Shown here: one piece after another, positions 1 to 37,990 of the stretch
Position numbering within the stretch: position 1 is the stretch's first letter
How the letters are laid out: each line of letters starts with the position of its first letter
Assembly (NCBI RefSeq): GCF_031157255.1
Contig: NZ_JAVIFX010000049.1
Span: forward strand, 1 to 37,990
DNA length: 37,990 bases
Source: Bradyrhizobium sp. LHD-71
Lineage (GTDB): Bacteria; Pseudomonadota; Alphaproteobacteria; Rhizobiales; Xanthobacteraceae
Direction: 5' to 3'
Notes under the pieces: generated by a model
Databases searched by the model: none
Seen by the model: only the letters and a program-made list of their open reading frames with translations
What the model was told of the DNA's origin: nothing
Translations under genes and position numbers: made by a program

Positions 1-293
1 ACTTTCGCTGGCTTCGCCCGGTTCGTGCGAACTGTCGCCCGGACATGCACTTGGACCGTCCGTCCGTCGTACCGGCGTCTTTCCTTCAGGCATCACACGG
101 ATTTCTCCGGCGCTTTCCAAAGGCCCAGCATCGTAACGGCCATCGCATCCCGCTCCGCATCGATAAGACGACCGCGACGCGCCCTTTCATTGGAGCGGGA
201 CGGGAGGAGAATATTCTGGCTCCGTGAAGACGCAAGAGTAATTTCTGAAAAAACGAATTCGCCTGTGAACATCCTGTGCGTATCGTCTCGCTC
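1..293. other. Intergenic region, no gene recognised
   Basis: No reading frame here has plausible composition, a ribosome binding site or a recognisable protein. The overlapping open frames on both strands look like chance frames in GC-rich DNA. The left neighbour gene is outside the window. Confidence 0.5.
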
Positions 294-480
294 GTCATTG
301 CGAGCGCAGCGAAGCAATCCAGCGCTGAGCCTGACGCAACCGCTGTACTGGATTGCCGTGCCGCCATAGGCGAGCGAAGCGACGCCGTTCTTCGAACGGC
401 TATGGCTCGCAATGACGGAGTGCTTCGTCGCTGCGCCTTGCCCCAGCGTAGCCCAAGGGCGAAGCCGGATCGCAATGACG
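294..480. repeat. GTCATTGCGAG-type palindromic repeat, compound copy
   Basis: The stretch starts with GTCATTGCGAGCG and ends with CTCGCAATGAC at about 416, so its ends are inverted repeats. It also contains GAAGCAATCCAG near the left end and a matching CTGGATTGC in the middle. A further half copy ending CGCAATGACG follows to about 480. The same outer sequence bounds repeats at 4246, 7770 and 13519. Repeats of this look are common between genes in Bradyrhizobium and relatives. No coding role is seen. Confidence 0.8.
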
Positions 481-535
481 GAGTTCGTTTGCTGGTCCAG
501 CAAATCGCCTGCTAGAAGTCATCATCCGATCATTC

Positions 536-575
536 GCCCGCGGCCGCCAGACGGCTTCGCGGGCATTTTTGTTTC
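536..575 (+). terminator. Hairpin followed by a T-rich tract
   Basis: GCCCGCG at 536-542 pairs with CGCGGGC at 558-564, followed by ATTTTTGTTT. This has the form of an intrinsic terminator on the plus strand. It lies only ten bases before the terminase start, so it would end transcription from something further left. No gene for it to serve is visible. Confidence 0.5.
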
Positions 576-584
576 GAGCAGACG

Positions 585-2161
585 ATGCCTTCACGAACGA
601 CGAACGAAAGCGCGGCAAGCCTCGGCAATCCCGTGTTCTCGCTCGCGCGGAAACGCAACTCGCGCCAGCTGCTGGCGGCGCAGAGTTTGCGGGCCTTTGC
701 AAGCGCGGTCGAGATTCCCGGCGTACCCGTTCGCTTCGATGACGAGACTTGCGAAGATTTTTATCCGGTCGATGCCGCGTTCGGCAAACACCACCTGCTT
801 TGGCTCGAGTGCCTGCAGCGGGTCGAAGATGGCGAGATCAAGCGGCTGATGGGCCTGATGCCGCCAGGCTCGGCGAAGAGCACGTACACGTCGATCGTCT
901 TTCCGGTGCACGTCATGGGGCGATTTCCGAAGACGCAGGTGATCGTCGCCAACTACGGCAGCGACCTGCCGCGCAAGTGGGGACGCAAGGCGCGAGCCAT
1001 CGTGCGACAGAAGACCTTCAAGAAGATATTCGAGACGACGTTGTCGAAAGAGAGCGCCGCCGCCGCCGAATGGGCGCTGGCGAACGGCTCCGAATATATG
1101 GGCGCGGGCCTGCTCACCGGTATCACCGGCAACCGCGCCGACGGCGTGATCTGGGACGACCTGATCAAGGGCCGCGAGCAGGCGGATTCGGATTTGATCC
1201 GTCAGAAGACATGGGATGCCTATTTCGATGACCTGCTGACGCGCAAGAAGCCGCACGCCTGGGAGATCGGCATCACCACCCGCTGGCACGAGGACGACAT
1301 CGCCGGCCGCATTCTGCCTGAGAGCTACAATGGCGAGAGCGGCTTGATCGATTGCCGCGACGGCAACCGCTGGTACGTCGTCTGCATTCCGGCCGAGGCC
1401 GAGCGCGACGACGATGTTCTCGGCCGCAAGGTCGGCGAACGCATCTGGCCCGAATGGTTCGGCGAGAACCATTTCGCGCCGTTCAAGCGCAACCCGCGCA
1501 CCTGGGCCGCGCTGTACCAGCAGCGCCCTGCGCCGGAGGAGGGCGACTACTTCAAGGCCGACTGGCTGCGCCCGTCGGCGACGTTGCCGCCGCGCGAGCA
1601 TCTGCGCATCTATGGCGGCTCCGACTATGCGGTGACGGCGGGCGGCGGCGATTACACGGTGCATGCCGTGGTCGGTCTCGACGGCGACGGGCGCATGTAT
1701 CTCGTCGACCTGTGGCGGAAGCGGCGGCCGACGAGTGGATCGAGGCGTTCGGCGATCTGGTGCTGAAATGGAAGCCGATCGGCTGGGCGGAAGAGCAGGG
1801 GCAGATCCGGGCCGGTGTCGGCCCGTTCCTCGAAAAGCGCTTGAGCGAGCGCCGGGCCTTTGTCGCGCGCGAGCAGTTTGCCGCGCGCGGCGACAAGGCG
1901 GTGCGCGCGCAATCGATCCGCGGCCGCATGGCGCTGGAGGGGCTTTATGTGCCGGCGGCAGCGCCCTGGCTCGCCGACTTCCGCGCCGAGCTGCTCGGCT
2001 TTCCCGCCGGCCGGCACGACGACCAGGTGGACGCACTCGGCCTCGTCGGCCAGCTGCTCGACCGGATGGTGAGCGCGGCCAAGCCGCAACAGATCGTGCG
2101 GCCGATGCGCGACCGCTGGAATTCAACGCGCGCGGATGCTGCGGGCTGGAAGGTGGTCTGA
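585..2161 (+). pseudogene. Phage terminase large subunit-like gene, frameshifted
   Basis: The protein resembles the ATPase-nuclease that packages phage DNA into capsids. The first frame (585-1766) has a Walker A-like PPGSAKST near residue 93 and a Walker B-like GVIWDD near residue 188. It continues to YLVDLWRK and then runs into unrelated sequence and a stop. The natural continuation AADEWIEAF starts in another frame at 1721 and runs to the stop at 2161, including the acidic HDDQVDALG motif of the C-terminal RNase H-like nuclease. Restoring one G in the AAGCGGCGG stretch at 1719-1727 would give a continuous protein of about 525 residues. No portal, capsid, small terminase or integrase gene is nearby, so this is a solitary remnant or, less likely, a gene with a sequencing error. 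The heptamer is not a typical slippery site, which argues against programmed frameshifting. Confidence 0.8.
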
Positions 2162-2223
2162 ACTGCAGCGTCGGTCGCCTAACGGTCCCGGATTTCGCTT
2201 CGCTCATTCGGAATACTGCCCCC

Positions 2224-2255
2224 GGCAAAACTTGCCAGCTAGGCAAAACCGTGCC
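2224..2255 (+). promoter_or_regulatory. Two ftr-like palindromes (putative FlbD sites) upstream of flgE
   Basis: GGCAAAACTTGCC at 2224-2236 is a perfect inverted repeat (GGCAA, three bases, TTGCC). A second, looser copy, GGCAAAACCGTGCC, lies at 2242-2255. Both resemble the Caulobacter ftr elements bound by the sigma-54 activator FlbD. They lie about 60-90 bp upstream of the -24 element of the sigma-54 site before flgE, which is the usual activator distance. FlbD binding is inferred by analogy. Confidence 0.65.
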
Positions 2256-2311
2256 GGCCTTCTGGGACCGGTCCGCTCGCCCAGTCCGTTGATTTCACTC
2301 ATGTAACCTCA

Positions 2312-2328
2312 CTGGCACATCGCTTGCT
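2312..2328 (+). promoter_or_regulatory. Sigma-54 promoter for flgE
   Basis: CTGGCACATCGCTTGCT has GG at 2314-2315 and GC at 2326-2327, separated by exactly ten bases. It fits the sigma-54 consensus TGGCAC-N5-TTGC(A/T). The expected start is near 2339, giving a leader of about 65 bases before flgE. The ftr-like pair upstream supports activation by an enhancer-binding protein. Confidence 0.8.
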
Positions 2329-2403
2329 CTCCTCCAGCTCGAATGCGGCCTCGCGCATCACGAACTTCCGGACGGCCGCCCGGAAACGAAGCTGGAGACG
2401 GTT

Positions 2404-4230
2404 ATGGGTATCTTCGGGGCACTGACCACGTCGGTCGCGGGCATGCGGGCGCAGTCGTTCGCGCTGGAAAACATCTCCGGCAACATTGCCAACTCGCAGA
2501 CCACTGCGTTCAAGCGGATCGACACGAGCTTCCTCGACCTCATTCCGGACGGCGGCGCCAACCGGCAGCTCGCCGGCAGCGTCACGGCGCAGTCGCGCTC
2601 CACCAACAACGTGCAGGGTGACGTGCAGGCCTCGCAGGTTTCGACGTTCATGGCGATCAATGGCGACGGCTTCTTCTCGGTGCAGAAGCCCGGCGGCTTC
2701 TCCGACAACACGCCGGTGTTCGACGGCGTCGACCGCTACACGCGCCGCGGCGACTTCCAGCTCGACAAGCAGGGCTACCTCGTCAACGGCGCGGGCTACT
2801 ATTTGATGGGCATCCCGGTCGATCCGACCACCGGAAACGTGGTCGGCTCGACGCCGCAAGTGCTGCAATTCCAGAGCGACTTCCTGCCCGCACAGCAGAC
2901 CACGAAAGTGGACTACCGCGCCAACCTCGCGAGCTATCCGCTGACGACCGCACACGACAAGGCCGTGCCCGGCTCCGAGCTGCTGCGTCCGTCGAGCTTC
3001 AGCACCGGCCACAACCCGCTGGCGATCGGAACGCCGGCGCCGACGCATACGGACGCATCGATCACGGGCAGCGCGCAGAGCAATAAGCTTGCCACGCCGA
3101 CGGCGATTTCGGCGACGACGCTGCTTGCGGGGGCCGCAGCCACCAACTCGATCGTGAACAACTTCGTCGATGCCGATACGATCACCGTTAACGGCCTCAC
3201 CATCAACTTTCATAACGGCGGCGGCCATACCGGTTCGGCGGCTGCCGGCACCCTCGATCTCGATCTCAACACCGCCACGGTCGGCGACCTCATGAACGCG
3301 ATCGGCGCGATCACCGGCTGGCCCGCGAGCATCTCCACTGGCGGTGCGATCACGTTGCACACCGGCACGGCGGCCGACCTCTCCATCTCGTCGACCAACA
3401 CCGCAGCCCTCGGCTCACTGGGCTTCACGTCACCGGTCAGCCAGGCGCGTGGCGGCGGCGGCACGCCCGGCACCGGCCAGGTGGTCGGCAACGACCTGCA
3501 AGCGTTCCTCGACGAGTCGATCGCCGGCGGCGCGGTGACCGCCTTCGACGTTGCAGGCTCGCCGGTGAACCTGCAGTTCCGCTGGGCCAAGGTCGACAGC
3601 GCCTCGCTTGGCTCCGGTCATGCCGACAAGTGGAACCTGTTCTATCAGGTCAACGCCAACGCCACCGGCGCGCAGGTCGCCTGGCAGAACGTGAACACGA
3701 ACTTCACCTTCGGCGCCAACGGACAGATGGATCCGCCGGTGGTCTCGCTGAACCTGACGGCGCCGTCGATCAACGGCGTGACGCTCGGCGATGTCTCGAT
3801 CAATTTCGGTGCAGGCGGCCTGACGCAGTTCGCCGACGCCAACGGCAACGTGCAGGTCAACCAGATCGAGCAGGATGGTTTCCCGGCCGGCCAGCTGCAG
3901 TCGGTCTCGGTGAGCGATCGCGGCCGTATCGTCGGCAACTACTCGAACGGCCGTAACCTCGACCTTGCAGAGATCCAGCTTGCAAGCTTCAACGGTCCGA
4001 ACTTCCTGAAGCGCGTCGACGGCGGCGCGTTCGAGGTGACGGACGAGTCAGGCCCCGCGCTCTCCAACGCCTCCGGCCGCATCGTCGGCTCGTCGCTCGA
4101 GGGATCGAACACCGACATTGGCGACGAGTTCACCAAGTTGATCGTCACGCAGCAGGCCTACTCCGCCAACACGCGCGTCATCACCACGTCGAACCAGATG
4201 GTGCAGGACCTGTTGAATATGCTGCGGTGA
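2404..4230 (+). CDS. flgE: Flagellar hook protein FlgE
   Basis: FlgE polymerises into the hook, the universal joint between rod and filament. The N-terminus (MGIFGALTTSVAGMRAQS, then NISGNIANSQTTAFKR) is the rod/hook-family signature, and the C-terminus (TNQMVQDLLNMLR) is the matching helix. At 608 residues it is much longer than the roughly 400 of enteric FlgE. The extra length is mid-protein, where residues about 255-350 form a flagellin-IN-like module (DTITVNGLTINF up to AALGSLGF) that closely resembles modules in the two flagellins downstream. A GGAGACGG ribosome site sits just before the ATG. It is the first gene after the sigma-54 promoter at 2312 and is followed by flgK and flgL. Confidence 0.96.
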   Translation: MGIFGALTTSVAGMRAQSFALENISGNIANSQTTAFKRIDTSFLDLIPDGGANRQLAGSVTAQSRSTNNVQGDVQASQVSTFMAINGDGFFSVQKPGGFSDNTPVFDGVDRYTRRGDFQLDKQGYLVNGAGYYLMGIPVDPTTGNVVGSTPQVLQFQSDFLPAQQTTKVDYRANLASYPLTTAHDKAVPGSELLRPSSFSTGHNPLAIGTPAPTHTDASITGSAQSNKLATPTAISATTLLAGAAATNSIVNNFVDADTITVNGLTINFHNGGGHTGSAAAGTLDLDLNTATVGDLMNAIGAITGWPASISTGGAITLHTGTAADLSISSTNTAALGSLGFTSPVSQARGGGGTPGTGQVVGNDLQAFLDESIAGGAVTAFDVAGSPVNLQFRWAKVDSASLGSGHADKWNLFYQVNANATGAQVAWQNVNTNFTFGANGQMDPPVVSLNLTAPSINGVTLGDVSINFGAGGLTQFADANGNVQVNQIEQDGFPAGQLQSVSVSDRGRIVGNYSNGRNLDLAEIQLASFNGPNFLKRVDGGAFEVTDESGPALSNASGRIVGSSLEGSNTDIGDEFTKLIVTQQAYSANTRVITTSNQMVQDLLNMLR

Positions 4231-4245
4231 TGGGGGCGAGTGGCC

Positions 4246-4333
4246 GTCATTGCGAGGAGCGCAGCGACGAAGCAATCCAGCGCAGCGATTGCCGCGACCT
4301 CAGACTGGATTGCTTCGCTTCGCTCGCAATGAC
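4246..4333. repeat. GTCATTGCGAG palindromic repeat between flgE and flgK
   Basis: An 88 bp near-perfect inverted repeat begins GTCATTGCGAGGAGCG and ends CGCTCGCAATGAC. Internal arms GAAGCAATCCAG and CTGGATTGCTTC also pair. It can fold into one long hairpin. It sits in the 156-base gap between hook and hook-filament junction genes, so it could attenuate or stabilise the transcript. It closely matches the copy at 7770-7857. Confidence 0.88.
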
Positions 4334-4386
4334 GGTCTTCGCTACTCACTGCTCACTACTCGTTCAATTGAAATGAGCACTCCACC

Positions 4387-6252
4387 ATGAGCCTCAGCCA
4401 AGCTCTCGCCTCTGCGATGTCCGGCCTGCGCGCCAATCAGATTGCGCTCGGGCTCGTCTCGTCCAACGTCGCCAACGCCGAAACGCCCGGCTATATCAAG
4501 AAGACGTCCAACCAGGTCGCCATCTCGTCGGGCGAGTTCGGCGCCAGCGTGCGCGTCGCCGGCATCAACCGCGAGCTCGACCTGTACCTGCAGCGCCAGC
4601 TTCGCACCGAGATGGCGGGCGCCGCCTACGCAAATGTCCGCTCCGACTTTCTGGCGCAGCTGCAGTCGATCTACGGCACGCCCGGATCGGCCGGAACCTT
4701 GGAGAGTGCCTTCAATTCGCTGACCACTGCGGTGCAGGCGCTATCCACCAGCTCCGACTCGCAGTCGGCGCGCATCGCGGTGATCAACGCGGCGCAATCA
4801 CTGGTGCAGCAGCTCAATTCGATGACGCGCGGCATCCAGACGCTGCGCGGCAACGCCGAAGCTGGCCTGAGCGGCGCAGTGAACACCGCCAACAATGCGA
4901 TGCAGCAGATCGCCAACATCAACGTGCAGCTCCTGCGCGGTGGGCAGACCGACGGCGCTGCTGCAGAGTTGCTCGACCAGCGCGACCGCTATATCGACCA
5001 GCTGTCGGAGCTGATGGACGTGCGCGTCATCACCAACGATAACGGGCAGGTCAATATCTTCACCAATTCGGGCGTACAGCTCGTCGGCGCCGAGGCCTCG
5101 CAGCTGTCGTTCAATGCGCAAGGCACCGTCACGGCGAACACGCTGTGGAGCGCCGATCCGGCGCAAAGCAACCTCGGTTCGATCACCGTCAACTTCCCGC
5201 ATGGCGGGAGCATGGATCTGTTCGCGGCGAACACGTTTCGCTCCGGCAAGATCGCAGCCCTCGTGGAATTGCGCGACCAGACGCTGGTAGAGGCGCAGGC
5301 GCAGCTCGACCAGTTCGCCGCAGCGCTTGCGAGCGCGCTTTCCGACAAGACCGTGGCCGGTACAGCGGCAAGCTCCGGCGCGCAGACGGGCTTCGATCTC
5401 GACCTGTCAGGCTTGCAGAACGGCAACGTCGTCAGCCTGACCTACACGAATACGGTCACGGGCGCGCAGCACAAAGTGTCGATCGTGCGCGTCGACGACG
5501 CCTCGGTGCTGCCGCTGCCGAACACCGCCACCAACGATCCGAACGACCAGGTCATCGGCATCGATTTCTCCGGCGGCATGGCTTCGGTCGCCTCGCAGCT
5601 CAATGCGGCGCTTGGTGGCGCAAATATTTCCTTTTCGGCGTCAGGCTCGACCCTGACCGTGCTCGACGACGGCGCGGCCGGGCGGTCGGATATCAATGCC
5701 GTGTCGGCGCGGATCACGCTCTCCTCGGTGAGCGGTACGGACGCGCAGCTTCCCCTGTTCAAGGATGCCGGCAATCTCTACACCGGCGCCTACCTCGGCA
5801 CGGGCGCGCAGGTCCAGGGATTCGCCGGCAGGATCGCGCTGAATACCGCGATCCTCAATGATCCATCGAAGCTCGTTCAGTTTTCGTCTGGCACGGCAGC
5901 TGGCGATACGACCCGACCGGATTTCATCTACGCCCAGCTCACCGCCGGCTCGTATTTCTATTCGCCGGAAGCCGGCCTCGGTACCACGACGTCGCCGTTC
6001 AAAGGCACGCTGCTCAGCTTCGCGCAGCAGTTTGTCAGCGCGCAGGGCGAAAAGGCCAGCGCCGCCAAGATGCTGGCGGAAGGCCAGCAGGTTGTGATGA
6101 GCACCCTGCAGCAGAAGTTCGCGGAAAATTCCGGCGTCAACATCGACGATGAGATGGCCCATCTCCTGGCGCTGCAGAACGCGTATGCAGCGAATGCGCG
6201 GGTGATGAGTGTCGTCAAGGAAATGTACCAGGCGCTGATGCAGGTGATGTAA
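4387..6252 (+). CDS. flgK: Flagellar hook-associated protein 1 FlgK
   Basis: FlgK forms the first junction ring between hook and filament. The N-terminus (MSLSQALASAMSGLRANQ, then SSNVANAETPGYIKK) and the C-terminal helix (ALQNAYAANARVMSVVKEMYQAL) are diagnostic. The 621-residue length is within the family range. A mid-protein module (about residues 340-440, around NGNVVSLTYTN to ITLSSVSG) has the flagellin-IN look also seen in its neighbours. The gene follows flgE after a palindromic repeat, and flgL starts 21 bases after its stop, so flgK and flgL are almost certainly cotranscribed. No strong promoter is visible directly before it. Confidence 0.95.
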   Translation: MSLSQALASAMSGLRANQIALGLVSSNVANAETPGYIKKTSNQVAISSGEFGASVRVAGINRELDLYLQRQLRTEMAGAAYANVRSDFLAQLQSIYGTPGSAGTLESAFNSLTTAVQALSTSSDSQSARIAVINAAQSLVQQLNSMTRGIQTLRGNAEAGLSGAVNTANNAMQQIANINVQLLRGGQTDGAAAELLDQRDRYIDQLSELMDVRVITNDNGQVNIFTNSGVQLVGAEASQLSFNAQGTVTANTLWSADPAQSNLGSITVNFPHGGSMDLFAANTFRSGKIAALVELRDQTLVEAQAQLDQFAAALASALSDKTVAGTAASSGAQTGFDLDLSGLQNGNVVSLTYTNTVTGAQHKVSIVRVDDASVLPLPNTATNDPNDQVIGIDFSGGMASVASQLNAALGGANISFSASGSTLTVLDDGAAGRSDINAVSARITLSSVSGTDAQLPLFKDAGNLYTGAYLGTGAQVQGFAGRIALNTAILNDPSKLVQFSSGTAAGDTTRPDFIYAQLTAGSYFYSPEAGLGTTTSPFKGTLLSFAQQFVSAQGEKASAAKMLAEGQQVVMSTLQQKFAENSGVNIDDEMAHLLALQNAYAANARVMSVVKEMYQALMQVM

Positions 6253-6273
6253 AGCAGTCATTGTGAGGAAGAA

Positions 6274-7767
6274 ATGGCAATCAACGGGATCGGTCTTCGC
6301 TCGACATTGAGCGGCAATGCGCTGTTGAACGTTCGCGCGCAGCTCGAGGATTTGTCGCGGCAGCTTGGGACAGGCAAGAAGTCGGAGACCTATGCGGGGC
6401 TCGGCGTCGATCGCAGCTTTGCGATAGGCCTGCGCGCGCAGCTCGGCAATCTCGCGAGTTACAAGGATACGATCGCCAATGTGAACACGCGGCTCGAGAT
6501 CGGCAACTCGGTGCTGCAACGGATGATCGACATCGGCAGCAACATCAAGACGTCGGCCTCGGGATCTTCGACACAGCTCGAGAACACCGGGCAGACGATG
6601 TCGCAGGTCCGCGCGCGCGACTCGCTCGCCGAAATGCTTCAGCTCCTGAACACCCAGTCCGGCGACCGCTACCTGTTTTCGGGGCGCGCCACCGATACGC
6701 CGGCTGTGGCATCGATCGGCGATATTCTCGAAGGCAACGGCGCGGCCGCCGGCCTGAAGCAGATCATTGCCGAACGGAAGGCCGCCGATGTCGGCGCCTC
6801 CGGCCTCGGCAGGCTGGCGATCTCCGCACCGACGGCCACGTCGGTGGCGATCGCGGAGGAGGCCGATCCGTTGCCGTTCGGCATGAAGCTGAATGCAATT
6901 ACGTCGTCACTGACGGGCGCGACGGTGGTCGGTCCGACCGGCACGCCGCCGGCGATCAGCGTCGATTTTGCCGCCAATCCGAATGCGGGCGACAAGGTGA
7001 AGTTCACCTTCGACCTGCCAGACGGGACCACGGAAGTGATCGAGTTGACGGCAACCACATCGACGCCCGCCGGCGCGGGCGAATTCACGATCGGCGCCAC
7101 GCCCGACGCGACGGCGGCGAACTTCCAGGCGTCGCTGACGACGGCGGTCGGCAAGCTCGCGAACTCGTCACTTGTGGCAGCGTCTGCTTTTGCGGCCTCG
7201 GACAACTTCTTCTCATCGTCGCCGCCGCTGCGCGTCGGCGGAACGCCGCCCAATACGGCGACGACGCTGGTGGCGGGCACGCCTGCGAATACCGTGTCGT
7301 GGTACACTGGCGAAGCAGGGGCGGATCCGGCGCGCGGCACGGCCGTGGCGCGGATCGACGATCAGATCACGGTGCAGTACGGCGCGCGCGCCAATGAACA
7401 AGGCTTGCGCTGGCAGCTGCAGGTCGTTGCGACGTATGCCGCGGTGACGACGTCGTCGACCGATCCCAGCGCGCGCGACCAGGTGCAGGCGCTCAACGAT
7501 CGCACAGCGGCCAAGCTCGCGCCGCAGTTCGGCCAGCAGTCGATCCAGGACATTCAATCCGAGCTTGCCGGCGTGCAGGGCGCCATGGACGCCGCCTCCG
7601 ACCGGCAGAAGCTCACCACGACGATGACCCAGACCATGCTCGACGGTGTCGAGGGAGTCTCGAAGGAGGAGACGATCGCGCAGATTCTGGCGCTGCAGAC
7701 GAACCTGGAGGCGTCATACCAGGTGACGTCGATGCTCTATCAGACGAGTCTGGTGAAGTTTATCTAA
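6274..7767 (+). CDS. flgL: Flagellar hook-associated protein 3 FlgL (flagellin-like)
   Basis: FlgL makes the second junction ring, on which the filament grows. The N-terminal flagellin-type helices (LLNVRAQLEDLSRQLGTGKK, then YAGLGVDRSFAIGLRAQLG) and the C-terminal helix ending TSMLYQTSLVKFI are typical of the alphaproteobacterial form. GDRYLFSGRATDTPAV is the usual FlgL signature. At 497 residues it is longer than the roughly 320 of enteric FlgL. The extra part (about residues 235-315) includes a beta-rich module beginning GDKVKFTFDLPDGTTE. A GAGGAAG ribosome site precedes the ATG. It is the last forward gene of the flgE-flgK-flgL group and converges with flbT across a palindromic repeat. 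Confidence 0.92.
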   Translation: MAINGIGLRSTLSGNALLNVRAQLEDLSRQLGTGKKSETYAGLGVDRSFAIGLRAQLGNLASYKDTIANVNTRLEIGNSVLQRMIDIGSNIKTSASGSSTQLENTGQTMSQVRARDSLAEMLQLLNTQSGDRYLFSGRATDTPAVASIGDILEGNGAAAGLKQIIAERKAADVGASGLGRLAISAPTATSVAIAEEADPLPFGMKLNAITSSLTGATVVGPTGTPPAISVDFAANPNAGDKVKFTFDLPDGTTEVIELTATTSTPAGAGEFTIGATPDATAANFQASLTTAVGKLANSSLVAASAFAASDNFFSSSPPLRVGGTPPNTATTLVAGTPANTVSWYTGEAGADPARGTAVARIDDQITVQYGARANEQGLRWQLQVVATYAAVTTSSTDPSARDQVQALNDRTAAKLAPQFGQQSIQDIQSELAGVQGAMDAASDRQKLTTTMTQTMLDGVEGVSKEETIAQILALQTNLEASYQVTSMLYQTSLVKFI

Positions 7768-7769
7768 CC

Positions 7770-7857
7770 GTCATTGCGAGGAGCGAAGCGACGAAGCAAT
7801 CCAGCGCGGCATTCGCGGCAGACTCAGACTGGATTGCTTCGCTACGCTCACAATGAC
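7770..7857. repeat. GTCATTGCGAG palindromic repeat between flgL and flbT
   Basis: This 88 bp inverted repeat has the same ends and internal arms as the copy at 4246-4333. It fills the gap between the stops of two converging genes, with 2 bases left on the flgL side and 3 on the flbT side. That position fits a bidirectional transcript end. Confidence 0.88.
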
Positions 7858-7860
7858 GAT

Positions 7861-8277
7861 TCACGCCGATTTGAGCGTCGGCGCTTCCGCCCGTGCAAGC
7901 TCCAGCAGCTCCTTCTCGTAGGCGATCAACTTCTTCGCTTCCTTCAGCGCCCTGTAGAGGTCGCCTTCGAGAATGAGGTTGTTGATGCCTTCGATGATCG
8001 CCCAGGAGCTCGGCTCGACCGTCAGCATGTCTTTCAGCAGCGTAAAATAGGTGGGGTGGTGTTCCTTCGGATCGGGCGACAGGTACATCAGCTGGACCGC
8101 GAGATAGATCAGTTTCGCGGGCGTGTCGGCCGTCGCCGGCGTCAGGATGTCTTTCTCGCGCAGCACCGGCGTGTTCTCGCCCTCGATCAGCAGGCGTGCG
8201 CGCTGGTCCACATTGGTGATGACGCACGAGCCGATAATGATGCGCTCGTTCGGCTTCAGTTCGACTTTGAGTGCCAT
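7861..8277 (-). CDS. flbT: Flagellin mRNA regulator FlbT
   Basis: FlbT in Caulobacter binds the 5' leader of flagellin mRNA and lowers its stability until the hook is complete. The 138-residue protein starts MALKVELKPNERIIIG and contains NHVD-like ITNVDQRARLLIEGE and the LYLSPDPKEHHPTYF-type stretch expected of the family. The open frame extends 41 codons further upstream. The ATG at 8277 is chosen because an AGGAGAG ribosome site lies directly before it and the family starts there. It diverges from the first flagellin gene across a 300-base gap. FlaF, its antagonist in Caulobacter, lies beyond the flagellins at 12194. Confidence 0.93.
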   Translation of the reverse strand: MALKVELKPNERIIIGSCVITNVDQRARLLIEGENTPVLREKDILTPATADTPAKLIYLAVQLMYLSPDPKEHHPTYFTLLKDMLTVEPSSWAIIEGINNLILEGDLYRALKEAKKLIAYEKELLELARAEAPTLKSA

Positions 8278-8577
8278 CTCTCCTGCCTTTCGATTGCCAA
8301 AAGCGAAGCCCGAGGCGCTCGCTCCGTTTTCCGTTCCGGCCCCGCTGCGATCCTTCGCCAGTATAGTTAATGTTCGGTGAATGGGCGTTTTCGCCTGCAT
8401 TTCGCGGCCTTTGCGCGCCGTGGCGGCGTGCGGGCGTGTCCTGATCGCGCGCCCGACGGGCCTTCGGGTTCCACCGCTTCACCGTTTCTTTAAGGCTTGA
8501 ACAGAATGCTTCGCGGGCTACGCCGGCCGAAAGCCGGATGAACGCGCGTTAGAGTACACACCAGAAAGGTATGAGTT
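8278..8577. promoter_or_regulatory. Divergent flbT/flagellin control region
   Basis: This gap must hold the promoters for flbT (reverse) and the first flagellin gene (forward). A CtrA-like box with one mismatch, TTAA-N7-TGAA, lies at 8367-8381. A small hairpin, CCGGC-CGAAA-GCCGG, lies at 8523-8537, about 40 bases before the flagellin ATG. It would be in the mRNA leader and is a candidate FlbT target by position. An AAAGG ribosome site lies at about 8564-8568. No sigma-54 site of the quality seen before flgE was found. Confidence 0.4.
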
Positions 8578-10149
8578 ATGTCCATCGTTCTCTCGGCATC
8601 GGTTCGCCAGAACCTGCTGTCGCTGCAGTCGACCGCTGATCTGCTCTCGACCACGCAGAGCCGCCTTGCCACCGGCAAGAAGGTCAACACCGCCCTCGAC
8701 AACCCGACCAATTACTTCACGGCTGCTTCGCTCGACAGCCGCGCCAGTGACATCAACAATCTCCTGGACGGCATCGGCAACGGCGTGCAGGTGCTGCAGG
8801 CCGCCAACACCGGCATCACCTCGCTGCAGAAGCTCGTCGACAGCGCCAAGTCGGTCGCCAACCAGGCCCTGCAGACCACCGTCGGCTATTCGGAAAAGTC
8901 CACGGTGACCTCGGCCGTGATCACCGGCGCGACGGCGAACAATCTGCTCGGCCCCGCGGGCAATCCGACCGACGCAACCTTTACCGGTGCGTTGCGGCAG
9001 AACAACCTTACCGCTGCTGCGAACATCACTAACGCTACTGAGCTCGCAACAGCAACAAACGCCGACACGCTGACGGCTGGCTTTTCAGCGGGCGACACGA
9101 TCACCGTCAATGGCCAGACGCTCACGTTTATGGCCACCGGCACGGCTTCGGGCGCCAACCAGATCGACGTCACCGACAACGTCGGCCAGTTGCTCGCCAA
9201 GATCGACGGACTGAGCGGCGGCACCGGCTCGACCGTGACCGCTGGCCAGGTCGTTCTGCACACCGGCACTACCAGCGACCTATCGATCACCAGCTCGAAC
9301 ACGGCCGCCCTGGGCGCACTCGGCCTCGGCACAGGTGTCACCCAGGCGCGCACCGCCGGCGCTCCGCCGGCGCTGCAGGGCCAGACGCTGACGATCGCAT
9401 CGACCGCCGGCGGTACGGCGACCAACATTACGTTTGGCACGGCTGCTGGCCAGGTCAACACGCTCGACGAGTTGAACGCCGAGTTGGCGAAAAACAACCT
9501 GCAGGCGACGATCTCGGAAGGTAAGATCACCATCACTACCTCGAACGACGCAGCTTCTGCGACGATCGGCGCCATCGGCGGCACTGCAACGCCGTTCGCC
9601 AGCCTGACGCCTCCGGCTTCGGTGCAGGACGCAGCGGCGCAACTGACCCGCGCCAACCTGGTGAGCCAGTACAACAACATCATTCAGCAGATCACCACCA
9701 CTGCGCAGGACGCCTCGTTCAACGGCGTCAACCTGCTCAACGGCGATACGCTGAAGCTGGTGTTCAACGAGACCGGCAAGTCGACGCTGTCGATCACCGG
9801 CGTGACCTTCAACCCCGCAGGTCTGGGTCTCGCCGAACTGACGAAGGGCACCGACTTCATCGACAACAACGCCACCAACAAGGTGCTCGAGGATCTGAAC
9901 AGCGCGTCCAGCGCGCTGCGCTCGCAGGCGTCGACGCTCGGTTCGAACCTGTCGATCGTGCAGATCCGTCAGGACTTCTCGAAGAACCTGATCAACGTGC
10001 TTCAGACCGGCTCGTCCAACCTGACGCTCGCCGACACCAACGAAGAGGCGGCCAACAGCCAGGCGCTGTCGACCCGTCAGTCGATCGCGGTGTCCGCGCT
10101 CGCGCTCGCCAATCAGTCGCAGCAGAGCGTGCTGCAGCTGCTCCGCTGA
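8578..10149 (+). CDS. fliC: Flagellin, first copy
   Basis: This is a filament subunit of 523 residues. The N-terminal helices (SVRQNLLSLQSTADLLSTTQ, then LATGKKVNTALDNPTNYFTA) and the C-terminal helix (SIAVSALALANQSQQSVLQLLR) are the conserved D0/D1 flagellin regions. The centre (about residues 168-345) carries two flagellin-IN-like modules, one around DTITVNGQTLTF to AALGALGL and one around QTLTIAS to ATIGAIGG. The first is about 75% identical to a FlgE segment over 24 residues. The ends are nearly identical to the second flagellin downstream, so the two are recent or gene-converted paralogues. A strong intrinsic terminator follows directly. Confidence 0.96.
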   Translation: MSIVLSASVRQNLLSLQSTADLLSTTQSRLATGKKVNTALDNPTNYFTAASLDSRASDINNLLDGIGNGVQVLQAANTGITSLQKLVDSAKSVANQALQTTVGYSEKSTVTSAVITGATANNLLGPAGNPTDATFTGALRQNNLTAAANITNATELATATNADTLTAGFSAGDTITVNGQTLTFMATGTASGANQIDVTDNVGQLLAKIDGLSGGTGSTVTAGQVVLHTGTTSDLSITSSNTAALGALGLGTGVTQARTAGAPPALQGQTLTIASTAGGTATNITFGTAAGQVNTLDELNAELAKNNLQATISEGKITITTSNDAASATIGAIGGTATPFASLTPPASVQDAAAQLTRANLVSQYNNIIQQITTTAQDASFNGVNLLNGDTLKLVFNETGKSTLSITGVTFNPAGLGLAELTKGTDFIDNNATNKVLEDLNSASSALRSQASTLGSNLSIVQIRQDFSKNLINVLQTGSSNLTLADTNEEAANSQALSTRQSIAVSALALANQSQQSVLQLLR

Positions 10150-10178
10150 TCGCGAACCGATAAATTCAAGCAAGTCGA

Positions 10179-10210
10179 ACGGCCGGGGAAACCCGGCCGT
10201 TTCTTTTTTT
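10179..10210 (+). terminator. Intrinsic terminator after the first flagellin gene
   Basis: ACGGCCGGG at 10179-10187 pairs perfectly with CCCGGCCGT at 10192-10200 around a GAAA loop and is followed by TTCTTTTTTT. This is a textbook Rho-independent terminator. It implies that the two flagellin genes are separate transcription units. Confidence 0.95.
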
Positions 10211-10290
10211 CGATCAGGCTTTTGAAGCGCCAGATCTGAAGCGACGTTCGAAGTGCTTGATCCAGCTTCACAGCTCATTAACGATGAAAT

Positions 10291-10316
10291 TTAATCCGCC
10301 GTTAAGCATAGTTTAA
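10291..10316 (+). promoter_or_regulatory. Tandem CtrA-like boxes upstream of the second flagellin gene
   Basis: Three TTAA tetramers lie at 10291-10294, 10302-10305 and 10313-10316, each separated by exactly seven bases. They form two overlapping perfect TTAA-N7-TTAA boxes that share the middle half-site. TTAA-N7-TTAA is the CtrA consensus. A fourth TTAA at 10278-10281 is out of phase. They lie about 100-120 bp before the start codon, where a promoter is expected. CtrA binding is inferred from the consensus only. Confidence 0.65.
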
Positions 10317-10411
10317 GGCCCGCCTCCTAGAACGAATGCCGACATCGACTCAGCCGAACCGCTCCCTTTGGCGTGGAGCAGCCGGCGTTGCGCATCCAGG
10401 AGGCCCCCAGA

Positions 10412-11995
10412 ATGTCGAATATCGTTCTCAGCGCGTCGGTTCGTCAGAACCTACTCTCGCTTCAATCCACCGCGGACCTCCTGGCGACGACGCAGAGCCG
10501 GCTTGCGACGGGCAAGAAGGTCAACACCGCGCTCGACAACCCGACCAACTACTTCACCGCGGCCTCGCTCGACGCGCGCGCCAGCGATATCAACAACCTG
10601 CTGGACGGCATCGGCAACGGCGTGCAGATCCTGCAGGCCGCCAACACCGGCATCACTTCGCTGCAGAAGCTGATCGACAGCGCCAAGTCCGTCGCCAACC
10701 AGGCGCTGCAGACCGCGGTGGCCTACTCGCAGAAGTCGTCGATCACCGCGGCCGTGATTCCGGGCGCGACGGCTCAGAACCTGCTCGGCGACTACACCAA
10801 CGCGGCACGTCCTGCGGGCGCGTCGCTGAAGGTCGGAGCGGCGAACGCTGACGCGAGCGGAACGACGCTCATCTCCGCTCTGACCGACGGCACGTCGACC
10901 ACGGCGACCGGCCCAGTGAACGGCGATACGATCACGGTGAACGGAAAGACGATCTCGTTCGTCACCGCCGGTGCCGCAACGTTCGATTCCAACGGCAACA
11001 TGACGATCGGTATCGACCAGACCCTGAACTCGTTGCTGGCTGGCATCGACCAGATCACCGGCAACACTGCCAACCCGTCCACCATCAGTGGCACCGGCCA
11101 GATCGTGCTCAACACCGGCGCGGTCGCCGACCTGGAGATCTCGGGCACGGCCCTCGGCAAGCTCGGCCTCGCGGCGGGCACGACCCCGCGCGGCACCGAG
11201 CTCGCCTCGGGCCTCACGTTGACCATCCCGGCGACCGAGCATGGCACCGCGACCAACATCACCTTCGGTACCGGCCTCGGCCAGGTCGCGACGCTCAATC
11301 AGTTGAACGCAGCGCTGGCGCCAAACTTCCTGATCGCCAGTATCGACACCAGCGGCCGGATCACCATCTCCACCTCGAACGACTCGGCATCGGAAACGAT
11401 CGGTACGATCGGCGGCACCGCAACCGCGACCGGCGAAGCCTTCAACGGCCTGATCGCCGCCGACCCGGTCGTCGACCCGACCGTGCAGTCGACGCGCGCC
11501 GGCCTTGTGCTCCAGTACAACAAGATCATCGAAAACATCGTCACGACGTCGCAGGACGCGTCGTTCAACGGCGTCAACCTTCTGGCCGGCGACACGCTGA
11601 AGCTGGTGTTCAACGAGACCGGCAAGTCAGTGCTCAACATCCAGGGCGTGAACTTCACCCCTGCCGGCCTCGGCCTCGGGATGCTGACGACGGGCACCGA
11701 CTTCATCGACAACAACTCCACGAACGAGGTGCTCGCCGCGCTGAACGCCGCGGGGAGTTCGCTGCGCTCGCAGGCGGCCTCACTCGGCTCCAACCTGTCG
11801 ATCGTGCAGATCCGCCAGGAGTTCTCGAAAAATCTGATCAATGTGCTGCAAACCGGCTCGGCAAATCTCACGATCGCCGACACCAACGAAGAGGCGGCCA
11901 ACAGCCAGGCGCTGGCAACGCGGCAGTCGATCGCGGTGTCCGCGCTCGCGCTCGCCAACCAGTCTCAGCAGAGCGTGCTCCAGTTGCTGCGCTGA
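10412..11995 (+). CDS. fliC: Flagellin, second copy
   Basis: This is the second filament subunit, 527 residues. Its N-terminus (SASVRQNLLSLQSTADLLAT) and C-terminus (LALANQSQQSVLQLLR) almost duplicate the first copy, and the central flagellin-IN-like modules (from about residue 168) have the same layout but diverged sequence. The frame stays open 13 codons upstream. The ATG at 10412 is chosen because AGGAGG lies 8 bases before it and the paralogue starts there. CtrA-like boxes precede it and a hairpin follows its stop. Having two similar flagellins fits the multi-flagellin subpolar filaments of Bradyrhizobium. Confidence 0.96.
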   Translation: MSNIVLSASVRQNLLSLQSTADLLATTQSRLATGKKVNTALDNPTNYFTAASLDARASDINNLLDGIGNGVQILQAANTGITSLQKLIDSAKSVANQALQTAVAYSQKSSITAAVIPGATAQNLLGDYTNAARPAGASLKVGAANADASGTTLISALTDGTSTTATGPVNGDTITVNGKTISFVTAGAATFDSNGNMTIGIDQTLNSLLAGIDQITGNTANPSTISGTGQIVLNTGAVADLEISGTALGKLGLAAGTTPRGTELASGLTLTIPATEHGTATNITFGTGLGQVATLNQLNAALAPNFLIASIDTSGRITISTSNDSASETIGTIGGTATATGEAFNGLIAADPVVDPTVQSTRAGLVLQYNKIIENIVTTSQDASFNGVNLLAGDTLKLVFNETGKSVLNIQGVNFTPAGLGLGMLTTGTDFIDNNSTNEVLAALNAAGSSLRSQAASLGSNLSIVQIRQEFSKNLINVLQTGSANLTIADTNEEAANSQALATRQSIAVSALALANQSQQSVLQLLR

Positions 11996-12013
11996 ACGCG
12001 TCGAAAGCAAACG

Positions 12014-12047
12014 GACAAGACGGCGAGGGCAACCTCGTCGTCTTGTC
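12014..12047 (+). terminator. Long hairpin after the second flagellin gene
   Basis: GACAAGACGGCGAGG at 12014-12028 pairs with CCTCGTCGTCTTGTC at 12033-12047 around a GCAA tetraloop, with one G-T pair. There is no T tract after it, so it may protect the 3' end of the flagellin mRNA rather than terminate by itself. Confidence 0.7.
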
Positions 12048-12193
12048 GTGCGCGAATGAAGCGTCGATGCTTGCGCCTTGATTTTGCACCGTTTCTGACA
12101 CGCGATAACCATCTTTTAAAGCCGGCGCGATACAACCGTCGGCGTGTCTCAAGCGCACGAATCGTGCGGCATGCACAAACATCGAGGTGACGA

Positions 12194-12559
12194 ATGTCCG
12201 ACGCCGCCAAAGCCTATGCCCGCGTGGCGAATACCACCGCTGCGCCGCGCGAGATCGAGGCACAGGCTCTGCTCAAGGCCGCGAACAAGCTGCAGGACGT
12301 TCTGAACAACGCGGATGCGACCAGTGAGCGCACCAAGGACGCGCTGCTGTTCAATCGCAAGCTCTGGTCGATCTTCATGAGCGACGCGCTGCGCGACGAG
12401 AATCCGCAGCCGCTGGAGATCCGGCAGAAGATCGCCAACATCGGCGTGTTCGTGCTGACCCAGACTGCGGCGCTGCAGCTCAATCCGCAGCCGGAGCATT
12501 TCAAGTCGCTGATTGAGATCAACCGCAACCTGGCTGCGGGCCTCAGCGGCCGCGCCTGA
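12194..12559 (+). CDS. flaF: Flagellar biosynthesis regulator FlaF
   Basis: FlaF is a small cytoplasmic protein needed for flagellin synthesis and secretion in alphaproteobacteria; in Caulobacter it works against FlbT. The 121-residue protein has the family pattern AKAYARVANTTAAPREIEAQ, then LLFNRKLWSIFMSDALRDEN, and LIEINRNLAAGL at the end. A GAGGTG ribosome site precedes the ATG. It lies just after the flagellins, as in many relatives. Confidence 0.94.
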   Translation: MSDAAKAYARVANTTAAPREIEAQALLKAANKLQDVLNNADATSERTKDALLFNRKLWSIFMSDALRDENPQPLEIRQKIANIGVFVLTQTAALQLNPQPEHFKSLIEINRNLAAGLSGRA

Positions 12560-12634
12560 GATTCTTTTGGACGCATTTTCTCGCAGAGAGCCCGGTCCTT
12601 ACTTTTTCCGGAGAATGCGCGGGCAACGTTTCGC

Positions 12635-13003
12635 ATGGCCGATCTTCTGCAGATCATCTCTTCGAACTATGTGGCGGTCGGCTCGCTCAGCGCCAGCGCG
12701 GGCAAGAAGTACGTCCCAGTCGATCCGGCCTTGTTCGAAGGCACTTGGAGAGGCAAGTACGCCGACGGCAAGGCTTTCGCAGTCCAGGTCTCGAACGTCC
12801 AGGGATTTCGCGCAACCGCAAAGTATGAAGCCGGTGGCGCGGCGAAATATCAGAACGTCCTGATCGCCAGCGACGGCACCTTCCGGGTCGGCGATACAAA
12901 GTTCGCGCTGACCAAGCCCGGCACAGCCGAGATCAAGACCGTGATGATGCAGAACGGCCAGCCGTCGACCATCGAAACGGCTTACGCCAAGCAGAATGGA
13001 TAA
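12635..13003 (+). CDS. Conserved hypothetical protein next to flaF
   Basis: This encodes a 122-residue protein with no signal peptide or membrane segment and no cysteine. From about residue 33 it reads like a compact beta-rich domain (GTWRGKYADGKAFAVQVSNV, then FRATAKYEAGG, FRVGDTKFALTKPG). Its composition resembles the beta modules of the axial proteins. The ATG at 12635 lacks a clear ribosome site nearby; a GGAG sits about 22 bases upstream. It ends 17 bases from the converging flaG gene. Position between flaF and flaG suggests a filament-related role, but I do not recognise the family. Confidence 0.75.
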   Translation: MADLLQIISSNYVAVGSLSASAGKKYVPVDPALFEGTWRGKYADGKAFAVQVSNVQGFRATAKYEAGGAAKYQNVLIASDGTFRVGDTKFALTKPGTAEIKTVMMQNGQPSTIETAYAKQNG

Positions 13004-13020
13004 GGCCGGAAAGCCGGCGA

Positions 13021-13386
13021 TCAGACCGTCCGATCCGTGAGGTGAGGGTGGCTCTCCTCTCTCGCACGCTCAAGCTCACGAAAATAGGCGGTCCTGCGTC
13101 GCCTGGCCTCGTCAGGCACTTGCGCGACGACATTCTCGGTCCGGCTATCGACGACACGATAGACCAGCTGGGCGCTGTCCTGGTCGAACACCATCTGGCG
13201 CGACAGCCGCTCGCGATCGAGTTGCACGCTTTCGCCCCGCGCGCCTTTCGCGGTTTCGGACGCGGTCACGCTGACGGCCGGCGGCAGCTGCGTGCGCACG
13301 GCTTCGCGTGCCGCCTCGGGAGCCGGGCGCACACCAGATGTTTGGGCCGGGACCCCGACCGGCCTGACTGAGAAATCTGTGCTCAT
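13021..13386 (-). CDS. flaG: FlaG-like protein
   Basis: This is a 121-residue protein whose second half (LSRQMVFDQDSAQLVYRVVD, then ENVVAQVPDEA) matches the pattern of the FlaG domain: a short beta pair with D-x-x-S/T and a closing V-x-Q-x-P-x-E. The N-terminal half is Pro/Ala/Thr-rich and probably disordered. The frame opens 16 codons earlier, but the ATG at 13386 has AGGAGG five bases upstream and is preferred. FlaG proteins affect filament length in other bacteria; the exact role here is inferred. Confidence 0.8.
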   Translation of the reverse strand: MSTDFSVRPVGVPAQTSGVRPAPEAAREAVRTQLPPAVSVTASETAKGARGESVQLDRERLSRQMVFDQDSAQLVYRVVDSRTENVVAQVPDEARRRRTAYFRELERAREESHPHLTDRTV

Positions 13387-13518
13387 GGTGGCCTCCTCGG
13401 CCTCGAGACAAATCCCTCCCCAAGCAGCGATCATCGGTCAAGCGCCTCAACATCCTGTTGAGAAACGCGCTCAACGCGATGTCGAGATAACTGTGTTGAT
13501 TTGAGTCAAATCCTCAAC

Positions 13519-13623
13519 GTCATTGCGAGGCTACGTAGCCCGGGCGAGCGAAGCGACCCCGGGTGGAGAGTCCTCCCCGCATGGCGCTTCGCTTATGCGG
13601 GCTACCGTCCTTCGCGCAATGAC
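13519..13623. repeat. GTCATTGCGAG palindromic repeat, variant centre
   Basis: The element starts GTCATTGCGAGGC and ends CGCGCAATGAC. Its interior differs from the 4246 and 7770 copies and contains GGGCGAGCGAAGCGACCC and a GCATGGCGCTTCGC segment. It separates flaG from the flgN-like gene and lies immediately after the latter's stop. Confidence 0.8.
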
Positions 13624-13627
13624 CTGA

Positions 13628-14122
13628 TTACAGCGTTCGGCTCAAGGTCAGCGGCGCGGCGTGACGGGTTCCGGCGTTGCTGCGCTGGCCTCTGGACGTG
13701 TAGGTCGACGGCACGGCGCGCCGCTGCATCTCGGTGTTGACGCCGCGGATGATTCCTTCCGACACCGCATGCGCCGTCGCAAGCACGGTGAGGTTCACCT
13801 GCAGCATGGCACGGAACGTGTCGTGATGGCGGTGCAGGGCGGCGAGCAGGTCGGGCGTCGTTTGCGCCATGTAGCGCTGGTTGGCCCGAAGCCCGGCGAT
13901 CGCGCCGATGTAGCGGCGCGAAAGATCGCTCTTGGCGCTGTCGAGCACCATCGCCTCGCGAATCTTGCCGGCGCGGACCATCTCGGTTTCCTGCTCGATC
14001 ACCTTGAGCAGCGTATCCATGATCTGCATCAGTGCGTCTGCGAACTTGCGCGCATCAGCGGGTGTCGTGATCGAGGGCTGCAACGGGGGGGCAGTGGTGC
14101 GGTGATGGCTGTTCATGGGCAT
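13628..14122 (-). CDS. flgN: FlgN-like flagellar protein
   Basis: This is a mostly helical 164-residue protein. The core (ADALMQIMDTLLKVIEQETE, then MVRAGKIREAMVLDSAKSDL) has the long amphipathic helices and the E-x-E-x-V-x-x-G pattern of FlgN-type export chaperones that hold FlgK and FlgL in the cytosol. The C-terminal 30 residues are Arg/Ser/Thr-rich and look disordered. The ATG at 14122 has GAGGA seven bases upstream; a second ATG two codons later is possible. It is downstream of flgI and flgJ in the same direction. The family call is from pattern, not alignment. Confidence 0.72.
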   Translation of the reverse strand: MPMNSHHRTTAPPLQPSITTPADARKFADALMQIMDTLLKVIEQETEMVRAGKIREAMVLDSAKSDLSRRYIGAIAGLRANQRYMAQTTPDLLAALHRHHDTFRAMLQVNLTVLATAHAVSEGIIRGVNTEMQRRAVPSTYTSRGQRSNAGTRHAAPLTLSRTL

Positions 14123-14157
14123 GTGTTGGTCCTCAGAGATTGCCGCAAGCTCGCGTG

Positions 14158-14284
14158 CTCCCTCTCCCCGTTGGGGTGAGGGGCAGTAACAAACGCTGAC
14201 CTTGCGAGGCGCGCTGAAAAAGCTTTCGGATCACGGCTGCCAGATCCCCCTCACCCTAGCCCTCTCCCTGACGGGGAGAGGGGA
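14158..14284. repeat. CCCTCTCCCC palindromic repeat pair
   Basis: The segments at 14158-14183 (CCCTCTCCCCGTTGGGG with GTGAGGGG) and 14245-14284 (CCCCCTCACCCTAGCCC with GACGGGGAGAGGGGA) are each self-complementary and also complementary to each other. They belong to a repeat type often seen between genes in GC-rich proteobacteria. They fill the gap between flgJ and the flgN-like gene and may reduce read-through. Confidence 0.75.
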
Positions 14285-14314
14285 TAAGGCCGAACGCGTG
14301 GCGGCCTTCTTCCT

Positions 14315-14644
14315 TCACGTCGCGCCTGCCTGTTGCATGATCAGCGTGCGAAACACGTCGTCGGTGATGCCGATGCCGCCGGATTTCGATATGCCCTTGG
14401 CGTATTCGTCCGTCAGCATCGACCGCCAGGGGCCGGTCCCTTCGGTGCTGCCGAGCGGACCTTCACCTTTGACGTCGGCGAACATCTGCTGAAACATCGA
14501 ATTGAGAAACACCTGTTCGAAATCCTGCGCCGAGGCCTTCGCCTTCTCGCGCGCCTGCGGCGAGATTTTCTTCAGCGCGTCGATCAGCGCGATGTCGGGA
14601 CGACCGTTGATCGTCGGCGTAGCCTGGACCGGAACAACGCTCAT
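14315..14644 (-). CDS. flgJ: Rod-binding protein (short FlgJ / CheL)
   Basis: This 109-residue protein holds only the rod-binding domain of FlgJ (QDFEQVFLNSMFQQMF, then TDEYAKGISKSGGIGI). It lacks the peptidoglycan hydrolase domain of enteric FlgJ, as is usual in alphaproteobacteria, where it is often called CheL. It would cap the growing rod in the periplasm. Its ATG overlaps the flgI stop by one base (TAATG), so the two are translationally coupled. Confidence 0.9.
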   Translation of the reverse strand: MSVVPVQATPTINGRPDIALIDALKKISPQAREKAKASAQDFEQVFLNSMFQQMFADVKGEGPLGSTEGTGPWRSMLTDEYAKGISKSGGIGITDDVFRTLIMQQAGAT

Positions 14645-15762
14645 TACATCACCTCGATGTCGGCCTGGATCGCGCCGGCGGCCTTGACCGCCTGCAGGAT
14701 CGCGATCATGTCGCGCGGGCCGATGCCCAGCGCGTTCAACCCGTCGACCAACTGCTGCAGCGAAACTCCGTCCTTCACCACCGCGAGCTTCTGGCCGTCT
14801 TCCTGCACGCCGACGCGCGAGCGTGGAACGACCACGGTTTCTCCACGCGACAGTGCATTCGGCTGGCTGACCTGCGGTGCCTCGGAAATCGTGACGGTCA
14901 GGTTGCCTTGCGCGATCGCCACCGTCGCGACGCGCACGTCGCGTCCCATGACGATGATTCCCGAGCGTTCGTCGATCACGATCTTCGCGCCGATGTCAGG
15001 TTCGACCTGCAACTGTTCGATCTCGGTGAGCAGGGCGACGACGTTGCCCTTGAATTCCTTCGGAACGTTCAACAGCACAGTCGACGGATCGACCGGCTCG
15101 GCGGTCTTGCTGCCGAGGAAGTCGTTGACAGCGGAGGCAATACGCTTGGCGGTGGTGAAATCCGCATTGCGCAGCGCCAGTCGCACGTTCGGCAGGCGAT
15201 TGAGCGCGAAATCGATCTCGCGCTCGATGATTGCACCATTGGAAATGCGCCCGACGGTCGGCACCCCACGTACGATCTTTGAAGCTTCACCTTCCGCCGC
15301 GAAGCCGCCGATCGCGAGTGAGCCTTGCGCCACCGCGTAGACATTACCGTCGGCGCCGAGCAGCGGCGTGACGAGGAGCGTGCCGCCCTGCAGGTTCTTG
15401 GCGTCGCCGAGCGCCGACACCGTGACGTCCATCCGCGTGCCCTGGGTCGAGAATGCGGGCAGGTTGCCGGTGACCATGACGGCCGCGACGTTGCCGGTGC
15501 GAATGTTGGCGCCACGAATGTTGACGCCCATCCGCTCGAGCATCGCCTGCAGCGACTGCTTGGTGAAGGGGATGTTGTTCAGCGTGTCGCCGGTTCCGTT
15601 CAGGCCGACGACCAGGCCATAGCCGATCAACTGGTTCTGGCGCACGCCCTCGATGTTCGCGAGATCCTTGATCCGCGAGGTGGCGCCGGCGGGCACCATA
15701 TGCACCATATAAAGACAGAGGATGGCGACCACAGCGCACAAAGCTCGAAACGCGCCTGACAT
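14644..15762 (-). CDS. flgI: Flagellar P-ring protein FlgI
   Basis: FlgI forms the periplasmic P ring around the rod. The 372-residue protein has a signal peptide (hydrophobic ALCAVVAILCLYMVHMVPAG, cleavage near residue 27), then the hallmark SRIKDLANIEGVRQNQLIGYGLVVGLNGTG region (split here as one conserved block from residue 29). The C-terminus has LNALGIGPRDMIAILQAVKAAG and ends IEVM. A sigma-54 site lies about 70 bases upstream. It diverges from fliX, the arrangement known in Caulobacter. Confidence 0.96.
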   Translation of the reverse strand: MSGAFRALCAVVAILCLYMVHMVPAGATSRIKDLANIEGVRQNQLIGYGLVVGLNGTGDTLNNIPFTKQSLQAMLERMGVNIRGANIRTGNVAAVMVTGNLPAFSTQGTRMDVTVSALGDAKNLQGGTLLVTPLLGADGNVYAVAQGSLAIGGFAAEGEASKIVRGVPTVGRISNGAIIEREIDFALNRLPNVRLALRNADFTTAKRIASAVNDFLGSKTAEPVDPSTVLLNVPKEFKGNVVALLTEIEQLQVEPDIGAKIVIDERSGIIVMGRDVRVATVAIAQGNLTVTISEAPQVSQPNALSRGETVVVPRSRVGVQEDGQKLAVVKDGVSLQQLVDGLNALGIGPRDMIAILQAVKAAGAIQADIEVM

Positions 15763-15832
15763 CCCTTGCTCCCAACGAAGGTTTCACTCCGCCCGCGGCC
15801 CTCTGGTCGGGCGGGCGGGTCAAGGTGTCACT

Positions 15833-15850
15833 AGCGAACGCCATGCCAAA
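15833..15850 (-). promoter_or_regulatory. Sigma-54 promoter for flgI
   Basis: Read on the minus strand the sequence is TTTGGCATGGCGTTCGCT, with GG at 15847-15846 and GC at 15835-15834 separated by ten bases. It differs from the consensus at one base in each element. The start would fall near 15822, leaving about 60 bases of leader before flgI. Confidence 0.68.
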
Positions 15851-15944
15851 CGCCGGGCATGAAGCAAGCCTTTGATATTTCATGATAACGGGCGTTGAAC
15901 CGGCCCTCGTCACGGGACGCTGCGACGACGAAATCTGCCCTATG

Positions 15945-15960
15945 CGGCACTTTTTGCCGG
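15945..15960 (-). promoter_or_regulatory. ftr-like palindrome (putative FlbD site) between flgI and fliX
   Basis: On the minus strand the sequence is CCGGCAAAAAGTGCCG, containing GGCA and TGCC separated by five bases. It closely matches the CCGGCAAAACTTGCC before flgE. It lies about 100 bp upstream of the -24 element of the flgI promoter and only five bases from a CtrA-like box serving fliX. It could activate flgI and affect fliX. Confidence 0.62.
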
Positions 15961-15964
15961 GCCG

Positions 15965-15980
15965 TTTACCCGCCATTAAC
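15965..15980 (+). promoter_or_regulatory. CtrA-like box upstream of fliX
   Basis: TTTACCCGCCATTAAC is TTTA-N7-TTAA-C, one mismatch from the CtrA consensus. It lies about 55-65 bases before the fliX ATG, where the -35 region of its promoter is expected. In Caulobacter fliX is an early, CtrA-dependent gene. Confidence 0.6.
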
Positions 15981-16031
15981 CATAACGAGGCGAGCTTCCC
16001 ACGACGTCTCGCGGGAGAGCGGAGAAAAGCG

Positions 16032-16457
16032 ATGCGAATCTACGGACCGAATGGCGCGGGCCCGGCGGCACCTCCATCGAGCGCCCGGCGCAGTTCATCG
16101 TCGTCTTTCTCGCTCCCCAATCTCAGCGAGGCCGGCGACAGCCGCCCGACGGTGGCGCCGACCGGCGTCGGAAATATCGACGCGCTGCTGGCCCTGCAGG
16201 GGGTTGAAGATTCGGTCGAGCGGCGCAAGCGCGCGGTCAAGCGCGGCCGCAACGCGCTCGACGTTCTCGACGATCTGAAGATCGGCCTTTTGTCCGGGTC
16301 GATCGATCCCGGCACGGTACAGCGGCTGCGGACCGCTGCATCCGAGCTCAAAACCAATTCCGGCGACACCAGTTCAGGTGATTTGGGGCTCGATTCCGTG
16401 CTGGCCGAGATTGAGCTGCGGGTCGAGGTGGAACTGGCGAAAGCCGGAAGCATCTGA
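16032..16457 (+). CDS. fliX: Flagellar assembly regulator FliX
   Basis: FliX in Caulobacter links completion of the early basal body to activity of the sigma-54 activator FlbD. This 141-residue protein starts MRIYGPNGAG, the family signature, followed by a Ser-rich linker, then FSLPNLSEAGDSRPTVAPTG and a helical C-terminal half (LLALQGVEDSVERRKRAVKR, GRNALDVLDDLKIGLLSGSI) characteristic of FliX. The frame is open further upstream, but the ATG at 16032 matches the family start and has GGAGA upstream. A CtrA-like box precedes it. Its presence supports the reading of the ftr-like elements as FlbD sites. Confidence 0.93.
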   Translation: MRIYGPNGAGPAAPPSSARRSSSSSFSLPNLSEAGDSRPTVAPTGVGNIDALLALQGVEDSVERRKRAVKRGRNALDVLDDLKIGLLSGSIDPGTVQRLRTAASELKTNSGDTSSGDLGLDSVLAEIELRVEVELAKAGSI

Positions 16458-16668
16458 TCTGAATGGTATTTTGGTGCGGACGCGCACCCGATTCCACCGG
16501 ATTCGTTCCACCAATCGGCACCGGCCGCGTCCGGGCCGTCCCCGCTCAAACGGCCGCTCCATAACCTGCCGTCTGACGCGTCAGCGATATTGTCTGTCAC
16601 GAATCGCCGCTATATAAGCGGCGCTCGCGAGAAGCCCCTGTCTCGCCGGTGACGGACAAAAGCCTCCC

Positions 16669-17088
16669 ATGCCTGTGACGGAGAAGCAGAAACCTTATCG
16701 GCCCTCAGAGAAGGAGCCGTTCATGAACGAGCGCCAGCGCGAATATTTCCGCGCTAAGCTGCTCGCATGGAAGGAAGAGATCCTGCGCGAAGCGAAAGCG
16801 ACACTGGTCCAGCTTCAGGACGAGAACGTCAATCATCCTGATCTCGCCGATCGCGCCTCCTCGGAGACCGATCGCGCCATCGAGTTGCGCGCGCGTGACC
16901 GCCAGCGCAAGTTGATCTCCAAGATCGACGCCGCGCTCGGCCGCATCGATGACGGCACCTACGGCTATTGCGAGGAAACCGGCGAGCCGATTTCGCTGAA
17001 GCGGCTCGAGGCACGACCAATCGCGACGCTGTCGGTGGAAGCGCAGGAGCGCCACGAGAAGCGCGAGAAAGTCTACCGCGACGAGTAG
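16669..17088 (+). CDS. dksA: DksA/TraR-family RNA polymerase-binding protein
   Basis: DksA binds in the secondary channel of RNA polymerase and adjusts initiation with ppGpp. The 139-residue protein keeps the coiled coil (LLAWKEEILREAKATLVQLQ to ELRARDRQRKLISKID) with the tip residues D61 and A63 in ADRAS, which correspond to the Asp and Ala essential in E. coli. Of the four zinc cysteines only C101 (GYCEETG) remains; the others are Thr104 and, in the second pair, non-cysteine residues. The form lacking zinc ligands is usual in rhizobial relatives. It follows fliX by about 210 bases, probably with its own promoter. Confidence 0.93.
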   Translation: MPVTEKQKPYRPSEKEPFMNERQREYFRAKLLAWKEEILREAKATLVQLQDENVNHPDLADRASSETDRAIELRARDRQRKLISKIDAALGRIDDGTYGYCEETGEPISLKRLEARPIATLSVEAQERHEKREKVYRDE

Positions 17089-17190
17089 AGGCGCTTTCGC
17101 GCCAACGCCTGTCGTGTCGGCCCGACACCAGATCTTTCAGCCTCCACGTATCATCGTGCCGGCGGTCACCCTTCCACCGTCGATTCCCCG

Positions 17191-18399
17191 ATGCCGTTCG
17201 ACGCGCCCACAGTCCGTGCTGTTGTCGCCCTGTCATTGACCCAGCTCATTGGCTGGGGCGCCACGTTCTGGTTGCCCGCGGTCACGGGACCTGCGATGGT
17301 CGGCGAACTGCGCATGACTCTGCCCATGATCATGGCAGGACCGACAGTCATGCTTGTCGTCATGGCCATGGTGTCCTGGCCGCTGAGCGCCATCTTCGAG
17401 CGTCACGGCGCGCGTCCGATCATGATTTTCGGATCACCCCTGGGCGCGGCCGGCCTGCTGGTCATGGGCCTGGCGAATGGTCCCGCAACCTATCTCCTGT
17501 CATGGATCATTCTCGGCCTTGCCGGCGCGAGCATGTTGACGACACCGGCACAGATCGCGGTGACCGAGATCGCCGGCGAGAAGGCGCGCCAGGCGCTCGG
17601 CGTATTGGTCCTGGCCGGTGGGCTGACATCAACCATCGTCTGGCCGCTGACAGGGCTTCTGCAGGGCCAATGGGGCTGGCGCACAACGACGCTGGTCTAT
17701 GCCGCCATCATGCTGCTTGTCTGCATGCCACTGCATTGGACCGCGCTTGCCCGCCGGCCCAAGGAAAAATCCGCCGTGAAGACGGCGGCCGAGCCTGCTT
17801 CCATTGATCTGCCACGTTTCGCCTTGCTGGCCTTAAGCTTTGCCGCCAATGGCTTCTTCACCTGGGGCTTTGCCCTCACCATCATCATCCTGTTCGAGGC
17901 TGCGGGCCTCGATCACGCCAGCGCGCTGACAGCCGCAGCCTTCATCGGAATTGCGCAATGGGCGGGGCGCATGGTCGATTTCGTCGGCGGCCGGCGCTGG
18001 TTAGGCTTCGTCACGGGCCTTGCCGCCTCCGCTCTGTTTCCGCTGAGCTTCATCGTTCTTCTGCTGACCAGCGACTTCGTCGGCGCCATGCTTTTCGCCA
18101 CCCTCTATGGGGTTGCCAGCGGCGTCACCGCCGTCACCCGCGCCACGCTACCGCTGCAGATTTTCCCCAACGGCGCTTATGCCCGCGCGTCGGCGCAGCT
18201 AGCGGTGCCGCTCAACCTCTCTTATGCCGCTGCACCTCCGGTGTTCGCCGCCATCATGACTTCCGCCGGTCCGCACGCGGCGCTATGGCTGGCCTTTGCG
18301 ATGTCGATCTTTGCCTTCTGCGCGCTGTTCAGCCTTTTGCTGCTGCATCGCCGAATGAATCGCAGATCGCAACAGGACCGAATTCTGATTGCCGATTGA
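17191..18399 (+). CDS. MFS transporter
   Basis: This is a 402-residue inner membrane protein with about twelve hydrophobic segments, a Gly/Pro-rich first half and a Lys/Arg-rich central loop near residue 190 (RRPKEKSAVK). After the second segment, SAIFERHGARPIMIFG fits the conserved major facilitator loop (G-x-x-x-D/E-R-x-G-R/A-R), and the duplicated site in the second half is GRMVDFVGGRRWLGFV. The substrate cannot be told. No clear ribosome site precedes the ATG. The gene is single and begins an accessory stretch between dksA and flgH. Confidence 0.88.
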   Translation: MPFDAPTVRAVVALSLTQLIGWGATFWLPAVTGPAMVGELRMTLPMIMAGPTVMLVVMAMVSWPLSAIFERHGARPIMIFGSPLGAAGLLVMGLANGPATYLLSWIILGLAGASMLTTPAQIAVTEIAGEKARQALGVLVLAGGLTSTIVWPLTGLLQGQWGWRTTTLVYAAIMLLVCMPLHWTALARRPKEKSAVKTAAEPASIDLPRFALLALSFAANGFFTWGFALTIIILFEAAGLDHASALTAAAFIGIAQWAGRMVDFVGGRRWLGFVTGLAASALFPLSFIVLLLTSDFVGAMLFATLYGVASGVTAVTRATLPLQIFPNGAYARASAQLAVPLNLSYAAAPPVFAAIMTSAGPHAALWLAFAMSIFAFCALFSLLLLHRRMNRRSQQDRILIAD

Positions 18400-18541
18400 A
18401 CCTATTGCTGATTAACGGCCTCTTCACCCTGTGCCCGGGCCGCGGCACTGCGGTCCGCATTCATTTCGAATGAATCTCGAAGTGCGTGTGTCGCGGACAG
18501 GGACGCGCAAGGATTTCGCTGCATGCTGAACCGATCGTCAC

Positions 18542-18713
18542 CTAGTGCGGCGAATTTGAAATTCCTGCCAACTTCGCGGCGATTCCGGCGCAGGAATTTC
18601 AAATTCAAAAGCCGCACTAGAACCATAAAAGTTGCTAGTGCTCCTTATGTTTCCGAAGTTCGCATGTAGAGCCTGCCGCGAAGTGATGCGAACTTCGGAA
18701 ACGGAGCACTAGC
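18542..18713 (-). repeat. Composite double-hairpin repeat, copy 1
   Basis: Two long hairpins lie side by side. The first (18542-18620) has outer arms CTAGTGCGGC/GCCGCACTAG and a 16 bp inner stem GAATTTGAAATTCCTG, with four unpaired A's in the right arm. The second (18635-18712) has outer arms CTAGTGCTCC/GGAGCACTAG and an inner stem TTTCCGAAGTTCGCAT. A 14-base spacer (AACCATAAAAGTTG) joins them. Read on the minus strand, the order, bulges and spacer match copy 2 at 37709-37876. The element sits 25 bases before a small LapA-like gene. The rest of the 18400-18737 gap shows no gene. Confidence 0.85.
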
Positions 18714-18737
18714 CGGTCAGCAACAGGGCGTCACGGC

Positions 18738-18956
18738 ATGCGTTGGGTCTACATTGCTGTGGTCGCGCTTTTCGCCATCGCGACACTGATATTCGCACTG
18801 CAGAATCTTCAGAGCGTTACGATGTCGTTCCTGGGCTTCAGGGTCAGCGCGCCGCTGGCGGCGCTGGTCGCCGTCATCTACGTCCTTGGCATGGCCACCG
18901 GCGGCAGCGCCTGGGCGTTGGTTCGCTGGGCCTGGCGTGGCTCGAAGCAGCCATAG
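18738..18956 (+). CDS. Small LapA-domain (DUF1049-like) membrane protein
   Basis: This is a 72-residue protein with two membrane segments: IAVVALFAIATLIFALQN with the family's Q-N at the end, and AALVAVIYVLGMATGGSAWA. Between them VTMSFLGFRVSAPLA gives the short periplasmic turn of LapA/DUF1049 proteins, and it ends with a basic tail (RWAWRGSKQP). Enteric LapA takes part in LPS assembly; that role is not shown here. The gene begins right after the double-hairpin repeat, so its promoter may lie within or upstream of it. Confidence 0.75.
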   Translation: MRWVYIAVVALFAIATLIFALQNLQSVTMSFLGFRVSAPLAALVAVIYVLGMATGGSAWALVRWAWRGSKQP

Positions 18957-19075
18957 GCGGGAGTTTCGGGCGCGGAATTCCGGCCTGCTTTCAGGGAAAA
19001 CCCCAATAGGCCTCCGCCAGCACGGGTGCGAACGTTCGAACCACATCGCAAACCAGACGACCACGGAGAATGGTG

Positions 19076-19276
19076 ATGGCGGTCTATGCAGAACACACGC
19101 CGATCTTCCTGATCAAGAAGTTTGCCGCTGTCATTTTTCTACTGCTCGGTCTTCTCATAACGGCGACCGGCTTCGCAAATCAGTCGACGTCGCTCGCAGT
19201 CATCGGGGCGCTCATGCTTTCCATTGGTGTACTTCTCCTCGTACTCAAGGTCGTTCGACGCAATCGCGGAAGGTAG
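19076..19276 (+). CDS. Small two-segment membrane protein
   Basis: This is a 66-residue protein with two hydrophobic segments (FAAVIFLLLGLLITATGFA and LAVIGALMLSIGVLLLVLKV) and a basic C-terminus (VRRNRGR). An ATG also lies two codons upstream, but GGAG is seven bases before the ATG at 19076, which is preferred. I do not recognise the family. Its neighbours give no clear hint beyond an envelope location. Confidence 0.68.
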   Translation: MAVYAEHTPIFLIKKFAAVIFLLLGLLITATGFANQSTSLAVIGALMLSIGVLLLVLKVVRRNRGR

Positions 19277-19356
19277 ACGCCGGACATCACCGCGCGACAA
19301 CCTGCGACAGGTGAGATAAACTCGCCTTCGCAGACTGCAGCGATCAAGGTGACGCG

Positions 19357-19974
19357 ATGTCCGAGCGCCGGGGCCATTGGGACCATGTTTACGCCACCAA
19401 GCGCGAAAACGAGGTGAGCTGGTTCCAGGAGAACCCGGCGATCTCGATGGAGCTGATCCTGGCCACCGGCGCAACCCGCGCGTCCTCAATCGTCGATATC
19501 GGAGGAGGGGCCTCGCGGCTGGTCGACAGCCTGCTGCAGGCCGGATTCCGTGCGATCACGGTGCTCGATCTTTCCGAAGCCGCACTGGCCGCGGCGCGTG
19601 CACGGCTCGGCGGGCGCGCGGCGGAGGTGGAATGGATCACTTCGGATGTGACCCGATGGAAGCCGTCGCGGCAGCACGACGTCTGGCATGATCGCGCGGC
19701 GCTGCACTTCCTGACCGATGCGGACGATCGTGCAGCTTATGTCGCGTGTCTGAAATCGGCGCTGCGCGTGGGCGGTCAGGCGATCATCGGCACCTTCGCT
19801 CCTGATGGTCCGGAAAAATGCAGCGGCCTGCTGGTGCAGCGTTACGATGCGACAGGCCTGCAGCAGACCCTGGGCGAGGACTTCAGACTCGCCGAGCAGC
19901 GCCGCGAAATCCACACGACCCCGTGGGGTTCGGCGCAGTCATTCCAGTTCGCCCGCCTTCTGCGCACGCGATAG
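19357..19974 (+). CDS. Class I SAM-dependent methyltransferase
   Basis: This is a 205-residue protein with the Rossmann-fold motif I (SIVDIGGGASRLVDSLLQAG near residue 44), then VLDLSEAAL (motif II acidic residue) and EWITSDVTRW (motif III). It starts with HWDHVYATKRENEVSWFQE, typical of small methyltransferases related to the thiopurine/tellurite-resistance type. The substrate is unknown. An AAGGTGAC site precedes the ATG. Its last 38 codons reappear as a detached fragment at 21409-21522, on the far side of the glycosyltransferase-like gene. Confidence 0.9.
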   Translation: MSERRGHWDHVYATKRENEVSWFQENPAISMELILATGATRASSIVDIGGGASRLVDSLLQAGFRAITVLDLSEAALAAARARLGGRAAEVEWITSDVTRWKPSRQHDVWHDRAALHFLTDADDRAAYVACLKSALRVGGQAIIGTFAPDGPEKCSGLLVQRYDATGLQQTLGEDFRLAEQRREIHTTPWGSAQSFQFARLLRTR

Positions 19975-20319
19975 CGGGACCTTGTCCCGTGACCGCGGAC
20001 GGCCTGCCTGATGCCGTCGAAAGGCACGGCTGCGCATGATCATCTCCATCGATCGCGGGCGCTACCCGCATGGTTATGATCGCCGCCTGCAGACATCGCT
20101 CACCTCTCGACGTTCGGCTTCATTAAACCTGTTCGTCCTAACGCGAGCACGTAGTGCCGGAATCTAGGCCGGCAGGCGAAAGGCAAGACGTTGCCTTACC
20201 CTGGCACCGCGCGAAGCAAAGGATCGGGAGACTTGACGGTCGTCAAAGCCCGAGGCGATAGTGCCGTCGTAATTTTTGAATTTCTTAGATTACCGTCGTC
20301 ACTTTTTAAGATTTTTAGC
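19975..20319. other. Intergenic region at the left edge of a low-GC insert
   Basis: After a small hairpin (CGGGAC-CTT-GTCCCG, 19975-19989) there is no gene. Composition changes from GC-rich to AT-rich at about 20265-20320. A TTG-initiated frame joins from 20191 into the next gene, but its extra 43 codons have no ribosome site and I treat them as noncoding. Confidence 0.45.
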
Positions 20320-21201
20320 ATGAACCGCGTCACGACCATTGCAAGGCGTTCAAAAAACTTCATTCGTTTCCGATTGGCGAGCAGAGACTTACACATTGAG
20401 TCCCCGGCCAAGCGTGGAATGTTTGCTCAGTTGAATTTCTGCCTTTACATGGCTGACTACACCGAAAGGCACGGTCAACGGCTTTTTGTCTATCTGACCG
20501 GTCAGAACTACCTAGATCCCGATCACGGCCCAAATTGGTTTGACTATTTTTTCTTTCATCGTCACGGCGCAACGGCGCCTAGCAATCCAAAGACGATCAA
20601 GGTCTATGACAACTCCGAGCTTCCGTTCGCTTGCCGCCCCTCGCTTGAAGAGGCTAATCGCTTATTCTTTCGTCATTTTGGTATCCACAAGGACATTACC
20701 GATCACGCCGATAGCTTCGCGGCCGCGCACGCGATAGACGCGCGAACGTTGGGCGTACACTACCGAGGAACAGATAAGAGAACCGAGGCCGAGCCGGTTA
20801 AAATTGATGAGTTCGTCCTCAAGGTAGAGCGTGCCATTGCAGAGGCCCCTAACGTGAGGAACATCGTTGCAGCCAGCGATGATGCACGGTTTCCCGACGC
20901 TCTAAAACGTCGCATATGCTCGTTGCCGGTTATCAGTTTTGACGATTCTTTTCGAAGCGCTGGCGATGTGCCCGTGCATCTGATGGGATACCGGCGCGGC
21001 AATTACACGATGGGTCGTGATGCTTTGATCAACGCGTTGCTCTTAGCGAAATGCGGAAGCATCGTCAGAACGAGCTCGTTTCTCTCCGCCTGGGCGTCAA
21101 TTTTTAATCCGGGCTTGACGGTTTCTCTTGCGAACCAACCTTACAAGGGAAAGCTGTGGTTTCCAGAGCGCGAGGTTCTGCGACGCGCCACGCTTATCTG
21201 A
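20320..21201 (+). CDS. Fucosyltransferase-like glycosyltransferase (putative)
   Basis: This encodes a 293-residue cytoplasmic protein from the ATG at 20320; an alternative TTG at 20191 would add 43 codons. The stretch LGVHYRGTDKRTEAEP followed by FVLKVERAIAEAPNVRNIVA and ASDDARF resembles the donor-binding H-x-R-x-T-D-K region of NodZ/O-fucosyltransferase-type enzymes, and ALINALLLAKCGSIVRTSSF resembles their C-terminal block. It could modify a surface polysaccharide or other glycan. Its base composition is clearly more AT-rich than every neighbour, and codon choice includes many A/T-ending codons, so it was probably acquired. It is flanked by copies of the methyltransferase 3' end. Confidence 0.65.
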   Translation: MNRVTTIARRSKNFIRFRLASRDLHIESPAKRGMFAQLNFCLYMADYTERHGQRLFVYLTGQNYLDPDHGPNWFDYFFFHRHGATAPSNPKTIKVYDNSELPFACRPSLEEANRLFFRHFGIHKDITDHADSFAAAHAIDARTLGVHYRGTDKRTEAEPVKIDEFVLKVERAIAEAPNVRNIVAASDDARFPDALKRRICSLPVISFDDSFRSAGDVPVHLMGYRRGNYTMGRDALINALLLAKCGSIVRTSSFLSAWASIFNPGLTVSLANQPYKGKLWFPEREVLRRATLI

Positions 21202-21408
21202 ACCAGCAACGCGATCTTGGGCAGGGAGCGCGGCAGACATGAGCGAGATGAGTGATCGAGTCGCGGAGGCCATACAGGTGGTGCACTCCTTCGTGCTGGG
21301 ACTCCTCGCTGGCGGCCTCAGTGAGTCCCAATGTACGAAGCGGGACTCTTTGTGAGCCGCCTACGCCGATCGAGATGAACACGCCTGACACAGGAAGTCA
21401 TAGGGGAT
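21202..21408. other. Intergenic region, no certain gene
   Basis: GC content is high again here. A 38-codon frame starts at 21240 after a weak GGGAG, but nothing supports it as a gene. GGGACTC at 21298-21304 pairs with GAGTCCC at 21323-21329, and GGGACTC recurs near 21342. The right junction of the insert with the duplicated methyltransferase end is at about 21408. Confidence 0.4.
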
Positions 21409-21522
21409 CTGCAGCAGGTCCTGGGTCAGGATTTCAGACTCGCCGAGCAGCGCCGCGAAATCCACACGACCCCGTGGGGATCGGCGCAATCGTTTCAGTT
21501 CGCCCGGCTTCTCCGGGCCTGA
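21409..21522 (+). pseudogene. 3' fragment of the methyltransferase gene (duplicate)
   Basis: The frame reads QQVLGQDFRLAEQRREIHTT, then PWGSAQSFQFARLLRA and a stop. It matches the last 38 codons of the gene at 19357-19974 with about four amino acid changes and several silent ones. Similarity begins at CTGCAGCAG and continues a few bases past the stop (CCTTGT). It has no start or upstream body. It looks like the original or a donor-derived tail left on the far side of an insertion. Confidence 0.88.
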
Positions 21523-21604
21523 TGACGGAACCTTGTGTTCTGCCGAGCGGTTCTCGTTCCTTCATGTGATGACAGTGCCGGCCGCGATGCTGTAGGATAG
21601 GATC

Positions 21605-22030
21605 ATGCTTCGCCGCGCTCTCATTATCTTGCTGATTGCATCCGTCGCCGCGCTCAGCCATCAGCCCGCTTTCGCGCTGATGCTGCCTCCGGCGGCGCAA
21701 GCCGGCGCTGCAATGGCTGGTGATGCGGCCGGTCATGACGAGGTCGTGATGCATGACGCCACAGCGGATGCCATGCCCTGCTCCGACATGATGGCGCAGG
21801 CAGATCCCGCGCAAGTTGATCATGACTGTTGCGGCGACGTGGACAAGGCGGAGAAGTCATGTCCCGATGCCGGCGCCTGTGCGGCGCGCTGCCATGTCAA
21901 CGGCGCACTGGAGCCGGCCTGGTTCGAGCACCGGGCAGGCGAAACGATAGCTTTCCGCATTGTCCCGCAAGAAGCGCGGGCGCTGGTGCCTGTCAGCGCC
22001 AAGTCGCTGTTCCGGCCGCCAATCCTCTGA
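21605..22030 (+). CDS. Exported Cys/His/Met-rich protein upstream of cusB
   Basis: This is a 141-residue protein with a signal peptide (RRALIILLIASVAALSHQ, cleavage near residue 24). The mature part is rich in possible metal ligands: HDEVVMHDATADAMPCSDMM, then DHDCCGD, SCPDAGACAARCHVNG. Six cysteines lie within about 40 residues. Position just before cusB suggests a periplasmic copper-handling role; the family was not identified. A TAGGATAGG stretch before the ATG serves as ribosome site. It is probably the first gene of the efflux operon. Confidence 0.75.
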   Translation: MLRRALIILLIASVAALSHQPAFALMLPPAAQAGAAMAGDAAGHDEVVMHDATADAMPCSDMMAQADPAQVDHDCCGDVDKAEKSCPDAGACAARCHVNGALEPAWFEHRAGETIAFRIVPQEARALVPVSAKSLFRPPIL

Positions 22031-22155
22031 TCCTCAACGTTTGAGTCCGGCGTCGGTATCCGGTTGCGCGTGCGCGCCGGTGCCGACCCATCATGAAGGC
22101 GTCCGCCGTTCGAGCGGCGCTCGCCCTCATGCAACACATCCGAGGATCGAAGGTC

Positions 22156-23718
22156 ATGAACAAGCAGAATCTGACGACGCTGGTCGGCGCCGCGGCCGCA
22201 CTGGCAATCATCACTTTGGCGGGATTGTTCGCAGTCACGCACGGCGTCGCGGCGGATAAGCCGACCTGGCAAGCCGTCAGTGCGCAGGCCGGAGTCGGCA
22301 AGAATATTCGAATTGAAGTGAAGCTCGTCGGCATCGACCCACCGCCGCCCGCGGCCGACATCACCGTCACCAGAACCCGCATCGACATGGGTCCCGACGG
22401 TATGGAGACGATGGCGGCGCCGCTGAAGCCGCTGCCGACAACGACACCTGGCGTACTCGCATTCGAAACCGAGCTGGTGATGGCAGGTCGCTGGGCGTTC
22501 GCCATCACCGCCACCGTCAAGGGCAGGACAGAGCCGGTGAGCGGGACCGTTGTGTTCACGGCGACGGAGAAAAAATCAGAGGCGATGCCGCCTGAAAAGC
22601 GGGAAATCCTCTACTACCGCAATCCGATGGGTCTGGCGGATATCTCGAAGACACCCAAGAAAGACTCGATGGGCATGGACTACATCCCGGTCTATCGCGA
22701 CGAGGTGCAGGGACCGCAGGGCGTGTTGCGTCTTGGGCCCGAGAAAATTCAGCGCTCAGGTGTCAGAACCGCGCCGGCGCAGCGTCAGGTGCTCAGCCGC
22801 ACCGTGCGTGGCACCGGCACGGTGGTGCCGGACGAGACTCGCCTCTCGGTCGTCACCGCAAAATTCAGTGGATTCGTCGAAGAGCTTTACGTTCCGGCCA
22901 CGGGCGAGCGCGTAAAGCAGGGCCAACCGCTGATGCGGGTCTGGATCGAGAGTCCGGAGATCCTGCAGAAGCAGGCCGACCTGACCGCGGCGCTGGCACC
23001 TGGTGCAGCGCGCAACGGTATCGACATCGACTCAGTGGAGCGAAACCTGCGCTTTTTCGGTTTCGACGCGGAGGCGATCGACACGGTTCGCAAGGCACGC
23101 CGTCCGCTGCGTGACGTGACGTTCAAGGTGCAACGCTCAGGCACCGTGCTCGACAAGCCCGCGATGGTCGGCATGCGTTTCGGCAGTGGCGACGTGCTGT
23201 TCAGGATGGCGGATCTGTCGCAGGTCTGGGTGAACGCGCAGATCGCCGAACGCGATCTGGCGGCGGTGAAGGTCGGCCAGAAGGCCTCCGTGACCCTGCA
23301 GGCTTATCCCGACCAGTCGTTCGCGGGTCGCGTCGGCCTGATCTATCCGGAGCTCAACGTTGCGACGCGTACGATTCCCGTTCGCATCGTGCTGCCCAAT
23401 CCGGACGGCCGGCTGCTTTCCGGTCTCTATGCTGATGTCGCCATCGACGCTCATGCGGCCGATGGCGCCGTGGTCGTCATTCCGGAATCGGCAATCATCG
23501 ACAGCGGCACGCGCAAGGTCGCGTTCGTCGCCAAGAACGAAGGCCGCTTCGAGCCGCGGGACCTTGTGCTCGGTGCGCGCGGCAACGGGGTGGTGGAGAT
23601 CCGGAGCGGTATCGCCGAGAACGAAAGCGTGGTCACGTCGGGCAATTTCCTGATCGATGCCGAAAGCAATCTGAAAGCGGCGCTCACCGCGTTCACGTCC
23701 GGGCAGGCGGGCCAATGA
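22156..23718 (+). CDS. cusB: RND efflux periplasmic adaptor, CusB-like
   Basis: This adaptor would link the inner membrane pump to an outer membrane channel. From the ATG at 22156 it has 520 residues: signal/anchor (TTLVGAAAALAIITLAGLFA), a YtkA-like beta domain (about 35-140), a heavy-metal-binding domain (YYRNPMGLADIS, then KKDSMGMDYIPVY, about 151-183) and the barrel-sandwich/beta-barrel adaptor core (VVTAKFSGFVEELYVPATGE onward). A frame extends 21 codons upstream, but GAAGG precedes this ATG and a signal peptide starts here. The YtkA-like plus metal-binding fusion is typical of copper/silver adaptors. Its stop overlaps the cusA start by four bases (ATGA). Confidence 0.88.
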   Translation: MNKQNLTTLVGAAAALAIITLAGLFAVTHGVAADKPTWQAVSAQAGVGKNIRIEVKLVGIDPPPPAADITVTRTRIDMGPDGMETMAAPLKPLPTTTPGVLAFETELVMAGRWAFAITATVKGRTEPVSGTVVFTATEKKSEAMPPEKREILYYRNPMGLADISKTPKKDSMGMDYIPVYRDEVQGPQGVLRLGPEKIQRSGVRTAPAQRQVLSRTVRGTGTVVPDETRLSVVTAKFSGFVEELYVPATGERVKQGQPLMRVWIESPEILQKQADLTAALAPGAARNGIDIDSVERNLRFFGFDAEAIDTVRKARRPLRDVTFKVQRSGTVLDKPAMVGMRFGSGDVLFRMADLSQVWVNAQIAERDLAAVKVGQKASVTLQAYPDQSFAGRVGLIYPELNVATRTIPVRIVLPNPDGRLLSGLYADVAIDAHAADGAVVVIPESAIIDSGTRKVAFVAKNEGRFEPRDLVLGARGNGVVEIRSGIAENESVVTSGNFLIDAESNLKAALTAFTSGQAGQ

Positions 23719-26700
23719 TCGCCCGGCTGATCCGCTGGTCGGCCGGAAATATCGTCCTGGTGCTGATCGGCGCAGCGTTTGCAACGCTTGTTGGAGTGTA
23801 CGCGTTGACGCGAATTCCGCTCGACGCAATTCCCGACCTGTCGGATACGCAGGTGATCATCTACACGGAGTACCAGGGGCAGGCGCCGCAGGTCATCGAG
23901 GACCAGGTGACGTTTCCGCTGTCCACCGCCATGCTCAACGTGCCCCGCGCACGCGTGGTGCGGGGATTCTCGCAGTTTGGCGTGTCGTTCGTCTACGTTA
24001 TCTTCGAGGACGGGACGGACATTTACTGGGCGCGCTCGCGGGTGCTCGAGTATCTGAACACGGCAGCGCAGCGCCTGCCTGCCGGCGTAACGCCCGGCAT
24101 CGGTCCCGACGCCAGCGGAGTCGGCTGGGTGTATCAGTACGCGCTCACCGGCAAGGACCAGACTCTCGCCGAGCTGCGCGCGCTGCAGGACTGGCAGTTG
24201 CGGTTCGGTCTCGCCAGGGCAGACGGTGTGGCCGAGGTCGCCAGCGTCGGGGGATTCGTCAAGCAATATGCGGTGGTCATCGATCCGCGCCGGATGAAGA
24301 CGCTCAACATCACGCTGCAGAACGTGCGCGATGCGGTGCGTGCGAGCAACATGGATGTTGGCGGCCGCACGATCGAACTGGCCGAGACCGAATTCATGAT
24401 CCGCGGCCGCGGTTACGTGAAGAGCATCGCCGATCTCGAGGCCATCATGGTCAAGGCCGATGGAGGCACGCCGGTCCTTCTCAAGGACATTGCCCGCGTG
24501 GAACTGGCGCCTGAAGAACGGCGCGGCATCGCCGAGCTGAACGGCGATGGTGAGGCGGCGAGCGGCATCGCCTTGCAGCGCTACGGTGCGAATGCGCTCG
24601 ACGTGATCGCCGGCGTGAAGGCTGCGTTGACGGAACTCAAGCCGAGCCTGCCCGCGGGCGTCGACGTGGTCGAGGTCTACGATCGCTCCGATCTCATCCA
24701 TCGCGCGATCGCGACCCTCGGACGGACGCTGGCCGAGGAAAGCGTCATCGTCGCGCTGGTCTGCTTCGTCTTCCTGCTCCATGCGCGCAGTGCGATGGTT
24801 GCGATCATCACGCTGCCGATCGGCATCCTGATGGCAATGGCGGCCATGCATGCGCTCGGCATCGGCTCGAACATCATGAGTCTCGGCGGCATAGCCATTG
24901 CGATCGGCGCCATGGTCGATGCGTCCATCGTGATGGTGGAGAACGCGCACAAGCGGCTCGAGCAGGCCTCGCCCGGGGAGCCGCGCGAGCAGGTGCTGAT
25001 ACGCGCCGCGCAGGAGGTAGGGCCGGCGCTTTTCTTCAGCCTCCTGGTGATCACGGTTTCGTTCCTGCCGATCTTCGCGCTGGAGGCGCAGGAGGGGCGG
25101 TTGTTCAAGCCGCTCGCCTATACAAAGACGTTTGCGATGGCGGCGGCAGCGGTCCTCTCGGTCACGCTCGTGCCCGCCCTGATGCTGCTGTTCGTACGCG
25201 GCCGCATCACGCCGGAAGCGCGCAACCCGGTGAACCGCCTGCTGATCCGGCTTTATCGGCCGGTGATCCGCACGGTGCTCAAGGCAAAGGCCATCACGAT
25301 CCTCGCTGCCGTCGTGTTGTTTGCGCTGTCGGTCATCCCATTGCAACGCATCGGCACCGAGTTCATGCCCAATCTCGATGAGGGGACGTTGTTCTATATG
25401 CCGACGACGCTGCCCGGGCTTTCGGTCACCAAGGCTGCCGAGCTGTTGCAGATGCAAGACCGGATCATCAAGTCGTTCCCGGAGGTCTCGTCCGTCTGGG
25501 GCAAGGCCGGCCGCGCCCAGACCGCGACCGATCCGGCCCCGATGGAGATGTTCGAGACCATCATCAACCTCAAGCCGCGGTCCGAGTGGCGACCCGGCAT
25601 GAATCTTGAAAAGCTGACCGCCGAGATGGACGCTGCGCTGCAGTTTCCGGGCGTGAGCAACGCCTGGACGATGCCGATCAAGGCGCGCATCGACATGCTG
25701 TCGACCGGCATCCGCACGCCGGTCGGTGTCAAGATATTCGGACGCGATCTGCAGACCCTGGAAAGACTCGCGCGCGAGGTCGAGACGGCCTTGCGCCGCG
25801 TTCCGGGCACGTCGAGCGCCTATGCCGAGCGCGTCAACAGTGGTTACTTTCTCGAGATCGTGCCCAATCGCGACCGCATTGCGCGCTATGGCCTCGGTAT
25901 CGAGGACGTGCAGAAAACCATTTCCATGGCGATCGGCGCCGAGGTCGTGACGACGACGGTAGAGGGACGCGAGCGTTACGGCGTGGTGATGCGCTACCCG
26001 CGTGACGTGCGCAGCGATCCCGATGCCATTGCCGCAGAGGTGCTGGTGTCGCTGCCCAACGGCGCCGCGGTGCCGCTCGGTGCGCTCGCCGACATCCGGC
26101 GCACGCAGGGCCCGACCTCCATTCGCACCGAGGATGGCCAGCTGGTGGTCTATGTCTATGTCGACATTCGCGACCGCGACCTTGGCGGCTATGTCGATGA
26201 AGCGCGAAAAGTGGTGGCTGACGCCGTGCCCCTGCCGCCGGGCACCTTCATCGCCTGGAGCGGGCAGTTCGAGTATCTGCAGCGGGCGGCCGAACGCCTT
26301 GCCGTCGTCATCCCTGCCACGTTGCTGGTCATCTTTCTGCTGCTGTACCTGAATTTCCGCCGCCTGACCGAGACGCTGATCGTCATGCTGTCGCTGCCGT
26401 TCTCCTTGATCGGCGGGCTGTGGCTGATGAACTGGATGGGATTCAACTTCAGCGTTGCGGCAGCGGTCGGGTTCGTCGCGCTCGCGGGCGTCGCGGCGGA
26501 GACCGGCGTCATCATGCTGATCTATCTCGATCACGCCTTGCGGGACAGGCTCCGGCAATGCGCGGCGGAAGGCCGCTTGTGGGAAACGCGCGATCTGCAT
26601 CTCGCCATCATGGACGGGGCGGTCGAACGCGTTCGACCGAAGATGATGACGGTCGTGGCCATCATGGCCGGGCTGCTGCCGATCCTTTGGAGTACCGGTG

Positions 26701-26873
26701 TCGGGTCTGAAGTGATGCAGCGCATCGCGGTGCCGATGATCGGCGGCATGGTGTCGTCGACATTGCTGACGCTGGTCGTGATTCCGGCGATCTACGCACT
26801 GATCAAGAGCAGGGCGCCGGCGATCTCGTCTGGAAGTTCACCACGGCCGGCGAGTTCGAGTTCGGCTGCTTGA
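23715..26873 (+). CDS. cusA: Heavy-metal RND efflux pump, CusA-like
   Basis: This is a 1052-residue proton-driven inner membrane pump for Cu(I)/Ag(I). It has the RND layout: first membrane segment (GNIVLVLIGAAFATLVGVYA), a large periplasmic domain, the TM4 proton-relay block GGIAIAIGAMVDASIVMVEN (Asp near residue 402), a second periplasmic domain and closing membrane segments. PMEMFET (Met near 612) and RIDMLSTG (Met near 661) correspond to two of the methionines of the E. coli CusA metal site, which supports monovalent copper/silver over divalent cations. It is coupled to cusB. No outer membrane channel gene (cusC) is present in the window. Confidence 0.93.
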   Translation: MIARLIRWSAGNIVLVLIGAAFATLVGVYALTRIPLDAIPDLSDTQVIIYTEYQGQAPQVIEDQVTFPLSTAMLNVPRARVVRGFSQFGVSFVYVIFEDGTDIYWARSRVLEYLNTAAQRLPAGVTPGIGPDASGVGWVYQYALTGKDQTLAELRALQDWQLRFGLARADGVAEVASVGGFVKQYAVVIDPRRMKTLNITLQNVRDAVRASNMDVGGRTIELAETEFMIRGRGYVKSIADLEAIMVKADGGTPVLLKDIARVELAPEERRGIAELNGDGEAASGIALQRYGANALDVIAGVKAALTELKPSLPAGVDVVEVYDRSDLIHRAIATLGRTLAEESVIVALVCFVFLLHARSAMVAIITLPIGILMAMAAMHALGIGSNIMSLGGIAIAIGAMVDASIVMVENAHKRLEQASPGEPREQVLIRAAQEVGPALFFSLLVITVSFLPIFALEAQEGRLFKPLAYTKTFAMAAAAVLSVTLVPALMLLFVRGRITPEARNPVNRLLIRLYRPVIRTVLKAKAITILAAVVLFALSVIPLQRIGTEFMPNLDEGTLFYMPTTLPGLSVTKAAELLQMQDRIIKSFPEVSSVWGKAGRAQTATDPAPMEMFETIINLKPRSEWRPGMNLEKLTAEMDAALQFPGVSNAWTMPIKARIDMLSTGIRTPVGVKIFGRDLQTLERLAREVETALRRVPGTSSAYAERVNSGYFLEIVPNRDRIARYGLGIEDVQKTISMAIGAEVVTTTVEGRERYGVVMRYPRDVRSDPDAIAAEVLVSLPNGAAVPLGALADIRRTQGPTSIRTEDGQLVVYVYVDIRDRDLGGYVDEARKVVADAVPLPPGTFIAWSGQFEYLQRAAERLAVVIPATLLVIFLLLYLNFRRLTETLIVMLSLPFSLIGGLWLMNWMGFNFSVAAAVGFVALAGVAAETGVIMLIYLDHALRDRLRQCAAEGRLWETRDLHLAIMDGAVERVRPKMMTVVAIMAGLLPILWSTGVGSEVMQRIAVPMIGGMVSSTLLTLVVIPAIYALIKSRAPAISSGSSPRPASSSSAA

Positions 26874-26952
26874 TACCCGATCATCGCGAGGCCGGGATGA
26901 TCGGCACGATCATCGACAAGTAGCGTTGAAGTCCCATGGAAAGGAAAGTCAA

Positions 26953-27252
26953 ATGACCGCACGTCTCAAGCTTCTCGCTGTATCGACCGCAATCACTCTC
27001 GGCGTCTCCTCCGTGGCTTTCGGCCAGGCGGCGACCGTCGACGGTTCGGTCGAGAAGATCGACCAGGCGGGCGGCAAGCTGACCCTCAAGCATGGGCCGA
27101 TCAAGAACCTCGATATGGATGCGATGACGATGGTGTTTCGCGTCCAGGATCCGGCGATGCTCAAGAAGGTGAAAGTTGGCCAGAAGGTCAGGTTCGAGGC
27201 CGGCCGCGTGAACGGACAGATCACCGTCACCCGCATCGACCCAGTCAAATAG
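26953..27252 (+). CDS. cusF: Periplasmic copper/silver chaperone, CusF-like
   Basis: This is a 99-residue exported protein (signal LLAVSTAITLGVSSVAFG) with the small CusF barrel. The metal site reads KHGPIKNLDMDAMTMVF: His47, Met58 and Met60 match the E. coli ligands His36, Met47 and Met49. The tryptophan that stacks on the metal in E. coli (Trp44) is replaced by Met55, giving a possible fourth sulfur or His/Met site. An AAGGAAAG ribosome site precedes the ATG at 26953; a TTG nine codons upstream is rejected. It is separated from cusA by about 80 bases and ends the efflux group. Confidence 0.9.
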   Translation: MTARLKLLAVSTAITLGVSSVAFGQAATVDGSVEKIDQAGGKLTLKHGPIKNLDMDAMTMVFRVQDPAMLKKVKVGQKVRFEAGRVNGQITVTRIDPVK

Positions 27253-27316
27253 CGGCGGCTTCGCCGCTCCGGCGCAGGAACGCGGACGGCCTCCGTCAGG
27301 GGAGCTGACGGAGGCC
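27251..27316. terminator. Hairpins between cusF and flgH
   Basis: AGCGGCG-GCTT-CGCCGCT at 27251-27268 is a first hairpin. GGCCTCCGTCAG at 27288-27299 pairs perfectly with CTGACGGAGGCC at 27305-27316. The genes on both sides converge here (cusF forward, flgH reverse), so this is a likely shared transcript end, although T tracts are weak. Confidence 0.75.
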
Positions 27317-27380
27317 GCCTTGCGTCGCCAGGGCCGCGCTCGCGAGACGCGGTTCTGGCGTGGGAGCTCTTTTATTAGGC

Positions 27381-28139
27381 TCAGAACGGCAGCAGCACGT
27401 CGAGCACCTGCTGGCCATAGCGCGGCTGCTGCACGTCGGTGATCTGGCCGCGGCCGCCATAGGCGATGCGCGCCTGGGCGATCTTGGCCGAGTCGATGGT
27501 GTTGTCGCTCTGGATGTCCTCCGGTCGCACGATGCCGGCGACGATCAACTCGCGAACCTCGAAGTTGACGCGGATCTCCTGTCGGCCCTCGACCACGAGG
27601 TTGCCGTTGGGCAGGATCTGCGTGACCACGGCGGCGACGTTGGTCTGCAACGCTTCGTGCCGGTTGACCGACCCTTTGCCGTCGCTCTGCGCGGTGGAGT
27701 CGGCGGCGAGAATCTTGCCGGGCATCACCAGCGCGGCGCTGCCGCTCAGGAGCTTGCTGCCGGCGAAGTCGCTGATGCCGGCATCCTCCTTGTTGGTGCG
27801 GCTGCGCTTGGTCTCATTGTCGAACGTCGCCCTGTCGGTGATGTTGACCTGGACGGTGAGCAGATCGCCGACTTGCCGCGCGCGCTGGTCCTTGAAGAAG
27901 GCGCGGGAGCCGTTGCGCCAGAGCGAGTTCGGGCTGTAGCTCGCGGCCTGCGGCGCCGGCATCGGCATCTGTACGGGTTTATAGCCCGGCTGCGTCGTCG
28001 GATTTTCGATTGCCGACAGCGCCGGCCTCTCGCCGATCGCCGACAGCCGCTCGATCGACGAGCACCCGCCGGTCGCCGCCGCTAGACCCAGCATGCTGGC
28101 GGTGGTGAGGAGACGCAGCTTCGATTGAACGCGGGACAT
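27381..28139 (-). CDS. flgH: Flagellar L-ring lipoprotein FlgH
   Basis: FlgH forms the outer membrane L ring. The 252-residue protein has a lipoprotein signal (LLTTASMLGLAAATGGCSS, lipobox Cys near residue 26) and the conserved core SLWRNGSRAFFKDQRARQVG, then DLLTVQVNITDRATFDNETK, ending in QTVLD-like QQVLDVLLPF. It is the last gene of flgF-flgG-flgA-flgH, starting six bases after the flgA stop. Confidence 0.95.
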   Translation of the reverse strand: MSRVQSKLRLLTTASMLGLAAATGGCSSIERLSAIGERPALSAIENPTTQPGYKPVQMPMPAPQAASYSPNSLWRNGSRAFFKDQRARQVGDLLTVQVNITDRATFDNETKRSRTNKEDAGISDFAGSKLLSGSAALVMPGKILAADSTAQSDGKGSVNRHEALQTNVAAVVTQILPNGNLVVEGRQEIRVNFEVRELIVAGIVRPEDIQSDNTIDSAKIAQARIAYGGRGQITDVQQPRYGQQVLDVLLPF

Positions 28140-28145
28140 GACACT

Positions 28146-29144
28146 TTACTCTGCGGTTCGAGGGGTGCTCGCAGGCGCGCCCTGCGACAGCTGTGCGGTG
28201 AGGCGTGGCGTAACGGCGGACATGGTCACCTGGCCGGGTCCTGTGACCGTGCCTTGCACGGTGCGCTTGGACTGCAGGTTCGTCACGCTGACGGTGTCGC
28301 CTTCGGCGCCCCCGTCGATCGCCTTGCCGCGCATCGTCAGATAGATGCCGGGCGTCTCGTAGATGAGCGTCACGTTCTGGTCGCGCTGCACGAGGTCGGC
28401 CTTGGCAAGATCGGCCATGCGCAGCAGGGCGCCGGCGCGCACGCTTTTGCGAAGCTGCATGCCGATGGCGCGCGCGCGCAGCGCGTGATCGAAGCCTGCT
28501 TCCGCCTTGGGACGGCGCTCGATCACGACGTCGGCGCTGCTCAGGATTTCGCCGCGCTCGACGGTTCTGGTGACGACCGCCGCTTCGACGGTTTCGATCG
28601 CGGTGCCGGTGAAGCGCAGCCGGGTCGGCGCGCCGACGTCACGCGCCACCTCGAACGTCACGTCGAAGCGCGCGTTGCGCGGATTGTAACGGGCAGCGAG
28701 CGGCGTGAGCCCGCCACCGTGATCGGCGTCGAGCTGGATCGCGCGCACGTCGCGGTCGAAGGTCAGCATCAGGCTTGCAGCGTCGCCAAGGCCGTTGCGG
28801 CCTGCGAGGGCGCGTGCCACGTCGGTCTCGATCTGCTTCTGCGACAGCGTGCGTGCCTCACGCGTCACTATGACCTCGCGGATGTCGCCGGTGGCAACCC
28901 CGATGACATTGTGTGCGCGCATCGCCTCGATCACCTGTGCTACCGGCACCGCGCCGGCGGTGCCGAGATCGGGTGCGCGGAACAGGGCGATGTGCGCCGC
29001 GTCGCCCGGCTGGTCGACGAAGTCGCCGACCCGGACAAGTTCGCTGCTGACGCTGACGTTGGCGCGCAGCGTCGGCGCGGTCTGCGCGAAGGCCGCCGAC
29101 AGCGTTCCGAGAACGATCGTGGGAAGGAGCAGGATTCGAAGCAT
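28146..29144 (-). CDS. flgA: Flagellar P-ring assembly chaperone FlgA
   Basis: FlgA assists P-ring assembly in the periplasm. The 332-residue protein has a signal peptide (LLLPTIVLGTLSAAFAQ) and a C-terminal SAF domain (VVTRTVERGEILSSADVVIE to the basic RKSVRAGALLRMADL), followed by VTLIYETPGIYLTMRGKAID with the usual FlgA ending. It is longer than enteric FlgA (about 220 residues) because of an extra N-terminal domain, common in alphaproteobacteria. It begins 11 bases after the flgG stop. Confidence 0.93.
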   Translation of the reverse strand: MLRILLLPTIVLGTLSAAFAQTAPTLRANVSVSSELVRVGDFVDQPGDAAHIALFRAPDLGTAGAVPVAQVIEAMRAHNVIGVATGDIREVIVTREARTLSQKQIETDVARALAGRNGLGDAASLMLTFDRDVRAIQLDADHGGGLTPLAARYNPRNARFDVTFEVARDVGAPTRLRFTGTAIETVEAAVVTRTVERGEILSSADVVIERRPKAEAGFDHALRARAIGMQLRKSVRAGALLRMADLAKADLVQRDQNVTLIYETPGIYLTMRGKAIDGGAEGDTVSVTNLQSKRTVQGTVTGPGQVTMSAVTPRLTAQLSQGAPASTPRTAE

Positions 29145-29155
29145 GAGCCTCTCCG

Positions 29156-29944
29156 TCAGCGCATCATCGCGGTGGTGGACTGCAACATCTGGTCGGTCGC
29201 GCTGATGACCTTGGCGTTCATCTCGTAGGCGCGCTGGGCCGCAATCAGGTCGGAAATCTCCGACACCGCCTCGACGTTGGCCTGTTCGAGGTTGCCTTGC
29301 AGCAGATCGCCGAAGCCGGTCTGGCCGCCGAGGCCGTTCTGCGGCGCGCCGGAGGCGGGGGTCTCCAGGTAAAGGTTGTCGCCGATCGACTGCAGGCCGG
29401 CCTTGTTGATGAACATCGACAGTTCGATCTGGCCGATCTGCGTCGGCGTCGTCGTGCCGGCCGGCGTCACCGACACCGTGCCCTGGGCGTTGATGGTGAT
29501 GCCGGTCGAGTTCTGCGGAATGGTGATGCCCGGCTGGATCAGGTAGCCCTGCGAGGTGACGAGACGACCCTGCGGGTCCATGTTGAACGAGCCGTCGCGG
29601 GTGTAGGCGATGCGCCCGTCGGGCAGCGTTACCTGGAAGAAACCTTCGCCGCGGATCGCGACGTCGAGATCCTTCGAGGTCGGCACCATGCTGCCCTGGC
29701 TCATCACCCGCGGGGTGCCGGCAGTGCGCACGCCCGAACCAATCTCGATGCCGACCGGCAGCACAGTCCCCTGGTCGGACGTTTGCGTGCCGACGCGGCT
29801 GACCTTCTCGTACAGCAGGTCCTGAAACTCGGCCCGCTGCTTCTTGTAGCCGGTGGTGCGCATATTGGCGATGTTGTTGGAGATGACCTGGACGTTGAGT
29901 TCCTGGGCCATCATTCCGGTCGCCGCGGTGTGAAGTGCGCGCAT
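29156..29944 (-). CDS. flgG: Flagellar distal rod protein FlgG
   Basis: FlgG makes the distal rod. The 262-residue length is typical. The N-terminus is MRALHTAATGMMAQELNVQV with SNNIANMRTTGYKKQRAEFQ, the centre has IRGEGFFQVTLPDGRIAYTR and GSFNMDPQGRLVTSQGYLIQ, and the C-terminus has EISDLIAAQRAYEMNAKVIS. All are diagnostic. It follows flgF by 19 bases. Confidence 0.97.
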   Translation of the reverse strand: MRALHTAATGMMAQELNVQVISNNIANMRTTGYKKQRAEFQDLLYEKVSRVGTQTSDQGTVLPVGIEIGSGVRTAGTPRVMSQGSMVPTSKDLDVAIRGEGFFQVTLPDGRIAYTRDGSFNMDPQGRLVTSQGYLIQPGITIPQNSTGITINAQGTVSVTPAGTTTPTQIGQIELSMFINKAGLQSIGDNLYLETPASGAPQNGLGGQTGFGDLLQGNLEQANVEAVSEISDLIAAQRAYEMNAKVISATDQMLQSTTAMMR

Positions 29945-29963
29945 CGCTAAGTCTCCTCAGGGC

Positions 29964-30731
29964 TCAGGCCGGAACGTCGGCAAGGCGTTCGATCGACGAC
30001 TTGCGGACCTCGTTGAGCTGCTGGATCACGTTGGTGATGCCGGTGTAGGCGCGCATCACCTCGATCATCTTCGCCATCTCCGCGACGCCGTTGACGTTCG
30101 ACTTCTCGATCGCGCCCTGGCGCACGCCGGCGCGGACGGCGGCCTGCGCGACCGTCCCCTCCGGTGCGGCGAACAGGTTGGCGCCCTGCTTCTGCAAGGT
30201 GTGCGGCTGCTCGAAGTTGACGAGCCGCAGCCTGCCGCGCGTCGACTCGACGTTGGTGTTGTTGCCCTCACGCACGGTGATGGTGCCGTCGCGGGCGACC
30301 GAAATGTCCTGGTCGCCGGGCTGGAAGGTGATGGGCCCGTTGGTGCCGATCACCTGATCGCCATCGTTGGTGACGAGCTGGCCTGTCGCGTTGATCTGGA
30401 ACGCGCCGTTGCGGGTGTAGCGCTCGGCGCCATTTGCCTGCACGACGAAGAAGGCGTTGCCGTCCAGCGCCATGTCGAGCGGGTTGCCGGTGCGCTCGAC
30501 CGGACCCTGGCCGAAATCATGGACGGTCGCGCGGTCCTGCACGAAGCTGAGGCGACGGTCGTTGCCGGTGAACGCGTCGTTGCGCGCCGGCGAGCGGAGA
30601 TATTCCTCGAACAAAGCCTTGTCGGCCTTGAAGCCGGTGGTGGTGACGTTCGCGATGTTGTTCGCCACGACGCCGAGCTGGCGTTCGAGCGCGACCTGCC
30701 GCGATAGTCCGACGAGAAGCGTATTCTCCAT
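29964..30731 (-). CDS. flgF: Flagellar proximal rod protein FlgF
   Basis: FlgF is a proximal rod subunit. The 255-residue protein starts MENTLLVGLSRQVALERQLG with VVANNIANVTTTGFKADKAL, has LDMALDGNAFFVVQANGAER, and ends with a helix around MAKMIEVMRAYTGITNVIQQ. It is the first gene of flgF-flgG-flgA-flgH and has a strong sigma-54 site about 100 bases upstream. Confidence 0.95.
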   Translation of the reverse strand: MENTLLVGLSRQVALERQLGVVANNIANVTTTGFKADKALFEEYLRSPARNDAFTGNDRRLSFVQDRATVHDFGQGPVERTGNPLDMALDGNAFFVVQANGAERYTRNGAFQINATGQLVTNDGDQVIGTNGPITFQPGDQDISVARDGTITVREGNNTNVESTRGRLRLVNFEQPHTLQKQGANLFAAPEGTVAQAAVRAGVRQGAIEKSNVNGVAEMAKMIEVMRAYTGITNVIQQLNEVRKSSIERLADVPA

Positions 30732-30828
30732 CGGCTCGATCTCCCCTGATGCGAACGGACTGGCTCTCCCAAGCCGGTTCCGTCCTTCGCGCCGCAGGCT
30801 CTCCCAAGCCCGCTGCTCACAGGTCCAT

Positions 30829-30846
30829 CAGCGAAAGCCGTGCCAG
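30829..30846 (-). promoter_or_regulatory. Sigma-54 promoter for flgFGAH
   Basis: On the minus strand the sequence is CTGGCACGGCTTTCGCT, with GG at 30844-30843 and GC at 30832-30831 separated by ten bases. The -24 half is a perfect TGGCACG. The start is expected near 30819, about 90 bases before flgF. Confidence 0.8.
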
Positions 30847-30903
30847 TTTCAAAAGGCGTGCAAGATCATGCGGTTGCGCGATCAGGAGGGCGCCGCGACG
30901 CCC

Positions 30904-30946
30904 GGCAATAAGGAATTATTGACCATGTGTGTCGGCAAATTTTTCC
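30904..30946. promoter_or_regulatory. ftr-like elements between flgF and fliL
   Basis: GGCAATAAGGAATTATTGACC (30904-30924) is an imperfect palindrome, GGCAATAA paired with TTATTG-A-CC. GGCAAATTTTTCC (30934-30946) differs at one base from GGCAA-N3-TTGCC. They lie about 60-110 bp upstream of the flgF sigma-54 site and just before the CtrA-like box of fliL. If FlbD binds, it could activate flgF and, as known at Caulobacter fliF, repress the early fliL operon. Confidence 0.5.
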
Positions 30947-30962
30947 TACCTTGAGCAATGAA

Positions 30963-30979
30963 TTAAAGGTTCCATTAAC
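30963..30979 (+). promoter_or_regulatory. Imperfect CtrA-like box upstream of fliL
   Basis: Two TTAA tetramers (30963-30966 and 30975-30978) are separated by eight bases rather than seven; read with TAAA as the first half the spacing is seven. The fliLM promoter is CtrA-dependent in Caulobacter. The leader to the fliL ATG is about 115 bases. Confidence 0.4.
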
Positions 30980-31093
30980 CATTGCGGCCCTAGCGTCACC
31001 GCATCAAGGCGCGAATGCGCCGGCGGCGTTTGTACTGCGTTGAGCCTGACTGGCGGGATCGGGCCTGTCCGAATTTTTCGGATCGGGGCGGGC

Positions 31094-31582
31094 ATGGCGG
31101 ACAACGAACAGACTGACGACGCCGAAAGCGGTGCCGCTTCCGGCGGCAGGCGCAAGCTCATCATGATCGCTGCGGCCGTGATCGTGCTGCTCGGCGGGGC
31201 CGCCGGCGGTTATGTCCTGCTGTTCGCCAGAAACGGCGTGCCGGAAAAGACGGCGGAGCTGCCGCCGCCGGCGAAGCCGCTGTTCGTCGAGATGCCGGAT
31301 CTGCTCGTCAACATGAGCACTCAGCCCGGCGAACGCACGCAATACCTGAAGATCAAGCTCGTCCTTGAAGTGAAGGATCAGCCGCTGGTCGCGCAGATCC
31401 AGCCGAATATTCCGCGCATGGTCGACATCTTCCAGTCCTACCTGCGCGAGATGCGTCCCGCGGACCTGAACGGCTCCGCCGGGATGTTCCGGCTGAAGGA
31501 AGAGCTGACACGGCGCGTCAACACCACCATCGCTCCGCACCAGGTGAGCGCGGTGCTGTTCAAGGAGATCCTGGTCCAATGA
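31094..31582 (+). CDS. fliL: Flagellar basal body-associated protein FliL
   Basis: FliL is an inner membrane protein around the stators. The 162-residue protein has an acidic cytosolic N-terminus, one membrane segment (LIMIAAAVIVLLGGAAGGYV) and the periplasmic FliL domain (FVEMPDLLVNMSTQPGERTQ, then YLKIKLVLEV) with the final VSAVLFKEILVQ. An upstream in-frame ATG would add 18 residues lacking family features, so the ATG at 31094 is preferred. It is 20 bases upstream of fliM in the same operon. Confidence 0.93.
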   Translation: MADNEQTDDAESGAASGGRRKLIMIAAAVIVLLGGAAGGYVLLFARNGVPEKTAELPPPAKPLFVEMPDLLVNMSTQPGERTQYLKIKLVLEVKDQPLVAQIQPNIPRMVDIFQSYLREMRPADLNGSAGMFRLKEELTRRVNTTIAPHQVSAVLFKEILVQ

Positions 31583-31602
31583 CGCGGGCGGGCTGAACGA
31601 TC

Positions 31603-32802
31603 ATGGCGGGCGGGGATAATGTCGACCAGGATGCACTTGCCGAGCAGTGGGGCGCATCCCTCGACCAGGAGGATCCGGAAGCTGCGGCAGCGGAAGCCGC
31701 CGCCAACGAGCTGTCCGAGGCCATGGCCGAGCAATGGGCCGCCATGGTTGATGACGGCAGCCGGAACCTGTCCAACAGGGCCTCCGCTGAACGCGTTCTG
31801 TCGCAGGAGGAAATCGACAACCTGCTCGGCTTCAGTGTCGGCGAGGTCAACCTCGACGACAATTCCGGCATTCGCGCCATCATCGACTCGGCGATGGTGT
31901 CTTATGAGCGCCTGCCGATGCTGGAAATCGTCTTCGACCGCCTGGTGCGGCTGATGACGACCTCGCTGCGCAACTTCACCTCGGACAACGTCGAAGTCTC
32001 GCTCGACCGCATCACCTCGGTGCGTTTCGGCGACTACATGAACTCCATACCGCTGCCGGCAGTGCTGGCCGTGTTCAAGGCGGAGGAGTGGGAGAATTTC
32101 GGGCTCGCCACGGTCGACTCCAGCCTGATCTATTCGATGATCGACGTGCTGCTCGGCGGACGCCGCGGCCAGACCTCGCTGCGCATCGAGGGCAGGCCTT
32201 ACACCACGATCGAAACAAACCTCGTCAAGCGCTTGATCGAAGTGGTGCTTGCCGACACCGAGCAGGCGTTCCGGCCGCTGTCGCCGGTGACGCTGACGAT
32301 CGACCGGCTGGAGACGAACCCGCGTTTTGCCGCGATCAGCCGCCCGGCCAATGCCGCCATCCTGGTGCGCCTGCGCATCGACATGGAGGACCGCGGCGGC
32401 AACGTCGAGCTCCTGCTTCCGTATGCGACCATCGAACCGATCCGCAACGTGCTGTTGCAGATGTTCATGGGCGAAAAGTTCGGACGCGATCCGATCTGGG
32501 AAGGGCACCTTGCGACCGAGATCGGCAAGGCGCAGATCGCGGTCGATGCCGTGCTGTACGAGGCGGAGATCCCGTTGCGCCAGCTGATGAAACTCGAAGT
32601 GGGCGACACGTTGCCGCTGGAGGTGCGTCCCGACGCGCTGGTGTCGGTGCGCCGCGGTGCGGTCACGCTCACGGAAGGCCGCATGGGTCGTGTCGGCGAC
32701 CGCGTCGCGATCCGTGTCACCAAGCCGTTGCGCAAGCCGCACACGACCTACGCGATGTTCGAGAAAGCCGACGAGACCACCAAGATGATGGAGGCGCAAT
32801 GA
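31603..32802 (+). CDS. fliM: Flagellar motor switch protein FliM
   Basis: FliM is the C-ring protein that binds CheY-P and sets rotation. The 399-residue protein has the middle domain (SVRFGDYMNSIPLPAVLAVF, SLIYSMIDVLLGG) and the C-terminal SpoA-type domain (LMKLEVGDTLPLEVRPDALV). The usual N-terminal motif LSQEEIDNLLG lies near residue 67 instead of at the very start. It is preceded by an extension holding two similar segments, ALAEQWGASLDQE and AMAEQWAAMVDDG. Its stop overlaps the next start by four bases (ATGA). Confidence 0.95.
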   Translation: MAGGDNVDQDALAEQWGASLDQEDPEAAAAEAAANELSEAMAEQWAAMVDDGSRNLSNRASAERVLSQEEIDNLLGFSVGEVNLDDNSGIRAIIDSAMVSYERLPMLEIVFDRLVRLMTTSLRNFTSDNVEVSLDRITSVRFGDYMNSIPLPAVLAVFKAEEWENFGLATVDSSLIYSMIDVLLGGRRGQTSLRIEGRPYTTIETNLVKRLIEVVLADTEQAFRPLSPVTLTIDRLETNPRFAAISRPANAAILVRLRIDMEDRGGNVELLLPYATIEPIRNVLLQMFMGEKFGRDPIWEGHLATEIGKAQIAVDAVLYEAEIPLRQLMKLEVGDTLPLEVRPDALVSVRRGAVTLTEGRMGRVGDRVAIRVTKPLRKPHTTYAMFEKADETTKMMEAQ

Positions 32803-33230
32803 ACCCGACCTTCGGACTTGTGATCGAAAGCCTGGTTGCAGCTTTGCTATTGCTGACAATCTGTTATTGCATCCTGCTGAACAAGCGGCTGAAACTGCTG
32901 CGCGCCGACGAGCAGTCGCTGAAGGCGACGATCGGCGAACTCATCACCGCCACCGAAATCGCCGAGCGTGCGATCGCCGGACTGAAGCTGACCGTGCGCG
33001 AATGCAACGACAATCTCGGCGGCCAGCTTGCGACGGCGTCGGACATGTGCGACCGCCTCGGCAAGCACGTGCAGACGGGTGAAACCGTGCTGCATCGCCT
33101 GTCGCGTATCGCCATCGCGGCGCGGGCGCAGCCGGAGACGACGGAGCCTCGGTCGAAGAGCGCCAAGGCCATCGTCGCCGCAGCGGAAGCCTTCACCGAG
33201 CGAACGAGGGCGAACGGTCTCGCCGCATGA
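32799..33230 (+). CDS. DUF6468-type membrane-anchored protein between fliM and motE
   Basis: This is a 143-residue protein with one N-terminal membrane segment (GLVIESLVAALLLLTICYCI) followed by a long helical, probably coiled-coil region (LNKRLKLLRADEQSLKATIG to LGKHVQTGETVLHRLS) and a short basic tail. It matches the DUF6468 proteins found between fliM and motE in alphaproteobacteria. Function is unknown. It overlaps fliM and motE by four bases on each side, so its product is made in step with both. Confidence 0.82.
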   Translation: MNPTFGLVIESLVAALLLLTICYCILLNKRLKLLRADEQSLKATIGELITATEIAERAIAGLKLTVRECNDNLGGQLATASDMCDRLGKHVQTGETVLHRLSRIAIAARAQPETTEPRSKSAKAIVAAAEAFTERTRANGLAA

Positions 33231-34003
33231 AACGCCGCCGCGACTTTCGCCTGATCCCGATCCTGCTGATCGCCATCGCCTGTCTCTCGGTGCTGAAGAT
33301 CGCGGGCCTGCTGCTCGACGGCGGCTATGTGCTGGTGGACGAGGGGCGGAGGCAACAGCTCCCTCAAAAGCTGTCATGGGCGCAGGAGACGCTGAACTAT
33401 CCCGTGCCGGGCGGAAAGGTCGAGACGATCGAGGTGACGGGCTCGGTGGACGCGCCGAAGAAGGACGCGCCGGCACAGGATCCGGCAAAAGGTTCGAGCG
33501 AAGCACGCCCCACCGAAGCCGTGGTGCCCGGCCAGATGTCTCCGACCGAACGCGCGGTGCTGGAGCGATTGCAGGAGCGGCGGCAGGAGCTGGAGGCCCG
33601 CGCACGCGAGGTGGACATCCGCGAGAGCCTGTTGAAGGCGGCCGAGAAGCGCATCGGAGAGAAGGTCGACGAGATGAAGGGCGTGGAGACGCGCATCTCG
33701 GCGGCGGCGCAGCAGAAGGAAGAAGCCGACAACGCGCGCTTCAAGGGCATCGTCACGATGTACGAGAACATGAAGCCGAAGGACGCGGGGCGGATCTTCG
33801 ATCGGCTCGACATGTCGGTGCTGATCGAGGTCGCGTCGCGGATGAAGCCGCAGAAGATGTCGGACATCCTGGCGCAGATGTCGCCCGAGGCGGCCGAAAA
33901 GCTGACGGTCGAGCTGGCGCGCCGCTCCGGCGGTATCGGCATGTCGGCTTCCATGTCGTCGCTGCCGAAGATCGAGGGCAGGCCGGCGAACGGCGCGCCG
34001 TGA
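33227..34003 (+). CDS. motE: MotE-like flagellar motility protein
   Basis: MotE is a periplasmic chaperone of the motor protein MotC in Sinorhizobium. The 258-residue protein has an N-terminal membrane segment or signal (FRLIPILLIAIACLSVLKIA), a Pro/Ala-rich linker, a coiled coil (ERAVLERLQERRQELEARAR to KRIGEKVDEM) and the C-terminal MgtE-N-like domain (IVTMYENMKPKDAGRIFDRL, then LAQMSPEAAEKLTVELARR). It overlaps the preceding gene by four bases. No motA, motB or motC gene lies in the window. Confidence 0.88.
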   Translation: MKRRRDFRLIPILLIAIACLSVLKIAGLLLDGGYVLVDEGRRQQLPQKLSWAQETLNYPVPGGKVETIEVTGSVDAPKKDAPAQDPAKGSSEARPTEAVVPGQMSPTERAVLERLQERRQELEARAREVDIRESLLKAAEKRIGEKVDEMKGVETRISAAAQQKEEADNARFKGIVTMYENMKPKDAGRIFDRLDMSVLIEVASRMKPQKMSDILAQMSPEAAEKLTVELARRSGGIGMSASMSSLPKIEGRPANGAP

Positions 34004-34037
34004 TCGTCGAACTCACTCCTGGACGCCGTGGTCATGG

Positions 34038-34057
34038 GTCCCTGCTTTCGCAGGGAC
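34038..34057 (+). terminator. Hairpin after motE
   Basis: GTCCCTGC at 34038-34045 pairs with GCAGGGAC at 34050-34057 around TTTC. There is no T tract. It may end the fliL-motE operon or be part of an intergenic repeat. Confidence 0.5.
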
Positions 34058-34073
34058 GACCGAGTGAGCGTCG

Positions 34074-34088
34074 TTAACAAAAGCTTAA
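34074..34088 (+). promoter_or_regulatory. CtrA-like box upstream of the TPR gene
   Basis: TTAACAAAAGCTTAA is a perfect TTAA-N7-TTAA. It lies about 70-84 bases before the start codon of the large TPR protein, in the only gap between it and motE. It suggests that this gene belongs to the CtrA-controlled motility set. Confidence 0.65.
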
Positions 34089-34157
34089 GCGCGCGACTCT
34101 AGGGTCTGTGCTGCAGGCGGCGGCGATAGCGCCATCAATGCAAGTAGATACGTCAGC

Positions 34158-37100
34158 ATGACGCGTGGGGGTCGTGGCGAATCCTGGTCGTGCGCTCGCT
34201 TCAATGCGGGCGCGCTTGCGCGTGCGTTCAGCAAGTCCCGTCTGGCCGGCTTTGCCCTCATCGCGGCGGGATGTCTCTTTGCAGCATCGGCGACGGCTCA
34301 GGTGACCGCGGCGCCGCCGACCAAGGGGACCGCGACGCTCACAAAATCCGGCGATTACGCGCGCCTGCTCATCAAGCTGCAGCGGCAGGTCGAGGCCGAG
34401 GTGCGCACCTCCGGCTCCATCGTCATCGTGCGCTTCGCGCAGGCGGTCGATGTCAATGTCGACAAGCTGTGGGAAGCTGCGCCCGAGTTCGTCAGCTCGG
34501 CGCGGACCGATCCCGACGGCAGCGCCATCAGGCTTGCGCTATCGCGCAAGGCGACCCCGAGCGTGATGGTGGCGGGCGAACGCCTGTTCATCGATTTCCT
34601 GCCCGATACCTGGACCGGCCCACCCCCGGCATTGCCGCCGGACGTCATCAAGGAGCTGGCCGAGCGGGCGAGGGCGGCCGAGAAGCTGCTGCAGCAGCGC
34701 GAGGCGGCGCTCGCAGCATCGAAGCGCCCGCCGATCCGCGTTCGTGCATCGAACCAGCCGACCTTCACACGCTACGTGTTCGAATTGCCGGAAGGCACGG
34801 GGGTCTCGACGATCCTGAACAAGGAGCGGTTGACGCTGAACTTCGATTCCGGCGTCTCGTTCGACCTTGCGGATGCGAAAGTCGCGGCAGCGCCGAACAT
34901 CACGTCGATTACGCAGAAGATCGATGGCGAAACCACTGTCGTCGATTTCACCCTGATCGGCGACGCGGACGTTCACTCCTTTCGGGAGGAGAGGAACTAC
35001 ATCGTCGACATCGGCCTGGTCAGGGATCAGCCGAAAAGCGATCCACTGAAGCCGCAGGCGCAAGCGCCGCCACAGTCGCCTCCCTCGCAGCCTGCCGGCA
35101 AGGTCGGCGGTCCCGAAGTCGCCGCCGCAGTCACTTCACCCGCGAAGCCCGTGCAGGTCGAGGCCGCACCGGTCCCGGTTGTGCCGCTGACGCTTGAACG
35201 CACCGAGGTCAAGCCCGACGCGGCGACGAAGAAACTCGCCCTGGCCAGCGCCGATCAGAGCGCACCGCTGATCACCGGCGATTCCACCGCGATCACGGTC
35301 CAGCGCAACAGTGAGCAATTGCGGCTGACGATCCCGTTTTTCGCTCCCACACCGGCGGCCGTCTTCACGCGGTCGGATGCGCTGTGGATGGTGTTCGACA
35401 GCGAGGCGCCGCTCGACGTCAGCCAGATCGATCGCGATGGCGGGCCGATCGTTCGCGACGTGCTGCGCATCCCGCTCCCACACGGGCAGGCCATCCGCCT
35501 CCGCCTCAACCGTCCGCAACTCGTCAGCGTGTCCGGTGAGGGACATTCCTGGGTGGTGCATGCGGCCGACGTTTCGCTGTCGCTGCCGCAGCCGCTGACT
35601 GCGCTTCGCAACATCGCCGAACCGGCACGCGCCAGCGTGACGGTGCCGCTGGCAGGGCCCGGGCGATTGCATCGACTTATGGATCCCGACGCGGGCGATG
35701 CGGTGCTTGCAGTTACGGCGTCCCTGCCGGCGCGCGGTTTCGTCAAGCGGCAGGATTTCGTGGAGTTCGCGTTGCTCGGCACCGTGCACGGGGTGGCGGT
35801 GCAATTGAAATCCGACGACGTGCAGGCCGAGCTCGCGCCGGACAAGCTGGTGATCGGGCGTCCCGGTGGGTTGACGCTGTCGGCGGCGGAGATGTCGGGC
35901 GAAGGGACGACGGCTGCGGCGAAGACGCTGCTCGACGTGCCGACCTGGCGCGACGACCGCGCGGGCAATTTCATTCAGCGCCGTGACGAGCTTTGGGCGG
36001 CGGCGGCGCAATCGGCCACGGAGGACCGCATCGACGCGCGGCTTGACCTGGCCCGGTTCTATCTGGCGAACGGCTTCTATCCGGAGGCCCGCGCGGTCAT
36101 CGACGCATTCCTCCGCGACGAGCCGCAGGCCGAGGAAGATTCCAACCTGCTCATCGTCCGGGCGCTGGCGAGCATTCTGTCGGGCGCGCCGGAGGAGGGA
36201 CTTAAAGGTCTGGCGAACCCCGCCGTGGGCACCGGCTACGACTCGCGCCTTTGGCGGGCCATGGCGCATGCGCGCCTCGGCAAATGGACGGAGGCGCGCG
36301 AGCTGTTCAAGGGCGTCGATTTCGCGATCGGCGCGCTGCCGCTGGAATTGCAGCGCGTCGCAATCGTCGACGCGCTGCGCGCCTCGCTCGAAGTCCGCGA
36401 CTATGCCGGCGTCTCGAGCCGCTTCAACGAGCTCGACATCGTCGGTGTCGCGCCGGACCAGCAAGGCTATCTGGCGCTGCTGCGCGGGCGGATGGCGCAG
36501 GCGCTCGGCCGCGAGAAGGATGCGCTGACTGAATACCGCAAAGCGATTGCGTCGCCGGATCGCATTTCAGCGTCGGAAGCAAAGCTTTATGAGGTCGAGC
36601 TTGCCCTGAAGCGCGGCGAGATGACGAACGAACAGGCGCTGGCGGACCTGGAGACGCTTGCCGTCACCTGGCGCGGAGATGCCGTCGAGATCAAGACGCT
36701 GCAACTGCTGGCGCGCCTTTACGAAAAGGAAGGCCGCTTTCGCGACGCCTTGATGGCGGCGCGCACAGCCACAAGCCTGCAGCCTGATGCGGACGTGACG
36801 CGGCAGATGCAGGATGACGCGTCAGCGCTGTTCGCGCAGCTCTTCATCAGCGAGCGGTCCGACATCATGGCGCCGGTGCAGGCGCTGGCGCTGTTCTACG
36901 AATTCCGCGAATTGACGCCGATCGGACGGCGCGGCGACGAGATGATACGCCGCCTGGCGGATCGGCTCGTCGCGGTCGACCTGCTCGATCAGGCGGCCGA
37001 GCTTCTGCAGTACCAGGTCGATCATCGGCTGGAAGGTTCGGCGCGCGCGCACGTCGCCTCGCGCCTGGCGATGATCTATCTCACCAACCGCAAGCCTGAC

Positions 37101-37712
37101 CGCGCGCTGGCTGCGCTGCGGGCCACACGCATTGCCGATCTTGCCGGCGAATTGCGACAGCAGCGGCTGCTGCTCGAGGCGCGCGCGCAAAGCGATGTTG
37201 GCCGGCACGAGCTTGCGCTCGACATCATCTCCAATCTGGCGGGACCTGAAGCGATCCGTCTGCGCTCCGACATCCACTGGGCTGCGCGGCGATGGCGCGA
37301 GTCCTCCGAGCAGCTCGAGCTGCTCTACGGCGAACGCTGGAAGGACTTTGCGCCGCTTTCTGCGCAGGAAAAGTCTGACATCGTTCGCGCCGCGATCGGA
37401 TATTCGCTGTCCGACGACGGCATCGGCCTGCACCGCCTGAAGGAGAAATACGCGGCCAAACTGGCGGAAGCCGACGACCGTGCGGCGTTTGACGCCGCAA
37501 CGAAACTCGCCACCGCCAACAGCGCCGATTTCGCGACGATCGCGCGCATGGCCGCCGCGGTAGATACCCTCGACGGCTTCCTGCGCGTCATGCGCCAGCG
37601 CTTCCCGGACTCTTCACGACCGCCGTCTCAAGCCGCAGCAAAGACGGACCCGAGCCCGACCGCCGGGCTGCCGGCGATCAAGGGGCTGAGGCGTGCGGAG
37701 GCGGGGCGCTAG
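34158..37712 (+). CDS. Large exported protein with AMIN-like modules and TPR repeats
   Basis: This is an 1184-residue protein. After a basic N-terminal stretch comes a signal or anchor (LAGFALIAAGCLFAASATAQ). Three beta-rich segments follow (about residues 65-152, 200-288 and 388-478), each with the pattern of a hydrophobic strand pair, then strands such as RLFIDFLPD, RLTLNFDSGV or ALWMVFDSEA; they look like AMIN-type modules. A Pro/Ala-rich linker lies at about 290-340. From about residue 630 to 1100 the protein is helical with TPR-type repeats (LARFYLANGFYPEARAVIDA, LARLYEKEGRFRDALMAART, ASRLAMIYLTNRKPDRALAA). A periplasmic or envelope scaffold is likely. It follows motE and has a perfect CtrA-like box. 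Its TAG stop is part of the repeat starting at 37709, so its C-terminus may have been altered by that insertion. Confidence 0.85.
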   Translation: MTRGGRGESWSCARFNAGALARAFSKSRLAGFALIAAGCLFAASATAQVTAAPPTKGTATLTKSGDYARLLIKLQRQVEAEVRTSGSIVIVRFAQAVDVNVDKLWEAAPEFVSSARTDPDGSAIRLALSRKATPSVMVAGERLFIDFLPDTWTGPPPALPPDVIKELAERARAAEKLLQQREAALAASKRPPIRVRASNQPTFTRYVFELPEGTGVSTILNKERLTLNFDSGVSFDLADAKVAAAPNITSITQKIDGETTVVDFTLIGDADVHSFREERNYIVDIGLVRDQPKSDPLKPQAQAPPQSPPSQPAGKVGGPEVAAAVTSPAKPVQVEAAPVPVVPLTLERTEVKPDAATKKLALASADQSAPLITGDSTAITVQRNSEQLRLTIPFFAPTPAAVFTRSDALWMVFDSEAPLDVSQIDRDGGPIVRDVLRIPLPHGQAIRLRLNRPQLVSVSGEGHSWVVHAADVSLSLPQPLTALRNIAEPARASVTVPLAGPGRLHRLMDPDAGDAVLAVTASLPARGFVKRQDFVEFALLGTVHGVAVQLKSDDVQAELAPDKLVIGRPGGLTLSAAEMSGEGTTAAAKTLLDVPTWRDDRAGNFIQRRDELWAAAAQSATEDRIDARLDLARFYLANGFYPEARAVIDAFLRDEPQAEEDSNLLIVRALASILSGAPEEGLKGLANPAVGTGYDSRLWRAMAHARLGKWTEARELFKGVDFAIGALPLELQRVAIVDALRASLEVRDYAGVSSRFNELDIVGVAPDQQGYLALLRGRMAQALGREKDALTEYRKAIASPDRISASEAKLYEVELALKRGEMTNEQALADLETLAVTWRGDAVEIKTLQLLARLYEKEGRFRDALMAARTATSLQPDADVTRQMQDDASALFAQLFISERSDIMAPVQALALFYEFRELTPIGRRGDEMIRRLADRLVAVDLLDQAAELLQYQVDHRLEGSARAHVASRLAMIYLTNRKPDRALAALRATRIADLAGELRQQRLLLEARAQSDVGRHELALDIISNLAGPEAIRLRSDIHWAARRWRESSEQLELLYGERWKDFAPLSAQEKSDIVRAAIGYSLSDDGIGLHRLKEKYAAKLAEADDRAAFDAATKLATANSADFATIARMAAAVDTLDGFLRVMRQRFPDSSRPPSQAAAKTDPSPTAGLPAIKGLRRAEAGR

Positions 37713-37876
37713 TGTCCCGAATCCGAAGTTCGCTATGCTTTGCAGCGAGCTCAGAGCGAACTTCGGCTTCGATCAGGACACTAGCAAATTTATGATTCTA
37801 GTGTCGTTTATGGATCAGAAATTCGCACGTTGGACTCGCGGCAACGATGGTGCGAATTTCTGATCCACGACACTAG
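37709..37876 (+). repeat. Composite double-hairpin repeat, copy 2
   Basis: The first hairpin (37709-37784) has outer arms CTAGTGTCC/GGACACTAG and inner stem CCGAAGTTCGCT. The second (37798-37876) has outer arms CTAGTGTCGT/ACGACACTAG, a TTAT bulge in the left arm and inner stem GGATCAGAAATTCGCAC. The spacer is CAAATTTATGATT. Inner stems share CCGAAGTTCGC and GAAATTC with the corresponding hairpins of copy 1, while outer stems differ but still pair. The left end provides the stop codon of the TPR gene and the right end touches the IS630-type element. Confidence 0.85.
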
Positions 37877-37882
37877 AGCATT

Positions 37883-37990
37883 TCACATTTTGACTGAAGC
37901 GTAACCGGCGTTGGCGAAGTAGTTGGCGCATTCGCGAGGCTGGATCGCCTCGCCGAGGTTGCCGATATGGCGCCAAGTGTCCTCGACGGT
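37883..37990 (-). CDS. IS630-family transposase, C-terminal end (cut by window edge)
   Basis: The minus strand encodes 35 codons open to the window edge, TVEDTWRHIGNLGEAIQPRE, then CANYFANAGYASVKM and a TGA stop. This is the typical C-terminus of IS630-type DDE transposases (the W-x-x-I-G-x-L and ECANYF...GYASV pattern). The body lies beyond the window. The element's end is probably at the TA of the CTAG at 37873-37876, seven bases after the stop. Whether the gene is intact cannot be seen. Confidence 0.8.
   Translation of the reverse strand, partial: TVEDTWRHIGNLGEAIQPRECANYFANAGYASVKM

Follow-up and report, generated by a model that had tools for sequence, protein, structure and literature searches.

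The CcrM-associated intergenic repeats (CIR) of Caulobacter, as presented in a 2007 review, consist of two long inverted-repeat arms and a linker, measure about 110 bp, and carry GANTC at a terminal loop; the same text describes movement of such repeats by transposases as lacking experimental support (PMC2229807). The Bru-RS1 and Bru-RS2 elements of Brucella are palindromic elements of 103 and 106 bp (PMC10800456), and Bru-RS has been reported as a candidate hot spot for IS711, whose target word YTAR covers CTAG (PMC2266754). Such alphaproteobacterial repeats are also the subject of papers from 1994 and 1995. REP dimers pair two hairpins as an inverted heterodimer; the spacer between them is conserved and the tetranucleotide at the foot is fixed (PMC3733652). 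Multi-copy palindromes of bradyrhizobia, namely Br-REP1, Br-REP2, and the GTAG-14/CGTC repeats, include some grouped stem-loops (PMC5082802, PMC3733652).

Here we describe a double-hairpin element found twice in a window of 37,990 nucleotides (the window being the whole stretch of DNA that was analysed). Our literature search found no description of this element, although sequences printed only in figures would escape such a search. Like the CIR, the Bru-RS, and the RIME repeats of rhizobia, the element is alphaproteobacterial and is built of two inverted-repeat arms and a linker. Those repeats measure about 103–118 bp, whereas the two window copies measure 171 and 168 bp. Furthermore, hairpins of 76–79 nt, CTAG on all four feet, bulges in the inner arms, and a 13-nt spacer of another sequence distinguish the element from these repeats, the comparison with CIR and RIME being made with their descriptions and not with consensus sequences. 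We read the element as a longer cousin of the CIR and Bru-RS repeats.

Like REPIN and BIME units, the element is present in many copies and joins two unlike hairpins in inverted orientation through a conserved spacer; the inverted dimer is likewise its usual state. In contrast to REP and REPIN sequences, which have GTAG or CGTC at one foot of a 20–40 nt palindrome, it has CTAG at both feet of each hairpin, leaves CTAG on both flanks after insertion, and has no cognate Y1 gene where this was tested. The printed consensus sequences of Br-REP1 and Br-REP2 are shorter than and unlike these hairpins, and the GTAG/CGTC repeats have no CTAG feet. In IS200/IS605, subterminal hairpins are read on one strand by Y1, a mode that the mirror-symmetric bulges seen here would not seem to fit. 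MITEs such as ERIC and Correia are likewise short and non-autonomous with inverted ends and a short target duplication; however, the present element is made of two distinct hairpins where MITEs have a single terminal inverted repeat, and its fold rather than its sequence is conserved.

Anatomy, unity, and distribution of the element

The two copies lie at 18542–18712 on the minus strand and 37709–37876 on the plus strand, each with two CTAG-footed hairpins in inverted orientation flanking a spacer of 13–14 nt. The initial annotation had located both copies, and its coordinates hold except that element 1 ends at 18712 and not at 18713; the spacers, shared cores, bulges, and differing outer stems were as it described when the window sequence was read again. 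The features are as follows.

18542..18620, minus strand: right-type hairpin B2 of element 1, 79 nt, CTAG-footed, with GATTC in the loop; covariance model 85.0 bits
about 18607–18610: inner-arm bulge AAAA of B2
18621..18634, minus strand: spacer of element 1, 14 nt, CAACTTTTATGGTT on the minus strand
18635..18712, minus strand: left-type hairpin B1 of element 1, 78 nt, CTAG-footed; covariance model 93.0 bits
about 18645–18648: inner-arm bulge TTAT of B1
37709..37784, plus strand: left-type hairpin A1 of element 2, 76 nt
37709..37712, plus strand: outer CTAG of element 2; its TAG terminates, in frame, the open frame 34158–37712
about 37772–37775: inner-arm bulge ATCA of A1
37785..37797, plus strand: spacer of element 2, 13 nt, CAAATTTATGATT
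37798..37876, plus strand: right-type hairpin A2 of element 2, 79 nt, with GACTC in the loop; covariance model 94.5 bits
about 37808–37811: inner-arm bulge TTAT of A2

Aligned from the outer foot inwards, the hairpins show a foot of 9–10 bp, a stem of 15 bp, and a loop whose centre is GC-rich (TTGCCGCGA and similar); all four window hairpins carry a 4-nt bulge on the inner arm only, beside the spacer. The element is an inverted pair of related but unlike hairpins built on one plan from the outer foot inwards. The foot words of each hairpin are CTAGTG...CACTAG, and eight of the nine CTAGTG words in the window (mean in shuffled sequence, 3.9) are feet of these four hairpins. Folding against shuffled sequence gave a z of −12.1 for element 1 as DNA (18535–18720) and −10.1 for element 2 as RNA (37700–37885). 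No Rfam family matches the two elements at gathering score. The only Rfam match of the window is a full-length flg-Rhizobiales cis-regulatory RNA at 30686–30819 on the minus strand (103.9 bits).

The composite of left hairpin, 13-nt spacer, and right hairpin is the unit. As an alternative to the composite unit that it proposed, the initial annotation had named unrelated single hairpins; the composite was found genome-wide, with 95 matches in the source genome (7.48 Mb) to a strict junction pattern (CACTAG, C/T-AA, 6–14 nt, CTAGTG) versus 0 when the pattern was reversed. The junction alone is decisive, because the hairpin pattern by itself also finds many places in its control (163 places versus 60 when reversed). 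Among 121 intact elements from many taxa, chosen for four exact CTAGTG feet and C/T-AA and thus biased to good copies, the spacer measured 13 nt in 110, 12 nt in 6, and 14 nt in 5, with the consensus CAANTTTATGATT. In the loci examined, which overlap so that copies were counted more than once, neighbouring hairpins stood 12–14 nt apart 158 times, shared one CTAG 15 times (9 distinct junctions), and stood 40–499 nt apart in 10 pairs, the remainder being further apart. By strict rules, 84 of 339 distinct hairpin places had no partner; 59 of the 84 had enough flank to be inspected, and a decayed partner was seen by eye in 57. The remaining two are a lone hairpin in locus L089 and one in L244 beside a run of Ns. 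The former, an A1 hairpin at 435–510 (C14:93234–93309 of the source genome) without partner or spacer, looks as though a precise excision between two CTAG words had removed the other hairpin together with the spacer.

The family is unevenly distributed: some alphaproteobacterial lineages carry it in abundance, and elsewhere it is rare. Searching the source genome with a covariance model of a single hairpin gave at least 150 matches, a lower bound since 150 of 5364 first-look candidates were scored. The sister genome, the only other genome of the source genus that was examined, had 4 junctions by a looser pattern whose reversed control there gave 10; the 4 are elements by sequence, some of them decayed. 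Within the family, the junction occurred in 99 of the 296 genomes sampled and in 28 of the 47 genera; some single matches may be chance. The richest genomes had 307 (G122, a single contig), 282, and 205 copies, and each sampled member of genus g25 had 0 or 1. Named genomes yielded at least 110 matching stretches, and among the 80 listed were Nitrobacter, Hyphomicrobium, Mesorhizobium, Devosia, Methylocystis, Chelatococcus, Phenylobacterium, environmental Brucella species, and Parvularculaceae. In a sample of the phylum, 13 of 397 genomes matched, with a consensus-like spacer only in the source genome and G533; the other 11 were taken for chance, because isolated hits turn up in many genomes with the reversed control as well. 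A match in SAR116 was dropped, as no hairpins were visible by eye. Many draft contigs of the source genome begin inside a copy (C6:9, C8:63, C10:7, C14:44, C19:22, C21:2, C40:25, and others), suggesting that the element may cause assembly breaks.

Pairing and covariation of the hairpin arms

The covariation in the stems, which the initial annotation had anticipated, was strong and two-sided. Of the 400 cells in a chosen set of 16 hairpins, which represent six main types, 98.5% pair, only one of them as G-U, and 14 of the 25 pairs vary on both sides. The covariation score of this set was 0.481, versus 0.034–0.093 with slid partners. In a larger set, 224 of 228 distinct hairpins had the minimum of 11 inner pairs, and at their 18 variable stem positions 3918 of 4032 cells (97.2%) were Watson-Crick when scored at the best bulge offset, which favours pairing. 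The other variable cells were 35 G-T, 37 A-C, and 42 of other kinds. A constraint at the RNA level would be expected to favour G-U pairs. Since there is no excess of G-T over A-C, the fold fits maintenance as DNA, not as RNA.

The two arms of one hairpin agreed at 96.6% of variable positions, whereas the outer arms of an element's two hairpins agreed at 64.9%. Therefore, each hairpin keeps its own arms paired, and the arms are not merely copies of one protein site. Arms that match within a hairpin while the two hairpins differ would also be expected if pairing were a mutational by-product, in which template switching copies arm onto arm and there is no selection on the fold. The bulge-free hairpins (5 of 224, and two more outside that set in L106 and L202) agree with such copying; however, it should erase the inner bulge, and 219 of the 224 hairpins keep a bulge of 2–6 nt. 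We consider this explanation unlikely. The L106 hairpin (518–589; C4:304517–304588 of the source genome) is 72 nt long with both arms of the outer type and is a possible product of arm-to-arm copying, and the L202 hairpin (3377–3453) has both arms of the inner type.

Insertion sites and gene ends

Empty sites, which the initial annotation had proposed to look for, were found in three cases by comparison; at each, a 4-nt word stands on both sides of the element and no host DNA is lost. On a Martelella plasmid, the element lies inside group II intron-derived sequence, stretches of which are common to 11 Rhizobium records. Three aligned plasmids without the element (R. brockwellii, R. beringeri, and R. 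leguminosarum; 92.6–93.9% over the joined flanks) read GGCGC-TT-TCAG-CCATC, versus GGCGC-CT-CTAG-[element]-CTAG-CCATC in Martelella. The filled site has the 4-nt word twice and retains every base, the word itself differing between the lineages. Since the empty target reads TCAG, we infer CTAG as the word that would have been targeted at the Martelella site.

The other two sites lie in a second repeat of the source genome, which is 106 nt long, CTAG-bounded, and composed of two hairpins and a linker, with CTAG before the second hairpin and GATTC in one loop. This repeat resembles Bru-RS and RIME and may be equivalent to them. Its copies are located as follows.

L029, 1595–1699
L109, 16210–16313
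L058, 1346–1411 and 1570–1617
L110, about 14366–14647

This repeat also fits the CIR description in PMC2229807. In L058, the element splits it at the internal CTAG; the empty comparison consists of two distinct repeat copies of 94–95% identity in which the word, CTAG or CTGG, occurs a single time. A different element interrupts another, more diverged copy at the same point in L110. The empty sites for L058 and L110 are paralogous repeats and not orthologous loci, and they rest on two distinct close copies. The MITE hallmark of inverted termini with a target-site duplication was thus found at three sites, of which one has TCAG as the empty word and two are paralogous. The 106-nt repeat stands beside the longer element and receives it at CTAG, which suggests that the two may share machinery.

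End-to-end chains sharing one CTAG fit CTAG targeting. The bases beside the outer CTAG showed a mild preference only (C at position −2 in 104 of 241). Two 20-kb regions were searched for in the sister genome, and alignment of five sites of the first, at about 80% identity, gave no clean empty site, and in the genus of G122 synteny stands at roughly 70–85% identity. Database searches with the plasmid flanks of Aminobacter, Ochrobactrum, and Bradyrhizobium returned only the query's own record, and of nine records matching the Roseibium flanks none was shown as lacking the element.

Our analysis also revealed that insertion falls on TAG stop codons more than expected by chance. With a threshold of 150 codons, the outer TAG is the stop of an open frame at 50 of 216 ends, versus 16 and 25 in the other two frames; the counts were 61, 29, and 41 of 229 at 100 codons, and 82, 56, and 62 of 230 at 60 codons. 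At 75 outer ends, a single frame was open over 150 codons or more; these ends split 43, 14, and 18, the 43 having TAG in frame (binomial p 1.7e-5). In the window, the frame closed by element 2 encodes 1184 aa with weak TPR matches, and this may or may not be the natural end of the gene. An SDR gene of Roseibium encodes 241 aa and has its stop within the CTAG of the element, and two Sulfitobacter plasmid relatives of about 78% identity likewise encode 241 aa; in Sulfitobacter the next annotated gene starts 9 nt after the SDR gene, leaving no room for the element. The Roseibium insertion is one case in which protein length was unchanged. For a Bradyrhizobium ABC protein, the other homologues (below 60% identity) are too distant for the C-terminus to be judged.

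The excess of copies beginning at stop codons, together with the strong RNA fold of element 2, would be compatible with a structured RNA or 3′-UTR regulator under selection at the RNA level. However, G-T is not commoner than A-C in the variable stem cells, Rfam gave no match at gathering scores, and insertions lie within intron-derived sequence and within other repeats, so that we regard an RNA role as very improbable. Covariation in hairpins at gene ends does not necessarily indicate a regulatory RNA.

Mode of movement and candidate enzymes

We propose that the element is probably a non-autonomous, CTAG-targeted mobile DNA element of about 170 bp, moved as a unit by an enzyme supplied in trans that recognises its fold. 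The left hairpin, 13-nt spacer, and right hairpin would move together, and insertion at CTAG would leave CTAG on both sides without loss of host DNA. The enzyme would, we infer, read the two unlike hairpins with their inward bulges as structures in DNA, and the need for recognition would keep the arms Watson-Crick paired even as their sequence drifts. The element's foot is itself a CTAG, so that a new copy could join an existing one end to end through a single shared CTAG; an insertion at the end of a gene could spare the protein, TAG being a stop codon. Among the three options of the initial annotation, the mobile palindrome is supported as the best fit, the structured RNA is disfavoured, and membership in the REP/RAYT group fails where tested.

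The search for the enzyme, which covered two transposase families, Y1 and rve_3, did not find it, and no movement of the element was observed. Y1_Tnp was matched in six of ten high-copy genomes; it had no match in G122 with its 307 copies, in G149, or in the less complete G068 and G232. The Y1 gene of the source genome (C19:150776) has no CTAGTG within 3.3 kb. Of 11 Y1 loci checked (this gene and ten others), two had a lone CTAGTG word and one an adjoining element, the latter being an IS200 of G034, with hairpins of its own, at the element's outer end. These results bear on a REPIN/BIME-type element mobilised by a RAYT (Y1) transposase. The inverted hairpin heterodimer, conserved spacer, and fixed foot tetranucleotide are as in REP dimers (PMC3733652); however, the absence of Y1 matches from these four genomes, the single adjoining case, the length of the hairpins, and CTAG on both feet with no GTAG or CGTC make this origin improbable.

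The element could also be a conventional MITE, the trimmed product of a DDE (IS481-like) transposon with TG...CA ends and a CTAG target, its hairpins being only long terminal repeats. IS481 targets NCTAGN. The 121 intact elements, selected for that pattern, read CTAG-TG...CA-CTAG, and in the source genome an rve_3 element (L328, about 708–1744, on C19; ends TGTGAACTTTCAGG/TGTGGAACCTCAAC), which is probably IS481-like, sits between GCTAGG and GCTAGC just beside a double-hairpin element. In contrast, 20 rve_3 loci included no gene-bearing relative with the element's ends and had nothing in common with them beyond TG, no insertion sequence sharing the ends was found in the 11 Y1 loci either, and the single rve_3 match of G122 contains a stop codon. 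Furthermore, Roseibium copies have a CTAGTC foot, and the arms covary, although DDE ends do not require arm-paired hairpins. We consider the MITE origin possible but doubtful, and continue to favour movement by a fold-recognising enzyme.

The occurrence of GANTC touches on the relation to CIR. The right-hairpin loop contained GANTC in 43 of the 121 intact elements and the left-hairpin loop in 2, versus about 10 by shuffling in each case, and 96 of the 121 contained it anywhere in the element. In named contigs the right loop carried it in 12 of 71, and both window elements have it there. GANTC in the right loop recalls the CIR description but is not general. One CTAG-specific alphaproteobacterial enzyme system may move a superfamily of two-hairpin repeats, comprising the 170-bp family and CIR/Bru-RS/RIME-type repeats, by DNA fold and not by sequence; we offer this only as a tentative idea, with the odds somewhat against it. 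With copies in the hundreds, a defined target, known empty sites, and a fold of variable sequence, the family makes the question of movement by transposases testable.

Hairpin-to-hairpin distances in the examined loci showed no repeated long pair of the kind expected of a gene-bearing version. A pair of hairpins 1.3 kb apart in L340 was set aside as such a candidate, as it is an IS3-type insertion in the spacer. In this locus (1366–2800, genome G044), the IS3-type element sits in the 13-nt spacer of a double-hairpin element, and we read the insertion as having an AGC duplication.
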